A DNA stretch of 64,000 nucleotides from Natronococcus sp. AD-5 (GCF_030734285.1 NZ_CP132294.1:3658001-3722000); one strand, 5' to 3'; shown: positions 1 through 64,000, numbered from the stretch's first letter. Notes: generated by a model not told the origin, from the sequence alone. Program-made: numbers and translations.

Positions 1-162
1 CCACATCCGTTCCTGCGGGACTCGCGAATCCGAACAGCAGATCGAAACCACGTCCGGGCGTTGACCCGTCTGCACCCCGGCGAAGTAGCCGTCGGGCAGT
101 TCCTCGACGTGGCCGTCGTTCCCTTCGAACAACTCGAGCAGGACGTCTTTCGTGTCGCCCAT
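1..162 (-). CDS. Beta-carbonic anhydrase, 5' part only
   Basis: The first 54 codons of a gene that runs off the left edge. It interconverts CO2 and bicarbonate at a zinc centre. The translation holds VVSICCSDSRVPQERMW, the beta-class signature: the second Cys of CCSDSR is the expected first zinc ligand, and the following Asp-Arg pair forms the active-site dyad. The remaining zinc ligands (HxxC) lie outside the window. The ATG is at 160-162 on the minus strand. The gene is divergent from the MDR oxidoreductase at 289. Confidence 0.85.
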   Translation of the reverse strand, partial: MGDTKDVLLELFEGNDGHVEELPDGYFAGVQTGQRPDVVSICCSDSRVPQERMW

Positions 163-288
163 ACGAGAATGCCCGCGTACCGTGATCAAAACGGTTCTCC
201 TTCGGTCGGAATTTGCGACCGGTTCGCGCTCCCCCCGACGAGGTTCCGCGAGCCGAATATTAACCTTTCGTCGCCGCCTTGAGGGGGT

Positions 289-1305
289 ATGGCAGAAACG
301 AGACAGTGGCGACTGACGAGCCGCCCGACCGGCGAACCGAGCCGCGAGAACTTCGACCTCGTAACCGTCGAGCGCCCCGAACCGGGACCCGGCGAGGTGC
401 TCGTCCGGACGCTGTACCAGTCGGTCGACCCGTACATGCGCGGTCGCATGCGCGACGCCGAGTCCTACGCGGAGCCGTGGGACGTCGGCGAGCCGATGCG
501 GGCGGGCGTCGTCGCCGAGGTCGTCGAGTCGAACCACGACGACCTCGAGGACGGCGACGTCGTGACGGGGACCCTTCTCTGGGCGGAACACGCGGTCGCG
601 GACGGCGACGACCTGCGGCGCGTCGATCCCGATCGCGGCCCGGTCTCGACGGCGCTCGGCGTGCTCGGGATGCCCGGCGTGACGGCCTACTTCGGGGTGC
701 TCGACGTCGCGGAGCCCCGGCCCGGCGACACCGTCGTCGTCTCGGCCGCGGCCGGCGCGGTCGGCTCGGTCGCGGGCCAACTCGCCGGACTGAGCGGCGC
801 GCGTGTGGTCGGCACGGCCGGCAGCGACGAGAAGACGGCCTGGCTCACCGACGAACTCGGCTTCGACGACGCGATCAACTACGAGACGACGGACGACCTC
901 GGTGCAGCGATGGCCGAGGCCTGTCCGGACGGCGTCGACGTCTACTTCGACAACGTCGGCGGTCCGATCACCGACGCGGTCTGGCCGCTTTTGAACGTCC
1001 GCTCGCGCGTCGCCGTCTGCGGACAGATCGCGCTCTACAACGCGACGGAGGTTCCGACGGGACCGCGAAAGCTGGGCAAACTCATCGAGTCTCGCGCCCG
1101 CGTGGAGGGGCTTCTCGTCCGGGATTACGAGGACCGCTGGGGCGAGGCGCTCGATCGACTCTCGACGTTCGTCGCCGAGGACGAGATCCGCTACCGTGAG
1201 AACGTCGTCGAGGGATTCGAGAACGCCCCCGACGCGTTCCTCGGACTGTTCGAGGGCGAGAACATCGGGAAGCAACTCGTCCGGGTCGCGGAGCGAGAAG
1301 CGTAG
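289..1305 (+). CDS. NADP-dependent MDR oxidoreductase (CurA/leukotriene-reductase type)
   Basis: A 338-residue cytosolic member of the zinc-free medium-chain dehydrogenase/reductase superfamily, which reduces activated double bonds of enones or quinones with NADPH. Landmarks are MAETRQWRLTSRPTGEPSRE at the start, the N-terminal fold ending in QSVDPYMRGRM, a Rossmann nucleotide-binding motif AAAGAVGSVAGQLAGLSGA near residue 150, and YFDNVGG near residue 225, typical of the CurA/YncB branch. Zinc-ligand cysteines are absent, as expected for the branch. Length is normal. It stands alone, divergent from the carbonic anhydrase and convergent with the ABC transporter. The true substrate cannot be read from sequence. 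Confidence 0.88.
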   Translation: MAETRQWRLTSRPTGEPSRENFDLVTVERPEPGPGEVLVRTLYQSVDPYMRGRMRDAESYAEPWDVGEPMRAGVVAEVVESNHDDLEDGDVVTGTLLWAEHAVADGDDLRRVDPDRGPVSTALGVLGMPGVTAYFGVLDVAEPRPGDTVVVSAAAGAVGSVAGQLAGLSGARVVGTAGSDEKTAWLTDELGFDDAINYETTDDLGAAMAEACPDGVDVYFDNVGGPITDAVWPLLNVRSRVAVCGQIALYNATEVPTGPRKLGKLIESRARVEGLLVRDYEDRWGEALDRLSTFVAEDEIRYRENVVEGFENAPDAFLGLFEGENIGKQLVRVAEREA

Positions 1306-1332
1306 TCCACCGAGGCGGGCGACGGGAGGCGT

Positions 1333-2127
1333 TCAGTCCGTCAGCCCGTAGCCGATCTTGAACAGATAGACGTCGATCGCGAGCACGACGGTCGTGAGCG
1401 CGGTGAGCACGCCGAGCGAGGCGAGCGGCGCGAACTCGGCGTAGGCCGCCGGCGCGATCTCGAGCAGGTCCGAGTACCCTAACAGTCCGTATCGGACGCC
1501 GTCGACCATGTAGACCATCGGATTCAGCAGGGAGACGGTCTGCCACGTCGACGGGAGGATGGTCAGCGAGTAGAAGACCGCTCCGAAGAACACCAGCGGC
1601 CGGAGGATGAACTGGTTCATGACGGTGAGGTCGTCGAAGTCTCTGGCGACGAGTCCGCCGATAATTCCGAAGCTCGAGAAGAGCGCGGCGATGACGACCA
1701 TCGTCGCGACGAGGTACAGCGCGTTCTCGACGGAGATGGGAACGAAGAGGCGACCCACGGCGGCGATGATGACGCCGACGATCAGCCCCCTGACCGAACT
1801 GGCGGCGACGTACGCGACCACCATCTCGGCGTACGACAGCGGCGAGGTGAGCGTCTCGTGGATGTACTCGTTCCACCGTCCGTGGAAGATGGAGAACGAG
1901 GCGTTTTCGAAGGCGTTCGAGATCGTCCCTAACACGACGAGGCCGGGGAGGATGAAGAGGATGTAGTCGAATCCCGCGATCTGGTCGATCCGACCGCCGA
2001 GGACGACCCCGAAGACGGCGAAGTAGAGGACGTTCGTGATCGCCGGCGGCATGAACGTGTTCTTCGGGCGACGGACGAACCGCAGGATTTCGCGGCGAAC
2101 GAGCACGCGGAAGCCGACGGTCCACAT
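1333..2127 (-). CDS. ABC-2 type transporter permease
   Basis: A 264-residue integral membrane protein with about six hydrophobic segments (residues 25-45, 60-80, 105-130, 135-160, 170-195 and 230-255), matching the ABC-2/DrrB-like permease family. Such proteins pair with one ATPase to export drugs, polysaccharides or lipids. Its ATG overlaps the TGA of the ATPase gene (ATGA at 2127), so the two are translationally coupled and form one transporter. The long cytoplasmic loop around residues 70-100 with IFHGRWNEYIHETLTSPLSY is the usual coupling region. Substrate unknown. Confidence 0.9.
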   Translation of the reverse strand: MWTVGFRVLVRREILRFVRRPKNTFMPPAITNVLYFAVFGVVLGGRIDQIAGFDYILFILPGLVVLGTISNAFENASFSIFHGRWNEYIHETLTSPLSYAEMVVAYVAASSVRGLIVGVIIAAVGRLFVPISVENALYLVATMVVIAALFSSFGIIGGLVARDFDDLTVMNQFILRPLVFFGAVFYSLTILPSTWQTVSLLNPMVYMVDGVRYGLLGYSDLLEIAPAAYAEFAPLASLGVLTALTTVVLAIDVYLFKIGYGLTD

Positions 2128-3128
2128 CAGGCGACCCCCTCCTGTTCGCGAGCGGCCGCATCGTCGTCCGCCGTTTCGTCGGCTTCGGACGCGCCGGAGC
2201 GGGTCACCGTCCGATCGTTCTGTCTCGTCAAGTCGACGAAGATCTCCTCGAGCGAGGTCCGCGAGATCTCGAGGTCGGCGATCTCGTAGCCGTCGGCCTC
2301 GAGATCGTTGAGTAACCGCGGCGCGGTCGAGCCCCCGTCGTCGACGCGAACCTCGAGGCGGTCGTCCGAAAGCGTCGTCTCGTGGACGTACTCGCCGAGG
2401 TCGGGTGCGACGGCCGGCGGGGACCCGAGGCGCACCGAGATCGTGTCGGTACCCCGCGTCTTCAGTTCGTCCGGCGTCGCGACGGTGACCTTCCGGCCTT
2501 CGTTCATGATCGCGACCCGATCGCAGAGGCGCTCGGCCTCCTCGATGTAGTGGGTCGTCAGGAGCACGGTCGTCCCCTCGTCGTTGAGTTCGGTGACGAG
2601 TTCCCAGAGGTCGTGACGCAACTGGACGTCGACGCCTGCCGTCGGCTCGTCCAGGATCAGGAGGTCGGGATCAGTAACGAGCGCGCGGGCGAGAAGGAGG
2701 CGACGCTTCATTCCGCCGGAGAGCCAGTCGAAGCGCTCGTTTCGCTTGTCGTAGATGCCGACCCGTTTCAGTACCTCGTCGGCTCGGTCCGCGGCCTCGT
2801 CCTCGGGAATCCCGTGGTAGCCGGCCTTGTGCATCAGGACTTCTCGGATGGGGAAGAAGCGATCGACGTTGAACTCTTGGGGGGCGAGACCGATCGCGTT
2901 CCGGGCCTGCTGGTACTCGTCTTCGACGTCGTAGCCGAAGACTCGCGCCTCGCCGCCGGTCTTGCGGACGAGGCCGACCAGCGTGTTGATGAACGTCGTC
3001 TTGCCCGCCCCGTTGGGGCCGAGCAGCCCGAAGAACTCGCCCTCCTCGACCGTCAACGAGAGCTCCTGCAACGCGCGCAGATCGCCGTACTCCTTCACGA
3101 GGTCCGTCGTCTCGATGGCCGGTGGCAT
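2127..3128 (-). CDS. ABC transporter ATP-binding protein (DrrA-like)
   Basis: A 333-residue ATPase that drives the neighbouring ABC-2 permease. Motifs appear in the expected order: Walker A GPNGAGKTT near residue 40, Q-loop LAPQEF near 85, signature LSGGMKRR near 140, Walker B LLILDEPTAGVD near 158, and the H-loop LLTTHY near 193. After residue 215 there is a C-terminal regulatory extension of the DrrA type, with an acidic tail rich in Asp, Ala and Glu. It is the first gene of a two-gene operon and overlaps the permease by ATGA. Confidence 0.93.
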   Translation of the reverse strand: MPPAIETTDLVKEYGDLRALQELSLTVEEGEFFGLLGPNGAGKTTFINTLVGLVRKTGGEARVFGYDVEDEYQQARNAIGLAPQEFNVDRFFPIREVLMHKAGYHGIPEDEAADRADEVLKRVGIYDKRNERFDWLSGGMKRRLLLARALVTDPDLLILDEPTAGVDVQLRHDLWELVTELNDEGTTVLLTTHYIEEAERLCDRVAIMNEGRKVTVATPDELKTRGTDTISVRLGSPPAVAPDLGEYVHETTLSDDRLEVRVDDGGSTAPRLLNDLEADGYEIADLEISRTSLEEIFVDLTRQNDRTVTRSGASEADETADDDAAAREQEGVA

Positions 3129-3187
3129 CGGCCGACTCTCGGCTCCGCCGGCGGTTAAGAATGTTGGATCCGGAACAGAAGACGGAG

Positions 3188-4366
3188 TCAGTCGGCCGTC
3201 TGCGGCGATCTCGAGGGATCGACGGCGCCGCTTTGCTGGACGACGTCGAACGCGGTCATCACGTCCGAGCGCGAGATCAAGCCGATCAGGTCGCCGTTTT
3301 CCACGACCAACAGGCGGCCGATGTCGTTCTCCCGCATCCGTTCGATCGCGGTCATCGCGTCCGAGTCGGGAGCGATCGTCTTCAGGTCGGTCGTCATCAC
3401 GTCCCCGACCGTGTACGCGTCGCGCTCGACGGGTTGGATCTCGCGGGCGTCCGTGAGGGTGACGAGGCCGATGAGCCGTCCGTCGTCGAAGCCGTCGGCC
3501 TCGACGACCGGATACCCCGTGTGCCGCTCGGTGAACATCCGCTGGATCAGGTCGGCGATCGACGCGCCGGGAGCGACCGTGTGGAGGTCGCCCGCGGGCG
3601 TCATGATGTCGGCGACGGTGACGTCCTGGAAGGCGGCTTTCATCGTCACCTGCTGGGCCTCGCTCGAGGCGGCGATGTAGACGAAAAAGGCGACGCCGAT
3701 GAGGATGATGTTAACCGCGAACAGCCCGAACAGTCCCATCGCGATCGCGAACAGCTTTCCGATGCTCGCCGCCTGCTGGGTCGCCTGCGCGTAGGGCTTC
3801 CCGCGGGCGAGCAGCGCGCGAAGGATCCGCCCGCCGTCCATCGGAAACGCGGGAATCATGTTAAAGAAGGCGAGCGCGACGTTGAGCACGGCGAGGTAGC
3901 CGAGGACGAACCGTGCGCCGCTGAGCGCCTCGGGCGTTACGAAAAACAGCACGTACGAGGCGACGCCGACCAGCACGGATACGATCGGACCCGCGATAGC
4001 GATGTTGAACTCCTGTCTCCAGTCTTCGGGCATCTCCGAGAGGGCGGCGATGCCGCCGAACAGCCAGAGCGTGATCGAGTCGATGGGAAAGCCGTACCGC
4101 TGAGCCGTCAGCGAGTGGCCCAGTTCGTGGAGCACGACGCCGACGAACAGCCCGATCGCCGCGACGAGTCCGAGTATCCACGGGTTCAGTCCGCCGGTCA
4201 CGGCGCCGATATCGATTCCCGCGCCGAGGGTCGCGTTCAGAATTTCCGCGACGTCCCCGATCTGAATCCCGATGAGATACGCGAACAGCGGAAGCACCAG
4301 CAGGAACGTCAGATCGAGCTTGATCGGGATCCCGAACAGGGACCCGACCCGGAAACTCTTCATCAT
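3188..4366 (-). CDS. M50 (S2P-like) membrane metalloprotease with CBS pair
   Basis: An intramembrane zinc protease of the site-2-protease group, about 392 residues. The N-terminal half has several membrane segments with the zinc motif HELGHSLTAQRYG near residue 80 and the second motif NMIPAFPMDGGR, whose Asp is the third ligand. The C-terminal third holds two CBS domains, likely an adenine-nucleotide sensor that gates the protease. A longer frame begins at 4654, but its first 96 residues show no hydrophobic or conserved pattern. A TATA-like box centred near 4395 places a transcript start at about 4368, favouring a leaderless start at 4366 (ATG ATG; 4363 is the alternative). Cleavage targets are unknown; haloarchaeal members are thought to process membrane proteins. 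Confidence 0.9.
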   Translation of the reverse strand: MMKSFRVGSLFGIPIKLDLTFLLVLPLFAYLIGIQIGDVAEILNATLGAGIDIGAVTGGLNPWILGLVAAIGLFVGVVLHELGHSLTAQRYGFPIDSITLWLFGGIAALSEMPEDWRQEFNIAIAGPIVSVLVGVASYVLFFVTPEALSGARFVLGYLAVLNVALAFFNMIPAFPMDGGRILRALLARGKPYAQATQQAASIGKLFAIAMGLFGLFAVNIILIGVAFFVYIAASSEAQQVTMKAAFQDVTVADIMTPAGDLHTVAPGASIADLIQRMFTERHTGYPVVEADGFDDGRLIGLVTLTDAREIQPVERDAYTVGDVMTTDLKTIAPDSDAMTAIERMRENDIGRLLVVENGDLIGLISRSDVMTAFDVVQQSGAVDPSRSPQTAD

Positions 4367-4838
4367 ACGGAATAATATCGGCGGCAGAACCTTAAATACG
4401 CCCCCGGAACGGTCGACTGACGTCTCTCGAGCGAACTGCGACGGCTGCGCGGTCAGTCGATCGGTGTGCGTAGCCGGTACAAACGAATCTACGCGCTCGG
4501 TTTCTCTTCTACCTGCGAAATTAATACTCCTTATATTACCCTCCGTGACTGATAGCGGGCTATTAACTACCGAAAAATTATGACTGTCTGTCAAGGTAAC
4601 GAGCTCGAATAAAAGAACACCGAAAAATATTCTTGGGTTGTGTATTCGATGCATCGATAGCTTTCCGGCTCTGACTCACGTACTGAGAGGAGACAAAAGT
4701 ACTAATACTCCGACCTAATTCGCTTCTATCTGCTCCGGCACTGAGCGAGTACGCATATAATCACCATAATATCCACTAGCCAATATTACCCGCCTGCACC
4801 ACAGACTTATATGCAATTCTCCCATCCTCGCTACTACG
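4367..4838. other. AT-rich divergent intergenic region
   Basis: About 470 nt between the divergent M50 protease and winged-helix genes, clearly richer in A+T than the flanks. It contains both promoters and two related decamers, TTAATACTCC near 4522 and CTAATACTCC near 4703, which could be binding sites. No convincing gene was found on either strand. Confidence 0.5.
4391..4399 (-). promoter_or_regulatory. TATA-like box of the M50 protease gene
   Basis: GTATTTAAG on the minus strand, centred about 26 nt before the expected transcript start next to the ATG at 4366. It explains why the upstream frame to 4654 is not used. Confidence 0.55.
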
Positions 4839-5069
4839 ATGATGGAACAGCAACTCACCACCGAACGGCTCGATCCGATCCCCGCCGAACTCGACTCCCC
4901 GCAGGGGAAACTCGTGTACCTCTACCTCGAGGCGACCGGGGGTGCGACGGCGACCGACCTGAACGAAGCGCTGGCGATGAAGAAGATCGCGGTCCTCTCG
5001 ATCCTCAACTCGCTCTCGAGCCAGGGTCTCGTCGAGAAGGACGGCGACGTGTACGTTCCGCGCGACTGA
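4839..5069 (+). CDS. Small winged-helix DNA-binding protein (TrmB/MarR-like)
   Basis: A 76-residue protein made almost entirely of one winged helix-turn-helix: helix 1 at QGKLVYLYLEATGG, helix-turn-helix at TATDLNEALAMKKIAVLSIL, and the wing at LVEKDGDVYVP. It lacks a ligand-binding domain, so it is either a stand-alone transcription factor or a chromatin-type protein. A TATA-like CTTATATG near 4807 sits about 28 nt before the start, consistent with a leaderless transcript; the ATG at 4842 is an alternative start. It is divergent from the M50 protease gene across an AT-rich spacer. Target genes are unknown. Confidence 0.82.
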   Translation: MMEQQLTTERLDPIPAELDSPQGKLVYLYLEATGGATATDLNEALAMKKIAVLSILNSLSSQGLVEKDGDVYVPRD

Positions 5070-5228
5070 TCCCCCGGCTACCCCGCCGCGTTCCGCTGCC
5101 AGTTCGCGCCGCCCAGCTACCGCCTCGAGATGGCCGCTGACGTTCCCGGACGCCGACGGACGCCGTACGCGGCGCTTCGAAGGCTTTATCCGCACGGTAG
5201 GCCTGCGTTTTCGTAAGTAATCACAACC

Positions 5229-5759
5229 ATGTCAGACAAGCCTGCCTCAATGTACCGGGAGATCAGTAAGCCGGCCTACACGCGCCGCGAGTACATTACC
5301 GGGATCCCCGGTTCGAAGATCGCACAGCACAAGATGGGCGACATCAGTGCTGACCCCGAGGACTACCCGGTCCAGATCAGTCTGGTCACCGAGGAGGAGG
5401 TCCAGATCCGCCACGGGAGCCTCGAGGCGTCGCGCCTCTCGGCCAACCGGTACATGCTGAAAAACGCCGGCGAGGACAACTACAAGATGATCCTCCGGAA
5501 GTTCCCCCACCACGTCATCCGCGAGAACAAGCAGGCGACGGGTGCGGGTGCGGACCGCGTCTCCGACGGAATGCGCCAGGCCTTCGGGAAGATCGTCGGC
5601 ACCGCCGCGCGGATCGACGCGGGCGAGCGCATCTTCACCGTCTGGTGCGACGTCGACGACGCCGACCATGCCAAGGAAGCGTTCCGCCGCGCGTACAACA
5701 AGATCTCGCCGCCGTGTCGCATCGTCGTCGAGAAGGGCGAAGAGCAGCTGGTCGCGTAA
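5229..5759 (+). CDS. rpl10e: 50S ribosomal protein L10e (uL16)
   Basis: A 176-residue archaeal member of the uL16/L10e family, a large-subunit protein at the base of the central protuberance that contacts the tRNA acceptor arm. Conserved blocks include [20 protein letters not shown] at the N-terminus, the basic [10 protein letters not shown] loop, and [24 protein letters not shown] in the middle. Length is typical. It appears monocistronic, with a T-rich spacer on the 3' side that may end transcription. Confidence 0.96.
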
Positions 5760-5799
5760 CGAACTTTTGCTCTGCGGGCGCGGCTTCGACGCGCCCTCG

Positions 5800-5820
5800 G
5801 CAAAACTTCGACGAAAAGCA
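5800..5820 (+). repeat. Dispersed intergenic motif, copy A
   Basis: GCAAAACTTCGACGAAAAGCA, just downstream of rpl10e. It resembles cores at 38928-38950 and 59257-59278, each downstream of a coding region or in a spacer and each followed by GC-rich text with CGCTCG-type repeats. The similarity is moderate. Confidence 0.4.
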
Positions 5821-6044
5821 CTCCTCCTTCCGTTCACTCGTTCCTGATAGTCACTCGTTCACATCAGTCGTCGGCCCGCTCGCTCGGGCTACAGCCTCGC
5901 TCGCGGTGAATACCGGCGAATTACCCGCCCTTCCCCGGGTCGTGCGTCTCTCGCGTTTGCTCGAGACGCACTCTCGGTCGCGGATCTCGCGTCCGAACGA
6001 CCGTCTCGAGCACCTTTTTGTCCGTCTGTTCCCGATGCTCGAGT

Positions 6045-6935
6045 ATGATCGATCTCGCGGTCGCGAACAAAAAGGAGACGTTCCGGCGGATGCGCGAACC
6101 GCTCGCCGAGCGCGGAATACGGGTTCGTCACGTGCCCGTGAGCGAGCGCGTGGTGCCGCTCGGCGGGGACGCGCCGTGGTCGGCGGGCGACTACGACGCG
6201 GGGTTCGTCTATCCAGGCCGACTCATGGAAGGCGGGGTCGCCGACGCGCTGCTCGAGATTCCGTGGCTCAACGACCACGAGACGGTGCTCACCTCGCGAA
6301 ACAAGGCCGAGGTGCTCGCCCGTCTCGAGCGAGCCGACCTGCCGGTTCCGAAGTCGGTGTACGTCTCGAACGACGTCGGAGCGGACGAGTTGGCCGACGT
6401 GTTCGACCGGTTCGAGCCGCCGGTGGTCGTGAAACCGAACTCGACGACCCGCGGGGTCGGCGTCGCGAAGGCCCACGACCTGGACTCGTTCCTGGGGATC
6501 TGCGACTACCTCTCGCTGGTCCACGACTACCGGGCGACCGGCGATCGGTCGTTTCTCGTCCAGGAGTATCTCCCGAACGCCACCGACTACCGCGTGATGG
6601 TCCTCGAGGGCGAGTACGTCGGCGCGGTCGAGCGCCGATTACCGGACGACGCGGTCCGCGAAGGGCAGTGGAAGCACAACGTCCACCGCGGAGCGGAGGC
6701 GACGGGCGTCGAGCTGCCGCCGGTCTGGCGCGACCTCGCCGAATCGGTCGCCGCCGAACTCGAGATTCCGTTCCTCGGCGTCGACCTGCTCGAGACGGAC
6801 GATCGACTGGTCGTCAACGAGACCAACGCCCGACCGACGATCGACGAGGCGACGAAGTACGAGTCCGGGTTCTACGACCGACTGGCCGATGCGGTTCGCT
6901 CGACTGCGAAGGTGGGCGGGAAGAATCAGTCGTGA
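6045..6935 (+). CDS. ATP-grasp ligase, RimK family
   Basis: A 296-residue ATP-grasp enzyme resembling RimK/LysX ligases, which join an amino acid to a carboxylate through an acyl-phosphate. ATP-binding blocks are PKSVYVSNDV and VVVKPNSTTRGVGVAK (residues 100-160), QEYLPNATDYRVMVL near 180, and the metal-binding FLGVDLLETDDRLVVNETNA near 250-270. The start at ATG 6045 is preferred because the nine extra upstream residues are not conserved-looking. No lysW-like carrier is nearby, so substrate and product are undefined; glutamate or aspartate ligation to a small molecule or protein is the family expectation. Confidence 0.85.
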   Translation: MIDLAVANKKETFRRMREPLAERGIRVRHVPVSERVVPLGGDAPWSAGDYDAGFVYPGRLMEGGVADALLEIPWLNDHETVLTSRNKAEVLARLERADLPVPKSVYVSNDVGADELADVFDRFEPPVVVKPNSTTRGVGVAKAHDLDSFLGICDYLSLVHDYRATGDRSFLVQEYLPNATDYRVMVLEGEYVGAVERRLPDDAVREGQWKHNVHRGAEATGVELPPVWRDLAESVAAELEIPFLGVDLLETDDRLVVNETNARPTIDEATKYESGFYDRLADAVRSTAKVGGKNQS

Positions 6936-6950
6936 CCGCGACGGCCGTCG

Positions 6951-7346
6951 TTACTCGAGGCTGATACCTGAAGACTGCTCCGTCGGTTCGAAGACGACCT
7001 CGAGGACGCCGTTGTTGTAGGTCGCCGACGCCGTGTGCTCGTTCACGCGCTGCGGGAGCGAGACGCGCTCGTCGTACTGGCGGTGGTCGCTCTGGGCGGA
7101 GATCGTGAGTGTCTTGCCGTCGCACTCGAGGTCGATGTTGTCCTTCTCGACGCCGGGGAGGTCGGCGACGACGCGGATTTCGTCGTCGGTTTCGTGGATG
7201 TTGACGTGCGTATCCGTACCGAAGCCGCTGTCGACGGCGCTCGAGGAGTCGAAATCGACGTCGGCACCGTTCATCATCTCGTTCATCATCCGCTCGATCT
7301 CGCGAAAGAGGTCGTCGAAGGGTTCGTCGCGGTCGTCTCGTCGCAT
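6951..7346 (-). CDS. Hsp20/alpha-crystallin small heat-shock protein
   Basis: A 131-residue small heat-shock protein that holds unfolding proteins in soluble oligomers. The acidic N-terminal arm MRRDDRDEPFDDLFREIERM precedes an alpha-crystallin domain from about residue 45, with strands DEIRVVADLPGVEKDNIDL and TISAQSDHRQYDERVSLPQ. The C-terminal GVLEVVF matches the family pattern. The ATG at 7346 is chosen because a T-rich box near 7372 would give a transcript beginning at that codon; a longer frame to 7373 adds nine residues. It converges with the ATP-grasp gene. Confidence 0.92.
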   Translation of the reverse strand: MRRDDRDEPFDDLFREIERMMNEMMNGADVDFDSSSAVDSGFGTDTHVNIHETDDEIRVVADLPGVEKDNIDLECDGKTLTISAQSDHRQYDERVSLPQRVNEHTASATYNNGVLEVVFEPTEQSSGISLE

Positions 7347-7390
7347 GGCTGGTGGTAAGTACGGGACGGCCAAAAGCTTTCCCCGATAGT

Positions 7391-8458
7391 TCAGTCCGCG
7401 GTCTGCCGATCGGCGGTCCGTTCCTCGGTGGCATCCAGTCGACCGAGACCGATGCCGAGGGTTTCGTTCGTGAGCGCGCGACTCTCGGCGCCGTCGAGCA
7501 GTCCCGTAACCGAACGGATCGCGTCGACGTTCTCGGGGACGACGTCCGACTCCTGGTGGATCGCCTGCATGCAGTAGAGGTCCCGACCCTGGAGGGTAAT
7601 CGACTCCTCCCAGATGCAGTTCTCCCAGATGTCACCGCGCGGTCGTCCGACGTCGAGCGCGAGATCCTTGAGGGTGCCGGCGCCGTCGATCCCGGCGTAC
7701 TCCGGGATCAGGAGGAGACGGTCCTCTTCGCGGAGCCGATCGCGAACCTCCGCGACGCTGTCGGGTTTCTCCTCGAGCGTGACGTTGACCGCGTGGACGT
7801 GCATCATCGTCGTCGGTACCTTGAGCCCGATGGTGTCGATGTCGAGCTCGGGGAAGACGGTCTGGACGTCCGGACCGTGGTGGGAGGGGATGGAAACGGG
7901 ATCCGGAAGGGCGTCGTTGATCGGACCGCGTTCGGTCTGGCACGGGTCGCCGCCGCGTCGCACCAGCGTCGTCCGAACTTTCTCGATCCCGTACTCTTCG
8001 TGGATTGGCGCGACGAACCGGGAGAGGCCCGTCGTGTTGCAGGAGACGACGCGGACGTAGTCGGCGTCCGACGCCTCGTCGTAGTTCGCGCGGGCGTTGA
8101 AACTGACTTCGGCGACGGTGGCGTCCTCGCCGCCCTGGAAGAGCGCGGGAGTGTCGTGTCGCTCGTACAGCGGGCGGTTCTCGGCGCCGATGCCGGAGGG
8201 CGTCGCGTCGACGACGATGTCGCTCTCGGCGACGAGTTCGTCGACGGACCCGGCGAGCTCGACGCCGGCCTCGCGGAAACCATCGGCGCGGCTCTCGTCC
8301 ACCGCGTAGAGCGGGTAGTCGGCCTCGGCCGCCCCGACGGCGACGTAGTCGGGGCTGACCTTGGCGACGCCTGCGACCTCCATGTCAGGTTGCGCTCGAA
8401 TGGCGTCTGCGACGCGTTTTCCGATGGTGCCGTAGCCGTTGATTCCGACCCGGAGCAT
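7391..8458 (-). CDS. Type II (archaeal) glyceraldehyde-3-phosphate dehydrogenase
   Basis: A 355-residue archaeal-type GAPDH, converting glyceraldehyde-3-phosphate and 1,3-bisphosphoglycerate with NAD(P). The Rossmann start is [20 protein letters not shown]; the catalytic Cys lies in [12 protein letters not shown] near residue 140, followed by a basic [13 protein letters not shown] segment, all as in type II enzymes. The long frame to 8587 is rejected because its extra 40 residues are basic and unconserved; ATG 8470 is a minor alternative. In Haloferax volcanii the type II enzyme serves gluconeogenesis and the type I enzyme glycolysis. It is divergent from the type I gene at 8726. Confidence 0.93.
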
Positions 8459-8693
8459 ACGGGACGACATCCACCGCCGACGGGCATAACTGTTTTGCAA
8501 AAATCTGATAGATGTTAACTCGTAATTGAGTTGCTTAGCGAAAACCGACCGGTGAGACCGTGCTAATGAGTACACACGTAGACGCACAAATACATAAGAA
8601 TACTTTCATAATGTGCTCATCCGGTGTCGGTCCGTGAACGCAGGTACGTCGAAGTCCTTCCCGGTCGCCTATCAACGCTTCGTAAGGGGCAAG

Positions 8694-8703
8694 TGATTTA
8701 ATC
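8694..8703 (+). promoter_or_regulatory. TATA-like box of type I GAPDH gene
   Basis: TGATTTAATC centred about 27 nt before ATG 8726. The spacing implies a leaderless mRNA. Confidence 0.55.
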
Positions 8704-8716
8704 GTGGGTTCCCTAG

Positions 8717-8732
8717 TACTCACATATGAGTG
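8717..8732. promoter_or_regulatory. Palindromic operator over the type I GAPDH start codon
   Basis: TACTCACATATGAGTG contains a perfect ACTCA/TGAGT inverted repeat around the ATG. It is one base off TACT-N7-GAGTA, the TrmB-type sugar-regulator motif described in Halobacterium. Covering the transcript start, it is placed to repress a glycolytic gene. The regulator assignment is an inference. Confidence 0.5.
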
Positions 8733-9796
8733 AACATTCGTACACGGACGGCGATTTCGAGGGGCCGCTGCGGATCGGGCTCAACGGGTTCGGACGGATC
8801 GGCCGAAACGTCCTCCGCGCGTCGCTCTCCTACGACAGCGTCGAGATCGTCGCGATCAACGACGTCATGGACAACGACGACATGCGGTATCTCCTCCAGT
8901 ACGACTCGGTTCACGGTCGCCTCGAGGACGTCTCGCTCGAGGGCGACACCCTCACCGTCGAGGGGCAGGAGATCCGGCTGTGCTCCGAGCGCGATCCGAC
9001 CCAGCTTCCCTGGGACGAACTCGACGTCGACGTCGCGTTCGAGGCGACCGGCATCTTCCGTACCCACGACGAGGCCGCCCAGCACCTCGAGGCCGGCGCC
9101 GACAAGGTGCTCATCTCGGCTCCGCCGAAGGGCGAGAAGGAGGTCCAGACGATCGTCTACGGCGTCAATCACGACGACTACGACGGCGAGGACATCGTCT
9201 CGAACGCCTCCTGTACCACGAACTCGGTCGCGCCGGTCGTGAAGGTGCTCGACGAGGAGTTCGGCATCGAGTCCGGCCTGCTCACGACGGTTCACGCCTA
9301 CACCGGCACCCAGAATCTGGTCGACGGGCCGCTCAGCAAGCGCCGACGCGGCCGCGCCGCCGCCGAGAACATCATCCCGACCTCGACCGGCGCCGCGATC
9401 GCCACCACCGAAGTGCTTCCCCGGCTCGAGGGCAAACTCGACGGGATGGCGATGCGCGTTCCGGTTCCGAACGGCTCGATCACCGACCTCACCGTGGACC
9501 TCGAGGCGGACGTCACCGAGGAGGAGGTCGCCGACGCCATCCGGCGCGCGGCCGACGACGAACTCGCCGGCGTGCTCGGCTACACCGACGAAGAGATCGT
9601 CTCCCGCGACATCGTCGGGCTGCCGTTCTCCTCGTACGTCGACCTTGAGTCGACGATGAGTCTCGAGGGCGGTCTCGTGAAGGTCCTGACCTGGTACGAC
9701 AACGAGTTCGGCTTCTCGAACCGGATGCTCGACCTCGCGACGTACATCGCCGCCGAAACCGAAGACGTCGGCGCCGAGGAAGCGGCCACGCACTGA
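8726..9796 (+). CDS. Type I glyceraldehyde-3-phosphate dehydrogenase
   Basis: A 356-residue bacterial-type (class I) GAPDH with an N-terminal acidic leader, then LRIGLNGFGRIGRNVLRASL for NAD binding. The catalytic loop SNASCTTNSVAPVVKVL places the nucleophilic Cys near residue 163, and TVHAYTGTQNLVDGP supplies the catalytic His. The C-terminal WYDNEFGFSNRMLDL is the family hallmark. It lies divergent from the type II paralogue and 48 nt upstream of pgk, so three successive glycolytic/gluconeogenic genes are clustered. A TATA-like box and a palindrome sit at the start. Confidence 0.96.
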   Translation: MSEHSYTDGDFEGPLRIGLNGFGRIGRNVLRASLSYDSVEIVAINDVMDNDDMRYLLQYDSVHGRLEDVSLEGDTLTVEGQEIRLCSERDPTQLPWDELDVDVAFEATGIFRTHDEAAQHLEAGADKVLISAPPKGEKEVQTIVYGVNHDDYDGEDIVSNASCTTNSVAPVVKVLDEEFGIESGLLTTVHAYTGTQNLVDGPLSKRRRGRAAAENIIPTSTGAAIATTEVLPRLEGKLDGMAMRVPVPNGSITDLTVDLEADVTEEEVADAIRRAADDELAGVLGYTDEEIVSRDIVGLPFSSYVDLESTMSLEGGLVKVLTWYDNEFGFSNRMLDLATYIAAETEDVGAEEAATH

Positions 9797-9812
9797 GCGG
9801 TTCACCTTTTAA

Positions 9813-9820
9813 ATTTTAAG
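9813..9820 (+). promoter_or_regulatory. TATA-like box of pgk
   Basis: ATTTTAAG, centred near 9817 in an AT-rich stretch (9807-9820), about 28 nt before ATG 9845. It shows that pgk has its own promoter and is not only read through from the GAPDH gene. Confidence 0.55.
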
Positions 9821-9844
9821 CGCGTTCGGCGCGCCCGTACCCGT

Positions 9845-11050
9845 ATGTTCCAGACGATCGACGACCTCGAGTCCGGACAGCGCCTGCTGGTTCGCGTCGA
9901 CATCAACGCCCCCGTCGAAGACGGCGTCGTCCAGGACAATCGGCGGTTCGCCCGCCACGCGGAGACGCTGCGCGAGTTGCTCGACGAGGGCCACGCGGTC
10001 GCCCTGCTCGCCCACCAGGGCCGACCCGGCCGCGACACGTTCGTCTCGCTCGAGGGCCACGCCGACATTCTCGCGGATCACCTCGAACGAGAGGTCGGCT
10101 TCGTCGCGGACACGTACGGCGAGGACGCGCTCGCGGCGATCGACGACCTCGAGTCCGGCGAGTTGCTCGTCCTCGAGAACGCCCGCATGTGCGACGACGA
10201 GCTTCCCGAAGAGGACCCCGAGGTCAAAGCCGAAACCGAGTTCGTCCGGACGCTCGCGCCGGAGTTCGACGCCTACGTCAACGACGCCTACTCGGCGGCC
10301 CACCGCTCCCACGCCTCGCTGGTCGGCTTCCCGCTCGTGATGGACGCCTACGCCGGCCGCGTGATGGAGACCGAGTACACCGCGAACTCGGCGATCCAGG
10401 AGCGGGAGTTCGACGGCACCGTCACGATGGCGCTGGGCGGGACCAAGGCGGAAGATCTGATCCCCGTCATCGAGCGGGTCGACGACACCGTCGACCGGTT
10501 CTGTCTCGGCGGGATCGTCGGCGAACTCTTCCTGCGGGCGGCGGGCCGCGACGTCGGTTACGACGTCGAGGGCACCGAGTTCTTCGACCACCAGTGGAAC
10601 GACCACCGGGAGACGATCGAGCGCATTCTCGAGGAGTACGACGACCGCCTCCACCTCGCGACCGACCTCGCCTACGAGGGCGACGACGGCGAGCGCGCGG
10701 AGGTCGACGTCGAGAGCCTCGAGAAGGAGACCTCCTACCTCGACGTCGGCTCCGATACGGCCGAGGCGTACGCCGACCTCGTCCGCGAGTCCGAGGCCGT
10801 CTTCGTCAAGGGCGCGCTCGGCGTCTTCGAGGACGAGCGCTTCGCCGACGGCACCGTCACGGTGCTCGAGGCGATCGCCGAGACCGACTGCTTCTCGGTC
10901 GTCGGCGGCGGCGACACCTCGCGCGCGATCGAACTGTACGGCCTCGGGGAGGACGACTTCGGCCACGTCTCGATCGCCGGCGGCGCCTACGTCCGCGCGC
11001 TGACGGGCGAGTCGCTGGTCGCGGTCGAGGTGCTCGAGGACGCGAACTGA
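9845..11050 (+). CDS. pgk: Phosphoglycerate kinase
   Basis: A 401-residue kinase transferring phosphate between 1,3-bisphosphoglycerate and ADP. Near residue 15 is LLVRVDINAPVEDG, the archaeal form of the substrate-binding loop; HQGRPGRDTFVSLEGHADIL follows near 60 with basic residues, YVNDAYSAAHRSHAS near 145, and the nucleotide loop VVGGGDTSRAIELYG in the C-terminal domain near 355. Length fits archaeal enzymes. It has its own TATA box 48 nt after the type I GAPDH gene. Confidence 0.97.
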   Translation: MFQTIDDLESGQRLLVRVDINAPVEDGVVQDNRRFARHAETLRELLDEGHAVALLAHQGRPGRDTFVSLEGHADILADHLEREVGFVADTYGEDALAAIDDLESGELLVLENARMCDDELPEEDPEVKAETEFVRTLAPEFDAYVNDAYSAAHRSHASLVGFPLVMDAYAGRVMETEYTANSAIQEREFDGTVTMALGGTKAEDLIPVIERVDDTVDRFCLGGIVGELFLRAAGRDVGYDVEGTEFFDHQWNDHRETIERILEEYDDRLHLATDLAYEGDDGERAEVDVESLEKETSYLDVGSDTAEAYADLVRESEAVFVKGALGVFEDERFADGTVTVLEAIAETDCFSVVGGGDTSRAIELYGLGEDDFGHVSIAGGAYVRALTGESLVAVEVLEDAN

Positions 11051-11464
11051 TCGCCGAGTCCGGCGGTTTCGGCCGCGTCCTCGAAACGGACCGGAGGCTA
11101 GTCGCGCCCACTCCTGTCGACCGGACACACTTTTAGGCGAGCTCACGAGAGGACGGTGTCTGGCACTCGAGGTCCTCCTCGGACTGGTCGTCGCGTTTCT
11201 GCTCCTCTGGCTGGCGGCGTATTCGTGAACGAAGGCGGCGCTCCGGTCGTTTTTCGGTCGGGTGTACTACCACGACGGTCGTCGAGAAGACGACGCAGAT
11301 CGGTGAACTCGCGGGTTCGGCGACGGGTGCCGCACCGTGACCCGAAGAACTTCGACTGTCGAGTGGTCGGAGAGATAACGATCGCCTGAAAATCGACCTG
11401 CGGCGCGTCGATCCCGTCGTGACCGAAGGCAAGACCTTTCGGCTCGCTGGTCCCAGACTCGAGT
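11051..11464. other. Intergenic region with a possible hydrophobic micro-ORF
   Basis: A 414-nt spacer between pgk and the M29-like gene. No conventional gene is supported. A TATA-like CTTTTAGGC near 11133 points to a transcript start near 11159, where the frame 11160-11228 would give a 22-residue single membrane span (LALEVLLGLVVAFLLLWLAA) but begins with CTG rather than ATG, GTG or TTG. The rest, 11229-11464, shows nothing recognisable. Confidence 0.35.
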
Positions 11465-12418
11465 ATGTCAGCTCTCTACGCTGCGGCCGAGACGGCCGTT
11501 CGACAGTGTCTCGCCCTCGAATCCGACGAATCCTGCGCCGTCGTCACGGACGACGAGCGGGAAGCCATCGGCGAGGTCATCTACGAAGCGGCAAACGAGG
11601 TCACCGACGATGCCGTCATCGTCCGCTACCCGCCGGGCGAGACGCACGGTAGTGAACCGCCGGCGCCGGTCGCGGCGGCGATGGCCGACGCCGACGTCGT
11701 CCTCGCGCCGACGACGAAGAGCCTGAGCCACACCCGCGCGCGTACCGAGGCGAACGAAGCCGGCGCCCGCGTCGCTACCCTGCCGGGGATCACCGAGGAC
11801 GTGTTCACGACGGGGCTCGACGCAGACTACGAGTCGATCGCGGACCACTCCGCGGCGGTTCGCGAACAGGTCGCCGACGCGGACGAGGTTCGCGTGACGG
11901 CGCCGGCCGGCACCGACATCACGTTCGGAATCGGCGACCGGGACTTCCTCTCCGACACCGGCATCGTTCACGAACCGGGGATGATGTCGAACCTTCCCGC
12001 AGGCGAGGTGTTCGTCAGCCCCGAGACGGCCGACGGGACGTTCGTCGTCGACGGAACGATGATGCCCCACGGGCTGCTCGAGGGCGGCGAGACGCTCACC
12101 TTCGAGGTCGAAGACGGTCTCGTCACGGAGATCTCGGACGACGAGATCCGCGAGACGGTCGAGAACGCGGCCGAGGAAGTCGGCGACGCGGCCTACAACC
12201 TCGCGGAGCTGGGAATCGGGACCAACGTCGCGGTCACCGACCTCGTCGGCTCGGTCCTGCTCGACGAGAAAGCCGGCGGCACCGTTCACATTGCAATCGG
12301 CGACGACGCGGGCATCGGCGGCGACGTCGAGGCGCCGATCCACCTCGACGGGATCGTTCGGGAGCCGACGGTGTATGCGGACGGTGAGGAAGTTGCCCTT
12401 CCGACGAGCGAGCGATAA
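11465..12418 (+). CDS. M29-like aminopeptidase T family protein
   Basis: A 317-residue protein resembling leucyl aminopeptidase (aminopeptidase T, M29 clan), a group that also includes dihydroxypyridine dioxygenase-like enzymes. The diagnostic block is MMSNLPAGEVFVSPETADG near residue 175; the Glu is a metal ligand in M29 enzymes. Further ligand candidates lie in AYNLAELGIGTNVAV and TVHIAIGDD near residues 240-280. It appears single-gene, with a TATA-like region upstream of 11465. Peptidase activity is not proven for the archaeal short forms, which lack the N-terminal domain of bacterial AmpT. Confidence 0.78.
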   Translation: MSALYAAAETAVRQCLALESDESCAVVTDDEREAIGEVIYEAANEVTDDAVIVRYPPGETHGSEPPAPVAAAMADADVVLAPTTKSLSHTRARTEANEAGARVATLPGITEDVFTTGLDADYESIADHSAAVREQVADADEVRVTAPAGTDITFGIGDRDFLSDTGIVHEPGMMSNLPAGEVFVSPETADGTFVVDGTMMPHGLLEGGETLTFEVEDGLVTEISDDEIRETVENAAEEVGDAAYNLAELGIGTNVAVTDLVGSVLLDEKAGGTVHIAIGDDAGIGGDVEAPIHLDGIVREPTVYADGEEVALPTSER

Positions 12419-12508
12419 CACCGCGAGCCGGTACGGAAGTGGAGCTTCCGCGGAGTAAGCGACGACCGGTCCAATCGCCTTTTACGGCCGTGGCGTGTAC
12501 GACGCGGT

Positions 12509-13162
12509 ATGAACGACGTTCCAGATCGGATCCCGACGCCGTGTCCGTCGTGCTCGCCGGACCTCGAGACGGTCCACGAGGTACTGACGGAAGGCGGCGG
12601 GGCTCTGACGGTTCGCTGTAGCGAGTGTAGTCACGTCCACAAGGTCCAGCCCGAGCGCCGGCGCGAGGTCACGCTCGACGTCGTCGTCTCCCAGGGCGGC
12701 GAGTCCTTCACCGCGAACGTGACGGTTCCCGAGGACGAGACGGTCGAAGTCGGCGACGAGTTCATCCTCGAGACCGAGGAGGTGCTGTCGACGGTTCGCG
12801 TGACGAGCGTCGAACTCGACGGACAGAAACGCAGGGAGACCGCCGAGGCCGACGAGATCGAGACGGTCTGGACTCGCGAGGTCGACAACGTCGCGGTAAA
12901 CGTCACGATTCACCCGCAGGACGGCTCGAGGGACGACAGCCGGAGCACGACCGTCCATGTGCCGGGCGACTACGAGTTCGAGGTCGGCGGTATCGAGGAG
13001 TTCGGCGACGACGAGTTCGAGATCGACGCCTTCGTCGTCCGGGAGGACGCCTCGGGCTACGACCGTGATCGGTACGAGATGGAAGGCGACACGGGGATCG
13101 CGAAGGACCTCAAGCGCGTCTACGCCTACGACCAGCAGACCAGCGCCTGGTCGGCCTGGTGA
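12509..13162 (+). CDS. HVO_0476-type zinc-finger protein
   Basis: A 217-residue haloarchaeal protein with an N-terminal zinc ribbon, CPSC (residues about 12-15) and CSEC (about 37-40), followed by beta-rich repeats (VTLDVVVSQGGESFTANV, TVRVTSVELDGQKR). I recognise it as the HVO_0476 family, whose function is unknown. The zinc ribbon suggests nucleic acid or protein binding. It precedes the two methyltransferase genes on the same strand with a 56-nt gap. Confidence 0.8.
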   Translation: MNDVPDRIPTPCPSCSPDLETVHEVLTEGGGALTVRCSECSHVHKVQPERRREVTLDVVVSQGGESFTANVTVPEDETVEVGDEFILETEEVLSTVRVTSVELDGQKRRETAEADEIETVWTREVDNVAVNVTIHPQDGSRDDSRSTTVHVPGDYEFEVGGIEEFGDDEFEIDAFVVREDASGYDRDRYEMEGDTGIAKDLKRVYAYDQQTSAWSAW

Positions 13163-13218
13163 GCACTCGACGACAGGCCAGCAGTTCATTGTGCTCCGCA
13201 TCCTACGCCCGGTAAGCT

Positions 13219-13851
13219 ATGAGCGACAGCTACGAGGCCGCGCGCGAGCGGATGGTCCGGACCGTCGCGTCCCGGGTCGACGACGACCGCGTCCTCGAGG
13301 CGCTCGAGGCGGTCCCGCGCCACGCGTTCGTCCCGCCGGACCGCCGGGACAGCGCCTACGAGGACCGGCCGCTGCCGATCGGCGACGGGCAGACGATCAG
13401 CGCGCCGCACATGGTCGCGATCATGGCCGACCGCCTCGGACTCGAGCCGGGCGAGGACGTGCTCGAGATCGGGACCGGCTGCGGCTACCACGCCGCCGTC
13501 ACCGCCGAGATCGTCGGCGCGGAACACGTCTTCAGCGTCGAGTACGGCGAGAACCTCGCCGAGAGGGCGCGCGACCGACTCGCGGAGACGGGCTACGGCA
13601 ACGTCTCGGTTCGCGTCGGGGACGGCCGAGACGGCTGGGCCGAACACGCGCCGTACGACGCCGCGTATTTCACGTGCGCGACCGCGGAGCTCCCCGATTC
13701 CGTCGTCGAGCAGGTCCGTCCCGGGGGCCGACTGCTCGCGCCGGTCGGCACCGGCTTCCAGACGCTCGTGCTGGCCGAGAAACGCGCGGACGGGTCCCTC
13801 GAGCGGAGCGCACACGGCGGCGTTCGGTTCGTCCGGATGCGCGGCCAGTGA
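13219..13851 (+). CDS. pcm: Protein-L-isoaspartate O-methyltransferase
   Basis: A 210-residue SAM-dependent repair enzyme that methylates isoaspartyl residues in damaged proteins. Motifs are VPRHAFVPPDRRDSAYEDRP, IGDGQTISAPHMVAIM (substrate-binding Ser near residue 58), and motif I EIGTGCGYHAAVTAEIVG for SAM. Length and motif order are canonical. It lies 53 nt before a second family member, so the pair likely forms one transcription unit. Confidence 0.94.
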   Translation: MSDSYEAARERMVRTVASRVDDDRVLEALEAVPRHAFVPPDRRDSAYEDRPLPIGDGQTISAPHMVAIMADRLGLEPGEDVLEIGTGCGYHAAVTAEIVGAEHVFSVEYGENLAERARDRLAETGYGNVSVRVGDGRDGWAEHAPYDAAYFTCATAELPDSVVEQVRPGGRLLAPVGTGFQTLVLAEKRADGSLERSAHGGVRFVRMRGQ

Positions 13852-13904
13852 CACGATACAGGCGCGGGCGCGCGTTTGATTACCCCTGATCTGCTAGGTC
13901 CGGT

Positions 13905-14669
13905 ATGGACCCTGCGGTACTGCGAGAGGACATGGTCGACGGGCTCGAGTTCCCGGCCAAGGGCGTTCTCTCGGACGAAGCCGTCGCCGTCGCCATGCGG
14001 GAGGTCCCCCGCCACGCGTTCCTCGATGACGAACGAACCGCCTACGCGGATCGCGAACACGAGGTCCTCGGAACCCGCGTCCTCTCGCCGAGCACGGTCG
14101 CTAGACTCTTCCAGGCGCTCGCCCTCGAGGGTGACGACGACGTGCTGATCGTCGGCGCCGGCGTGGGCTACACGGCCGCCGTCGCAGCGGAACTCGTCGG
14201 CGAGACCAACGTCCACGCCGTCGACATCTCCCGTCCGCTCGTCGCCGAAGCGCGGCGGAATCTCGAAGCGGCGGGGTATCAGGGCGTGCTCGTCGACCGT
14301 CGCGACGGCGCGCGGGGATTCCCGGAGTACGCGCCGTTCGATCGGATTCTGCTCGAGGCCGCCGCGGTCGAGCCGCCGCGGGCGTTGCTGACCCAGCTCG
14401 CGGACGGCGGACGACTGGTGTTTCCGCGCGGCGCACATCGCCAGCGGCTCGAGGCGATCGAAAGCGACGGAACCGTCGACCGGTTCGACGCCGTCTCGTT
14501 CGATCCGCTCCTGGTCGAGGGCGAACAGTCCGGTACCGTCGAACGCAACCGAACCGATCGCGAGGACCGCGAGTACGCTCGACGCCGCGCGGAGGCGCGC
14601 ACCGGCTGGGAACAGGAGTGGATCGAGTGGGAAAACCGCGACGACCGGCGGTCGATGCAGAAACAATAG
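13905..14669 (+). CDS. PCMT-like methyltransferase paralogue
   Basis: A 254-residue relative of the upstream gene. It keeps MREVPRHAFLDDERTAYADRE, a SAM motif LIVGAGVGYTAAVAAELVG and a C-terminal ARTGWEQEWIEWENRDD extension. The active-site block is divergent: LGTRVLSPSTVARLFQ replaces the canonical GQTISAP, so the isoaspartyl substrate pocket may be altered. It probably is a haloarchaeal PCMT paralogue with a changed substrate. Co-directional with pcm. Confidence 0.83.
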   Translation: MDPAVLREDMVDGLEFPAKGVLSDEAVAVAMREVPRHAFLDDERTAYADREHEVLGTRVLSPSTVARLFQALALEGDDDVLIVGAGVGYTAAVAAELVGETNVHAVDISRPLVAEARRNLEAAGYQGVLVDRRDGARGFPEYAPFDRILLEAAAVEPPRALLTQLADGGRLVFPRGAHRQRLEAIESDGTVDRFDAVSFDPLLVEGEQSGTVERNRTDREDREYARRRAEARTGWEQEWIEWENRDDRRSMQKQ

Positions 14670-14745
14670 CGGTACGCGTCGTCGGCATCGACTGACGCAC
14701 TCGCGGTAACTGTGCCGACCGCTAGCCGTCGGTCTCGGGGAAAAG

Positions 14746-14766
14746 TTGGTGGGGGGGTTGGGGTGG
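14746..14766 (+). other. G-run tract in a convergent spacer
   Basis: Runs of 2, 7, 4 and 2 G occur within 21 nt between the convergent PCMT paralogue and HTH-10 regulator genes. The spacer 14670-14860 otherwise shows an AT-rich end near 14810-14845. The tract could form a structure that marks transcript ends; nothing else is seen. Confidence 0.3.
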
Positions 14767-14860
14767 CGACAGCCGGTTGCAGATCGCCGCTTATCGGTAG
14801 GCACCGACGAAGATTAAATATGCGTTCTAATTGTTTGATATATCGGGTGGAGAACACTAA

Positions 14861-16975
14861 TTAGTTAGAGAATCCGTCGAACGACAGCGTTACGAGTTTC
14901 CGTTCGGCCGCCCGCAGGTGGTAGTGGTAGGTCGGGGGTGAGACGCCGAGGGCGTCCGCGAGATCCTCGCCCGTACTCTCGCGGGGCCACTCGAAGAAGC
15001 CGCTGTAGTACGCGGCCTGCAGCGCCTGGAACTGCTTGTCGGTGAGTCGTTCTTCGAGCTGCGTATCGAATCGCCGCGCCGGCGTGCTCGTCGTCTCCCG
15101 GCGCGCTTCGAGTTCCGTTCCGGGAAACCCGTCCCTGATCGACTCGATCAGCGACCGGGCGCCGACTCGTCGGGGCACCTCGAGCGTAATCGTCGCCGTT
15201 CCCGCCCGAGACGTCGCGGCCCGTACCCGTACGTCGTACGTTCGCAGTACGTCCAGGAGTGGCGTCGACGTGACCGTCAGTTCGAACAGGGTTTCGTCCT
15301 CGCCCTCGGAGATTACCGACAGTCGCTCGACCGACGCCCATTCCGACTCGAGCGCGGCCAGGTCCGCTCCCGCCGGAACCGAGACGAACGCGATGGTCTC
15401 GTCGGCTCCTCGTTCGACCACGCCCGCGACCGAGACCGGTTTCTCGAGTCGTTCCGAGAGTCGGTTGAGCAACAGCCGGGAGTTGTCACACGCGAGTTCG
15501 AGCTCGATCGTGCCGCCAGCGCGCGTCGCGCGCGTTCGCTCGACCGAGCGAATCGCGTGCCCGATGGTCTCGCCGAGTTCGGCGAACACCTCGCGTTCGC
15601 CGTCGCCGATGGCGTTGACGCCGTCGGCGTGAACCAGCAACGCTCCGTACCGTCGCTCGTCGTCGGCGAGCGGCACCGCGAGCACCGTCTGGTAGCCGTA
15701 GGTCAGCGCTTCCGTTCGCCGACGGTCCCAGCCGTCGGCCTCGAGAACGTTCTCGACCACGCACACCCGTTCGGTGTCGAGCGTTTCTCGCACGAGCCGT
15801 CCTTCCGGCGCGTCGTCGCCGTCGTCGCGGATGCGATCGATGTACGCCGCGTCTACGCCGGCCCAGCTCGTCGGTTCGGGCGGCTCGGCGTCGCTCGAGG
15901 CTATCCAGGCGAAGCGATACCGATCGGTCCCCGCGAGTCGGTCACAGATCGTCGTCTCGATCGCGTCTCGGGTCGTCGCCTGAGCGACGCCGTGGTTGAT
16001 TTCGCGAACGATCTCGTTTACGCGGTTGAGCCGCGTCAACTCCTCGTTCTGCCTGGCGAGCGTCCGATCGTGCTCGCGCAACAGTTGCTCGCGCTCCGCC
16101 CTGTCCAGTGCGGCTTCGGCGTTGGCCCCCAGAACGTGCACCAGCTCGATCATCGTCTCGTCGAAGCCGTCGACGGCTCCGGATCCGACGACCAGGACGC
16201 CGTGGGTTCCGAGCGGAACGATCAGTTCGCTCCGACTCAACTGCTGGACGGCCTCGACGTCGTCTTCGCGCATCACGTCCTCGTAGTAGGCGCTCTCGCC
16301 GGCCGAGAAGACGTCCCAGACGAGCCCGTCGTTTCGGCCGATCGCCACGTCGGGATCGCCGAACGCCGGCGACGCTCCGGTCGAGGCGGCGTGCTCGAGG
16401 ACGCCGTCCGCCGGCTCGAACGCGTAGGCTGCGACGACCTGAACGTCGAGAATCTCGGTCGCGGTGTCGGTCGCCACTCGATAGATCTCTCGCTTCGTCT
16501 CCGCACGCATCAGATCTCGGGTCGTCTCGTGCAGCGTCGTCAGCGTCCGCTCGTACCGACGTTCGCTCTCTCGAAGTTCCGTCTCGGCGCGGTACTGGGA
16601 GACGGCGTTCGTGATCTGGTTCGCGAGCAGGGCGTACTGCTCCGTTCCGTTTCCCTTCTGCAGATACTGGGTAACGCCGGCGGCGATGGCCTCGCTCGCG
16701 AGTTCCTCCGATCCTCTCCCGGTAAAAAGGACGAACGGCAGCTTCGGCTCCCGCTCGCGAACGCGCTCGAGCAACTCGAACCCGGTCATCTCCGGCATCT
16801 CGTAGTCGCTGACGATGCAGTCGACGTCCCGTTTCGCGCGGATCCCGAGCGCCTCGGCGGCGTCCGTCGCCGCGACCGCGACGATCGACTCCCGCTCGCG
16901 CTCGAGCATCGCGCCGACGAGTTCCGCGTAGCCCGGTTCGTTGTCGACGACGAGGACAGTAATCGACTCTACCAT
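14861..16975 (-). CDS. Receiver-GAF-HTH-10 (BAT-type) regulator
   Basis: A 704-residue cytosolic regulator. The receiver domain (residues 3-125) has the phospho-acceptor Asp in VDCIVSDYEMPEMTGFELL and the conserved Lys in YLQKGNG. Two GAF-like regions follow (about 155-300 and 335-480), then a BAT-like beta domain and a C-terminal HTH-10 at LTDKQFQALQAAYYSGFFEW. This is the architecture of bacterio-opsin-activator relatives. ATG 16975 begins directly at the receiver; a GTG at 17041 lies about 27 nt after a TATA-like AATATATTAG and would add 22 residues as a leaderless start. The partner kinase is not adjacent. Confidence 0.88.
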   Translation of the reverse strand: MVESITVLVVDNEPGYAELVGAMLERERESIVAVAATDAAEALGIRAKRDVDCIVSDYEMPEMTGFELLERVREREPKLPFVLFTGRGSEELASEAIAAGVTQYLQKGNGTEQYALLANQITNAVSQYRAETELRESERRYERTLTTLHETTRDLMRAETKREIYRVATDTATEILDVQVVAAYAFEPADGVLEHAASTGASPAFGDPDVAIGRNDGLVWDVFSAGESAYYEDVMREDDVEAVQQLSRSELIVPLGTHGVLVVGSGAVDGFDETMIELVHVLGANAEAALDRAEREQLLREHDRTLARQNEELTRLNRVNEIVREINHGVAQATTRDAIETTICDRLAGTDRYRFAWIASSDAEPPEPTSWAGVDAAYIDRIRDDGDDAPEGRLVRETLDTERVCVVENVLEADGWDRRRTEALTYGYQTVLAVPLADDERRYGALLVHADGVNAIGDGEREVFAELGETIGHAIRSVERTRATRAGGTIELELACDNSRLLLNRLSERLEKPVSVAGVVERGADETIAFVSVPAGADLAALESEWASVERLSVISEGEDETLFELTVTSTPLLDVLRTYDVRVRAATSRAGTATITLEVPRRVGARSLIESIRDGFPGTELEARRETTSTPARRFDTQLEERLTDKQFQALQAAYYSGFFEWPRESTGEDLADALGVSPPTYHYHLRAAERKLVTLSFDGFSN

Positions 16976-17172
16976 GGTTCGACGCTCGTCGGCGCCCGCT
17001 CGAGCAGCGTCCGGCCGCGGCGAATCGCCGACGTATCTCACGTAGTGAGGTATCGCGATCGTACTAATATATTAGGATCCGAAATACAGGTGTACTAACT
17101 GCTTCGACTTTCGGGTGGCGTTGGAGGACGATTCGGCTCGAGGCGGCTCGAGTAGCGCGGTCCGAGTGGGGA

Positions 17173-17582
17173 TTATGGCAGGCGGACGTCGAATCTGTAC
17201 TCCGCCGCTACGTTAACACTCGGGTGATCGATCTCGGGTTCTGTGAGCCGCAGGTACGTGTTCCTCGCACCCGTTTCCTCGATCGGCACCCAGTACAACC
17301 GCCCGAAATCCTTGCAGCGGACTGCGAACACATCGATGTCGCCGTCGTAGTTCGCCATCGTCACGACTCCACTCGAAGTGGTCTTGCTAGCGGTTTTGAA
17401 TCGACGAGGTGGTCCTCGATCCATCCGGTTTTGCACTGCACCCGCTAGAGTTCCGTCCCCGTATCCAGTACGAGATCGCACCTGTCGTTGTCTCCGAACG
17501 GGACGGATACGGAGTAGCCTTCACCGATCAGCGCAGCGATGATCCGCGCTTCGGTTTCGTCGCCGACTTGCTTGGTATTCAT
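17173..17582 (-). pseudogene. Decayed PD-(D/E)XK endonuclease (group I intron-associated family)
   Basis: Reading from ATG 17582 gives MNTKQVGDETEARIIAALIG, the usual start of the small haloarchaeal PD-(D/E)XK endonuclease family, then GDNDRCDLVLDTGTEL. A TAG follows at 17445-17447 where a Leu codon (TTG) is expected, then RVQCKTGWIEDHLV with the QxK element. A one-base deletion near 17400-17408 shifts the frame before FKTASKTT and the well-preserved tail YDGDIDVFAVRCKDFGRLYW. Two lesions in about 137 codons make a functional protein unlikely. It lies just downstream of two tRNA-Asp genes on the same strand. Confidence 0.8.
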
Positions 17583-17696
17583 ACGCCGCTCGGTCTGGTT
17601 GCGTCATCGTATGAAAACCTGCACCGTGAATCGAACGACTTCCCGGACGACGAGCACCACTACGCGGCGCTCGGTAAGATTGTTCGCGGAAGAAGA

Positions 17697-17769
17697 CGCC
17701 CGAGGCGGGATTTGAACCCGCGTCACGACCGTGACAGGGTCGTATGATGGGCCACTACACCACCCGGGC
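17697..17769 (-). tRNA. tRNA-Asp (GTC), copy 1
   Basis: A 73-nt cloverleaf on the minus strand, starting GCCCGGGTGGTGTAGTGGCC. The anticodon loop CCTGTCACG gives anticodon GTC, the T arm contains GGTTCAAATCC, and the acceptor strands GCCCGGG and CTCGGGC pair with one G-U. The discriminator base is G, as expected for Asp. No intron. The CCA is not encoded. Confidence 0.95.
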
Positions 17770-17794
17770 TAACCGAGCCGAAAGTACGAGAAAG

Positions 17795-17867
17795 CGCCCG
17801 AGGCGGGATTTGAACCCGCGTCACGACCGTGACAGGGTCGTATGATGGGCCACTACACCACCCGGGC
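17795..17867 (-). tRNA. tRNA-Asp (GTC), copy 2
   Basis: Identical over all 73 nt to the copy at 17697 and separated from it by 25 nt. The two are probably processed from one precursor. The identity suggests recent duplication or gene conversion. Confidence 0.95.
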
Positions 17868-18195
17868 TTGCTTGCACCGTCTTTCGACGCATCTCATCGT
17901 TTCCCGGTGATAGTATTAAGGCTTTCCAATCAGACGGCGTGTGGTAGAAAGACTCGATATACGGCCGCTCGAGCGGCTACGAAAAGCCGCCTCTCCTGTC
18001 ACCGAGTCGCACAACCCACAAGGAATATAACCGAGAACAGGGTAGACGTAGTTGTGACAGACAGTCCCGGTCAGGTTCGCCAGGCCGGTTAGCCGCGCTT
18101 TTGGATCGAGTTAGTAACGGTTAAATGCGTCCCGCCGTTACGTGCCTGTAGTATCTCGTGACAGCCGCTTCTCTCCCGATAGCCCACACCAACAC
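17868..18195. other. Spacer between tRNA-Asp pair and rpoH
   Basis: A 328-nt divergent spacer that must carry the tRNA promoter and the promoter of the RNA polymerase operon. A TATA-like GGTTAAATG near 18119-18127 would start an rpoH transcript around 18148, leaving about 48 nt of leader. A frame upstream of rpoH (from 18142) is in phase but its 18 extra residues are not family-like. Nothing else was identified. Confidence 0.45.
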
Positions 18196-18423
18196 ATGGT
18201 AGACGTAAGCCAACACGAACTCGTTCCGGAGCACACCGTTCTCGAGGAGGACGTCCTCGAGGACGTCCTCTCCGAGTACGACATCGACCGTACAGACCTG
18301 CCCAAAATCAAGCGCAACGACCCCGCGCTGCCGGACGACGCGGAGGTCGGCGACGTCATCAAGATCGTCCGAAACTCGCGAACGGCCGATCAGGCCGTGG
18401 TATACCGACTCGTGGTGGAATAA
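18196..18423 (+). CDS. rpoH: RNA polymerase subunit H
   Basis: A 75-residue subunit homologous to the C-terminal domain of eukaryotic Rpb5, which contacts downstream DNA at the polymerase jaw. Conserved blocks are [14 protein letters not shown] and [20 protein letters not shown]. The start [13 protein letters not shown] at 18196 is the family-standard one. The stop codon is immediately followed by the rpoB2 ATG, marking the head of the polymerase operon. Confidence 0.97.
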
Positions 18424-19998
18424 ATGGCAATGGAACTTAACCGAGACAACCGACGGGACATTTCGCGCGAATACTTCTCGAGGGAACGGCTCGCAGAACA
18501 CCACTACCGCTCGTTCAACGCCTTCCTCAACCGGGGGATGCAGGAGGTCGTCGACGAGAAGGCGACGATCGACACGGACATCGGCGACAAGGAAGGCGAG
18601 GAACCGGTCCACGTCGAACTGGGCGACGTCCGCGTCGTGACGCCGCGCGTTCGGGAGGCAGACGGCTCCGAAGAGCTCCTCTACCCGCAGGAGGCTCGCC
18701 TTCGGAACATCACCTACTCCGCGCCGGTCTTCATGGAGATGTCCATCGTCAAGGGCGAGGAGGGCGACCAGCGGGTCGTCGACTCCACGGAGACGAAGAT
18801 CGGCCGGATGCCGATCATGGTCGGCTCCGACAAGTGTAACATCGCCGGCTTCTCCGACGAGGAACTGATCGAGATCGGCGAAGACCCCGCCGACCCCGGC
18901 GGCTACTTCATCGTCAACGGCTCCGAGCGCGTGCTGATGACCAGCGAGGACCTGGCGCCGAACAAAATCTTAGCGGAGTACGACACCAAGTACGGCGACG
19001 AGATCCAGGTCGCCAAGACGTTCAGCCAGCGCCGCGGCTACCGCGCGCTCGTGCTGTGTGAACGGACCCGGAACGGACTGCTCGAGGTTTCGTTCCCCTC
19101 CGTCTCGGGCTCGATCAACTTCGTCACGCTCGTTCGCGCACTCGGGCTCGAGAGCGACGAGGAGATCGTTCACAAGGTCTCGAACGACCCCGAGGTCGTC
19201 AAGTACATGCTCGAGAATCTGGAGGAGGCCGAGGTTCAGACCGAGGAGGAAGCTATCGAGGCGCTGGGCAAGCGCGTCGCCTCGGGTCAGGGGAAGAACT
19301 ACCAGCTCAAGCGGGCGAACTACGTCATCGATCGCTACCTCCTGCCGCACCTCCACGAGGAGGGCGTCGAGGAGGAGGACGTCCGGATCAACAAGGCCCA
19401 CTACCTCTGTCGGATGGCAGAGGCCTGTTTCGAACTCGCGCTGGGACGACGCGAGGCCGACGACAAGGACCACTACGCCAACAAACGCCTGAAGGTCTCC
19501 GGCGACCTAATGAAGGACCTGTTCCGGACCGCGCTGAACAAGCTGGCCCGAGACGTGAAGTACCAGCTCGAGCGGGCGAACATGCGCAACCGGAACCTAT
19601 CGGTGAACACCGTCGTTCGCTCCGACGTCCTCACCGAGCGCCTCGAGCACCCGATCGCGACGGGGAACTGGGTCGGCGGCCGCTCCGGCGTGAGTCAGCT
19701 GGTCGACCGAACCAACTACATGGGCGTCCTGTCGCACCTGCGACGACTGCGTAGCCCGCTCTCGCGTTCCCAGCCGCACTTCGAGGCGCGTGACTTGCAC
19801 GCGACGCAGTGGGGTCGTATCGGCCCCTCCGAAACGCCGGAGGGTCCGAACTGTGGGCTGGTGAAGAACTTCGCGCAGGCGGTGGAACTCTCCCAGAATA
19901 TCGAGGACGAACAGGGGCTCAAACGAGAACTGGCATCGATGGGGGTCGAGGGTATTCCCGGCCTCGAGGGCATCGAGCGATCGACCGCAGACGACTAA
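18424..19998 (+). CDS. rpoB2: RNA polymerase subunit B''
   Basis: A 524-residue protein corresponding to the N-terminal half of eukaryotic Rpb2 or bacterial beta, split off as in other halophiles. Recognisable blocks are FIVNGSERVLMTSEDLAPNK (beta protrusion) and, at the C-terminus, ATQWGRIGPSETPEGPNCGL, the conserved fork region. It begins directly after rpoH and ends 6 nt before rpoB1. Confidence 0.97.
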   Translation: MAMELNRDNRRDISREYFSRERLAEHHYRSFNAFLNRGMQEVVDEKATIDTDIGDKEGEEPVHVELGDVRVVTPRVREADGSEELLYPQEARLRNITYSAPVFMEMSIVKGEEGDQRVVDSTETKIGRMPIMVGSDKCNIAGFSDEELIEIGEDPADPGGYFIVNGSERVLMTSEDLAPNKILAEYDTKYGDEIQVAKTFSQRRGYRALVLCERTRNGLLEVSFPSVSGSINFVTLVRALGLESDEEIVHKVSNDPEVVKYMLENLEEAEVQTEEEAIEALGKRVASGQGKNYQLKRANYVIDRYLLPHLHEEGVEEEDVRINKAHYLCRMAEACFELALGRREADDKDHYANKRLKVSGDLMKDLFRTALNKLARDVKYQLERANMRNRNLSVNTVVRSDVLTERLEHPIATGNWVGGRSGVSQLVDRTNYMGVLSHLRRLRSPLSRSQPHFEARDLHATQWGRIGPSETPEGPNCGLVKNFAQAVELSQNIEDEQGLKRELASMGVEGIPGLEGIERSTADD

Positions 19999-20004
19999 TC
20001 AATC

Positions 20005-21834
20005 ATGAGCAGCCAACAACGAGAAGCCAAAGTCTACGTCAACGGGTCGCTGGTGGGGACCCATCCCGATCCGCACGAACTGGCAGAACAGATCCGCGAA
20101 GCGCGACGCATCGGCGACGTCAGCGAGATGGTCAACGTCTCCGTCAAAGAGCGGACCCGCGAAGTAATCGTCAACGCCGACGCGGGCCGCGCCCGCCGCC
20201 CGCTCCTCGTCGTCGAAGACGGCGAACCGCGTATTTCAGAACAGGAGATCGAGGCGCTTCGCAACGGTGACCTCGAGTTCGAGGACCTCGTCGACCACGG
20301 CTACATCGAGTTCATCGACGCCGAGGAGGAAGAGGACATCTTCGTCGCCGTCGACGAGGAGGACCTCACCGAGGAACACACCCACCTCGAGATCGACCCG
20401 TCGCTGATCTTCTCGATCGGTGCGGGGATGATTCCGTACCCCGAGCACAACGCGTCGCCCCGAATTACGATGGGAGCGGGGATGATCAAGCAGTCGCTGG
20501 GTCTGCCGAGTGCGAACTACCGTATTCGGCCGGACACGCGCCAACACCTGCTGCACTATCCGCAGCTGTCGATGGTCAAAACCCAGACCACGGACCAGAT
20601 CGGGTACGACGACCGGCCCGCAGCCCAGAACTTCGTCGTCGCCGTGATGAGCTACGAGGGATTCAACATCGAGGACGCCCTCGTCATGAACCAGGCGTCT
20701 GTCGAGCGTGCACTCGCCCGCTCGCACTTCTTCCGGACCTACGAGGGCGAGGAGCGCCGGTATCCGGGCGGCCAGGAGGACCGCTTCGAGATTCCGAGCC
20801 AGGACGTCCGCGGCGCCCGCGGCGAGGAGGCGTACACGCACCTCGACGAGGACGGCCTCGTCAACCCCGAAACGAAGGTCGACGAGAACAGCGTCCTGCT
20901 GGGCAAGACGAGCCCGCCGCGGTTCCTCGAGGAACCGGACGACATGGGCGGTCTCTCTCCACAGAAGCGCCGCGAGACGTCGGTGACGATGCGCTCCGGC
21001 GAATCGGGCGTCGTCGACACCGTCACCCTCATGGAGGGCGAGGACGGCTCGAAGCTCTCGAAGGTCTCCGTGCGCGACGAGCGAATCCCCGAACTCGGGG
21101 ACAAGTTCGCGTCCCGCCACGGCCAGAAGGGGGTCGTCGGCCACCTCGCACCCCAGGAAGACATGCCCTTCACCGAGGAAGGGGTCGTCCCCGACCTCGT
21201 GCTCAACCCGCACGCGCTGCCGTCGCGGATGACCGTCGGGCACATCCTCGAGATGATCGGCGGCAAGCTCGGCGCGATGGAAGGTCGTCGCGTCGACGGA
21301 ACGCCGTTCCTCGGCGAAGACGAGTCCGAGCTCCGCGAGGGGCTCGAGGACGCCGGCTTCAACTCCGCGGGGAAGGAGACCATGTACTCCGGCATCACCG
21401 GCGAGAAGATCGAGGCGGAGATCTTCGTCGGGATCATCTTCTACCAGAAGCTCTACCACATGGTCTCGAACAAGCTGCACGCCCGCTCGCGCGGACCGGT
21501 GCAGGTGCTGACCCGCCAGCCCACCGAGGGTCGCGCTCGCGAGGGTGGGCTCCGAATCGGGGAGATGGAGCGCGACGTCTTCATCGGGCACGGGGCGGCC
21601 ATGACGCTGAAGGAGCGCCTCCTCGACGAGTCCGACCGCGAGTTCATCCACATCTGCGGGAACTGCGGAATGAGCGCGGTCGAGAACGTCGAACAGCGGC
21701 GCGTCTACTGCCCGAACTGCGACGAGGAGACCGACGTCCACGAGATCGAGATGAGCTACGCGTTCAAGCTCCTGTTAGACGAGATGAAGGCGCTGGGCAT
21801 CGCACCGCGACTCGAACTGGAGGACGCCGTCTAA
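20005..21834 (+). CDS. rpoB1: RNA polymerase subunit B'
   Basis: A 609-residue C-terminal half of the beta-like subunit. It carries the hybrid-binding domain with GYNIEDA-type sequence [20 protein letters not shown], the switch/active-centre block [14 protein letters not shown], and a zinc-binding C-terminal module, CGNCGM and CPNCDEETD. Nucleic-acid contacts come from [10 protein letters not shown] and [13 protein letters not shown]. It lies 6 nt after rpoB2 and 9 nt before rpoA1, which supports co-transcription. Confidence 0.97.
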
Positions 21835-21843
21835 GCCACCACC

Positions 21844-24771
21844 ATGCGAAACAATACACCAAAAGACATCGGATCGATCAACTTCGGGCTGATGGAGCCC
21901 GAGGAGTACCGGGAGATGAGCGCGACGAAGATCATCACGGCCGACACCTACGACGACGACGGCTTCCCCATCGACATGGGGCTCATGGACCCGCGGCTGG
22001 GCGTCATCGACCCCGGTCTCGAGTGCAAGACCTGCGGGAAGCACTCGGGCTCGTGTAACGGTCACTTCGGCCACATCGAACTCGCAGCCCCCGTTATCCA
22101 CGTCGGCTTTACGAAACTCATTCGCCGACTCCTGCGGGGAACCTGTCGCGAGTGCTCGCGACTCCTGCTGACGGAGGACGAGCGCGGGGAGTTCCGCGAT
22201 CAGATCACCGAGTCGCGCAAACTGGGTCGCGACCTGAACGACGTGACCAAGGCCGCGATCCGGCAGGCGCGCAAGAAGGATCGGTGTCCGTTCTGCGGCG
22301 AGATTCAGTACGACATCGACCACGAGAAGCCGACGACCTACTACGAGGTCCAGCAGGTCCTCACGAGCGAGTACTCCCAGCGGATCGCCGGCGCGATGCA
22401 GGGCGACGAGGAGGCCGGCGTCGAGCGAACGACGCCGGACGAACTCGCCGAGAAGACCGATATCGAGCTCTCGCGGATCAACGAGATCCTCTCGGGCTCG
22501 TTCCGACCGCGCGAGGATCAGCGCAAAGCTATCGAGAAGGCGCTCGACATCGACCTACCCGAGGAGGACACGAACAAGCTGATGCCCTCGGACATCCGGG
22601 ACTGGTTCGAGAACATCCCGGACGAGGACATCGAGGTGCTGGGGATCGATCCCGAGCGCTCCCGGCCGGAGTGGATGATCCTGACCGTTCTCCCCGTGCC
22701 GCCGGTCACCGCCCGCCCGTCGATCACGCTCGACAACGGCCAGCGCAGCGAGGACGACCTCACGCACAAGCTGGTCGACATCATCCGGATCAACCAGCGG
22801 TTCATGGAGAACCGCGAGGCCGGCGCGCCACAGCTGATCATCGAGGACCTGTGGGAGCTGCTGCAGTACCACGTCACGACGTTCATGGACAACGAGATCT
22901 CGGGGACGCCGCCGGCCCGACACCGCTCGGGACGGCCGCTCAAGACGCTCTCCCAGCGCCTCAAGGGCAAGGAAGGTCGGTTCCGCGGCTCGCTCTCCGG
23001 GAAGCGCGTGAACTTCTCCGCCCGGACCGTCATCTCGCCGGACCCGACGCTCAGCCTGAACGAGGTCGGCGTTCCGGACCGCGTGGCCACGGAGATGACC
23101 CAGACGATGAACGTCACCGAGCGAAACGTCGAGGAGGCTCGCCGGTACGTCTCGAACGGACCCGAGGACCACCCCGGCGCGAACTACGTCCGCCGCCCCG
23201 ACGGCCGCCGGCTGAAGGTGACCGAGAAGAACTGCGAACAGCTCGCCGAGAAGGTCGACGCCGGCTGGGAGGTCAACCGTCACCTCGTCGACGGCGACAT
23301 CGTCATCTTCAACCGCCAGCCGTCGCTGCACCGGATGTCGATCATGGCCCACGAGGTCGTGGTCATGCCGTACAAGACGTTCCGCCTCAACACCGTCGTC
23401 TGTCCGCCGTACAACGCCGACTTCGACGGCGACGAGATGAACATGCACGCCCTCCAGAACGAGGAGGCCCGCGCCGAGGCCCGCGTCCTCATGCGCGTGC
23501 AAGAACAGATCCTCTCGCCGCGCTTCGGCGAGAACATCATCGGCGCCATCCAGGACCACATCTCGGGGATGTACCTCCTCACGCACGACAATCCCCGGTT
23601 CAACGAGACTCAGGCGCTGGACCTGCTTCGCGCCACCCGGATCGACGAACTGCCCGAACCCAGCGGCGTCAACGACGAAGGCGAGCCGTTCTGGACCGGC
23701 TACGACGTCTTTTCCGAACTACTGCCCGACGACCTGAACCTCGAGTTCACCGGCACCGTCGGCGACGACGTCGTCATCGAAGCGGGCCAGCTGCTCGAGG
23801 GGACGGTCGCCGAGGACGAGGTCGGCGAGTTCGGCGGCGAGATCGTCGACACGATCACGAAGGTTTACGGCAACACGCGCGCCCGGATCTTCATCAACGA
23901 GGTTTCGACGCTCGCGATGCGAGCGATCATGCACTTCGGGTTCTCGATCGGCATCGACGACGAGACGATCCCGGAGGAAGCGCAGGCGCGCATCGACGAG
24001 ACGATCGAGGACGCCAACGACCGCGTCGAGGAACTCATCGAGGCCTACGAGCGAGGCGAACTCGAGTCCCTGCCGGGCCGAACGATCGACGAGACGCTCG
24101 AGATGAAGATCATGCAGACGCTCTCGCGTGCGCGTGACAACGCGGGGAACATCGCCGAAGAGCACTTCACCGGCGAGAACCCGGCGGTCGTCATGGCCGA
24201 GTCGGGCGCCCGCGGGTCGATGCTCAACCTGACCCAGATGGCCGGCTGTGTCGGCCAGCAGGCGGTCCGTGGCGAACGGATCAACCGCGGCTACGAGGAC
24301 CGCACGCTCAGCCACTACAAGCCCAACGACCTCTCGGCGGAGGCGCACGGTTTCGTCGAGAACTCCTACACTAGCGGGCTGACCCCGCGGGAGTTCTTCT
24401 TCCACGCGATGGGCGGCCGCGAGGGGCTGGTCGACACGGCGGTCCGTACTTCGAAGTCCGGATACCTCCAGCGTCGGCTGATCAACGCGCTCTCCGAACT
24501 GGAAACCCAGTACGACGGGACCGTCCGGGACACTTCGGACACCATCGTCCAGTTCGAGTTCGGCGAGGACGGCACCTCGCCGGTCAAAGTCTCCTCGCAC
24601 GAGGAGAACGACATCGACGTCGAAGGGATCGCGGATCGCGTCCTCGACTCCGAGTTCGACTCCGAAATGGAGAGAGAGGAGTTCCTCGGCACGAAGCGAC
24701 AGCCGACGAACCTCTCCGAGCACGCGGATACTCGGCTCACCGAGGGTACGGAGGTGACCTCCGATGACTGA
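21844..24771 (+). CDS. rpoA1: RNA polymerase subunit A'
   Basis: A 975-residue large catalytic subunit (N-terminal two thirds of Rpb1/beta-prime). The active centre [19 protein letters not shown] near residue 535 has the three Asp residues that bind Mg2+. The N-terminal zinc clamp is seen as [20 protein letters not shown], and a second Cys cluster is CRECSR with CPFCGE. The bridge-helix region follows [21 protein letters not shown]. It overlaps rpoA2 by 8 nt. Confidence 0.97.
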
Positions 24772-25963
24772 GGTCGCGTACGACGTCGACGACGACACGA
24801 TCGCCGTCGTCGAGGACACCGATCTGCCCCGGCGGCTCAAGGACAAGGTCTACGAGACGCTCGAGGGCCGCGGCGGCGCCACCGTCGAAGACGCCGACGA
24901 ACTGGCCAAAGCCGTCGAGGCGCGCTACCTCGACACGCGGGTCGATCCGCTCGACCCCGTCGGCACCGTTAGCGCACAGTCGATCGGCGAACCCGGAACG
25001 CAGCTGACGATGAACACGTTCCACTACGCGGGGGTCGCCGAGATCGACGTGACCCAGGGGCTGCCGCGGCTGATCGAGCTGGTCGACGCCCGGAAGACCC
25101 CGGACACGCCGATGATGACGGTCTACCTCGAGGACGAGTACGCCACCGAGCGCGAGAAAGCCCACGAGGTCGTCTGGAAGATCGAGGCGACCAAAATCCT
25201 CGCGCTGGGTGACGTCTCCACGAACGTCGCGGACATGCGCGTCCAGATCTCGCTCAACCAGGACACGCTCGAGGAGCGGATGATCGCGCCCGAGGAGGTC
25301 GCCGAGATCATCGAGGACAACCTCGGCGTGAAGGCCATCCAGCAGGGAACTCAGATCGAGTTCGGTCCGGAGGAGCCGTCCTACCGGGATCTGCTCCAGT
25401 TGGTCGAGGAGCTGCGCGACATCACGTTCAAAGGTATCGAGGACATCTCCCGCGTCGTCATCCGTCGCGAGGAGATGGACGACGGCAGCGAGGAGTTCGT
25501 CCTCTACACCGAGGGATCGGCCTTCGGCGACGCCCTCGAAATCGAGGGGGTCGACGCCTCGCGGACCACGTGTAACAACATCCACGAGATCCACCGCAAC
25601 CTCGGAATCGAGGCCGCTCGCGAGGCGATCATCGAGGAGACGAACAACACGCTGGCCGAGCAGGGGCTCGACGACGTGAACGTTCGTCACCTGATGCTGG
25701 TCGCGGACATGATGACCAACCGCGGAGAGATCGAGTCGATCGGCCGTCACGGCATTTCGGGCTCGAAGGAATCCGTCCTCGCTCGCGCAGCGTTCGAAGT
25801 GACGGTCAACCACCTGCTCAACGCCGCCATTCACGGCGAGATCGACGATCTCAACGGCGTCACGGAGAACGTCATCGTCGGCAAACCGATCAAGCTCGGG
25901 ACCGGCGACGTCGATCTGCGGATGGGATCGACCAGTCCCAGCGGCGGCGGCCGGGCGGACTGA
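24764..25963 (+). CDS. rpoA2: RNA polymerase subunit A''
   Basis: A 399-residue C-terminal third of the largest subunit, containing the end of the trigger-loop region and the cleft. Conserved text is [26 protein letters not shown] (Rpb1 region G, quoted in part by the family) and the C-terminal [19 protein letters not shown]. The start overlaps rpoA1 by 8 nt; the stop is 3 nt before nusA. No intein is present. Confidence 0.96.
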
Positions 25964-25966
25964 TCG

Positions 25967-26404
25967 ATGGCAGTTACCCTCGATGACGACGCCCGCCAGT
26001 ACCTGGCGCTGTTCGAGGACGTAACGGGCGCGACCGGCCAGGACTGTATCGTCGACGAGGCGGACGGTGATACCGACGATCGTCTGATCCTCGTCGTCTC
26101 GAGCGGTCAGATGGGCGACGCGATCGGTCCCGGCGGACAGACCGTCCAGGCGTTCGAGGAGCAAATCGAGGCGTCGGTCCGCCTCGTCGAAGACGCTGTC
26201 GACCCCGAGACGTTCGTCGCGAACGCGCTCGCCCCGGCGGCGGTGTACAACGTCACGATCAGCGAGAACGACGATACCGTCGCCTACGTCGAGGTCGCCA
26301 CCGAGGATCGCGGCGTCGCCATCGGCTCGAACGGCCGAACGATCGACGCCGCGCGCACGCTCGCGGAGCGCCACTTCGGCATCGACGACGTCCAACTCAT
26401 CTGA
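25967..26404 (+). CDS. nusA: NusA-like transcription factor
   Basis: A 145-residue archaeal NusA homologue, which is just two KH RNA-binding domains and lacks the N-terminal polymerase-binding and S1 domains of bacteria. The KH motifs are MGDAIGPGGQTVQAFEEQI near residue 48 and RGVAIGSNGRTIDAARTLAE near 115. It is the last gene of the polymerase unit before the first insertion; a T-rich GTTTTCTC just after the stop may be a terminator. Confidence 0.93.
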   Translation: MAVTLDDDARQYLALFEDVTGATGQDCIVDEADGDTDDRLILVVSSGQMGDAIGPGGQTVQAFEEQIEASVRLVEDAVDPETFVANALAPAAVYNVTISENDDTVAYVEVATEDRGVAIGSNGRTIDAARTLAERHFGIDDVQLI

Positions 26405-26687
26405 GTATCCGTTTTCTCTCCCGTGTCGGCGTACCACGCCGAACTCGACGTCGGTCGAACGGTTCAGTTGCGGCGATCGGAAAGATCGGTCGTTGCGATC
26501 GGACACAGAACAGATTCGGAACCGCCGGTACGGCGACGTCTCGGCGTCTCGCTTGTCTCACCGCGTCTAAAGAAGGAGGACGTATTCGATTAAACCACAG
26601 TAATTATCGATTATATCTACATGCGGTGATTTTACCGCGAATATCATAACCAAAACGATAAGCAGATCCCTCCTATACGGGATTCGT

Positions 26688-28199
26688 ATGACGGGTACGA
26701 GCAAGCTACCTGCCGAAGAGAGAGCCGTGGACGAACTCGACGTCGCGCCGGAGAACGGGTGGAACGCGCTGTATCTCGACGGAGAGTGGGTTCCTGCCGG
26801 CGACCGGGACCTGATCGACGTCGAAAACCCCGCGACGCGGACGACCCTGGCGTCGGTTCCCTCGGGGACCGAGGACGACGTCGACGAGGCGTACGCGATC
26901 GCAGAGGAGGCCCAGTCGGAGTGGGCAGAGCGACCGCCACAGGAACGGGCCGCGATCGTGTCCGAGGCCTGCGAGCTACTCGGCGAGTACGCTGACGACC
27001 TCGCGACGCTGTTCGCGGTCGAATGTGGCGGCGTGCAGCTGAAAGCCGATTTCGAGATCCAGCTCGCACAAGGGACGATGGAGGTCGGCGCCGGCCTGGC
27101 GATGCGCGACGGTGGTCGCCGCAAGGATTCGGTCACGCCGGGCAAGGAGAACCTGCTCGTGCGCGAACCGGCCGGCGTCGTCGGCGTCATCACCCCGTGG
27201 AACTTCCCGCTGTACCTCTCCAGTCGAGTCGTCGCGCCCGCCATCGCGCTGGGTAACAGCGTGGTGTTGAAGCCCGACGAACACACCCCGCTGACGGGCG
27301 GGCTCGTGCTCGCGAAGATCTTCGAGGAGGCCGGCCTTCCCGAGGGTGTCCTGAACGTCGTCCCCGGCTACGGCCACGAGATCGGGGATCACTTCTCGGG
27401 GCACTCGGTTCCGTCGGTGATGTCGTTTACCGGTTCCTCGGAAGTCGGACGGGGGGTCGGCCAGCGCGCCGTCGGTTCGTACACGGAACCCGCGCTCGAA
27501 CTGGGCGGGAACAACGCGCACGTCGTGCTCGAAGACGCCGACCTCGAACGCGCGATCGACGCCGGTGCGTTCGGGTCGTTTACCCATCAGGGCCAGGAGT
27601 GCATCTCGATCAACCGTCACCTGGTCCACGAGTCGCTGTACGACGAGTACGTGGCGGGCCTGGCCGACCGCGCCGAGCAGCTTCCCATCGGTAATCCGCT
27701 CGAGGAGGGGGCCCTCGTCGGTCCGGTCATCAACGAGAGCCAGCGTGACAAGATCGTCGGGTTCGTCGAAGAGTCGGTCGAGCGCGGCGCGACGGTCGAG
27801 GCCGGCGGCGACCACGACGGTCTGTTCATCGAGCCCACGGTGCTGTCGGACGTCACCAGCGACATGCCGGCGGCCTGCAACGAGCACTTCGGGCCGGTCG
27901 CACCGGTCATTCCGTTCGAGACCGCCGAGGAGGCGATCCGAATCGCCAACGACACCGAGTACGGCCTGTCGGGATCGGTTCACTCGGCGGACGTCGCCCG
28001 GGCGCGCGACGTGGCCGACGCGCTGGAGACGGGAATGGTCCACATCAACGACCAGCCGCTGAACGACGAGCCCCACGTCGCGTTCGGCGGCGTCGGCGCG
28101 TCGGGCGTGGGCCGGTACAACGACGAGTGGATCATGGATACCCTGACGACGCTGAAGTGGATCTCGATCCAGCGCGAGCCGCGAGAATATCCGTACTGA
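26688..28199 (+). CDS. Aldehyde dehydrogenase (NAD(P)+)
   Basis: A 503-residue aldehyde dehydrogenase superfamily enzyme oxidising an aldehyde to its acid. The catalytic Glu sits in ALELGGNNAHVVLEDADL near residue 270 and the nucleophilic Cys in FTHQGQECISINRH near 305. The NAD-binding block is VGVITPWNFPLYLSSRV and the C-terminal GVGASGVGRYNDEWIMD is conserved. The substrate cannot be inferred; relatives are annotated as benzaldehyde or salicylaldehyde dehydrogenases. It stands between nusA and rps12, which are adjacent in many halophiles. AT-rich upstream DNA (26575-26660) contains a GCGGT-N6-ACCGC repeat near 26624. Confidence 0.9.
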   Translation: MTGTSKLPAEERAVDELDVAPENGWNALYLDGEWVPAGDRDLIDVENPATRTTLASVPSGTEDDVDEAYAIAEEAQSEWAERPPQERAAIVSEACELLGEYADDLATLFAVECGGVQLKADFEIQLAQGTMEVGAGLAMRDGGRRKDSVTPGKENLLVREPAGVVGVITPWNFPLYLSSRVVAPAIALGNSVVLKPDEHTPLTGGLVLAKIFEEAGLPEGVLNVVPGYGHEIGDHFSGHSVPSVMSFTGSSEVGRGVGQRAVGSYTEPALELGGNNAHVVLEDADLERAIDAGAFGSFTHQGQECISINRHLVHESLYDEYVAGLADRAEQLPIGNPLEEGALVGPVINESQRDKIVGFVEESVERGATVEAGGDHDGLFIEPTVLSDVTSDMPAACNEHFGPVAPVIPFETAEEAIRIANDTEYGLSGSVHSADVARARDVADALETGMVHINDQPLNDEPHVAFGGVGASGVGRYNDEWIMDTLTTLKWISIQREPREYPY

Positions 28200-28211
28200 C
28201 CTGGATTCCGG

Positions 28212-28865
28212 TTAGTTCCAGTCGACGCGATACTCGCAGCGGTGATCGCCGTCCGATCGACACTGATCGCCGACCTCCTCGACCGTTACGTAGCTGTCGG
28301 CGAACTTCTTCGCGACGCCCTTGATGAGTCCCTTGTCGAACTCGCACGGGTAGGGGTTCTCACAGATCATCACTCCCTCGTTCGGTCCCTCGTTCCGGAA
28401 CTCGTAGGACCCGATTTCGGTGCCGCGGTGGTTCTGGGTGTAGGCTTGATTGATCCCCTGTAACGCGTCCTCGACCTCGGAGAGCTCCGGCGGGAATTCG
28501 ACGTGCTCGGGGACGTTCTGGCCCATATTCCGCATCCTGACTTCGCCGTACTCATCGCGCATATCGTACAGCATGGCGAGCGGAATTTTGAGCGGGTACC
28601 ACTCGTCGGATTCGATGTCCTCGAGTCCGTATTCGGCGAGTTTGCTGGTGATCTGTTTGCCCACGAACGACGAGACCGATTCGCCTGCGGCGATGTACGA
28701 CTGCGGACTCCGACCGATCACTTTCGCGTCCTCGAGCGACCCCTCGAACCCGATTCGGTCGTGTACCGTTGGGAACTCATCACTGGATTGTGAGTTCCCG
28801 TTTGCAGAACCGACGAGTCGCTTAATCCAAGACGTGGTGATGAACACCGTATTGATTGTAGTCAT
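28212..28865 (-). CDS. V4R/HNOB-like small-molecule sensor protein (putative)
   Basis: A 217-residue protein with no confident family name. The C-terminal half ends GVAKKFADSYVTVEEVG followed by CRSDGDHRCEYRVDW, which resembles the Cys-rich end of V4R and HNOB-type sensor domains (G-x-C...G-x-x-x-C-x-F/Y). Cysteines at CENPYPC and CRSDGDHRC could bind metal. Around residue 50 is DAKVIGRSPQSYIAAGESVSSFVG. It lies convergent with the aldehyde dehydrogenase (12-nt gap), and its 5' DNA is AT-rich. A role in sensing a hydrophobic ligand or gas is speculative. Confidence 0.5.
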   Translation of the reverse strand: MTTINTVFITTSWIKRLVGSANGNSQSSDEFPTVHDRIGFEGSLEDAKVIGRSPQSYIAAGESVSSFVGKQITSKLAEYGLEDIESDEWYPLKIPLAMLYDMRDEYGEVRMRNMGQNVPEHVEFPPELSEVEDALQGINQAYTQNHRGTEIGSYEFRNEGPNEGVMICENPYPCEFDKGLIKGVAKKFADSYVTVEEVGDQCRSDGDHRCEYRVDWN

Positions 28866-29191
28866 ACTGGTCGTAGAATATAATCAATCTAACTAATAAC
28901 TTTTTATTAATTACACTGTAAATGTCATGACAGCAACTGAATTGCCCAGTCGGCTGCGTCCGCGACTGCTATTCCGCTCGCACCGGCCGCGATCGATGAC
29001 AGGACCCGCTACCGGTGATCCGTTCGGGAACCTCCAGTCAGCCGAGGTCCGCTACTCCACGCTCAAGCGATAACTCGAGTTACCGAAACGCGTTCAGATT
29101 CCTCGAGCGGGGTACCTCGAGCACTCTCGTGGCGTAACGGCGTCCCCAAACAGGGACGCTTAAGTGGCTCCGACGGATAGCGACGGGTACT
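28866..29191. other. Spacer upstream of rps12
   Basis: A 326-nt divergent spacer. Its left 60 nt are AT-rich and may hold the promoter of the V4R-like gene. A TATA-like GCTTAAGTG near 29158-29166 lies about 30 nt before rps12. One short frame inside is listed separately. Confidence 0.45.
28927..29073 (+). CDS. Possible small protein, 48 residues
   Basis: An ATG-started frame coding MTATELPSRLRPRLLFRSHR and ending STLKR. Its composition is basic, unlike the acidic host proteome, and no family is recognised. An AT-rich TTTTTATTAATTAC lies about 25 nt upstream and could be a promoter for it. It may equally be a chance frame. Confidence 0.2.
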   Translation: MTATELPSRLRPRLLFRSHRPRSMTGPATGDPFGNLQSAEVRYSTLKR

Positions 29192-29620
29192 ATGGCAAAC
29201 GGCAAATACGCCGCGCGCAAGCTCAAGAAGGACCGCCAGAATCAGCGGTGGTCCGACTCGGACTACGCGCGCCGCGCCCGTGGACTTCGCGAGAAGTCCG
29301 ACCCCCTCGAGGGGGCCCCACAGGCTCGAGGTATCGTACTCGAAAAGGTCGGCATCGAGGCAAAACAGCCTAACTCGGCGATCCGAAAGTGCGTTCGAGT
29401 GCAGCTGATCAAGAACGGGAAACAGGTCACCGCGTTCTGTCCCGGTGACGGTGCGATCTCGTTCATCGACGAGCACGACGAAGTCACCATCGCCGGTATC
29501 GGTGGGGCGAAGGGTCGTGCGATGGGTGACCTCTCGGGCGTCAACTACAAGGTCGAGAAGGTCAACGGCGTCTCGCTGATCGAACTCGTTCGCGGAAACG
29601 CGGAGAAACCGGTGCGATAA
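29192..29620 (+). CDS. rps12: 30S ribosomal protein S12
   Basis: A 142-residue uS12 protein at the decoding centre. The hallmark [20 protein letters not shown] sits in the middle, with [14 protein letters not shown] near the end. A TATA-like box about 30 nt upstream suggests a near-leaderless transcript independent of nusA. It is 2 nt from rps7. Confidence 0.97.
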
Positions 29621-29622
29621 CG

Positions 29623-30231
29623 ATGGCTGCTGAAGACCAACCAGACCCGGACGCTCCCGCCGGCGGCGCAGACGTCGCAGCGAAGCTGTTCGGAACGTGG
29701 GAGATCGGCGAGATCGAGTACGGCGACCCGTCTACCGAACGTTACATTGCGGTAACGCCGGTCGCTCACACCGCTGGTCGTCACGCCAGCAAGCAGTTCA
29801 AGAAGTCCCAGATCTCGATCGTCGAGCGCTTCATCAACCGCCTGATGCAGACCGAGGAGAACACGGGCAAGAAACAGAAGTCGCTCAACTACGTCCGCGA
29901 AGCGTTCGAGCTCATCCACGAGCGCACCGAGGAAAATCCGGTGCAGGTGCTCGTGACGGCCGTCGAGAACTCCGCGCCTCGAGAGGAGACCGTCCGACTG
30001 AAGTACGGCGGCATCTCGGTCCCGAAGGCCGTCGACGTCGCCCCGCAGCGACGGGTTGACCAGGCTCTGAAGTTCCTCGCCGAGGGCGTCCACAATGATT
30101 CGTTCAAGACGCCAACGCCCGTCGCAGAGGCCATCGCGAGCCAGCTCATCGGCGCTGCCAACTACGACGTCCAGACCTACGCGGTCAGCCAGAAAGAAGA
30201 GAAAGAGCGCGTCGCGGCTGCTGCACGCTAA
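29623..30231 (+). CDS. rps7: 30S ribosomal protein S7
   Basis: A 202-residue uS7 protein of the small-subunit head. Conserved segments are FKKSQISIVERFINRLMQT and KKQKSLNYVREAFELIH; the C-terminus DVQTYAVSQKEEKERVAAAAR is family-typical. An acidic N-terminal extension is normal for halophiles. Transcription appears to end in the T tract at 30243, before the AT-rich island. Confidence 0.97.
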   Translation: MAAEDQPDPDAPAGGADVAAKLFGTWEIGEIEYGDPSTERYIAVTPVAHTAGRHASKQFKKSQISIVERFINRLMQTEENTGKKQKSLNYVREAFELIHERTEENPVQVLVTAVENSAPREETVRLKYGGISVPKAVDVAPQRRVDQALKFLAEGVHNDSFKTPTPVAEAIASQLIGAANYDVQTYAVSQKEEKERVAAAAR

Positions 30232-30242
30232 CGCGGTTCTCG

Positions 30243-30253
30243 TTTTTTGTTTT
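30243..30253 (+). terminator. T-rich terminator after rps7
   Basis: TTTTTTGTTTT, 11 nt after the rps7 stop. Oligo-T is the usual archaeal termination signal. It also marks the left edge of the AT-rich island. Confidence 0.6.
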
Positions 30254-30302
30254 CGCAAAGACCACCAGTATTACTCTATAGTCAAAACTACCGACAAATT
30301 TG

Positions 30303-32312
30303 CTAAATATCTTTCAGTCTAAGATCATCACTCCAATCAATTACTCCATCATGTAGAACTGGTATCGGACCTAAATCAAAGAACCTAATCAATTCTGGCT
30401 TTGTAACGGTAATAGGCCCAATCTTCTCAGATAAATAGTGGTACTTGTTTGAGTTTAAATCGGGTGTAATCATGGTTCCTTTCTCTACTTTACTATAAAA
30501 GTGTAGATCAATCTGAACAGTCCCGTCTTCATAGGTCTCATGCACAGAACAAACCCCAGGTAAGCCTGTTTTTGATTGGGCTATCGCTGTCGTTCCATCT
30601 CCGACGATATGATACTGTCCATCAGCAGTAGCCTTAGCTTGTACAATATCTAACACGGCAGAGAATGAATAGCCATAATTCAGTAAGCGAGCAACTGTAC
30701 TACCAACCCTTACTGCATATTTATTTTGAATATCGTCAAGAGTTACAATACCTCCAATGCTTCCAGCTTCAACGAGTTCTAAACCTTGCTCATATGAGTG
30801 GCAAGCATTAAGAAAGAACGCCTTTGTCTCAACAGCCTCAAGCAATGAGGCATCGAGTTTTCCATCCGAACACCGAAAACCTTTTTGGTCAATATGGCCG
30901 ATATAATGAACAAAATCGCTTTCTCGGGATAGGACTTTTTTGAGTTCAGTTGTTGTAAGATCGTGGTGTATTGTTATATTGAACGGCAATTCATCTCGGT
31001 CCCCATATGTACCATATATTGACACTAATTCTTCTCGCATATTCGATTCATTACAGATAATGTCAATCTCAAGTGGGTTATCTTTTGGTGTTTGATCAAT
31101 TTTATTATAAAATGCTGTTAATGGTATGGTACATAGAATTTCTGAACTGCTATCATACTTCCATGATTGTTGAATAGTTGCTGAGGATTCATTATTAATA
31201 TACTTATTATTACTTCCTTTCTTTATTTGAGAATCTATAGTTAAATACTCGTTTTCGTTCTCTCTTACAGTGATTAATGAAAGACCTTTGGCAAGAAACG
31301 GAAGAAATCCAATCATGTCTCTGCTTGATTCTATTGTTGCTTTAGGATACCAGTCAAAATAATATGAATCTACTAGAGAAAACGGTACTTCAAGATAGGA
31401 TTTAAGTTGTTTAGCTAATGATTGTTCATACACAGTTGCTATATCAAACTCAAGAAGTGAATCAATTGCTTGTCGTTCGTATAACGGTTCTGGTGATAGC
31501 CCTTCAGTTCGGACAATACAATCAAGAAAGAAGACGTGTTTCAGGAGACGCTCTATTGTTGATTCAAGCTCACCGTACTCATCCAAAGCATATGTGTATC
31601 CTGATTTAGTAGTGAGTTGTGGTTTCGAATTAGGGACTACTTCAGCACCCAAATAGTATGTAAGTGGTGTAACAGTATACACGTTGGCGAGCGTCGGGGG
31701 TATTTCAATTTTAATCCCTGTATTTGGTTGATCAATATTATTAGGGATATCTAACTCATCTCCAAGTTTAATGATCGGTGGATGTCCGCGGAGGGTCGGA
31801 TATGATCGTTCCGGCCGCATTGTTTTCAATGCTGAGCCAAAAGTAGAGACCGCGTTCATCAGGTCGGTTGGATTAGATGTCGTTTTGATAGTACTAACTG
31901 GGTAAGCGTGATAAGATCGCACACCGATAGCTACCTGAGTTGGTTCATCGATATCAATGTGGGATTGGCCTTTTTCCGTATAAATATTTACGCCGCCATT
32001 TATATGAATATATGTCTTCATTGATGAGGATATATCAAGAGTGTAAGATCCATCTGGTAAATGAACACTTCCGTTAGAACTGATAGACTCTATAATTGAA
32101 CCAGAGTCGTCTATTACATACATATATTCATTTTGTGGTAATATAAGTTCCCCTGTAGTGATTATGACAGAAGAGTCAACAGGATATGGAATCCTATTTC
32201 GCTTATCAGATCTAAGTTCAATTGATCCCGAAGTTCTAATCCGATATCGATGTCGTTCGATAGGATCAATGAGTTCCAGTCCATCTTCCTTTGCATCAAT
32301 TAATGGTTCCAT
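30303..32312 (-). CDS. CHAT-domain (caspase-fold) protein 1
   Basis: A 669-residue protein with a C-terminal CHAT domain, the caspase-like fold of cysteine peptidases. The candidate catalytic His is in HYIGHIDQKGF (His about 473) and the Cys in FFLNACHSYEQG (Cys about 504), the spacing and motif pattern of CHAT enzymes. Residues 1-150 form a beta-rich region (VHLPDGSYTLDIS); 200-390 are mixed and lack TPRs. After the Cys come about 165 residues including VGDGTTAIAQSKTGLPG. Codon use is AT-rich against the host. It is divergent from the exported-peptide gene. Substrate unknown; a peptidase role in defence or signalling is an inference from CHAT relatives. Confidence 0.8.
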   Translation of the reverse strand: MEPLIDAKEDGLELIDPIERHRYRIRTSGSIELRSDKRNRIPYPVDSSVIITTGELILPQNEYMYVIDDSGSIIESISSNGSVHLPDGSYTLDISSSMKTYIHINGGVNIYTEKGQSHIDIDEPTQVAIGVRSYHAYPVSTIKTTSNPTDLMNAVSTFGSALKTMRPERSYPTLRGHPPIIKLGDELDIPNNIDQPNTGIKIEIPPTLANVYTVTPLTYYLGAEVVPNSKPQLTTKSGYTYALDEYGELESTIERLLKHVFFLDCIVRTEGLSPEPLYERQAIDSLLEFDIATVYEQSLAKQLKSYLEVPFSLVDSYYFDWYPKATIESSRDMIGFLPFLAKGLSLITVRENENEYLTIDSQIKKGSNNKYINNESSATIQQSWKYDSSSEILCTIPLTAFYNKIDQTPKDNPLEIDIICNESNMREELVSIYGTYGDRDELPFNITIHHDLTTTELKKVLSRESDFVHYIGHIDQKGFRCSDGKLDASLLEAVETKAFFLNACHSYEQGLELVEAGSIGGIVTLDDIQNKYAVRVGSTVARLLNYGYSFSAVLDIVQAKATADGQYHIVGDGTTAIAQSKTGLPGVCSVHETYEDGTVQIDLHFYSKVEKGTMITPDLNSNKYHYLSEKIGPITVTKPELIRFFDLGPIPVLHDGVIDWSDDLRLKDI

Positions 32313-32654
32313 TTATTTATATTAATAATTTATATAAACACGGAAATATAGAACCATATAATTTACCCGCCACAACTGGATAAAAACACATCTCATATTG
32401 AACACAAATAGTTTTTCCTAACATCTTTTGATTCGTCTAGTATTTATCCCTTCTCAAGAAATTTTCGATTTAATAATTTGGTAAATATAATATGAAATGT
32501 CACATTCATAACAAGATCGAATTAGTATCACCTTGTGGCGACACATTCTAGTCAATTGATTTTTACACCCAAAATTTAGTATGGATCTATGTATCCTATC
32601 TAAGCTATATTAAAATAAACTTATTACGATCCGGAACCATAGTTCACGTGTATC
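32313..32654. other. AT-rich spacer between CHAT 1 and the peptide gene
   Basis: A 342-nt divergent spacer. A TTTATATAAA block near 32331-32338 is placed for CHAT 1, and CTTATTAC near 32618-32626 for the peptide gene. No gene or RNA structure was recognised in the middle. Confidence 0.5.
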
Positions 32655-32780
32655 ATGACCGACCTAACTCAGTACCTCAAGAAGCACCCACGAATGATCG
32701 GCGTTCTGTTCACGATTTTATTAGTGCTCTCGCAAGCAGGAACCGTAGCTGCAAATGGTAGTGCGCATGCTGGACCTTAA
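32655..32780 (+). CDS. Small exported peptide (DUF7503-like), 41 residues
   Basis: ATG 32655 opens a 41-residue frame: a short polar N-terminus (MTDLTQYLKKHPRM), one hydrophobic stretch IGVLFTILLVLSQAG, then TVAANGSAHAGP. The layout fits a signal peptide or a single membrane anchor; an AxA-like site (TVAA) would release a peptide of roughly 8 residues. From memory it resembles the haloarchaeal small-protein family called DUF7503, which I cannot verify here. It is GC-richer than the island around it, so it may have a separate origin. It is divergent from CHAT 1 and stops 10 nt before the end of CHAT 2. Confidence 0.7.
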   Translation: MTDLTQYLKKHPRMIGVLFTILLVLSQAGTVAANGSAHAGP

Positions 32781-32790
32781 ATTGCTATAG

Positions 32791-33207
32791 CTATATTTCG
32801 TTACTCCAGTAAACAGTTTCATCAATTACTACAGGGAATCTTCCCTCATTAAAAAATTCCTCAATGTGATCTTCTTTTACAGGTATCTGTTCAGTTCTTC
32901 CTGGAACTATGTAATACGAATCGATAGGATTCAAATGAGGGGTAAATAATGTTCCTTTCTCGGCTCTTACAGAATCATACATTTTAATTTCCGCTAATAC
33001 ATTCTCTTTTTCTTCCTTCATAATGCAAACATTTGGAACAACTGTTTCTGACTGAGCAATAGTTGTTCGGCCGTCGCCAACCATTAGATATTGTTGACTA
33101 ACAACACTCTCGTTTTGAGCGACATCTAAGGCCCCATAAAGTGGAAAACCTTGGTTTAGTAATTGAGCAATCGTGCTTCCAATTTTAATTGCTCCACTGT
33201 TTATCAC
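32791..33207 (-). CDS. CHAT-domain protein 2, C-terminal fragment
   Basis: A 138-residue frame homologous to the last 140 residues of CHAT 1 (INSGAIKIGSTIAQLLNQGF, VGDGRTTIAQSETVVP, KGTLFTPHLN). It begins with GTG inside the overlap GTGA with the stop of the upstream fragment. A single base deletion near 33204 would join the two into a full protein of about 685 residues. It may be translated by reinitiation, or it may be dead. Confidence 0.65.
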   Translation of the reverse strand: MINSGAIKIGSTIAQLLNQGFPLYGALDVAQNESVVSQQYLMVGDGRTTIAQSETVVPNVCIMKEEKENVLAEIKMYDSVRAEKGTLFTPHLNPIDSYYIVPGRTEQIPVKEDHIEEFFNEGRFPVVIDETVYWSNEI

Positions 33208-34847
33208 ATCCCAAGAGTTACAATTCCACCTATACTTCCAGCCTCAATTAAATGTAGACCTTGGTTGTGTGATTGACAGGCATTAAGCAAGAATGCTTTT
33301 ACGTTTGAGCTTTCAATTGTTGCTCCATCCAACTTCCCATCTGAACACTCAAATCCATCCTTATCAATGTGTCCGATATAGTGTAAAAAATCACACTCTG
33401 TCGCTAATATTCCCTCAAATTCAGCAGTCGTGATATTATGATGTGCTGTGACCTTAAACGGAAGCGTCTCCCGATCTCCGTAGATGCCATCGACTGATTC
33501 GAGCTCCTCATTCATGTCTGAATCATTGCAGATAACTTCGATTTCAATCGGGTCCTCTCGAGGATTTCGACCAATACTGTTTTGAAATGCAGAGAGAGGT
33601 GTTGTGCTGGCGATTTTTGAAGTGTTATCACCTTTCCAAAGTTGTTGGATCGATGGCGATACTGTCTCATTATTCTGCTCAGGGATAGAATCGTTACTTC
33701 GAATTGGATTTGTACTTCGAACGAAGTTGTTACGTGTGAATTCTGAAATTGCTTGTACTTTATCAGTATTTTCGTGTTGATTCGATCCCTTTTTAACATT
33801 CGTATTAACAGTTGCAAGGTAGTTAGAGATGAATGGGAGAAACTCAGCAATATCTGATTTTGGTTCAAGTTGTATCTCAAGTCGCCATTCTGGAAGATAA
33901 GGTTCTATTACGGAAAAAGGTACTTTGAGATACGCTTCAAGTTGTTCATTGAGTGTTTTTTCGTATATTGATTCTATATCGAATTCAAGAATTGATTTAA
34001 TCGTACTTCGTTCATGAAGTGGGAGTGGTGATATTCCTTCTGTCCGCACAACACAATCTAGGAAAAATATATGCTTGAGAATACGTTTAATAGTTGCCTC
34101 AAATCCTTTTTCTCCGTTAAGCATATGGCTGTATCCTGTGTTGGTTACCAGCCGAGGTTCTGAACCAGATGTAACTTCAGCCCCAAGATAGTAGACTAAT
34201 GGTGCAACAACGAACGTATGGCGAAGAGTTGGTGGGATTTCGATTCTAATACCTGTTTTTGGTTGCTTTAGACTGTCTGGGACCGAAAATACATCTCCTA
34301 TTTCAAGAGCAGGAGGATGTCCACGCAGTGTCGGATAAGATCGATCAGGTGACTTTGTTTTTAGCGCTGATCCAAACATCGAAATTGCCTGCATGATATC
34401 GGTTGGATCGGATGTAGTTGTGATCGTTCTTGCTGGGCGTGTATGATACGACCGGGCACCGAGAATCACTGGCGAAGGTTCTCCGAAGCCAATATGCGTT
34501 CGCTGAGGATCAGAATACACCTGAACAGAGTTATTGACTTGAGCGTATACTTTTAGCGGGCCGGATAGATCAAGAGTATAGTTTCCCTTTGGCAAGAACG
34601 TTTGCTGGTCAGGTTTCACCTCTACAATCATCGAACCATCTTTATCACGGATATAAACATAATGGTTCGTTGGTAATGTGATTTTGTCAGTCTCTATTTT
34701 GATTGCTGCATCGACTGGATACTGAATCCGATCACAGTCGACCGGCTCTGCTGAAACCGAATCATGGGTCGTGAGCCGATAGCGATGCCGCTCGATTCGA
34801 TCGATAATCTCCAGTCCGTCTTCCGTTGGCTCGAATATCGGTTTCAT
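33204..34847 (-). CDS. CHAT-domain protein 2, N-terminal and catalytic part
   Basis: A 547-residue paralogue of CHAT 1 with the same order: acidic start EDGLEIIDRIERHRYRL, beta-rich region, then the CHAT domain with HYIGHIDKDGFECSDG (His about 493) and FLLNACQSHNQG (Cys about 524). The frame ends 23 residues after the Cys with GGIVTLGM and a TGA. Relative to CHAT 1, one base is missing, so the C-terminal 140 residues fall in another frame. Both catalytic residues remain. It lies 86 nt after the KaiC-like gene on the same strand and could share its transcript. Confidence 0.75.
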   Translation of the reverse strand: MKPIFEPTEDGLEIIDRIERHRYRLTTHDSVSAEPVDCDRIQYPVDAAIKIETDKITLPTNHYVYIRDKDGSMIVEVKPDQQTFLPKGNYTLDLSGPLKVYAQVNNSVQVYSDPQRTHIGFGEPSPVILGARSYHTRPARTITTTSDPTDIMQAISMFGSALKTKSPDRSYPTLRGHPPALEIGDVFSVPDSLKQPKTGIRIEIPPTLRHTFVVAPLVYYLGAEVTSGSEPRLVTNTGYSHMLNGEKGFEATIKRILKHIFFLDCVVRTEGISPLPLHERSTIKSILEFDIESIYEKTLNEQLEAYLKVPFSVIEPYLPEWRLEIQLEPKSDIAEFLPFISNYLATVNTNVKKGSNQHENTDKVQAISEFTRNNFVRSTNPIRSNDSIPEQNNETVSPSIQQLWKGDNTSKIASTTPLSAFQNSIGRNPREDPIEIEVICNDSDMNEELESVDGIYGDRETLPFKVTAHHNITTAEFEGILATECDFLHYIGHIDKDGFECSDGKLDGATIESSNVKAFLLNACQSHNQGLHLIEAGSIGGIVTLGM

Positions 34848-34933
34848 CTGCTGAAAGAGGCAGTCAGTATCTCATCTCTGTGACTGTTCGACGACAGTCG
34901 TGAATCCTCATCAAACATACGAAGATAATTGCT

Positions 34934-35632
34934 TTATACTCGAGTTGTCGAAATCCATCCGGAACACAGCGTGCCATTCTTGAGCGTCCATCGCTCTTGA
35001 CGGACACCGTTTCGCTCCCGGAGCTCGACGATGACGTCGAACAGCGGCGCCAAAACCGAAACGATGTCCGCCTCTCGCTCGACTGGCAGGAGATAGTGAA
35101 TCATTCCGTCCGCATCCCTCGTTCGGCCGTTAGTGAGGTGAACAAACCGGAAAACCTGTTCTCGACTGTACTCCTCTAGCAGCGGGAGCAGCGAGTCGAC
35201 GCCGATTCGGAGTTCGGAGGGCTCGAGCCCGTCGGCGGCCGTATCGAAGGCTTCGATTGCGCTCGAGATGGCGACGCCGAGGTCGACGAGCGTCTCGGTT
35301 CTGGTCGGCGTCTCGGCGATCGGCAGTGTCGGGGACGATTCGCTCGCGGTGGCGCTGCGGGTCTGTACGTCGTGCGTGATGACACTGAGTCTATCCGCAG
35401 TTTGCTCGCTCACGACGTCGGAGATGGGACCCGTCTCTCCGGTCGTCGACACCAGAATTCGTCGACGCGGACGTTCGATAGCTTGGCCGAGAAGTCGTCG
35501 GCAGGTTTCCGTTTGCTGGCTGGCTCGAGTGGAACCGACCACGAGTACGCTCGCACCCTGGCGTTTCAACCGGGATAGTTCCTCGATAAACGCGTCGTCC
35601 GGCCCGTCTCGACGGTCGGTTTCCGAGAACAT
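34934..35632 (-). CDS. RecA/KaiC-like fold protein (DUF7504-like)
   Basis: A 232-residue cytosolic protein. The N-terminal VLVVGSTRASQQTETCRRLL looks like a Walker A strand and helix with the GxxxxGK[ST] loop lost, so ATP hydrolysis is doubtful. The C-terminal half has VFRFVHLTNGRTRDADGMIH, then LLPVEREADIVSVLAPLFDVIVELR and RQERWTL, a pattern of haloarchaeal KaiC-like proteins that I remember as DUF7504. A T-rich box near 35660 suggests a leaderless start at 35632. It precedes CHAT 2 on the same strand. GC is near host level, unlike the CHAT genes. Confidence 0.65.
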   Translation of the reverse strand: MFSETDRRDGPDDAFIEELSRLKRQGASVLVVGSTRASQQTETCRRLLGQAIERPRRRILVSTTGETGPISDVVSEQTADRLSVITHDVQTRSATASESSPTLPIAETPTRTETLVDLGVAISSAIEAFDTAADGLEPSELRIGVDSLLPLLEEYSREQVFRFVHLTNGRTRDADGMIHYLLPVEREADIVSVLAPLFDVIVELRERNGVRQERWTLKNGTLCSGWISTTRV

Positions 35633-35720
35633 CGCTACTATGTTCCAAGGCTATGTGGTGTAAAACGTTAAACGTTCGGGTGGTGGATCCACGGGGCCGT
35701 ACGGCGATTCGCTCCGTCCG

Positions 35721-36476
35721 TCAATCTGCTGCGGGCCCGCTTCCGCCGACGTACGCGCGCGTCGCCTCCACGAGTACCTGTCGATACCCGCTCGAGTCGG
35801 GGTCCCGAGCGAGTTCCCGGAAGCGACGTTTGAACTCGTCGAACGCGATGTGGGGAGCGTCCATCGCGGCCGCGTGCGCGAGGTCGTACAGTCGGTGGTC
35901 TTCGTCGACGAGTTCGTGTCGCTCCGCAAGCGCCAGTGCGAAGGCCGCGTTGACGGCCGTAATATCGGGATCCGCGCTCGCGGAGAGCCTCGTGAATCCC
36001 GGTCGGGGTGGGCGTTCGGGTCGGTCCGCGATCGCTGCCGCGAGGCTCGACTCGAGAAACGAGAGGAGTTTCTCCCCGGGGCCGACCGCGAGCGTGATGT
36101 CGTCGGCGTAGATGTCCTTCATGTGGTTCGCGATCTGGTAGCAGTGCGAGAGCTGTCGCCGCTCGACGCTCTTCCCGGCCAGCGCGAGGTAGAGCACCTC
36201 CTCGGTGGACTGGGTGTGCGAGGGGTGTTCCTGCTCGTAGCGGGCCATGTGGGCGAGTTCGTGGAGGGCGAGTTCGCGGGCCATCGCGCTCGATGCGGCC
36301 TGTCGTGAGATGTTCAGGACGTGCCGGTCGTCGTAGTGACCGGCCCAGGTACGGACGTCGGGGTCGTCGCGCAGCCGTACGTAGACCGGCAGCGAGAGAT
36401 CGTACTCGGTCTCGAACAGATCACGAGCGCTGAGAAAGGGTGCGGTCGGACCCGTGCCGTTCACGCGGAGATCCAT
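35721..36476 (-). CDS. Putative zincin metalloprotein (DUF5781-like)
   Basis: A 251-residue haloarchaeal protein carrying ALHELAHMARYEQEHPSH (HExxH at about residues 86-90), a metalloprotease-type zinc motif, and a helical C-terminus. I associate it with DUF5781, found near fusA in halophiles. The MDLRVNG start at 36476 is preferred over a frame from 36491. Protease activity is inferred only from the motif. It is divergent from fusA. Confidence 0.75.
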   Translation of the reverse strand: MDLRVNGTGPTAPFLSARDLFETEYDLSLPVYVRLRDDPDVRTWAGHYDDRHVLNISRQAASSAMARELALHELAHMARYEQEHPSHTQSTEEVLYLALAGKSVERRQLSHCYQIANHMKDIYADDITLAVGPGEKLLSFLESSLAAAIADRPERPPRPGFTRLSASADPDITAVNAAFALALAERHELVDEDHRLYDLAHAAAMDAPHIAFDEFKRRFRELARDPDSSGYRQVLVEATRAYVGGSGPAAD

Positions 36477-36691
36477 GCGTGCCTGTATCACGGCCTGTGA
36501 CTGTATGGCTCTTACGCTCGGCCGTGCAGGCGGTCACTGGCCGTCGTCTCCACGCGCTCTCCGCCGCGAATCGATGTGTGCCATTAACTCACGTAAATTA
36601 GTCTTTCACGGGCTCGAACCGGGATACGCGACGAATTCTGCCGCCGACGAAACACTACCCTTTTGACCCCGCTACCGATAATAGGTGGTAT

Positions 36692-38878
36692 ATGGGCCGA
36701 CGCAAGAAGATCGTCCAAGAGTGTGAACGGTTGATGGACGAACCGGAGAACATCCGGAACATCGCCATCGCCGCTCACGTCGACCACGGCAAAACGACCC
36801 TTTCTGACAACCTCCTCGCTGGTGCCGGTATGATCTCCGACGAAACCGCCGGCGAGCAGCTCGCGATGGACACGGAGGAAGACGAGCAGGAACGTGGAAT
36901 CACCATCGACGCGGCGAACGTCTCGATGACCCACGAGTACGACGGCACGAACCACCTCATCAACCTCATCGACACGCCCGGCCACGTCGACTTCGGTGGC
37001 GACGTGACGCGTGCGATGCGCGCCGTCGACGGTGCGCTTGTCGTCGTCGACGCCGTCGAAGGGGCCATGCCCCAGACCGAAACCGTTCTGCGACAGGCGC
37101 TTCGCGAGGGCGTCAAGCCGACGCTGTTCATCAACAAGGTCGACCGCTTGATCTCCGAACTGCAGGAAGGTCCCGAGGAGATGCAACAGCGGCTCGTTTC
37201 GGTCATCAACGACGTCAACGAACTCATCCGCGGCATGACCGAGGACATGGACGACGTCGACGACTGGACCGTCTCCGTCGAGGACGGTACCGTCGGCTTC
37301 GGGTCCGCGCTGTACAAGTGGGGCGTCTCCATGCCGTCGATGCAGCGCACCGGCATGGACTTCGGCGACATCATGGAACTCGAGCGCAACGACCAGCGCC
37401 AGGAGCTCCACGAGCGCACGCCGCTTTCGGATGTCGTGCTCGACATGGTCTGTGAGCACTTCCCGAACCCCGTCGACGCACAGCCCCGTCGTATCCCGCG
37501 TATCTGGCGCGGCGACGACGAGTCCGACCTCGCGGAAGGGATGCGCCTCGTCGACGAGTCCGGCGAGGTCGTCTTCATGGTCACCGACATCGGGATGGAT
37601 CCGCACGCCGGCGAAATCGCCTCCGGTCGCGTCTTCTCGGGCACGCTCGAGAAGGGCCAGGAGCTCTACGTCTCCGGTACCGCCGGTAAGAACCGCGTCC
37701 AGTCCGTCGGGATCTACATGGGCGGCGAGCGCGAGGAAGTCGAAAACGTTCCCGCGGGGAACATCGCCGCCGTCACCGGTCTCAAGGACGCCATCGCCGG
37801 TTCCACCGTCTCGAGCGTCGAGATGACGCCGTTCGAGTCGATCGAGCACATCTCCGAGCCGGTCATCACGAAAGCCGTCGAGGCCCAGAACATGGACGAC
37901 CTGCCGAAGCTCATCGAGACGCTCCGCCAGGTGTCCAAGGAGGACCCGACGATCCAGATCGAGATCAACGAGGATACCGGCGAGCACCTGATCTCCGGAC
38001 AGGGCGAGCTTCACCTCGAGGTCATCACCCAGCGTATCGAGAAGAACCAGGGCATCCCCGTCATCACGGGTGAGCCGATCGTCGTTTACCGCGAGCAGCC
38101 CCAGCGCGGGAGCAGCGAAGTCGAGGGCATCTCGCCGAACCGCCACAACCGCTTCTACATCTCCGTCGAGCCGATGAGCGACGAACTCGTCGAGACGATC
38201 AAGCTCGGCGAGGCGTCGATGGACATGCCCGAGCAGGAGCGCCGCGAGGCGCTGCAGGAGGCGGGCATGGACAAGGACGATTCCCAGAACGTCGAGCACA
38301 TCCACGGCTCGAACATCCTGCTGGACCAGACGAAGGGTATCCAGCACCTGAACGAAACGATGGAGCTGTTCATCGAGGGACTCGAGGAGGCCCTCGACAA
38401 CGGCCCGCTCGCGAACGAGCCGGTTCAGGGGTCGCTCATCCGCCTACACGACGCTAAGCTCCACGAGGACACCATCCACCGCGGTCCGGCACAGGTCATC
38501 CCCGCGACCCGCGAAGCCGTCCACAAGGCGCTGATCGACGCGCAGATCAAGATGCTCGAGCCGATGCAGGACGTCCGAATCGACGTCCCGAACGACCACA
38601 TGGGCGCCGCCTCCGGCGAGATCCAGGGTCGTCGCGGCCGCGTCGACGACATGTACCAGGAAGGCGACCTCATGGTCGTCGAGGGTATCGCACCCGTCGA
38701 CGAGATGATCGGCTTCGCGAGCGACATCCGCTCCGCGACCGAAGGTCGCGCCTCCTGGAACACGGAAAACGCCGGCTTCGAGGTTATGTCCGACTCGCTC
38801 CAGCGCGAGAAGATCATGGAGATCCGCGAGCGCAAGGGCATGAAGCTCGAACTGCCGCCGAGCATCGACTACATCTAA
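36692..38878 (+). CDS. fusA: Translation elongation factor EF-2
   Basis: A 728-residue translocation GTPase. G motifs appear in order: G1 [16 protein letters not shown] near residue 27, G2 [12 protein letters not shown]3 [12 protein letters not shown] near 96, and G4 INKVDR. The C-terminal domain IV loop contains [14 protein letters not shown], where the His after IHRGPAQ-type text is the diphthamide site of archaeal and eukaryotic EF-2. Length is typical. It is separated from rps7 by the island and the DUF5781-like gene. Confidence 0.98.
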
Positions 38879-38882
38879 GCAC

Positions 38883-38888
38883 CTTTTT
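38883..38888 (+). terminator. T-rich terminator after fusA
   Basis: CTTTTT 5 nt after the fusA stop, a typical archaeal oligo-T end. It also opens the dispersed motif copy B. Confidence 0.5.
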
Positions 38889-38927
38889 GCTGCGGGTGTT
38901 CACTCGCGGCGCTCGCTCAAACCGCTT

Positions 38928-38950
38928 GCAAAAATCTGCACCAAAAAGCC
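38928..38950 (+). repeat. Dispersed intergenic motif, copy B
   Basis: GCAAAAATCTGCACC followed by AAAAAGCC, matching copy C at 59257 with two small differences and copy A more loosely. It is downstream of fusA. Confidence 0.45.
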
Positions 38951-39210
38951 GCTCGCGTCTTCGACACTCGCGGGTGCCGCACCCGATGCGCTCCCTCGAG
39001 CGGTCCGTCTGCAGACCGGCTTTCTTCGGGTTCGTATCGAGATGATTCTCCCTCGAGCGGTAGTGCTCCTGCTCCCCCCCTCTCCGACGTACCGATCCGA
39101 GCGCCCACCGAGCAATTCGAATTATCGGTATCTTCGGTACCCTCAGTCGAATTGCCTCGAGAACGGATGTGGTCGAAACCGAGTCGAGCCGAAACAGAAG
39201 CGTCTGTGTG

Positions 39211-40587
39211 TTATTCGCGCTCGCCGGCACCCAGCGCCGACTCGCCGACCTTCTCGTGGCCTTCGATGACTTCCTGGCCGTCCATGTACGGCTGGAGTGC
39301 TTCGGGGATCGTGACCGTACCGTCCTCGGTCTGGTAGTACTCGAGGATCGCCACCATCACCCGGGGCAGTGCGAGTCCCGACGCGTTCAGCGTGTGGAGG
39401 TACTCCGCCGACTCGTGGCGCTCGGGCCGGTAGCGAAGGCCGGCGCGGCGAGCCTGGAAGTCCTCGAAGTTCGAAGCCGAGGAAACCTCGAGCCACCGGC
39501 CGCCTTCCTCGGGCCCGTCGTCCATGTCGTCGGCGGGAGCCCAGACCTCGATGTCGTAGGTCTTCGCCGAGGCGAAGGTCAGATCGCCGGTACAGAGCTC
39601 GAGGATGCGGTAGGGAAGTCCGAGCTGCTGGAGCACTTCTTCGGCTTCTCCGAGCAGGGCCTCGAGGCGGTCGTAGCTGTTCTCGGGCTCGACGAAGTTG
39701 ACGAGTTCGACCTTGTTAAACTGGTGAACGCGAACGATCCCGCGGGTCTCGGTGCCGTGCTCGCCCGCTTCGCGGCGGAAGTTCGGCGTGTACGCCTGGT
39801 GCTTCAGCGGCAGATCGTCCTGCAGGAGGATCTCGTCGGCGTACATGTTGGTGACCGGCACCTCGGCGGTCGGACAGAGCCAGAGATCTTCGTCGTCGTA
39901 CTCCTCGTTGCTCCCGCCCAGCCGGTACGCGTCGTCGGCGAACTTCGGAAGCTGGCCGGTGCCGCGCATCGACGCGCTCTTGACCGGAACCGGCGGGAAG
40001 AGGTCGACGTACTCCTGCTCGCGGTGAACGTCCATCATGAACTGGATCAGCGCGTGTTCGAGTCGCGCGCCGTCGCCCTTCAAGAAGTAGAAGCCGGAAC
40101 CGGTCGTCTTCGCGGCGCGAGCCTCGTCGATGATGTCCATCTCCTCGCCGAGATCGTAGTGCGGGACGACCTCGTCGGGCAGGTCGCGCAGTTCGTCGAA
40201 GCCCCAGCGGCGATCCTCGACGTTGTGGCGCTCGTCGATCCCCAGCGGGACGCTCTCGTGAGGGGTCTGCGGGATCTCGAGCATGCGCTCGCGAAGCTCG
40301 TCGCCGAGCTCGGCGGCCTCGGCTTCGACCTCCTCGATCTCGGCTTTGAGCTCCTTCGAGCGCTCGATCGCTTCGTCCTTCTCCTCCTGTTTCCCTTCCG
40401 CGACCAGCTTCCCGATCTGCTCGGTGATCTGATTGCGCTCGTGGCGCAGGTCGTCGCCGCGGGCTTTCAGCTCCCGCCACCGTTCGTCGATGTCGATCAC
40501 TTCGTCGAGATCTACGTCGGCGCCCCGGTTCTCGAGGGCGTCGCGCACCTCCTCGGGGTTCTCGCGCAGAGACGTCCGGTCGATCAT
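39211..40587 (-). CDS. serS: Seryl-tRNA synthetase
   Basis: A 458-residue class II synthetase charging tRNA-Ser. The N-terminal coiled-coil arm lies at residues 30-105 (KARGDDLRHERNQITEQIG). Class II motifs are seen as GFYFLKGDGARLEHALIQF (motif 1 side), YTPNFRREAGEHGTETRGI (motif 2) and NASGLALPRVMVAILEYYQT (motif 3). ATG 40587 is chosen over 40602 because a TATA-like GGTTTTGG near 40615 would start a leaderless transcript there. Divergent from the PhoU/TrkA gene. Confidence 0.97.
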   Translation of the reverse strand: MIDRTSLRENPEEVRDALENRGADVDLDEVIDIDERWRELKARGDDLRHERNQITEQIGKLVAEGKQEEKDEAIERSKELKAEIEEVEAEAAELGDELRERMLEIPQTPHESVPLGIDERHNVEDRRWGFDELRDLPDEVVPHYDLGEEMDIIDEARAAKTTGSGFYFLKGDGARLEHALIQFMMDVHREQEYVDLFPPVPVKSASMRGTGQLPKFADDAYRLGGSNEEYDDEDLWLCPTAEVPVTNMYADEILLQDDLPLKHQAYTPNFRREAGEHGTETRGIVRVHQFNKVELVNFVEPENSYDRLEALLGEAEEVLQQLGLPYRILELCTGDLTFASAKTYDIEVWAPADDMDDGPEEGGRWLEVSSASNFEDFQARRAGLRYRPERHESAEYLHTLNASGLALPRVMVAILEYYQTEDGTVTIPEALQPYMDGQEVIEGHEKVGESALGAGERE

Positions 40588-40668
40588 TGCTCGTGCGTTC
40601 ATTGTGGCCGTCCAAAACCGTATCGGAAGGCGCCGTCCCCGAATCGGGTCGAGGGGGCGGGAAACGTT

Positions 40669-40676
40669 TTTTTAAC
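40669..40676 (+). promoter_or_regulatory. TATA-like box of the PhoU/TrkA-C gene
   Basis: TTTTTAAC, centred about 25 nt before ATG 40697; the spacing sets that start against the alternative at 40685. Confidence 0.5.
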
Positions 40677-40696
40677 GCGGGCGGGTGGGTTACGAC

Positions 40697-41905
40697 ATGG
40701 ACCCGCTCGAGGACGAGGCATCGCCGGCGTCGATCGAGTACGAGCCCGTCAGCGTCAAGGACGTGCTCGTCGAGATGAAAGACACCGCCGAGTTGTTGAT
40801 CGACCTCTCCTACTCCGCAGTGTTGCACCGCAACGAGGACATCGCGAAGGAGGTGCTTCGGCTCGAGCAGCAGATGGACGTCCTCGAGATGCGCGCCCGG
40901 ATGGGGCTGCTGATGGCCTCCCGGAACCCGTCCGACGCGGAACAGCTCGCTCCGGTCCTGGGGATCGTCGCCGCGACGGGGACGATCAGCGACGCCGCCG
41001 GCGACATCGCGAAGATCGTCCTAGAGGAGATGGGGTTGCCCGAGGCGATGCGCGCGGCGTTACCCGAGGCCGCCGAGGTGCTCGTCCGCGGCGTCGTCGA
41101 TCCGGAGTCGTCCTACGCGGATCGCACCCTCCAGGACATCGACCTCGAGTCGGAGACCGGCGTCCGCGTGATCGCGCTGCGGCGCGGCGACGAGTGGCTG
41201 CTCAACCCCGGTCCGACGACGACCGTCGCGTCCAACGACGTCGCGCTCCTCCGCGGCCCCGATTCCTCGATCGAGGAGGTCTGCGAACTACTGACCGGAT
41301 CGGCCTACGAGACGCCCGCGGTCGACGCGCCTGACATCGACGACTTAGAGCGGGCCGTGGACACGATCGTCCACATGAAGAACCTCTCGGAGCTGGCGAT
41401 CGATCTGGCTTACAGCAGCGTCCTGTTCAACAGCAAGGGGCTCGCCGAGGAGGTCCGGAACCTCGAGGTCGAGGTCGACGCGATGCAGTCCCGCTTCGAG
41501 GCCTGGACGCTCCGGGCGGCCGCCGACGCGTCCGATCCGGTGGTGCTGCGCGGACTCATCCGACTGGGAACCAGCACGGAAGTCATCAGCGACGCCGCGG
41601 TCGACCTCAGCGAGGGCGTACTTCGGCGCCTCGACGTCCATCCGGTCGTCCAGATGGCCGTCGAGGAGAGCGACGAGATCATCACCCGCGTCGAGGTCGA
41701 ACGGGGAAGCGCCCTCGACGGTACCCGGATCACCGCCGGCGTTCCCGACACGGAATCGACGATGTCGGTGATCGCCATCCGCCGGCCCGAGGAGGGATGG
41801 CTGCTGGTCGGCGACGCAGACGCCGAGATCTACGGCGGCGACGTGCTCATCTCGAAGGGAACCCGGACGGCAGCCGAAGCGTTCGATGAGCTGTCGCAGG
41901 CCTGA
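40697..41905 (+). CDS. PhoU/TrkA-C tandem potassium-channel regulator
   Basis: A 402-residue cytosolic protein built from two repeats: a PhoU-like helical bundle (about residues 15-105), a TrkA-C domain (115-205), a second bundle (220-305) and a second TrkA-C domain (310-400). The two TrkA-C cores share DRTLQDIDLESETGVRVIALRR and LDGTRITAGVPDTESTMSVIAI. Such proteins probably gate cation channels or K+ transport by ligand binding. No membrane domain is present, so it must work with a channel elsewhere. It leads the ion-homeostasis group. Confidence 0.84.
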   Translation: MDPLEDEASPASIEYEPVSVKDVLVEMKDTAELLIDLSYSAVLHRNEDIAKEVLRLEQQMDVLEMRARMGLLMASRNPSDAEQLAPVLGIVAATGTISDAAGDIAKIVLEEMGLPEAMRAALPEAAEVLVRGVVDPESSYADRTLQDIDLESETGVRVIALRRGDEWLLNPGPTTTVASNDVALLRGPDSSIEEVCELLTGSAYETPAVDAPDIDDLERAVDTIVHMKNLSELAIDLAYSSVLFNSKGLAEEVRNLEVEVDAMQSRFEAWTLRAAADASDPVVLRGLIRLGTSTEVISDAAVDLSEGVLRRLDVHPVVQMAVEESDEIITRVEVERGSALDGTRITAGVPDTESTMSVIAIRRPEEGWLLVGDADAEIYGGDVLISKGTRTAAEAFDELSQA

Positions 41906-41941
41906 GGTCACAGTTCGGTATTCGCGCGGCGTTCGCTCGCG

Positions 41942-42397
41942 TCACGCGTCGCTCGAGCGGTCGTACCGGCGAGCGATCGCTTCTATCCAGGCGAACTTAC
42001 AGAGCATCGAGAGCACGTACGCGATCCCTGCGCGTCCGGGGGTTCGCCGGTACGCGGCGTACATCGCGTAGCCGTACAGTGGCGCGTTCAGCGTGTTGAG
42101 GATGTTCGGCCAGCCGAGCCCGAACGCGCCGCATCCGGCCTCGAGCCACGACCGTTCCGCCCGGACTCCTCGAGTCATCCAGCTCTCGATCTCGACGGCG
42201 GGCGGTGAGAAGACGACCGGAGTACCGGCCAGACCGATGACGACCAGGCCGAGCAGTCGCCAGTCTCGTCGATACACCGCGATCGGCACGAGCGCGCCGA
42301 GCAGGACCCGCGACCAGCCGCTTTTCGGATTCGCGTGGCGTTCCCAGAACGCGTTCTCGAGTCGAGCGCGAAGCGACGCGTCTCTCCGAACGTCCAT
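41942..42397 (-). CDS. DUF6653-like membrane protein
   Basis: A 151-residue protein with about four hydrophobic segments (30-55, 60-80, 100-115, 118-138), starting ENAFWERHANPKSGWSR, which I remember as a DUF6653 marker. It has no recognisable catalytic residues. Convergent with the PhoU/TrkA gene and upstream-adjacent to the split MgtE pair only by chance. Function unknown. Confidence 0.65.
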   Translation of the reverse strand: MDVRRDASLRARLENAFWERHANPKSGWSRVLLGALVPIAVYRRDWRLLGLVVIGLAGTPVVFSPPAVEIESWMTRGVRAERSWLEAGCGAFGLGWPNILNTLNAPLYGYAMYAAYRRTPGRAGIAYVLSMLCKFAWIEAIARRYDRSSDA

Positions 42398-42475
42398 ATC
42401 GTTTCGTCGACCTCCGTTCGAAAAGGCGTTCGGGCGGCTCGGGCGGTCGATCGAACGCGAACCGCCGCCGAGAGG

Positions 42476-43054
42476 TCAGAACCCGAGTACCAGCGCCGAG
42501 ACGCCGATGAAGATGACCATTCCGAAGACGTCGACGACGTTCGTGACGATCGGGATCGTCGTGTCGTCAGGGTCGATGCCCAGGTGGTAGGAGGCGTACG
42601 TCGTCGCGAAGCTGAAGGCGATCGCGATGACGGCGACGGAGAGGCCGCTGATCAGCGAGATCGTCAGCAGCGTCGTCAGCGGGAGGGCCGATCCGACGGC
42701 CTTCCCGAGCAGGTACGCGCCGATCGCCAGCGCCGTGAAGATCGTCGCCGCGAGCGCGAGAATCGCTCCGACGTTGGCCCACAGGTCTCGATCGCGGGGG
42801 TCGAACTCCGTCGTCCCGAGGTGGAGTCTGGTCGAGAGTCGCGAACTCAGGATCGCGCCGAGGTTTCCGCCTATGCCGACCATCGTCGGCACCATCACCG
42901 CGAGGATCCTGTACTGCTCGAGCAACTCCTCCGCGTCCTCGAGGGTGATGCCGGCCCAGAGCACGATAACCGAGAGGACCACGAGCAGCGGAAACATGTT
43001 GCCGACGATGCTCCGGATTTTCCACGAGCCGAGCGCGCCCTGCGGAACGGCCAT
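42476..43054 (-). CDS. MgtE-type Mg2+ transporter, second half-subunit
   Basis: A 192-residue protein equal to one half of the MgtE membrane domain, with about five hydrophobic segments and the conserved GYDPDD-like element HLGIDPDDTTIPIVTNVVDV near the C-terminus, plus GNLGAILSSRLSTRLHLG near residue 65. The N-terminal MgtE and CBS gating domains are absent. It starts in an ATGA overlap with the first half, so the two probably assemble into a heteromer. Confidence 0.86.
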   Translation of the reverse strand: MAVPQGALGSWKIRSIVGNMFPLLVVLSVIVLWAGITLEDAEELLEQYRILAVMVPTMVGIGGNLGAILSSRLSTRLHLGTTEFDPRDRDLWANVGAILALAATIFTALAIGAYLLGKAVGSALPLTTLLTISLISGLSVAVIAIAFSFATTYASYHLGIDPDDTTIPIVTNVVDVFGMVIFIGVSALVLGF

Positions 43055-43623
43055 CAGGCGAGCACCTCCACGACCCAGATCGAGAACAACATAAACAGCA
43101 TCCCGAAGATGTCGCCGAGGGTCGTGACGATCGGGCCGACGAGGTTGTCCGGATCGTAGCCGTACGTGAAGCCGGTGAAGATCAGCGCCAGCAGCCCGAA
43201 GATGAGGACGATCGACGTCAACACGCCGGCGATGAGCATGATGCCGACCAGTTCGTAGAGGGCGGCGACCTCCCAGCCCAGCGCGAGCAGCGCCAGCCAC
43301 GTGATGACGCCGATCACGATCGAGATGCCGATGCCATTGATGAACGACGCCACGACCGCGTTGACGAGCCGGTCGTCCCACTCGAACCGCGGCTCGATCA
43401 ACCCCTGGTGGAGGCCGCTCGAGATGCGTCCGCCGAGCGCGCCGTAGACGTTGCCCCGAGTGGCCAGAAAGACGGGAATCATCACGAGCAGGCCGGGAAA
43501 GCGATCGACGCTCTCGATCATCTCCTCGAGCACCAGTCCGGCGAAGAGTCCGCCGCCGAGTGCCACGAGGAGGATCGGGAGTGCCTCGCGATAGATCGAC
43601 CAGAACTCGTCCCGTACGCTCAT
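43054..43623 (-). CDS. MgtE-type Mg2+ transporter, first half-subunit
   Basis: A 189-residue partner with five hydrophobic segments, ATRGNVYGALGGRISSGLHQG near residue 55 and GYDPDNLVGPIVTTLGD near 155, both matching the MgtE pore domain (pfam MgtE repeat). ATGA overlap with the second half gives coupled translation. A paralogous pair is at 50372-51543. Cation selectivity for Mg2+ is inferred from the family. Confidence 0.87.
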   Translation of the reverse strand: MSVRDEFWSIYREALPILLVALGGGLFAGLVLEEMIESVDRFPGLLVMIPVFLATRGNVYGALGGRISSGLHQGLIEPRFEWDDRLVNAVVASFINGIGISIVIGVITWLALLALGWEVAALYELVGIMLIAGVLTSIVLIFGLLALIFTGFTYGYDPDNLVGPIVTTLGDIFGMLFMLFSIWVVEVLA

Positions 43624-43789
43624 ATCAGTATCTTTCTCAGTCCGTTGTTAAACCTACCGGGAAGGAATAGCAAGCCGTAGAAACTAGTACACTGACAGGT
43701 GGCCGCGATCGGTCGGCCCTCGTTCCGAGGGCGCCCGGTTTTCGACGGGCAAGCGTCCCGGTGACGGTCGTCCGCGGTCTCTCCGACGA

Positions 43790-44230
43790 TTAGAACGGAC
43801 CGGCGGCGACGAGAACCCGCGCGAGTCCGATCGCCGCGAGCGAGAGCGCGAGGTTTCCGAGCGCGTTCGCGACCGCGAGCGTTCGATCGCCGCGCTCGTA
43901 GAGCTGGACCGTCTCGACCGAGAACGACGAGAACGTCGTGAACGCGCCGCATATTCCGGTACCCAGCGACCGGAGCGTCGACTCGCTCGCTCCCGCGAAG
44001 ACCGCCGCGCCGAAGACGAAACTGCCGACGACGTTCACGACCAGCGTCGGCCACGGGTACCGGTCGTTCGAGAGTCGCTGGTAAACCCCGTGTCGAAGCG
44101 CGGCGCCGATCGCGCCCCCGGTACCGACGACGTGGGCGGGCTCGAGATCGAACGCCCCGTCTTCGAGGACGGGCTCGAGTACGAGCGCGACGGCGACGAG
44201 CGTAGACGCCGCTCCCTCGAGGCTACTCAC
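43790..44230 (-). CDS. crcB: Fluoride channel subunit CrcB/Fluc (second gene)
   Basis: A 146-residue four-helix membrane protein of the CrcB/Fluc family that exports fluoride. The hallmark GICGAFTTFSSFSVETVQL near residue 90 carries the pore Phe and Ser/Thr residues; GGAIGAALRHGVYQ and VNVVGSFVFGAAV are the first conserved helices. The start overlaps the stop of the other subunit (ATGA). The first 30 residues are an extra hydrophobic-acidic segment not usual for the family. Confidence 0.9.
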   Translation of the reverse strand: MSSLEGAASTLVAVALVLEPVLEDGAFDLEPAHVVGTGGAIGAALRHGVYQRLSNDRYPWPTLVVNVVGSFVFGAAVFAGASESTLRSLGTGICGAFTTFSSFSVETVQLYERGDRTLAVANALGNLALSLAAIGLARVLVAAGPF

Positions 44231-44640
44231 GCGGTCTCACCACCGGTCGCCGCCGGCCCCCGGTCGCTGACTTTGCGGGCCAGTTCGCGGCTCGCGAGCA
44301 CGCCGGCGAAGCCGAGCCCGTAATTGACGGCGACGACGGCGACGAGCGACAGCGGCTCGGCGGCGAGCGCCGTCTGGATCGCGAACGCGCTGTAGGTCGT
44401 CAGCGAGGAGAGAAAGCCGGTCGTGAAGACGAGGCTGGATCTGCGCTCGAGGAGGCCGGTGTACTGGGCCTCGTAGACGATGAAGCCGAGCGCGACGCTC
44501 CCGAGGACGTTCACGAGCAACACCGCCGCGACGTCCGAGAGCACTCCGCTGACGAAAAACCGGAGGTTCGAGCCGGCGAAACCGCCGATGCCGATCAGCG
44601 CGAGCGTCTCGAGTCGAACGAGTGGGTGGTCGTCGGTCAT
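44227..44640 (-). CDS. crcB: Fluoride channel subunit CrcB/Fluc (first gene)
   Basis: A 137-residue partner, with GFAGSNLRFFVSGVLSDV, VNVLGSVALGFIVYE and TGFLSSLTTYSAFAIQTAL as the conserved Fluc blocks. The second copy has GAFTTFSSFS, so the pair are complementary halves, as in heterodimeric Fluc channels. ATG 44640 lies directly after the fluoride riboswitch, and the frame to 45126 above it is only riboswitch and antisense text. Confidence 0.91.
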   Translation of the reverse strand: MTDDHPLVRLETLALIGIGGFAGSNLRFFVSGVLSDVAAVLLVNVLGSVALGFIVYEAQYTGLLERRSSLVFTTGFLSSLTTYSAFAIQTALAAEPLSLVAVVAVNYGLGFAGVLASRELARKVSDRGPAATGGETA

Positions 44641-44653
44641 GACTGACAGGCCT

Positions 44654-44757
44654 GGGTAGGGACCGTCAGCCGGCCGTTCGGACGTCCCGGACGAGCGCCG
44701 GTCGCGGACGCGGAGAACGGTCGCCGGCGGTTGCGACGAGGCGGCCCCCATCGCCTG
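44654..44757 (-). ncRNA. Fluoride riboswitch (crcB motif)
   Basis: On the minus strand GGCGATGGGGGCCGCC (44740-44755) is nearly identical to the first stem-loop of the crystallised Thermotoga fluoride aptamer. It is followed by CAACCGCC and, after a long P3 hairpin (GCCGG pairing with CCGGC), by GGCTGACGGTCCCTACC (44655-44671). The pseudoknot is kept: loop GGGGCC (44743-44748) pairs with GGTCCC (44659-44664) with one G-U. It ends 14 nt before the ATG of the first crcB gene, so fluoride probably controls translation or transcription of both channel genes. Confidence 0.87.
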
Positions 44758-44832
44758 GATACGCGGTCCTTCTCGCAGGCAGCCAATGAGAATTGCGAAC
44801 GGAACCGTCCCGGTCGGAAGGAAAAGACCCAA

Positions 44833-44851
44833 GTTTAGACTGCCTCTAAAC
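44833..44851. promoter_or_regulatory. Perfect 7-bp inverted repeat over the CDF promoter
   Basis: GTTTAGACTGCCTCTAAAC, a GTTTAGA/TCTAAAC palindrome with a 5-nt spacer, ending 6 nt before ATG 44858. The first half is the TATA-like element (TTTAGA, -24). A repressor here would block the promoter. A metal-responsive DtxR/SirR-type regulator is a guess from the downstream transporter. Confidence 0.6.
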
Positions 44852-44857
44852 CGCGAC

Positions 44858-45754
44858 ATGAACGAGGCGGGGCGCGGCGGGTTTACGCGAGCGTCGTGGG
44901 CGAACGTCCTCGGCAACGTCGCGAAGATCGTCGTCGAGGGAGCCGCCGGCCTGGCGTTCGGCAGCGTCGCGCTGCTGGCGGACGCGGCCCACTCGATCGC
45001 GGACCTCGTCGCGAGCACGGTCGTCCTCGTCTGGGGGCGAAGTTCCTTCGACGAACCGGACGACACGCACCCCCACGGCCACGACCGCATCGAACCCCTG
45101 ACGGCGCTGTTCGTCGGCGCCGTCATCTCCCTCCTCGGATTGAACCTGCTTTACAGCTCCGTCGAGGGGCTGATCGGCGGCGTCGACGTCCGCTTCAGCC
45201 CCCTCCTGCTCGGCGCGCTGACGTTCGCGATCGTCGACATGTACCTCGTATACCGGTACACCGAACTCGTGAACGCGACGCTCGGATCGCCCGCCCTCGA
45301 GGCGCTCGCGACGGACTGCCTGAACGACATCTACACCTCCTTCGCGGCGGTCGTCGGGATCATCGGCGTCCTGCTCGGGCAGCCGCTGCTCGATCCCATC
45401 GCCGGCGGACTCGTCAGCCTGCTGGTCATCTACCAGGGCGTCGAGATCGGTCGCGAGAACGTCGACTACCTCATCGGCGCCTCGCCGGGGCCGGCGAAGC
45501 GATCGCGGATCAACGAGGCCCTTCGGGGCCACCCCGACGTCGAGGGCGTCCACGATCTGACGGTCTTCTACGACGGCACCGTCCTCGAGGTCGAGGTCCA
45601 CGTCGAGGTCGATGGCGACATGCCGTTCCGGCGGGCCCACGACATCGAGTCGGACCTCGTCGACCGTCTCCGCGGGCTCGAAGACGTCGGCGACGCACAC
45701 GTCCACCTCGATCCGTCGGGGATCGGCGAGTGGAAGGACCAGCACGAACGGTAG
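44858..45754 (+). CDS. Cation diffusion facilitator transporter
   Basis: A 298-residue CDF protein exporting divalent metals such as Zn2+ or Mn2+ by proton antiport. Membrane helices II and V carry LLADAAHSIADL and ALATDCLNDIYTS, whose Asp/His residues form the metal site (family pattern HxxxD and DxxxD-type). A HPHGHDRIEPL loop sits between helices. The C-terminal cytosolic domain begins near residue 200 with LIGASPGPAKRSRI. Start MNEAGRGG at 44858 is chosen because the TATA-like half of the palindrome sets a leaderless transcript. Confidence 0.9.
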   Translation: MNEAGRGGFTRASWANVLGNVAKIVVEGAAGLAFGSVALLADAAHSIADLVASTVVLVWGRSSFDEPDDTHPHGHDRIEPLTALFVGAVISLLGLNLLYSSVEGLIGGVDVRFSPLLLGALTFAIVDMYLVYRYTELVNATLGSPALEALATDCLNDIYTSFAAVVGIIGVLLGQPLLDPIAGGLVSLLVIYQGVEIGRENVDYLIGASPGPAKRSRINEALRGHPDVEGVHDLTVFYDGTVLEVEVHVEVDGDMPFRRAHDIESDLVDRLRGLEDVGDAHVHLDPSGIGEWKDQHER

Positions 45755-45902
45755 CGGTCGGCCTCTCGACGCGAGAGAATAGCCGAGCAGACCGTTTAAA
45801 CCCGGTTTGCGCGCCGGCGTCCCGATGCGATCCGGTTCCCGGTCGAAGGGACGGTCGTCTCCCGGATATCGATTCGGCGTTCGAACCTGGCCGCGACGCC
45901 AG

Positions 45903-45910
45903 CTTTTATC
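45903..45910 (+). promoter_or_regulatory. TATA-like box of the metallo-beta-lactamase gene
   Basis: CTTTTATC, centred about 27 nt before ATG 45934, implying a leaderless transcript and rejecting the 652-residue frame that begins upstream. Confidence 0.5.
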
Positions 45911-45933
45911 CCGTCGCACGACAGGCTACCGGT

Positions 45934-46854
45934 ATGGAAGTCGGTGACGTCCGGGAGGTCGCGGTCGGCGACTGCACGGATCTCTACTACGTCGACACCG
46001 GAATGTACGGAACGAGCGAATACGGTGCCGTCTACGTCCTCGACGACGATCGGCCCGCGGTCGTCGACACCGGGATCGGGACGAACCACGAGCGAATCCT
46101 CGAGGCGCTCGACGAGGTCGGGATCGACCGGGACGAACTCGCGGTCATCGCGGTCACGCACATCCACCTTGATCACGCCGGCGGCGCGGGCTTTCTCGCC
46201 GAGGCGTGTCCGAACGCCGACGTCTACGTCCCCGCGATCGGCGCGCGCCACCTGGTCGATCCTTCGCAACTCGTCGCGGGAACCAAGGCGGCCGTCGGCG
46301 ACCAGTGGGAGTACTACGTCGACCCGGAGCCGGTTCCCGAAGACCGGATCGTCGAACTCGAGGAGGGCGACGTCGTCGACCTCGGAACCCACGAGCTGCG
46401 CGTCCACGAGGCGCCGGGCCACGCGCCCCACCAGGTCGTCTTCGAGGATCCCGAAAACGACGCGGTGTTCACCGGCGACGCCGCGGGGATCTGGGTCCCC
46501 AGGATCGAGGAAATCCTCGAGACCTCTCCGCCGTCGAACTTCGACCTCGAGCAGTGTCTCGAGGACGTCGAGACCCTCGAAGAGATCGATCCCGACGTGC
46601 TCCTGTACACCCACTTCGGGCCGCGGTACGTCGGCGACGACGCCGAGGCGGCGCTCGAGGAGTACGCGGCGGTCCTCACGGAGTGGGTCGAACGGGTCGA
46701 GGAGAAACGCGCGGAACTCGAGGACGACGAGGCCGTCGTCGACCACTTCGCCGCCTCCTCCGAGATGGCCGACGTCTGGGGCGAGCACAAGGCGAGCGCC
46801 GAGGCGGGGATGAACGCTCGAGGCGTCATCGGCTACCTGGATCACCGGGACTGA
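45934..46854 (+). CDS. Metallo-beta-lactamase fold hydrolase
   Basis: A 306-residue cytosolic metallohydrolase. The metal signature VTHIHLDHAGGAGFL near residue 75 is canonical HxHxDH, with EAPGHAPHQVVF near 165 (third His) and FTGDAAG near 187 (bridging Asp); the final His is likely THFGPRY near 230. Related proteins hydrolyse thioesters or lactones such as acyl-CoA or glutathione esters; the substrate is not determined. An acidic C-terminal helix WVERVEEKRAELEDDEAV follows. Confidence 0.9.
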   Translation: MEVGDVREVAVGDCTDLYYVDTGMYGTSEYGAVYVLDDDRPAVVDTGIGTNHERILEALDEVGIDRDELAVIAVTHIHLDHAGGAGFLAEACPNADVYVPAIGARHLVDPSQLVAGTKAAVGDQWEYYVDPEPVPEDRIVELEEGDVVDLGTHELRVHEAPGHAPHQVVFEDPENDAVFTGDAAGIWVPRIEEILETSPPSNFDLEQCLEDVETLEEIDPDVLLYTHFGPRYVGDDAEAALEEYAAVLTEWVERVEEKRAELEDDEAVVDHFAASSEMADVWGEHKASAEAGMNARGVIGYLDHRD

Positions 46855-46988
46855 GTCCCGAACCGACCGCCGCTTTCTCGATCCGCTCGCGATACGCGCG
46901 AGTACTCGTCTCGCACCCGAATAAACAGGATGATAGATGTGAACAGTTTCATTACGTTTTATCGATCGGGAGGTACTGTCACACGCGT

Positions 46989-48944
46989 ATGAACTGGCGG
47001 GACGCCGAACGCGAGTACGAGGACGCGGTCATCGGAGAAACGACGCTCGGGCGGATGTTCGACGACGCCGTCGAGCGACATCCGAACCGGCCGGCACAGC
47101 GGTACAAAGGCGGCATCTACGACCGCTCGCTGACCGACTCGATCCTCGAGTCCGCCTCCGCGGGCGAGTTCCGGGGGATCTCGTACGCGGAGATGCGCAA
47201 CGTCGTCCGAAACCTCGCGGCGGGCTTTCGCGACCTCGGCGTCGAACAGGGTGACCGCGTCGGCATCTTCGCCGGCACGCGGATGGAGTGGGCGCAGACC
47301 GACTTCGCACTGCTCTCCGCCGGCGCGGTCATCACGACCGTCTACACCAGCTCCTCGCCCGACCAGGCTCACTATCTGCTCGACGATCCCGGCGCCGAGG
47401 GCGTCGTCGTCGAGAACGAGGACCTCCTCGAGCGCGTCCTCGCGGTCGAAGACGACCTCGATCTCGAGTTCATCGTCTCGATGGACTCCCTCGAGGGCTA
47501 CGAGGACCGCGACGATATTCTGACGCTCGCGGACGTTCACGACCGCGGTGAAGGCGCCTTCGACCCCGAGCGCTACGAGGGGTGGCTCGACGCGCCCGAC
47601 CTGGACGACCTGGCGAGTCTGATCTACACGAGCGGAACGACGGGACAGCCGAAGGGCGTCCAGCTCACGCACCGGAACTTCCGGTCGAACGTCAACCAGA
47701 TCCGAAAGCGGTACGGCCCGCGTCCGGACAAGAGCGACGACGTACCGGTCATCAACGAGGAGACGCAGACGGTGTCGTACCTGCCGCTGGCGCACGTCTT
47801 CGAGCGAACGTCCGGGCACTTCCTGGTGTTCGCCAGCGGGGGCTGCGTCGCCTACGCGGAGGACACCGAAACGCTCAAGGAGGACTTCGGCGCGGTACAG
47901 CCGAACACGGCGACGAGCGTTCCCCGCGTCTACGAGAAGATCTACGACACGATCCGCGAGCAGGCCAGCGAGTCGGCGGCCAAAAAGCGAATCTTCGAGT
48001 GGGCGACCGGCGTCGGCGTCGAGTACCAACAGGCCGACGATCCGGGACCGGTTCTCAGCGCGAAGCAGTCGCTCGCGGACAAACTGGTCTTCTCGAGCGT
48101 GCGCGAGGCCCTCGGCGGCGAGATCGACGTTCTGATCAGCGGCGGCGGCAGCCTCTCGGAGGAGCTCTGCACGCTGTACCATGCGATGGGACTGCCGATC
48201 TACGAGGGGTACGGGCTTACCGAGACCGCGCCGGTCGTCTCGGTCAATTCGGCCGGAGCGCCGGAGATCGGGACGATCGGGCCGACGCTACCCGGCGTCG
48301 ACGTGACCGTCGACGAGTCGGTCGCCGACCAGGACGCCTTCGACGATCCCGGCGAGGTCGGCGAACTGCTCGTCGACGGACCCAACGTCACCCAGGGCTA
48401 CTGGAACAAGCCCGGCGCGACCTCGCGCGCGTTCACCGAGGACGACGACGGAACCCGGTGGTTCCGCACCGGCGACATCGTCCACTTGCGCCCCGACGAC
48501 TACATCGAATTCCGCGACCGCGTGAAACAGATCATCGTGCTCTCGACGGGGAAAAACGTCGCTCCCGGCCCGATCGAGGACGCCTTCGCGGCCAGCGAGG
48601 TCGTCGAACAGTGCATGGTCGTCGGCGACGGCGAGAAGTTCATCGGCGCCCTGCTCGTCCCCAACACGGACCACGTCCGCGAGTGGGCCGACGACGAAGA
48701 GATCGGTCTCCCCGACGATCCCGCGGCGATATGTGACGACGAGCAGGTTCAGGAGTACGTCCAGCAGGTGGTCGACGACGTCAACGAGAACTTCGAGAAA
48801 CACGAGACCATCAAGCGCTTCGAACTCGTTCCCCAGGAGTTCACCGAGGAGAACGACATGCTGACGCCGACGATGAAGAAGAAGCGCCGCGTCATCCTCG
48901 ACCGGTTCGAGGATCGAGTCGACCGGATCTACGACGAAGCGTAG
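46989..48944 (+). CDS. Long-chain acyl-CoA synthetase (AMP-forming)
   Basis: A 651-residue adenylate-forming enzyme activating a fatty acid to its CoA thioester. The AMP-binding loop LIYTSGTTGQPKGVQLTHRN lies near residue 215, YEGYGLTETAPVVSVNSAG near 405, and the adenylation-domain hinge RTGDIVHLRPDDYIEFRDR near 498 has the Asp-Arg pair. Length (about 650) fits long-chain FadD15-type members. A thiolase at 59292 could act in the same beta-oxidation route, but no physical linkage is seen. The upstream frame from 46206 is artefactual. Confidence 0.92.
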   Translation: MNWRDAEREYEDAVIGETTLGRMFDDAVERHPNRPAQRYKGGIYDRSLTDSILESASAGEFRGISYAEMRNVVRNLAAGFRDLGVEQGDRVGIFAGTRMEWAQTDFALLSAGAVITTVYTSSSPDQAHYLLDDPGAEGVVVENEDLLERVLAVEDDLDLEFIVSMDSLEGYEDRDDILTLADVHDRGEGAFDPERYEGWLDAPDLDDLASLIYTSGTTGQPKGVQLTHRNFRSNVNQIRKRYGPRPDKSDDVPVINEETQTVSYLPLAHVFERTSGHFLVFASGGCVAYAEDTETLKEDFGAVQPNTATSVPRVYEKIYDTIREQASESAAKKRIFEWATGVGVEYQQADDPGPVLSAKQSLADKLVFSSVREALGGEIDVLISGGGSLSEELCTLYHAMGLPIYEGYGLTETAPVVSVNSAGAPEIGTIGPTLPGVDVTVDESVADQDAFDDPGEVGELLVDGPNVTQGYWNKPGATSRAFTEDDDGTRWFRTGDIVHLRPDDYIEFRDRVKQIIVLSTGKNVAPGPIEDAFAASEVVEQCMVVGDGEKFIGALLVPNTDHVREWADDEEIGLPDDPAAICDDEQVQEYVQQVVDDVNENFEKHETIKRFELVPQEFTEENDMLTPTMKKKRRVILDRFEDRVDRIYDEA

Positions 48945-49142
48945 GCGATCCGGCCGACTCGAGTCGTCCGCCGAACCCGTCCGATATTCTACCTGTCTAA
49001 TCTGGTGAAAATTGGGGATGACACCGTTCTGAGGGCTTTTGCGGCGATTCGATGCGCTAAACACGGGGGAGCCGAGAACGTCGTAACCGGATCGAACGAA
49101 CCGGCCGGAAACCGACGCAGAGCGGCTACTACCGATAGTTAC

Positions 49143-50330
49143 ATGAACCTAAATCGTCGCGAGTTCGGTATCGCTGCGGGGGTATCACTTTCAGCAATCT
49201 TTGCGGGATGCGGCGCACTCGAGGACGACTCGGACGGCGACGACGCGGAAGAGGGCGACGAACAGGCCCCGGACCAGGAGTTCCCCGGGGAGGAGAACGA
49301 TTCCGACGATTCCGACGAATCGGACGCACAGGAGGACGGCGACGAACAGGACGAGTACGTGGACGACTCGATGCAGGGAACGGTGATCGTGCCGGGGTCC
49401 GCCGGCGATCACGTTACGGTCGAGAAACGCGCCTTCACCTGGGAGAGCGACCCGCCGGGCGACCGGTGTAACGTCCACGTGATGCTCGAGAACGTCGGCG
49501 AGGAGGTGGTGACCTTCGACATGGCCGCCCGGATCTACGACGACGACGGGGCGGACCTCTCGGCCACCGCCAAAGCAGACCGGAGCGATCCCGCGCCGGG
49601 CGAGCGCGAGGTCTACTCGTTCCCGCTCGACAACGGCGAGGGAACCGCCGAGTACGAGTTCGAGATCAGCAACCTCGAGGTCGCCGGTGACGCAGACGAG
49701 GACGACTCGTCCGGACCCGACGAGGACGGGAACGAAGACGACTCGTACGAGCCCAACGAGGAAGACGACGATACGCAGGACGAGTCCGACGAATCCGGCG
49801 AGCAGGGCGACGGCGACGACGGGGACGAAGACGAAGGAGGTGCTGACGAGCAGGATAGCGGAGACCAAGCGGGTGGAGACGACGAGGACGGCGACGGCGA
49901 AGGCGGCGATCAGGACGACTCCGGCGATCAGAACGATTCCGACGAGCAGGATGGGGACGGCGGAGAAGACGACGAGAACGACGGCGACGCGAACGGTGAC
50001 GACGAAAACGAAGAAGCGGATGAAGAGGGGACGAACGAAGATGACGAGGCGGATAGTGGGGACGAAAACGCCGACGACGAAGGCAACGAAGACGAAAACG
50101 AAGGCGACGACGCAGACGACGGAAACGAGGACGAGCAGGCCGAGGATGGCGACGGAAGCGACGCGGACGAGGAGGACCGGGAAACCGAGCAGGACGACGA
50201 CGACGAAGACGACGATTCGGAGGAGACCGAGAACGGCGACGACGATGGCGACGCGGACGACGACCCGTTCGAGTTCAACGTGACTGCCGGATCGGCCGAC
50301 GAAGGCGACGAAGGCAACGAGACCGGCTGA
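49143..50330 (+). CDS. Tat-secreted lipoprotein with extreme acidic tail
   Basis: A 395-residue secreted protein. The start MNLNRREFGIAAGVSLSAIF is a twin-arginine signal followed by a lipobox ending AGC (Cys about 22), so it is probably lipid-anchored on the outer face. A folded domain of about residues 75-175 (VTVEKRAFTWESDPPG, VHVMLENVGEEVVTFDM) resembles a DUF4352-like beta domain. Residues about 182-375 are almost only Asp, Glu, Gly, Asn, Ser and Gln in repeated units such as EDDEN and GDDENEE. ATG 49143 is preferred to 49005, since only it gives the Tat motif. No enzyme motif. Confidence 0.82.
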   Translation: MNLNRREFGIAAGVSLSAIFAGCGALEDDSDGDDAEEGDEQAPDQEFPGEENDSDDSDESDAQEDGDEQDEYVDDSMQGTVIVPGSAGDHVTVEKRAFTWESDPPGDRCNVHVMLENVGEEVVTFDMAARIYDDDGADLSATAKADRSDPAPGEREVYSFPLDNGEGTAEYEFEISNLEVAGDADEDDSSGPDEDGNEDDSYEPNEEDDDTQDESDESGEQGDGDDGDEDEGGADEQDSGDQAGGDDEDGDGEGGDQDDSGDQNDSDEQDGDGGEDDENDGDANGDDENEEADEEGTNEDDEADSGDENADDEGNEDENEGDDADDGNEDEQAEDGDGSDADEEDRETEQDDDDEDDDSEETENGDDDGDADDDPFEFNVTAGSADEGDEGNETG

Positions 50331-50371
50331 ACCGCCTCGAGTCCGCGTCGACCGGTCGTCCGATCGATTTC

Positions 50372-50974
50372 CTAGAGGACGACCCAGACCACGCAGAAGA
50401 GGATGAGCACGCCCGTGATGTCGCAGACGTTCGTGACGACGGGGATCGTCGTGTCGTCGGGGTCGTAGCCGAGTCGGAAGGAAGCGTAGACCGAGGCCGT
50501 GCTGACGACGACGACCCAGACAGCGAGCAGCATCCCGCTGCCGATCGTGATGAGCAACAGCGTGCCGAGCCCGAGCGTACCGCCGAGCGCGCGACCGATC
50601 GCCCACGACGCGACCCCGAGCAGGACGAACACCGTCGCCGCGAGTCCCATGATGGCGCCGACGTTCGCCCGAATATTCGGGTTGTCCGGCGAGAACTCGA
50701 GCGTCCCGAGGTGTAACTGGGTCGAAAGTCGCGCGCACATGATCGAACCCAGGTTGCCGGCGGTGCCGATCGTCACCGGAACGAGGATCAAAAGCGACGG
50801 ATGCGCGAGCAACTGCTCCTCGAAACTCTCGAGGACGGTTCCCGACACCATCTGGAGGATCGAGAGCGCGGCGAGCAGCGGCACGACCGTCGTCACGATG
50901 TTTTGGACCGTCCAGTCGCCGACGAGGTCGGTATCCAGATCTTCGCCGGCCAGGAGGTCGCTACCGGCGCTCAC
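50372..50974 (-). CDS. MgtE-type transporter half, second subunit (locus 2)
   Basis: A 200-residue paralogue of 42476-43054, with GNLGSIMCARLSTQLHLG near residue 90 and YDPDDTTIPVVTNVCDITGV near the end. It starts with GTG at 50974 in a GTGA overlap with the first half. The frame continues upstream but only as antisense to the partner. Confidence 0.84.
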   Translation of the reverse strand: MSAGSDLLAGEDLDTDLVGDWTVQNIVTTVVPLLAALSILQMVSGTVLESFEEQLLAHPSLLILVPVTIGTAGNLGSIMCARLSTQLHLGTLEFSPDNPNIRANVGAIMGLAATVFVLLGVASWAIGRALGGTLGLGTLLLITIGSGMLLAVWVVVVSTASVYASFRLGYDPDDTTIPVVTNVCDITGVLILFCVVWVVL

Positions 50975-51543
50975 AGCACCACCTCGGCGACGGCGATACC
51001 GGTCAGCAAGAACGCGATGCCGAAGACGTCGCCGACGGTAGTGACGACCGGGCCGATGACGTTGTCGGGATCGAGCCCGCGGCGGAACCCTTTGAAGATC
51101 ACGGTGAGCAACACGCCGAGCATCGCGAACGCACTCAACAGGGCGGCGACGAGCAGGATGATCACGAGCTCGAGCAGACTCCCGGCGCGCCCCAGCGCGA
51201 TCAGAACACCCCAGGCGAGTACCGCGATGAACACCGAGACGGCGATCCCGTTCAGGAACGAGGCGACGACCGCGTTCCGCAGGCGGCCGTTCCACTCGAA
51301 GTGCGGGTCGATCAGCCCCTGGTGGAGCCCGCTCGAGAGCCGCGCGCCGAGCGAGCCGTAGACGCCGCCGCGCGTGGCGAGGAAGGCGGGCAACAGGAGG
51401 AGAATGCCGGGGACGGTCTCGATTCCCTCGCGCATCGTCTCGGTGCCGAGCAGCGTGCCGGCGAACAGGCCCGCGACGAGGCTGACGAGAATGACTGGCA
51501 GCGCCTGACGGTAGACGTCGACGGCGGAATCGTGGCCGACCAT
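50971..51543 (-). CDS. MgtE-type transporter half, first subunit (locus 2)
   Basis: A 190-residue paralogue of 43054-43623: ATRGGVYGSLGARLSSGLHQG near residue 55 and GLDPDNVIGPVVTTVGDVFG near 155. It lacks the N and CBS domains. Translational coupling to the second subunit by GTGA. It may have a different cation or expression condition from locus 1. Confidence 0.85.
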   Translation of the reverse strand: MVGHDSAVDVYRQALPVILVSLVAGLFAGTLLGTETMREGIETVPGILLLLPAFLATRGGVYGSLGARLSSGLHQGLIDPHFEWNGRLRNAVVASFLNGIAVSVFIAVLAWGVLIALGRAGSLLELVIILLVAALLSAFAMLGVLLTVIFKGFRRGLDPDNVIGPVVTTVGDVFGIAFLLTGIAVAEVVL

Positions 51544-51677
51544 TCGATCCGCAGTACGTCATCGGTATACTAAGGTCTCCGCACGGCACGGTCCGTACTT
51601 CCTCGTCGAGGGTCGGTACGCGCGGCCGGCGCGGTGCCACAAGAGCTATGCCGCGGCTGGACCGTTGCCGGGGTACG

Positions 51678-51935
51678 ATGCCACACGGCAGATCCTCGCT
51701 ACGTGCCACCGGCGACGCCCTCCTCCCCGGAACGACGGTTCGGTACCACTACCGGACCGGAAGCGCACTCGCGACCGTCGTCGAGCGGACGGACGAGTAC
51801 GTGACGTTCGTCGGCGACGACTGCGACGGCCGGTTCACGCACGACCAGATCGAGCGGCTGTTCGCGAGCGACCGCCTCCAGGTCGTCCTCGACGACGAAC
51901 TGCACGCGCCCGAGCGGACGCTCTCGAAGCGCTGA
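51678..51935 (+). CDS. Small conserved-looking protein, 85 residues
   Basis: A short acidic protein beginning MPHGRSSLRATGDALLPGTT and containing VRYHYRTGSALATVVERTDEY and DDCDGRFTHDQIERLFASDR. It appears to be a single small beta-rich domain (SH3-like barrel is possible) followed by a helix. ATG 51678 is preferred over the in-frame 51648. No family recognised; position between the MgtE pair and AOR gene gives no clue. Confidence 0.55.
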   Translation: MPHGRSSLRATGDALLPGTTVRYHYRTGSALATVVERTDEYVTFVGDDCDGRFTHDQIERLFASDRLQVVLDDELHAPERTLSKR

Positions 51936-52041
51936 CGGCGTCGCGCGTTCGACGCAGTGAGACGAGTAGCCGTCGGTCATCGATACTCTCGGCGCGGTCG
52001 AACCAAACTGTTTTGCGGCAGTACGTCACACACCATCGAAT

Positions 52042-53721
52042 ATGAAACACGTCCGCGGTCCGCTGTGTTCGATCGACCTCGGTGACCGATCGACGACGAT
52101 CGAATCGGTCGACGAACTGCTCGAGTCGTTCATCGGCGGGCGAGCGCTCGGAACGAAACTGGCGCACGACCGCATCCCGTTCGACGCGGACCCGCTCGGG
52201 GCCGACAACCGGCTCTACTTCGCGACGGGACCGCTCCAGCACTCGCAGATGAGCTTCACCGGGCGGATGTCGGCGACGGGGCTCTCGCCGCTGACCGACG
52301 GCCTGCTCTCCTCGAACGCCGGCGGCTTCCTCTCGCGGAACTTCGCGGGGACGGGGTACGGCGCCGTCGAAATCACGGGCGCGAGCGACGACCTGGTGAT
52401 CGTCCACGTCACGGACGACGGCGCGGAGTTCGAGGCGGTTCCGGATCTCGAGGAGGCGACCGTCTCGGAAACGTGCGATTACATCGAGGACGAGCACGGC
52501 CTCGGTGCCGACCACACGGTCGTCGTCGGTCCGGCAGGCGAAAACGAGGTCCGGTTCGCCTCGATCATGACCTCCGAGGAGCGAGCGTTCGGCCGCGGCG
52601 GCCTCGGCGCCGCCCTCGGCGCGAAGAACGTCAAGGCGATCACCTTCGACGGCGACTCGACGCGAGAGGTCGAGATCCCGCCGCTCCAGATGGAGGTTCA
52701 CGGCGAGGCCGCCAAGGCCGAGCACCCGATGAAAGCCCAGGGGACGACCTCCGTCACCGAGTACGCCAACATGGTCGAGGCGCTGCCGACGCGGTACTTC
52801 TCCGAGCTCTCCTTCGAGGGGATCGAGGGCGTCAGCGGCGACCGCGTTGAGGAGAAGAAGTACAAGAAAGGGACCTGCTCGGCGTGTGCGTTCGCCTGCA
52901 AGCTCCCGACGAAGGACGAGGAGTCGGGCCTCGAGACCGAAGGCCCCGAGTACGAGACGCTGATGGCGTTCGGACCGAACTCGGGGGTGGACGACATCGT
53001 CGACGTCATGCAGTCGAACAAACTGTGCGACGAGCTCGGGATGGACACGATCTCCTGTGGCGACACCGTCGCGGCCTACCTCGCGAGCGAGGACGAGTTC
53101 GGTAACGCCGAGTTGATCCACGACCTCGTCGAGAAGATCGCCTACCGAGAGGGAATCGGCGACCGGCTGGCGGAGGGCGTCGATCGCATTCACGACGACC
53201 TCGGCGTCGAGAACTGGTCGGTCAAGGGGATGGAGTTCGCCGCCCACGACGGGCGTACCCTGAACGGTCAGGGACTCGCCTTCGCCACCGCGAACCGCGG
53301 CGCCGACCACATGTACGCCGAGTTCTACCCCTACGAGTACCCGCTGGTCGACTCCGAGAAGGCCTTCGACAAGTCGGGCCTCGAGGGCAAACCGCCGAAA
53401 GTCGTCGAACTCGAGAACGTAAACGTGATCAAGGACAGCGCCGTCCTCTGTAAGTTCTCGCGGGACTTCGTGGACGAGGATCGGCTGTCAACCCTGCTCG
53501 ACGCCGACTACGAGGACCTCCTCGAGATCGGCGGTCGGGTCGTCGCCCTCGAGCGCCACTTCAACAACCGGCGCGGCTTCGACCGGAGTGACGACGCGCT
53601 GCCGTACGAACTGCCGGACTTCGAGTCGGCGCTCGAGGAGTACTACGCGGAACGGGGATGGAACGACGACGGGACCGTTCCCGAAGGGGAGTTCGAACGC
53701 GGCGTACCGGCCGACGACTAG
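52042..53721 (+). CDS. Aldehyde ferredoxin oxidoreductase family protein
   Basis: A 559-residue tungsto- or molybdopterin enzyme of the AOR family, oxidising aldehydes to acids with ferredoxin. The N-terminal domain begins HVRGPLCSIDLGDRSTTIES and has FIGGRALGTKLAHDRI, and the cofactor loop ERAFGRGGLGAALGAKNVKAI near residue 190. The [4Fe-4S] ligands are CSACAFACK (Cys about 280, 283, 287) and a distal Cys near residue 471 in AVLCKF. Slightly shorter than archaeal AORs (about 600). Convergent, with a 6-nt gap, with the MFS gene. Metal and substrate cannot be fixed. Confidence 0.9.
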   Translation: MKHVRGPLCSIDLGDRSTTIESVDELLESFIGGRALGTKLAHDRIPFDADPLGADNRLYFATGPLQHSQMSFTGRMSATGLSPLTDGLLSSNAGGFLSRNFAGTGYGAVEITGASDDLVIVHVTDDGAEFEAVPDLEEATVSETCDYIEDEHGLGADHTVVVGPAGENEVRFASIMTSEERAFGRGGLGAALGAKNVKAITFDGDSTREVEIPPLQMEVHGEAAKAEHPMKAQGTTSVTEYANMVEALPTRYFSELSFEGIEGVSGDRVEEKKYKKGTCSACAFACKLPTKDEESGLETEGPEYETLMAFGPNSGVDDIVDVMQSNKLCDELGMDTISCGDTVAAYLASEDEFGNAELIHDLVEKIAYREGIGDRLAEGVDRIHDDLGVENWSVKGMEFAAHDGRTLNGQGLAFATANRGADHMYAEFYPYEYPLVDSEKAFDKSGLEGKPPKVVELENVNVIKDSAVLCKFSRDFVDEDRLSTLLDADYEDLLEIGGRVVALERHFNNRRGFDRSDDALPYELPDFESALEEYYAERGWNDDGTVPEGEFERGVPADD

Positions 53722-53727
53722 CGTCGT

Positions 53728-54903
53728 TCAGTCCGCCGTCGTCCCGATCGGCGGCGCGTTCGGCGTTCCCGTCCAGGCCCACATCGCTGCGATCGTCGCC
53801 GAGAGCGCGGCCGCGACGGCGACCGTGACCCACAGCGCCCGGCCGAGTCCGTACAGCTCCGCGAGGACGCCCACGAGCGCGGGTGCGGTCGCGATCCCCG
53901 CGTACGTCGAGCCGGTCGTAACGGCGTTGATCGGGCCGCTGTACTCGGGCGCCGCCTCGACGGCGTACGCCGACAGGGCCGGGAAGCCGCTCGAGAGTCC
54001 CGTCCCAGCGACGAAGACGGCGGCGAAGAGAGCGGGACCGGTCACGCCGGAGAACGCGACCCCGAGCGCGGGGATCGCGAGCGCGGTCGTGCCGAACAGG
54101 AGCGCGAGGTAGGGGACTCGATCCACGACCAGCGTGTAGCCGGCCCGCGCGGGGACGTACGCCAGCAGGTACGTCGACAGCAGCAGGTTGGCCGTCCCCG
54201 TCCCGTAGAAGCCGCCCGCGTAGTAGGCGAGCCAGGTGAAGACGATCCCCTCGATGGCTCCCGTAAACAGGATTCCGACGGACGCGCCGATGACGGCCGG
54301 CCGTCGGAGGAGGTCGCGGAGGGCGTCGACCGAGATCGATCGCTCGGCCTCCATCGACGGGAGGTTGGTCCGCGCCGCGACGGCCGCGACCGGGACGAAC
54401 CAGCAGGTGAGCACGAGAAAGACGAGCCGCCAGTCGGCGATCGCGAGGGCGGCGCTGACGAGCTGGGGACCGAGCACGGCGCCGACGGCCCACGCGAACG
54501 CGTAGGCGGTGTACACTCGTCCGCGACGGGCCGCGTGCAGGTGGCTTAGAACCGCGCGGTCGATGCCGCGAAACGCGCCCGCGGCGCTGCCCTGGGCCAG
54601 CAGCGCGAGCAGAAAGACGACGTACAGCGGCGCCGCCGCCATCGCGACGAGCGCGCAGACGACGCCGACGACCCCGAGCGCGAGCGTTCGTCGCATCCGA
54701 ATGCGGCCGGCGAGCAATCCCGTGACGATGGCGGCGGCGGCGAAGCCGACGGTTCCGGCCGGCGCCACCAGCCCGAGCGCGGCCTCGGACGCGCCGAACG
54801 TCGCCTGGAGGCTCGAGAGGATCGGCCCCCTGGCTTGCATCGCCATCGCGTCGCCGAGAATGAACAGGAAGATCGCGACCGTCCACACGCGAGTTCGCTC
54901 CAT
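53728..54903 (-). CDS. MFS transporter
   Basis: A 391-residue major facilitator protein with twelve hydrophobic segments. Landmarks are MERTRVWTVAIFLFILGD at the start, the loop GRIRMRRTLALGVVGVV (GxLxDRxGR-like) after helix 2, and GRVYTAYAFAWAVGAVLGPQ near helix 5. Substrate cannot be read. It is divergent from eutBCA with a 208-nt spacer, so uptake of ethanolamine or a related amine is a reasonable hypothesis only. The frame to 55875 is antisense to eutB. Confidence 0.87.
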   Translation of the reverse strand: MERTRVWTVAIFLFILGDAMAMQARGPILSSLQATFGASEAALGLVAPAGTVGFAAAAIVTGLLAGRIRMRRTLALGVVGVVCALVAMAAAPLYVVFLLALLAQGSAAGAFRGIDRAVLSHLHAARRGRVYTAYAFAWAVGAVLGPQLVSAALAIADWRLVFLVLTCWFVPVAAVAARTNLPSMEAERSISVDALRDLLRRPAVIGASVGILFTGAIEGIVFTWLAYYAGGFYGTGTANLLLSTYLLAYVPARAGYTLVVDRVPYLALLFGTTALAIPALGVAFSGVTGPALFAAVFVAGTGLSSGFPALSAYAVEAAPEYSGPINAVTTGSTYAGIATAPALVGVLAELYGLGRALWVTVAVAAALSATIAAMWAWTGTPNAPPIGTTAD

Positions 54904-55111
54904 ACCTCGGCTGTCGTCTCGGCGGAGAAAACCGTGGCTATTGCGGCAGGCGCGATGCGGGGCGACTCCGCCCCGCCGCCCGAGCGGGCTCGCCGGCCGC
55001 ACGCGTCGTCCGCCCTTCGAACGCGCCGCGGCTTTCGATGCGGCAATCGCGCGTTGGTAACGGCTGCCAAACTGTGAAGCGTGTCCTCGTCGTAGTGGCC
55101 GGTATCGCACT

Positions 55112-56473
55112 ATGGCAATCCAACCAACCGACTCGGCGACCGAGGACCGCTTCGACTCCGTCGTCGAGGTTCTCGCCAAGGCGAACGAGCCGAAGACCGG
55201 CGACGAACTCGCCGGGATCGCGGCGGCGTCGGACGACGAACGGGTCGCCGCCAAGCGGGCGCTCGCCGGGATGCGACTCGAGACGCTGCGCGAGAACCCG
55301 GTCGTTCCGGCCGCGGAAGACGAGGTGACGCGGGTCATCCAGGAGGCGGTTCGGGAACCGGTGTACGACGAGATCAAAGACTGGACCGTCGCCGACCTGC
55401 GGGAGTTCCTCGTCGCCAGCGACACGAGGGAGCGGGAGATCGCGGCGATCCGTCCCGGCCTCACGAGCGAGATGGTCGCCGCGGTGACGAAGCTCATGTC
55501 GAACATGGACCTCGTCCTCGTCACCTCGAAGATGGAGGTGACGGCCCGCTGTAACACCACGATCGGCGAGGCCGGGACCCTCTCGTTTCGACTGCAGCCG
55601 AACGATCCCGCGGACGACGTCTCGAACATCGCCGACGCCACGCGGGAGGGGCTGGCGTACGGCGTCGGCGACGCGGTGATCGGCGTCAACCCCGTCCAGG
55701 ATAGCGTCGAGACCACGACGCGCATCCTCGAGGCGACCCGCGACGTCATCGAGGAGTGGGACGTGCCGACCCAGAACTGCTGTCTCGCCCACGTCACCAC
55801 CCAGCTGGACGCGATCCGCGAGGGCGCGCCGGCGGACCTGCTCTTCCAGAGTCTCGCCGGCACCGAGGCGGGCAACGACGAGTTCGGCGTCGACGTCGCG
55901 CTGCTCGACGAGGCCCACGAGGTCGCCCAGCGTCGCTGCGTGTCGTCGGGGCCGAACGTGACGTACTTCGAGACGGGCCAGGGCGCGGAGCTCTCCGGGG
56001 ACGCCCATCACGGCGTCGATCAGCTCACCCTCGAGGCGCGCTGTTACGGTCTCGCGAAGCGCTACGACCCGTTCCTCGTCAACACCGTCGTCGGCTTCAT
56101 CGGCCCTGAGTACCTCTACGACGGCCAGCAGGTCATCCGCGCGGGACTCGAGGACGTGTTCATGGGCCAGCTCCACGGCATTTCGATGGGGATCGACGCC
56201 TGTTACACGAACCACATCCAGGCCGACCAGAACGACGTCGAGAACCTCGCCGTCCTGCTCGCCGCGGCGGGAACGAACTACTTCATCACCGTCCCGATGG
56301 GCGACGACGTGATGCTGAACTATCAGTCCAACAGCTACCACGACGCCGCCGCCCTCTGGGAGATATTCGATCTCGAGCCGACCCCCGCGTTCCGCGAGTG
56401 GCTCGCGGAGATGGGCATCCGGCGCGACGGCCGGCTCACCGACCGCGCGGGCGACCCGACGATCTTCACGTAA
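55112..56473 (+). CDS. eutB: Ethanolamine ammonia-lyase large subunit
   Basis: A 453-residue adenosylcobalamin-dependent subunit that holds the TIM-barrel active site converting ethanolamine to acetaldehyde and ammonia. Conserved blocks are EVTARCNTTIGEAGTLSFRL, GVNPVQDSVETTTRILE, FETGQGAELSGDAHHGVDQ and FITVPMGDDVMLNYQSNSYHD. It is the first gene of a three-gene unit with eutC 2 nt downstream. No microcompartment shell gene is adjacent, so the acetaldehyde would be free in the cytosol. Confidence 0.95.
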   Translation: MAIQPTDSATEDRFDSVVEVLAKANEPKTGDELAGIAAASDDERVAAKRALAGMRLETLRENPVVPAAEDEVTRVIQEAVREPVYDEIKDWTVADLREFLVASDTREREIAAIRPGLTSEMVAAVTKLMSNMDLVLVTSKMEVTARCNTTIGEAGTLSFRLQPNDPADDVSNIADATREGLAYGVGDAVIGVNPVQDSVETTTRILEATRDVIEEWDVPTQNCCLAHVTTQLDAIREGAPADLLFQSLAGTEAGNDEFGVDVALLDEAHEVAQRRCVSSGPNVTYFETGQGAELSGDAHHGVDQLTLEARCYGLAKRYDPFLVNTVVGFIGPEYLYDGQQVIRAGLEDVFMGQLHGISMGIDACYTNHIQADQNDVENLAVLLAAAGTNYFITVPMGDDVMLNYQSNSYHDAAALWEIFDLEPTPAFREWLAEMGIRRDGRLTDRAGDPTIFT

Positions 56474-56475
56474 CC

Positions 56476-57273
56476 ATGGCATCCGACTCTCACTCCGATT
56501 CCGACGCGCTCGAATCGACCCCCGACCGCGACGCCGACCGCGATCACGCGGACGAAGACGCGCTCCGGCGAATCGTCGACCGCACGCCCACGCGACTCGG
56601 CGTCGGCCGGTCCGGTCCCCGACCGACCACCGAGTCGCTGCTCGAGTTCCGGGCGGACCACGGCGTCGCCCGCGACGCGGTGCTCTCGCGGGTGAGCGAC
56701 GAGCTGATCGACGATCTCGACCTGATCGGGCTGCGGACGCAGGTCGCGGACAAGGAGCAGTACCTCGCTCGCCCCGACCTCGGCCGCGAGCTGGACGAGG
56801 AAAGTCTCGAGCGGCTCGAGCGCGGGTGCGACCCCGAACCCGAGGTCCAGATCGTCGTCAGCGACGGCCTCTCGTCGACCGCCGTCGAGACGAACGTCCC
56901 GGAACTGCTGCCGGTCCTGCGAGACGGGCTCGAGGATCGCGATATTTCGGTCGGAACCCCGGTCTTCGTCGAGTTCGGCCGCGTGGACGTGATGGACGCT
57001 ATCGGTGAGGTGCTCGGGGCCGACTGCTGCGTGAACCTCATCGGCGAGCGTCCCGGCCTCAGAACCGCCGAGAGTCTCAGCGCGTACGCGGTCTACGGGC
57101 CAGAGCGCGGGATGCCGACGGCCAAGAAGTCGGTCGTCTCGAACGTTCACCACGGCGGGCTGCCGCCGGTCGAGGCCGGCGCCGAACTCGTCGACCTGCT
57201 CGCCGAGATGCTCGCCGAGGAGGCCAGCGGCATCGACCTCCGGGAGGACGACCGCGAGTTCCGAACGGAGTAA
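56476..57273 (+). CDS. eutC: Ethanolamine ammonia-lyase small subunit
   Basis: A 265-residue cobalamin-binding subunit. Conserved stretches are TPTRLGVGRSGPRPTTESLL, LIGLRTQVADKEQYLARPDL, VSDGLSSTAVETNVPELLP and LIGERPGLRTAESLSAYAV. An acidic N-terminal extension (residues 1-30) is extra against bacterial forms and probably a salt adaptation. ATG 56476 is 2 nt after eutB; it is 3 nt before eutA. Confidence 0.94.
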   Translation: MASDSHSDSDALESTPDRDADRDHADEDALRRIVDRTPTRLGVGRSGPRPTTESLLEFRADHGVARDAVLSRVSDELIDDLDLIGLRTQVADKEQYLARPDLGRELDEESLERLERGCDPEPEVQIVVSDGLSSTAVETNVPELLPVLRDGLEDRDISVGTPVFVEFGRVDVMDAIGEVLGADCCVNLIGERPGLRTAESLSAYAVYGPERGMPTAKKSVVSNVHHGGLPPVEAGAELVDLLAEMLAEEASGIDLREDDREFRTE

Positions 57274-57276
57274 GCC

Positions 57277-58734
57277 GTGTCCGACCGTCCGGAGACGCTG
57301 ACGAGCGTCGGTATCGACGTCGGAACGACCACGACCCACGCGATCGTCAGCCGCCTGCGCGTCGAGACGCCGCCGGGAGGCGCCGCGAGCCCCGAGATCA
57401 CCGACCGCGAGGTCTTCCACCGCGGGACGGTTCGCGAGACGCCGCTGCTCGACGCCGAGACGATCGACGTCGACCGGGTCGCCGCGCTCGTCGAGCGCGA
57501 ACTCGAGGCGGCCGACCTCGAACCCGCGGATATCGACACCGGCGCCGTGATCGTCACCGGCGAGACCGCTCGCCGCGAGAACGCCGAACCGCTCGTCCAT
57601 CGAGTCGCGGCCGACGCGGGTCAGTTCGTCGCGGCGACGGCCGGTGCCGACCTCGAGGCGGCGCTCGCCGGCCGCGGCTCCGGCGCGGCGGCCCGCGCCG
57701 CCGAAACGAACGGGGCCGTCGCCAACGTCGACGTCGGCGGGGGAACGACCAACGTCGCGATCTTCGAGGGCCGATCGGACTCGGGTCGCGGCCGAAGCGG
57801 CGTACGGGTCAGCGAAACGCGCTGTCTGGACGTCGGCGGTCGCCTCGTTAGGTTCGGCGACGAGCGTCGAGTCGCCTCGATCTCCCCGCCGGCGCGGTTG
57901 CTGGCGGACGCGCTCGAGGTATCGCTCGCAGTCGGCGAGCAACCCGACGATCCGACGCTTTCCGCGCTCGCGGAAGCGATGGCGGATCGGATCGTCGACC
58001 TGCTCGAGGGACCGCCGTTCGACCCCCTCACGCGCGAACTGGCGATCGGCGAGCTTCCGGACGAGCCGGTCGCCCCGGACGGCGTCGTCTTCAGCGGCGG
58101 CGTCGGCCGGCTCGTCGGCTCGTCGCCGAACGATCCGTTCGCGTACGGCGACCTCGGCGGGTTGCTCGCGGCGAGCCTCTCGGCTCACGAGACGGTTCGG
58201 TCGTGGCCGCTGCTCGAGCCCGCCGAGGATATTCGGGCGACCGTCGTCGGCGCCGGAACCGAGACGACCGCCCTCAGCGGCCGCACGATCTCGCTCGAGC
58301 CCGGACTGCTTCCCCTGCGAAACGTTCCGGTCGCCGCAGTCGCGGACGTCGCCGACCGCGAGGGTGATGCACTCGTCGCGCGGTTCGAGGCGGCGGTCTC
58401 CCGACTCGAGGACTTCCACGATCTCGCGGCGCTCGACGCCGTCGCGCTCGCGATCGACGACGTCGGTTCTCTGGAGTACGAGCGAGTGCAAACGGTTGCC
58501 GGTGCGCTCGAGGACGCGCTCGAGGCGCTCTCTCGGCCGGTGTCGATCGTCGTCGTCACCCGCCAGAACTGCGCGAAGGTCCTCGGGCAGACGCTCCGGA
58601 GCCGAACGGATCGCCCGCTGCTCGTGCTCGACGAACTGCGACCCGCGGACGGGGACTACCTCGACGTCGGGGAGCCGATGGCGAGCCGCGAGAGCGTTCC
58701 CGTGGTGGTGAAAACGCTCGCCTTCGGCGACTGA
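57277..58734 (+). CDS. eutA: Ethanolamine ammonia-lyase reactivating protein EutA
   Basis: A 485-residue actin-fold ATPase that swaps damaged cobalamin out of the lyase. The phosphate-1 loop is SVGIDVGTTTTHAIVSRL and the phosphate-2 loop VANVDVGGGTTNVAIFEG near residue 150, both typical of EutA/DdrA-like reactivases. The start is GTG 57277, 3 nt after eutC. Its presence in one operon with eutBC supports a functional B12-dependent lyase. Convergent with the small membrane protein at 58768. Confidence 0.91.
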   Translation: MSDRPETLTSVGIDVGTTTTHAIVSRLRVETPPGGAASPEITDREVFHRGTVRETPLLDAETIDVDRVAALVERELEAADLEPADIDTGAVIVTGETARRENAEPLVHRVAADAGQFVAATAGADLEAALAGRGSGAAARAAETNGAVANVDVGGGTTNVAIFEGRSDSGRGRSGVRVSETRCLDVGGRLVRFGDERRVASISPPARLLADALEVSLAVGEQPDDPTLSALAEAMADRIVDLLEGPPFDPLTRELAIGELPDEPVAPDGVVFSGGVGRLVGSSPNDPFAYGDLGGLLAASLSAHETVRSWPLLEPAEDIRATVVGAGTETTALSGRTISLEPGLLPLRNVPVAAVADVADREGDALVARFEAAVSRLEDFHDLAALDAVALAIDDVGSLEYERVQTVAGALEDALEALSRPVSIVVVTRQNCAKVLGQTLRSRTDRPLLVLDELRPADGDYLDVGEPMASRESVPVVVKTLAFGD

Positions 58735-58767
58735 GGCCGCGGCCGCGCGTCGCCGCTCGCGGCTCCG

Positions 58768-59088
58768 TTACTCGTCTCGGTGTTGCGCCCGCTCGTCCGG
58801 CGGTTCTCGATCGTCACCTCGCGAGGGGAGCGGCGCGTCGTCGGCCCTCGAGGGGTGGATGTTGTAGTTGTTCCCCCGGTAGGGATCGCTCTCCGGATCG
58901 TAATCCAGCTCGCTCCGCTCGAAGAGGTAGATGAAGAAGCCGAACAGCGGGACGAAGAAGGCGATCGCCGCCCACTTTCGGGGCGGCTCGAGGCCGACCC
59001 GCCTCGCGTCGTAGTAGACGAACGCGGTGAGCCCGAGGTGCCAGGCGAGCGGAATGCCGATGATCGCCGCCAGCAGGACGTTGCTCAT
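58768..59088 (-). CDS. Small membrane protein, unknown
   Basis: A 106-residue protein with two membrane segments (LLAAIIGIPLAWHLGLTAFV and KWAAIAFFVPLFGFFIYLF) and an acidic, charged cytosolic tail. The MSNVLLAA start at 59088 is preferred to the longer frame. Similar phospholipase-D-nuclease N-terminal-like short membrane proteins are known in halophiles, which is only a resemblance. Function unknown. Confidence 0.6.
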   Translation of the reverse strand: MSNVLLAAIIGIPLAWHLGLTAFVYYDARRVGLEPPRKWAAIAFFVPLFGFFIYLFERSELDYDPESDPYRGNNYNIHPSRADDAPLPSRGDDREPPDERAQHRDE

Positions 59089-59144
59089 ACGCGATCTACG
59101 ACTCGAGGCTACTAAATCGCCGGCCAAAAACGGACCGCGAGTCT

Positions 59145-59176
59145 CAGTTGACTTCGAACTCGATCGCCGCGCCCTG
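59145..59176 (-). repeat. Duplicated 3' tail of the thiolase gene
   Basis: Thirty-two nt matching the last 32 coding nt of the downstream thiolase (59293-59324) with two substitutions, and still encoding QGAAIEFEVN-stop. The rest of a second thiolase is absent. It is a fossil of a tandem copy. Confidence 0.75.
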
Positions 59177-59256
59177 ACGCGACCACCTTTCGTCTCGCTC
59201 GTCGCTCGCGCGGTTCACACTCGCTTCGTTCGTTCCGAACCGCGCACTTCTCGCTC

Positions 59257-59278
59257 GCAAAATCTGGACCAAAAAGCC
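59257..59278 (+). repeat. Dispersed intergenic motif, copy C
   Basis: GCAAAATCTGGACC followed by AAAAAGCC, between the thiolase tail fossil and the thiolase stop. It matches copy B at 38928 closely. Confidence 0.45.
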
Positions 59279-59291
59279 CAAAACGATCGTT

Positions 59292-60428
59292 TCAGTTGAC
59301 CTCGAACTCGATCGCCGCACCCTGGCCGAAGCCGACGCAGAGCGTCGTCAGGCCGAGTCCCCCGCCGCGCTTCCGTAGTTCGTGGATGAGCGTTACGGGG
59401 AGGCGCGCGCCGGAGGCGCCGAGCGGGTGTCCGATCGCGATGGCGCCGCCGTTGACGTTGAAGATCTCGGGATCGACGCCGAGCTGGTCGCGGGAGTAGA
59501 TGCTCTGGCTGGCGAACGCCTCGTTGAGTTCGACGAGGTCGTACTCCTCGATGTCGCGGCCGTTGCGCTCGAGCAGTCCTTCGGTCGCGGGCACCGGGCC
59601 GATTCCCATGACGGTGGGGTCGACGCCGGCGACGTTGTTCATCCCGACCTCGGCCATGATCTCGAGGTCGTGTTCCTCGGCGAAGGCTTCGCTCGTGATC
59701 AGCAGGGCGGAGGCGCCGTCGGAAATCTGGGAGGCGTTGCCGGGCGTGACGGTCCCGTCGGCCTTGAAGACGGTCGGCAGTTCGGCCAGCTTTTCCGCGG
59801 TCGTTCCCTGTCGGATCCCCTCGTCCTCGGTGACGGTGCCGTCCTCGGTTTCTATCGGGACGATTTCGTCGTCGAAGCGGCCCTCTTCGGTCGCCTCGGC
59901 GGCGCGCTGCTGGCTCCGGGCGGCGTACTCGTCTTGCTCCTCGCGGCTGACGCCGTACTCCTCGGCGACCTTCTCGGCGGTCATCCCCATCTGGAGCTCG
60001 CCGATGTTGTAGTACTCGGCCATCTTGGGGTGGACGTTCGACGTGTTCTCGCCCATCGGGACGCGGGTCATGCTCTCGACGCCGCCGGCGATGACGGCGT
60101 CGCGGTTGCCGGCCGCGATCGCGTCCGAGGCCGAGATCACGGCCTGCATCGAGGACGCGCACCACCGGTTGATCGTCGTCGCGGGCACGTCTTCGCCCAG
60201 TTCCGACAGGAGCGCGATGACGCGGGCCATGTTGTTGCCCTGCTCGCCGCGCTGCTGGGCGCAGCCCCACATCAGATCGTCGATCTCCGCCCCGGAGAGG
60301 CCGGTTTCGGCGAGGATCTCGTCGATCAGCGCCACCGAAAGGTCCTCGCTGCGGAGGTCGGCGAAGACGCCGTCTTCTTTCCCCTGCGGGGTTCGCACCG
60401 CCTTGGCAACGACCGGTGTCTGTGTCAT
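59292..60428 (-). CDS. Acetyl-CoA C-acyltransferase (thiolase)
   Basis: A 378-residue thiolase, condensing or cleaving acyl-CoA units. The nucleophile is Cys90 in TINRWCASSMQAV; the base His is in AIAIGHPLGASGAR near residue 340, and the second Cys in LCVGFGQGAAIEFE near the C-terminus. Length is slightly short but canonical. A TATA-like GATTTAAG near 60455 gives a leaderless start at 60428. The duplicated tail downstream shows a past tandem copy. With the acyl-CoA synthetase at 46989 it may serve beta-oxidation. Confidence 0.95.
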   Translation of the reverse strand: MTQTPVVAKAVRTPQGKEDGVFADLRSEDLSVALIDEILAETGLSGAEIDDLMWGCAQQRGEQGNNMARVIALLSELGEDVPATTINRWCASSMQAVISASDAIAAGNRDAVIAGGVESMTRVPMGENTSNVHPKMAEYYNIGELQMGMTAEKVAEEYGVSREEQDEYAARSQQRAAEATEEGRFDDEIVPIETEDGTVTEDEGIRQGTTAEKLAELPTVFKADGTVTPGNASQISDGASALLITSEAFAEEHDLEIMAEVGMNNVAGVDPTVMGIGPVPATEGLLERNGRDIEEYDLVELNEAFASQSIYSRDQLGVDPEIFNVNGGAIAIGHPLGASGARLPVTLIHELRKRGGGLGLTTLCVGFGQGAAIEFEVN

Positions 60429-60450
60429 ACCCTACCGCATGTCCCTCATG

Positions 60451-60460
60451 AACTTAAATC
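60451..60460 (-). promoter_or_regulatory. TATA-like box of the thiolase gene
   Basis: GATTTAAGTT, centred about 27 nt upstream of ATG 60428, in the divergent spacer shared with the DUF5806-like gene. Confidence 0.55.
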
Positions 60461-60587
60461 CGCGACAACTCGTATGGACGCAAGAGGCGTTTACGGCGCC
60501 GTTCGACAGGAATCCGTCGTCCGGCGCTCGAGCCGCGTTCGCCCGCGGGAGACAATCCTTATTTCGAGCGTGTGGGTATAGGCGGCC

Positions 60588-61232
60588 ATGGACGAGGACG
60601 GACCGACCGTAGGCGAGGAGTCAGATCGAGCGGCCGACGCCGTGACGGCCGGCACCGACGGGACGAGCGGCGACGACCAGCAGATCGAGTCCGAGGACGC
60701 GATGCCGGGCGTGCCGGACCCCGAACCGGAAGAATCCGACGTCCCGGAGGACGTCCGGAAGTACGCCCGCTTCAAGAAGATGGACGGCGCCCAGTACGAG
60801 CGGGTCAACGAGTTCCTGCGGGATCGGACCTACATCACCGCCCGCGAGTGGGCCATCGCGCGGCTCTGTTCGGACTTCCGGACCGAAACCGGCGTCGAGA
60901 TGACCAAGATCGGCGAGAACCTCCCCGAACTCGTCCCGTTCATGACCGACACCTACACGCCCCAGGCGGTCAACCAGGCCCGCTCGTCGTTCGAGGAGAA
61001 GGTTCGAACGGCGGGCGCGACGTTCCTCTACGGCGCGATGTGCGACTTCTTCACCGCCGAAGAGCTCGACGACGTGATGTACGAATCGACCGAGGTAGCC
61101 AAATTCTTGCTCGAGGTCGAGGGCGTCGACCTCTCCGTCGAGGAGGAACTCGAGGCCGAGGAGCGCATCTCGAGCGTGATGCGCGAGGTGCGGGACGCGA
61201 GCGCGGAGCTTCGAGAACGGGACGAGGAGTGA
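60588..61232 (+). CDS. DUF5806-like haloarchaeal protein
   Basis: A 214-residue protein with an acidic, probably disordered N-terminus (residues 1-55, TDGTSGDDQQIESEDAMPG) and a helical rest (residues 60-205: YARFKKMDGAQYERVNEFL, TAREWAIARLCSDFRTETG). I recognise it as a DUF5806-like family of unknown role. TATA-like CCTTATTTC near 60561 sets a leaderless start at 60588. Confidence 0.72.
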   Translation: MDEDGPTVGEESDRAADAVTAGTDGTSGDDQQIESEDAMPGVPDPEPEESDVPEDVRKYARFKKMDGAQYERVNEFLRDRTYITAREWAIARLCSDFRTETGVEMTKIGENLPELVPFMTDTYTPQAVNQARSSFEEKVRTAGATFLYGAMCDFFTAEELDDVMYESTEVAKFLLEVEGVDLSVEEELEAEERISSVMREVRDASAELRERDEE

Positions 61233-61235
61233 CGG

Positions 61236-61739
61236 CTAGCCGTCGCCCCACTCGCGGACGTCTTCCTCTTCGAGGAACAGCGACGGATCGTCGTGGGAGA
61301 AGACGATCCACCGTTCGGCCCCGTCGGGCCGGACGTGAACCTGGAGATCCTCCTCGCGAAGCGCCCGCTCGAAGACGGCACGGGCGTCCGAGAGCGCGTA
61401 CGTCAGCGGAACGAAGACGGCCGTCTCGCTCGCCTCGTCGCGTTCGACGACGAGAGCGAACCGGCGGTCGTCGCCATCCGAGGGCCGGTAGTACACCTCG
61501 GCGCCGCCGAAGGTGACGTCCTCGCGCTCGACGAGGTTCGCGACGGTGTCGTACTCTTCGTCGGTAACCGCGATGTCGAGTCCGAACCGCCCGTCGTCGT
61601 CGACCGACGTCACCCCGATCGGCTCGAGCACGACGGCGTCCCAGCCGTCCTCGCGGTACCGTTCGGCGACTCCGTCCGTGTCGGCGAGCAGTTCTTCCCA
61701 CTCGGGCGTCGTGACCGGGTTTTTCTCGTCGTCGCTCAT
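61236..61739 (-). CDS. Uncharacterised haloarchaeal protein, 167 residues
   Basis: An acidic soluble protein with an N-terminal helix (TTPEWEELLADTDGVAERYR), then alternating strands VVLEPIGVTSVDDDGRFGL and EVYYRPSDGDDRRFALVVE, ending RWIVFSHDDPSLFLEEEDV. No family motif recognised; a DUF75xx-type haloarchaeal protein is likely. ATG 61739 is chosen over 61748 as the MSDDEKNP start. Convergent with the DUF5806-like gene (3-nt gap). Confidence 0.6.
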   Translation of the reverse strand: MSDDEKNPVTTPEWEELLADTDGVAERYREDGWDAVVLEPIGVTSVDDDGRFGLDIAVTDEEYDTVANLVEREDVTFGGAEVYYRPSDGDDRRFALVVERDEASETAVFVPLTYALSDARAVFERALREEDLQVHVRPDGAERWIVFSHDDPSLFLEEEDVREWGDG

Positions 61740-61829
61740 CGCGACCACCCTGGGGTTCGTCTGGCCATACGCGAGTCCACACCGTCGAGGGAAAAAACGT
61801 TGCCCCGGCTCGAGCCCCTAGCGGTACTG

Positions 61830-62552
61830 CTACCGGCCGTCTCCACCGGCGTCTGATGCAACGGTTTCGATCTCCAGCGGGTCGCGATCGTCTCCGACGA
61901 GCGCGGCCTCGAGTTTCCGCCGGATCCCGTTCGGATCCGACGGTCCGCCGGCGGCAGCCGCGCTGCCGACGGTCGCCGGATCGAACGGCACGCCGAGTTC
62001 GTCGTAGACCGCCTCGAGCACCCCCGCGAGTTCATCGCGGTGATCGACGACGAGGATCCCCGAGACCAGCGCCGCGTCCTGTCGGACCCGCTGGGCGATG
62101 CCGACGATCTTTCGCGGACCGCTCGCGTCCGCCGTCGACAGCGAGTGCGCCCCGGAGCAGAACGAGTCGTCGGGTTCGCCGCGCTCGAGGTCGACCCCCA
62201 GTCCCTCGAGCGCCGCCTCCACGGCCGCCGTCAGTCGCTCGTACCGCGCGTCGGTTCCGCGCCGGAAGTCGTCGATCGGCTCGGCGCGGGCGAACGCGAT
62301 CGTCGTCTCGCCGTCGTAGGCGACCGCCCGCCCGCCGACGCTCCGCTCGACCGGCGGGAATCCCCGCTCGCCGGCGGCCTCGCGGGCGCGATCGTACCCC
62401 TCGAGTCGGCTATCCCGTCGTCCGAACGCGACCTGGCGGTGGGGAATCCAGACGCGAACGGCGGGCTCGCCGGCCGCGGCGACCTCGAGCAGCCGTTCGC
62501 TCGCTTCGCGATCGGCCGCGATCGTCTCCGCGCGGCCCCGAAATACGCGCAT
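61830..62552 (-). CDS. Lipoate-protein ligase family protein (LplA-like)
   Basis: A 240-residue member of the biotin/lipoate ligase family. The lipoyl-binding motif PPVERSVGGRAVAYDGET corresponds to the RRxxGGGxVxHD block, and KIVGIAQRVRQDAALVSGIL is the catalytic Lys block. The N-terminal domain begins MRVFRGRAETIAADREA. The short C-terminal accessory domain of LplA is reduced. Substrate may be lipoate or octanoate; not certain. Confidence 0.83.
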   Translation of the reverse strand: MRVFRGRAETIAADREASERLLEVAAAGEPAVRVWIPHRQVAFGRRDSRLEGYDRAREAAGERGFPPVERSVGGRAVAYDGETTIAFARAEPIDDFRRGTDARYERLTAAVEAALEGLGVDLERGEPDDSFCSGAHSLSTADASGPRKIVGIAQRVRQDAALVSGILVVDHRDELAGVLEAVYDELGVPFDPATVGSAAAAGGPSDPNGIRRKLEAALVGDDRDPLEIETVASDAGGDGR

Positions 62553-62618
62553 ACGAGGGAGCGTTCGGGTCGATGCACCTAAACGCTCCCGCTGCGGAGT
62601 CGAACGCGAAAGGTATCG

Positions 62619-63494
62619 ATGGCCGTCACCCTACCCGAATCGCTGCTCGCCCGGTACGAGCGCTTCTCGCTGTACAACTCGCCCTACCGCGCCCACGACG
62701 GCGGCTGCGCGATCGACTGCTATCCCGGCACCCTGACCGACGGGCGGACGACCGCCGCCCCGAGTCCCGTCTCGGGCACCGTCCGCGAGACGAAGACCGT
62801 CCGCGCGCCGCCGAAACCCTACGCGCCCGAGCACGACCACCTGATCCTCGTCGACTGCGAGGGGCCGGCCGGACTCGAGGGGCTGATCGCTCGCGTGTTG
62901 CACGTCGAACCGAGCGTCGAGGCCGGCGATCGGATCGGCGCCGGCGACTCGCTCGGTACGCTCGTCCGCGCGGGCTTTTTCGCCCCGTGGGTCGACAACC
63001 ACCTCCACGTCGGCTTCCGCGAACTCGAGCAGAATCCGCACCGGGCCTCGGGGTCGCTTCCGCTCGAGCCGGACGTCGAGATCGAACCGCTCGCGTGGAA
63101 CGGCACCGGTACGGTCGTCGCGACGGGCGACACCTACGCCGTGCTCGACGCGCCGACACACCCCGATCCCGGCGAGACGTTCGTCGGCGTCGAAGCCGAC
63201 GGGGGCGGCGTCCTCGACGGCGGCCTGCCGCACTACGACGGCGGCGGCCTGCTCGGACCCGACGGCGCGCTCGAGGGACCGATCTCCCTGAACGGGGATC
63301 GACTCGGCGTCGCCGACGGCCGGACGATCGCCTGGGACGACGTGACCGTCACCGCGAACGGCGAGTCGGTGACCGGGCTGTCGCTGTTCTGCGCTCGAGA
63401 CGCCGACTTCGGCGCGAAGCTGATCTGCCCGGATCGGGCGTTTTCGGTCGGTGATACGGTCGACGTGTCCGTCTCTTCCGGCCCGGATTCGTAG
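62619..63494 (+). CDS. M23-like (LytM fold) protein
   Basis: A 291-residue protein. YRAHDGGCAIDCYPGTL (His about 26, Asp about 32) and VDNHLHVGFREL (HxH near residue 131) reproduce the H-x(6)-D and HxH zinc pattern of LytM/M23 peptidases. SPVSGTVRETKTVR and RVLHVEPSVEAGDRIGAGDS match the G-rich strands around the site. No signal peptide is visible and archaea lack the peptidoglycan substrate, so peptidase activity is uncertain; a lipoyl/biotin-domain-like role is an alternative. C-terminal 110 residues are beta-rich with Gly. Confidence 0.62.
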   Translation: MAVTLPESLLARYERFSLYNSPYRAHDGGCAIDCYPGTLTDGRTTAAPSPVSGTVRETKTVRAPPKPYAPEHDHLILVDCEGPAGLEGLIARVLHVEPSVEAGDRIGAGDSLGTLVRAGFFAPWVDNHLHVGFRELEQNPHRASGSLPLEPDVEIEPLAWNGTGTVVATGDTYAVLDAPTHPDPGETFVGVEADGGGVLDGGLPHYDGGGLLGPDGALEGPISLNGDRLGVADGRTIAWDDVTVTANGESVTGLSLFCARDADFGAKLICPDRAFSVGDTVDVSVSSGPDS

Positions 63495-63593
63495 CGACGA
63501 GCGCGGCCCCGGCGTACGTTCACGTCGGGACGACTGTCGACTTGTCGTTTAGAGCACATTAATGTCGAGGCGCCCGTAGTCTGGGGCGCGAGG

Positions 63594-64000
63594 ATGGTCG
63601 TAATCCTTCAGTTTCGAACGCCCGTCGTCGACTCCGAATTCGGCGAGGCGCTTCGAGTGCAGGACGGGGCTTCCATCGAACTCGAGACGCTCGTTCCGAG
63701 CGGAAGGCGATCGATCCCGTTCTTCTGGATCTACGCTGCGCCGCCGGAGCCGATCGTCGACTCCCTCAGCGGCCACGGGTCGGTCGAGCGCGTCGAAATC
63801 GTCGATCGCATCGCCGACGCGACGCTCGTCGCGATCGAGTGGCGTCCCGAATCCGACACCGTGTTCCAGGACATCGAGGTCTGCGACGGGCAGATTCTCC
63901 GAGCGGTTTGTCAGGACGACCACTGGGAGTTCAGCGTTCGCTTTCCCGATCACGAGAACCTCTCGGCGTTCAGAGAACGCTGCGAACGCGACGACGTCGC
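63594..64000 (+). CDS. HTH-10/BAT-type regulator, 5' part
   Basis: At least 135 codons of a gene truncated by the right edge. MVVILQFRTPVVDSEFGEAL begins the BAT-like N-terminal sensor; SIPFFWIYAAPPEPIVDSL and ILRAVCQDDHWEFSVRFPDH are further beta-strand blocks of this haloarchaeal family. The HTH-10 domain expected at the C-terminus is outside the window. ATG 63594. Confidence 0.75.
   Translation, partial: MVVILQFRTPVVDSEFGEALRVQDGASIELETLVPSGRRSIPFFWIYAAPPEPIVDSLSGHGSVERVEIVDRIADATLVAIEWRPESDTVFQDIEVCDGQILRAVCQDDHWEFSVRFPDHENLSAFRERCERDDV

Follow-up and report, generated by a model that had tools for sequence, protein, structure and literature searches.

Among the described systems closest to the locus analyzed here are TPR-CHAT/Csx29 (Craspase) and the CHAT-gasdermin systems, in which a CHAT protease lies beside a cognate partner. 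Tandem copies of a short peptide within one precursor are familiar from the yeast alpha-factor precursor. In Rgg/SHP, PlcR-PapR, Rap-Phr and arbitrium AimR-AimP, a short, exported precursor whose C-terminal signal is short and variable is encoded beside its receptor, and the receptors are TPR regulators or phosphatases. Group III shp genes lie downstream of rgg and are convergent with it (PMC3679016), and the leaderless communication peptides of Firmicutes establish that signal peptides without an export leader exist (PMC10518010). Among haloarchaea, strong caspase-like activity has been reported without a known gene (PMC3615174), and the signal for disk formation in Haloferax volcanii is unidentified, the study in question favoring a small molecule over a large peptide (PMC12240190). 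In our literature searches, neither DUF7503 nor DUF7504 nor a CHAT system of haloarchaea was the subject of any paper, and no description of a haloarchaeal peptide signal was found. Here we analyze a haloarchaeal block of CHAT, DUF7503 and DUF7504 genes; in our leading, tentatively held reading, it is one case of a two-gene module in which the peptide tail would be the unit recognized, DUF7504 would be optional, and a released signal would be the most likely function.

Results

The window, a stretch of 64,000 nucleotides from Natronococcus sp. AD-5 (NZ_CP132294.1:3658001-3722000), contains the block at positions 30303 to 35632, flanked by rpsG and DUF5781/fusA. A reading made from the sequence alone (the sequence-only reading) had described two CHAT paralogues with a small peptide gene between them and a KaiC-like gene upstream. 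Our analysis reproduced all of these coordinates, with both CHAT-like genes read from the minus strand and the intervening 41-codon ORF from the plus strand, and the His/Cys positions of the two CHATs (473/504 and 493/524) exactly. The features are as follows.

30303..32312, minus strand: CHAT1, predicted caspase-fold cysteine protease of 669 aa, frame intact (ORF and model)
30894-30896 and 30801-30803, minus strand: CHAT1 dyad codons, His473 and Cys504, respectively
32313..32654: AT-rich intergenic region (28% GC) from which CHAT1 and the peptide gene diverge, putative promoter region
32655..32780, plus strand: DUF7503 peptide gene, 41 aa, with YL..HPR motif, TM/signal segment, V-x-A site and 8-residue tail
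32754..32777, plus strand: predicted mature tail NGSAHAGP with the conserved Gly-Pro end, following a V-A-A site (putative cleavage, -3/-1 rule)
32791..33207, minus strand: CHAT2 C-terminal part of 138 codons, shifted in frame by the loss of one base from a G run
33204..34847, minus strand: CHAT2 N-terminal part, 547 codons, convergent with the peptide gene
33369-33371 and 33276-33278, minus strand: CHAT2 dyad codons, His493 and Cys524, respectively, in the N-terminal part
34934..35632, minus strand: DUF7504, 232 aa, predicted KaiC-CI-like fold lacking a P-loop; next gene upstream of CHAT2, same strand

The CHAT2 and peptide-gene stops are separated by 10 bp. The CHAT2 frame breaks at the G run 33204-33212, just past the catalytic Cys524, and because relatives read through this point, one base of the run is missing here; this may be a real mutation or an assembly error. 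The intact His/Cys pairs of the sequence-only reading thus stand for both CHATs, and CHAT1 is intact throughout, but the CHAT2 frame is split by a frameshift that this reading had missed. Only CHAT2 lies tail-to-tail with the peptide gene, and CHAT1 falls in a duplicate clade of family f1 without a peptide of its own (FastTree of 149 CHATs). The unit is one CHAT and one peptide, instead of the two CHATs around a peptide that had been proposed. As separate observations, the GC content of both CHAT genes (30303-34847) is 38-41% against 64% for the window, despite a position that is conserved in the family, the corresponding drop being much smaller for CHATs of other families; and a minus-strand gene at 28212-28865 encodes a protein of 217 residues that resembles V4R weakly at its C-terminal end (E 4e-6, under the cut-off).

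The structure of the CHAT protein was predicted with AlphaFold from an alignment of 49 relatives (pLDDT 86.8, pTM 0.88). In a Foldseek comparison with the PDB, its C-terminal domain matched SAVED-CHAT (8tl0, E 1.8e-6), gingipain RgpB (3e-5) and separase (1.4e-4), with the Csx29 and Craspase entries lower in the same list, so that the model and the fold comparison bear out the sequence-only assignment of the C-terminus to the CHAT/caspase fold class. The window CHATs did not reach the gathering cut-off of the Pfam CHAT family (PF12770), which matched two distant paralogues at only E 0.02-0.07, and a PDB sequence search with the CHAT alignment returned chance matches only. The dyad (His473 and Cys504, in that order) is kept in 144 of 149 relatives. 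Since the placement rests on fold and dyad, we describe this as a divergent CHAT-class protein that lies outside the Pfam family as modelled. On the predicted structure, the CHAT proteins belong to the CHAT/caspase class (clan CD), with a predicted protease activity. No convincing structural relative and no TPR pattern was found for the N-terminal 350 residues, which in the model are beta-rich (residues 1-145) and then alpha/beta; a Pfam TPR hit is absent. The dyad-less proteins of the family (L055, L163, L168, L196 and L157) come from about three lineages, and two of them, L055 and L163, adjoin what appears by eye to be the 3' end of purA.

Co-inheritance across haloarchaea had been named as the key test of the module. 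A pattern scan of genome contigs with CHAT1 gave no relatives, and a separate genome search then gave many. In a set with one genome per species, mutually related so that counts are not independent events, 268 of the 293 genomes of the order carried CHAT1 relatives and 249 carried DUF7503, which was absent from all 25 CHAT-less genomes. When loci were picked by CHAT, DUF7503 was found in 56 of 61; when 40 loci were picked by DUF7503 alone, a CHAT was convergent and adjacent in all 39 that were readable, the fortieth being cut by a contig end. All fetched loci together contained 100 convergent and adjacent DUF7503-CHAT pairs with gaps of -17 to 423 bp (97 within 133 bp), and the only exceptions were one co-directional case (L073) and two ORFs where the contig is truncated. 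CHATs with a peptide come from 96 genomes in 44 genera and 10 families, at a median gap of 4 bp, and throughout the window's family the module keeps a single position, between rpsG and DUF5781/fusA. The key test therefore came out in favor of the module, with a recurrent, near-universal convergent adjacency of peptide and CHAT across haloarchaea, and we consider it very probable that the two are a cognate pair.

The window's peptide is a member of DUF7503 (PF24335; E 1e-21, 76.5 bits against a gathering threshold of 27). The consensus of 98 distinct sequences reads YL..[HN]P[RKQ]M.G[VA]LFT, followed by a hydrophobic segment, Q[AT]G, an A/V-x-A/G site and the tail. At this putative cleavage site the -3/-1 rule is satisfied in 97 of 97 sequences; the tails are 7-10 residues long, 90 are distinct, 87 of 97 are uncharged and 13 of 97 lack the Gly-Pro. 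Among 14 species at the rpsG-fusA locus, identity is 79% for the body (pN/pS 0.23) and 27% for the tail minus its last two residues (pN/pS 0.66, near saturation), and Gly-Pro is retained in 12. A fixed body and a fixed end with a fast-changing tail that is constant within a precursor is what would be expected from species-specific recognition, and these patterns suggest that the C-terminal tail is probably the functional unit. A short variable C-terminal peptide behind an export-like segment is also the layout of pheromone precursors; it is present in the DUF7503 forms and not in the soluble and repeat forms described below, and the conservation of the DUF7503 body exceeds what an export signal alone would need.

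The conservation of the body bears on two other readings. A near-invariant P[RK] lies just N-terminal of the TM segment, the residue after the P being R, K or Q in 98 of 98 sequences, and separase and gingipain, the Foldseek neighbors of the CHAT domain, are Arg/Lys-specific. CHAT might cut the membrane peptide, for example after [HN]P[RK], to yield a membrane-active fragment, as with bacterial gasdermins and Csx30; the occurrence of the peptide only beside dyad-intact CHATs would agree with such a substrate or effector. However, a pore-forming body should be the conserved part, and the TM segment is swapped or missing in some partners while the Gly-Pro tail persists, which makes this reading unlikely. 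Alternatively, the conserved cytosolic YL..[HN]P[RK] and TM body of DUF7503 could serve as a membrane tether for CHAT, or as an export sentinel whose tail, if left in the cytosol, reports failed export. Since the soluble and repeat forms would be capable of neither, we regard both roles as quite improbable.

To define what the partner peptides share, we made a blind count of convergent ORFs of at most 140 residues that end in Gly-Pro within 110 bp of a gene. Of 149 CHATs, 103 had such an ORF; the count was 1 for the 527 control genes, and 1 for the 149 CHATs when the other strand was read. CHATs not typed as having a standard DUF7503 had one at 21 of 52 (p 3e-23), some of these 21 being slightly diverged DUF7503. 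In two species of one lineage (G199 and G260), DUF7503 is replaced by precursors with 13 and 7 tandem tail copies, respectively; the repeat unit has 13 residues, xTADGNSGGISGP or MTADGNGSGISGP, with ISGP at the stop, and the nearest CHAT relatives of these species have DUF7503 with single tails such as GNNVGISGP. Within the 13-copy gene the residue is constant at 12 of 13 codon positions, and synonymous variation occurs at 11 of these 12; because the variation between copies is almost only synonymous, each copy is under selection as protein. This finding also bears on whether the small ORF is a mere by-product of constraint at the CHAT 3' end, such as a terminator or antisense RNA, with no translated peptide. 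Tight convergent placement, with stops that overlap at times, would agree with a by-product, but the synonymous-only repeat variation, the core pN/pS of 0.23 and the presence of a Pfam family in 249 genomes all reflect constraint at the protein level, and the by-product reading is highly improbable.

A second deep CHAT clade has soluble peptides that end in AKRVSTYGGP or similar, as well as TM peptides of unrelated kinds with TGP or PGP at the end; ten CHATs of this clade gave no peptide. Neither a signal nor a TM segment is present in the soluble and repeat forms. From these unrelated convergent peptides and the blind count, the common feature of the partners is the C-terminal Gly-Pro and not the export segment, and export is not general. 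The exported 41-residue peptide of the sequence-only reading is therefore present, with export predicted, but the export segment is not common to all CHAT-family partners. Several members of the second clade (L177, L180-L183 and others) lie just upstream of a tbsP-like gene in six families, with Pfam run on one; tbsP is a regulator of glucose metabolism and cell development. One genome (G251) has about a dozen CHAT matches, and the four loci examined there (L206, L214, L221 and L225) have differing convergent TM peptides, three of them Gly-Pro-ended. Distant CHAT relatives occur in four genomes of another family of the phylum (f25; L157-L160), and a Gly-Pro peptide was not found with these.

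On the tree of 149 CHATs, the peptide type changes 18 times, versus 60 in shuffles, and thus follows phylogeny. A peptide accompanies 120 of the 144 dyad-intact CHATs (24 have no recognizable one) and none of the 5 that lack the dyad (p 2e-4, a value inflated by related genomes). That the CHATs which lost the dyad have no peptide suggests a tie between peptide and proteolytic function, with the same inflation applying to such numbers. This dependence on an intact dyad would also agree with an inhibitor or antitoxin, in which the tail sits in the CHAT active site as a pseudosubstrate, like securin with separase, and multiple copies raise the dose. Such a role accommodates the soluble and multi-copy forms, and weak correlated changes at positions 478 and 503, beside His473/Cys504, occur in the clade with GP-less tails; these changes are suggestive and represent few independent events. 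Nonetheless, DUF7503 is predicted to be N-in by the positive-inside rule, which would place the tail outside the cell; the convergent, non-operonic order is unusual for an antitoxin; and peptide-less CHAT copies persist (the window's CHAT1 and eight relatives). We therefore consider an inhibitor, too, to be unlikely.

The gene upstream of CHAT2 is a member of DUF7504 (PF24336; E 1e-54, 185.7 bits against a gathering threshold of 27). Its model matches KaiC CI (E 6e-10, TM about 0.55) and the Walker A position is unconserved in an alignment of the family, in agreement with the P-loop-degenerate RecA-like gene described earlier. In a clustering of neighbors, DUF7504 was the sole strongly recurrent neighbor of the pair across families. 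However, a role as essential sensor, as had been suggested, is less supported, since the gene immediately upstream of CHAT is DUF7504 in only 51 of 115 cases, and the family is large, reaching 18 copies in a genome, and also occurs in CHAT-less genomes. From these distributions, we regard DUF7504 as an optional accessory with a KaiC-like fold.

An immune or cell-death role, as in the known CHAT systems, received no direct support: there was no PADLOC match beyond chance, viral relatives were not found, and the genes are widespread and, in the window's family, hold a fixed chromosomal position. As the sequence-only reading had stated, no gasdermin gene and no cas gene (cas7-11) was found among the genes scanned around the locus, and an NCBIfam search gave nothing useful. 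CHAT relatives were absent from phage records and from IMG/VR, and a viral or mobile-defence reading is for that reason not favored.

Discussion

These observations provide a basis for a model of the module in which the peptide acts as a signal. CHAT would be a cytosolic caspase-fold cysteine protease, and its cognate short peptide would be encoded convergently, usually a few bases from the CHAT stop. The tail, normally Gly-Pro-ended, would be recognized by the CHAT protein. We predict that the DUF7503 form is exported via its signal-like segment and cut at the conserved A/V-x-A site, and that the x-GP peptide of 7-10 residues so released may act as a signal; taken up again, or before export, the tail would bind the adjacent CHAT and switch its proteolysis.

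The idea that the peptide is a CHAT substrate or signal fits well. That the tail works as a released signal we put somewhat short of an even chance. This reading is ranked first because of the layout, which resembles that of exported pheromone precursors of bacteria, the convergence of group III shp and rgg, and the tandem and leaderless signals that exist elsewhere. Against it, neither the soluble forms nor the TM body, with its strong conservation, fits a simple export-signal model, and GP-less tails and peptide-less, dyad-intact CHATs occur. A further step, which we regard as possible and rather doubtful, is that these genes form a new archaeal class of peptide communication, in which a caspase-fold protease would be controlled directly by short Gly-Pro-ended peptides, whether these come from single- or multi-copy precursors, and the species- and paralogue-specific tails would make private channels.

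What emerges is a family of caspase-fold proteins that is widespread, has no name and comes with its own peptide partner, perhaps an unrecognized peptide-controlled protease system that carries a chemical signal between cells; if the signal reading is true, this would be a new kind of system. No link to the caspase-like activity reported from haloarchaea is implied. H. volcanii carries both DUF7503 and DUF7504, so the idea is open to experiment in a standard laboratory strain.

Compared with the described systems, the module shares with TPR-CHAT/Csx29 (Craspase) and CHAT-gasdermin the arrangement of a CHAT protease beside a cognate partner, with the same catalytic fold. It differs in that the haloarchaeal CHAT is without TPR, as judged by model secondary structure and Pfam, and in that its partner is a short Gly-Pro-ended peptide, sometimes soluble or multi-copy. 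SAVED-CHAT (8tl0) is the best structural match of the protease domain; in contrast to that system, only about 200 residues align, and a SAVED family hit and a CRISPR gene in the cluster are absent. Separase-securin and the gingipains (clan CD) share the fold class of the catalytic domain, whereas the N-terminal region differs and there is no sequence similarity to any solved structure. Rgg/SHP, PlcR-PapR, Rap-Phr and AimR-AimP resemble the DUF7503 forms of the module in the layout of the precursor and its place beside the partner gene, and group III shp also in its convergence with rgg; their receptors differ in kind, the haloarchaeal CHAT being a predicted protease and its signalling putative. 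The tandem copies recall yeast alpha-factor, although no signal peptide is visible in the repeat genes of haloarchaea, and the Firmicutes leaderless peptides are unrelated to the haloarchaeal module in receptor and sequence. The protease fold is thus known, and our literature searches gave no example of it paired with a C-terminal Gly-Pro peptide; the module is a variant of the CHAT protease modules.
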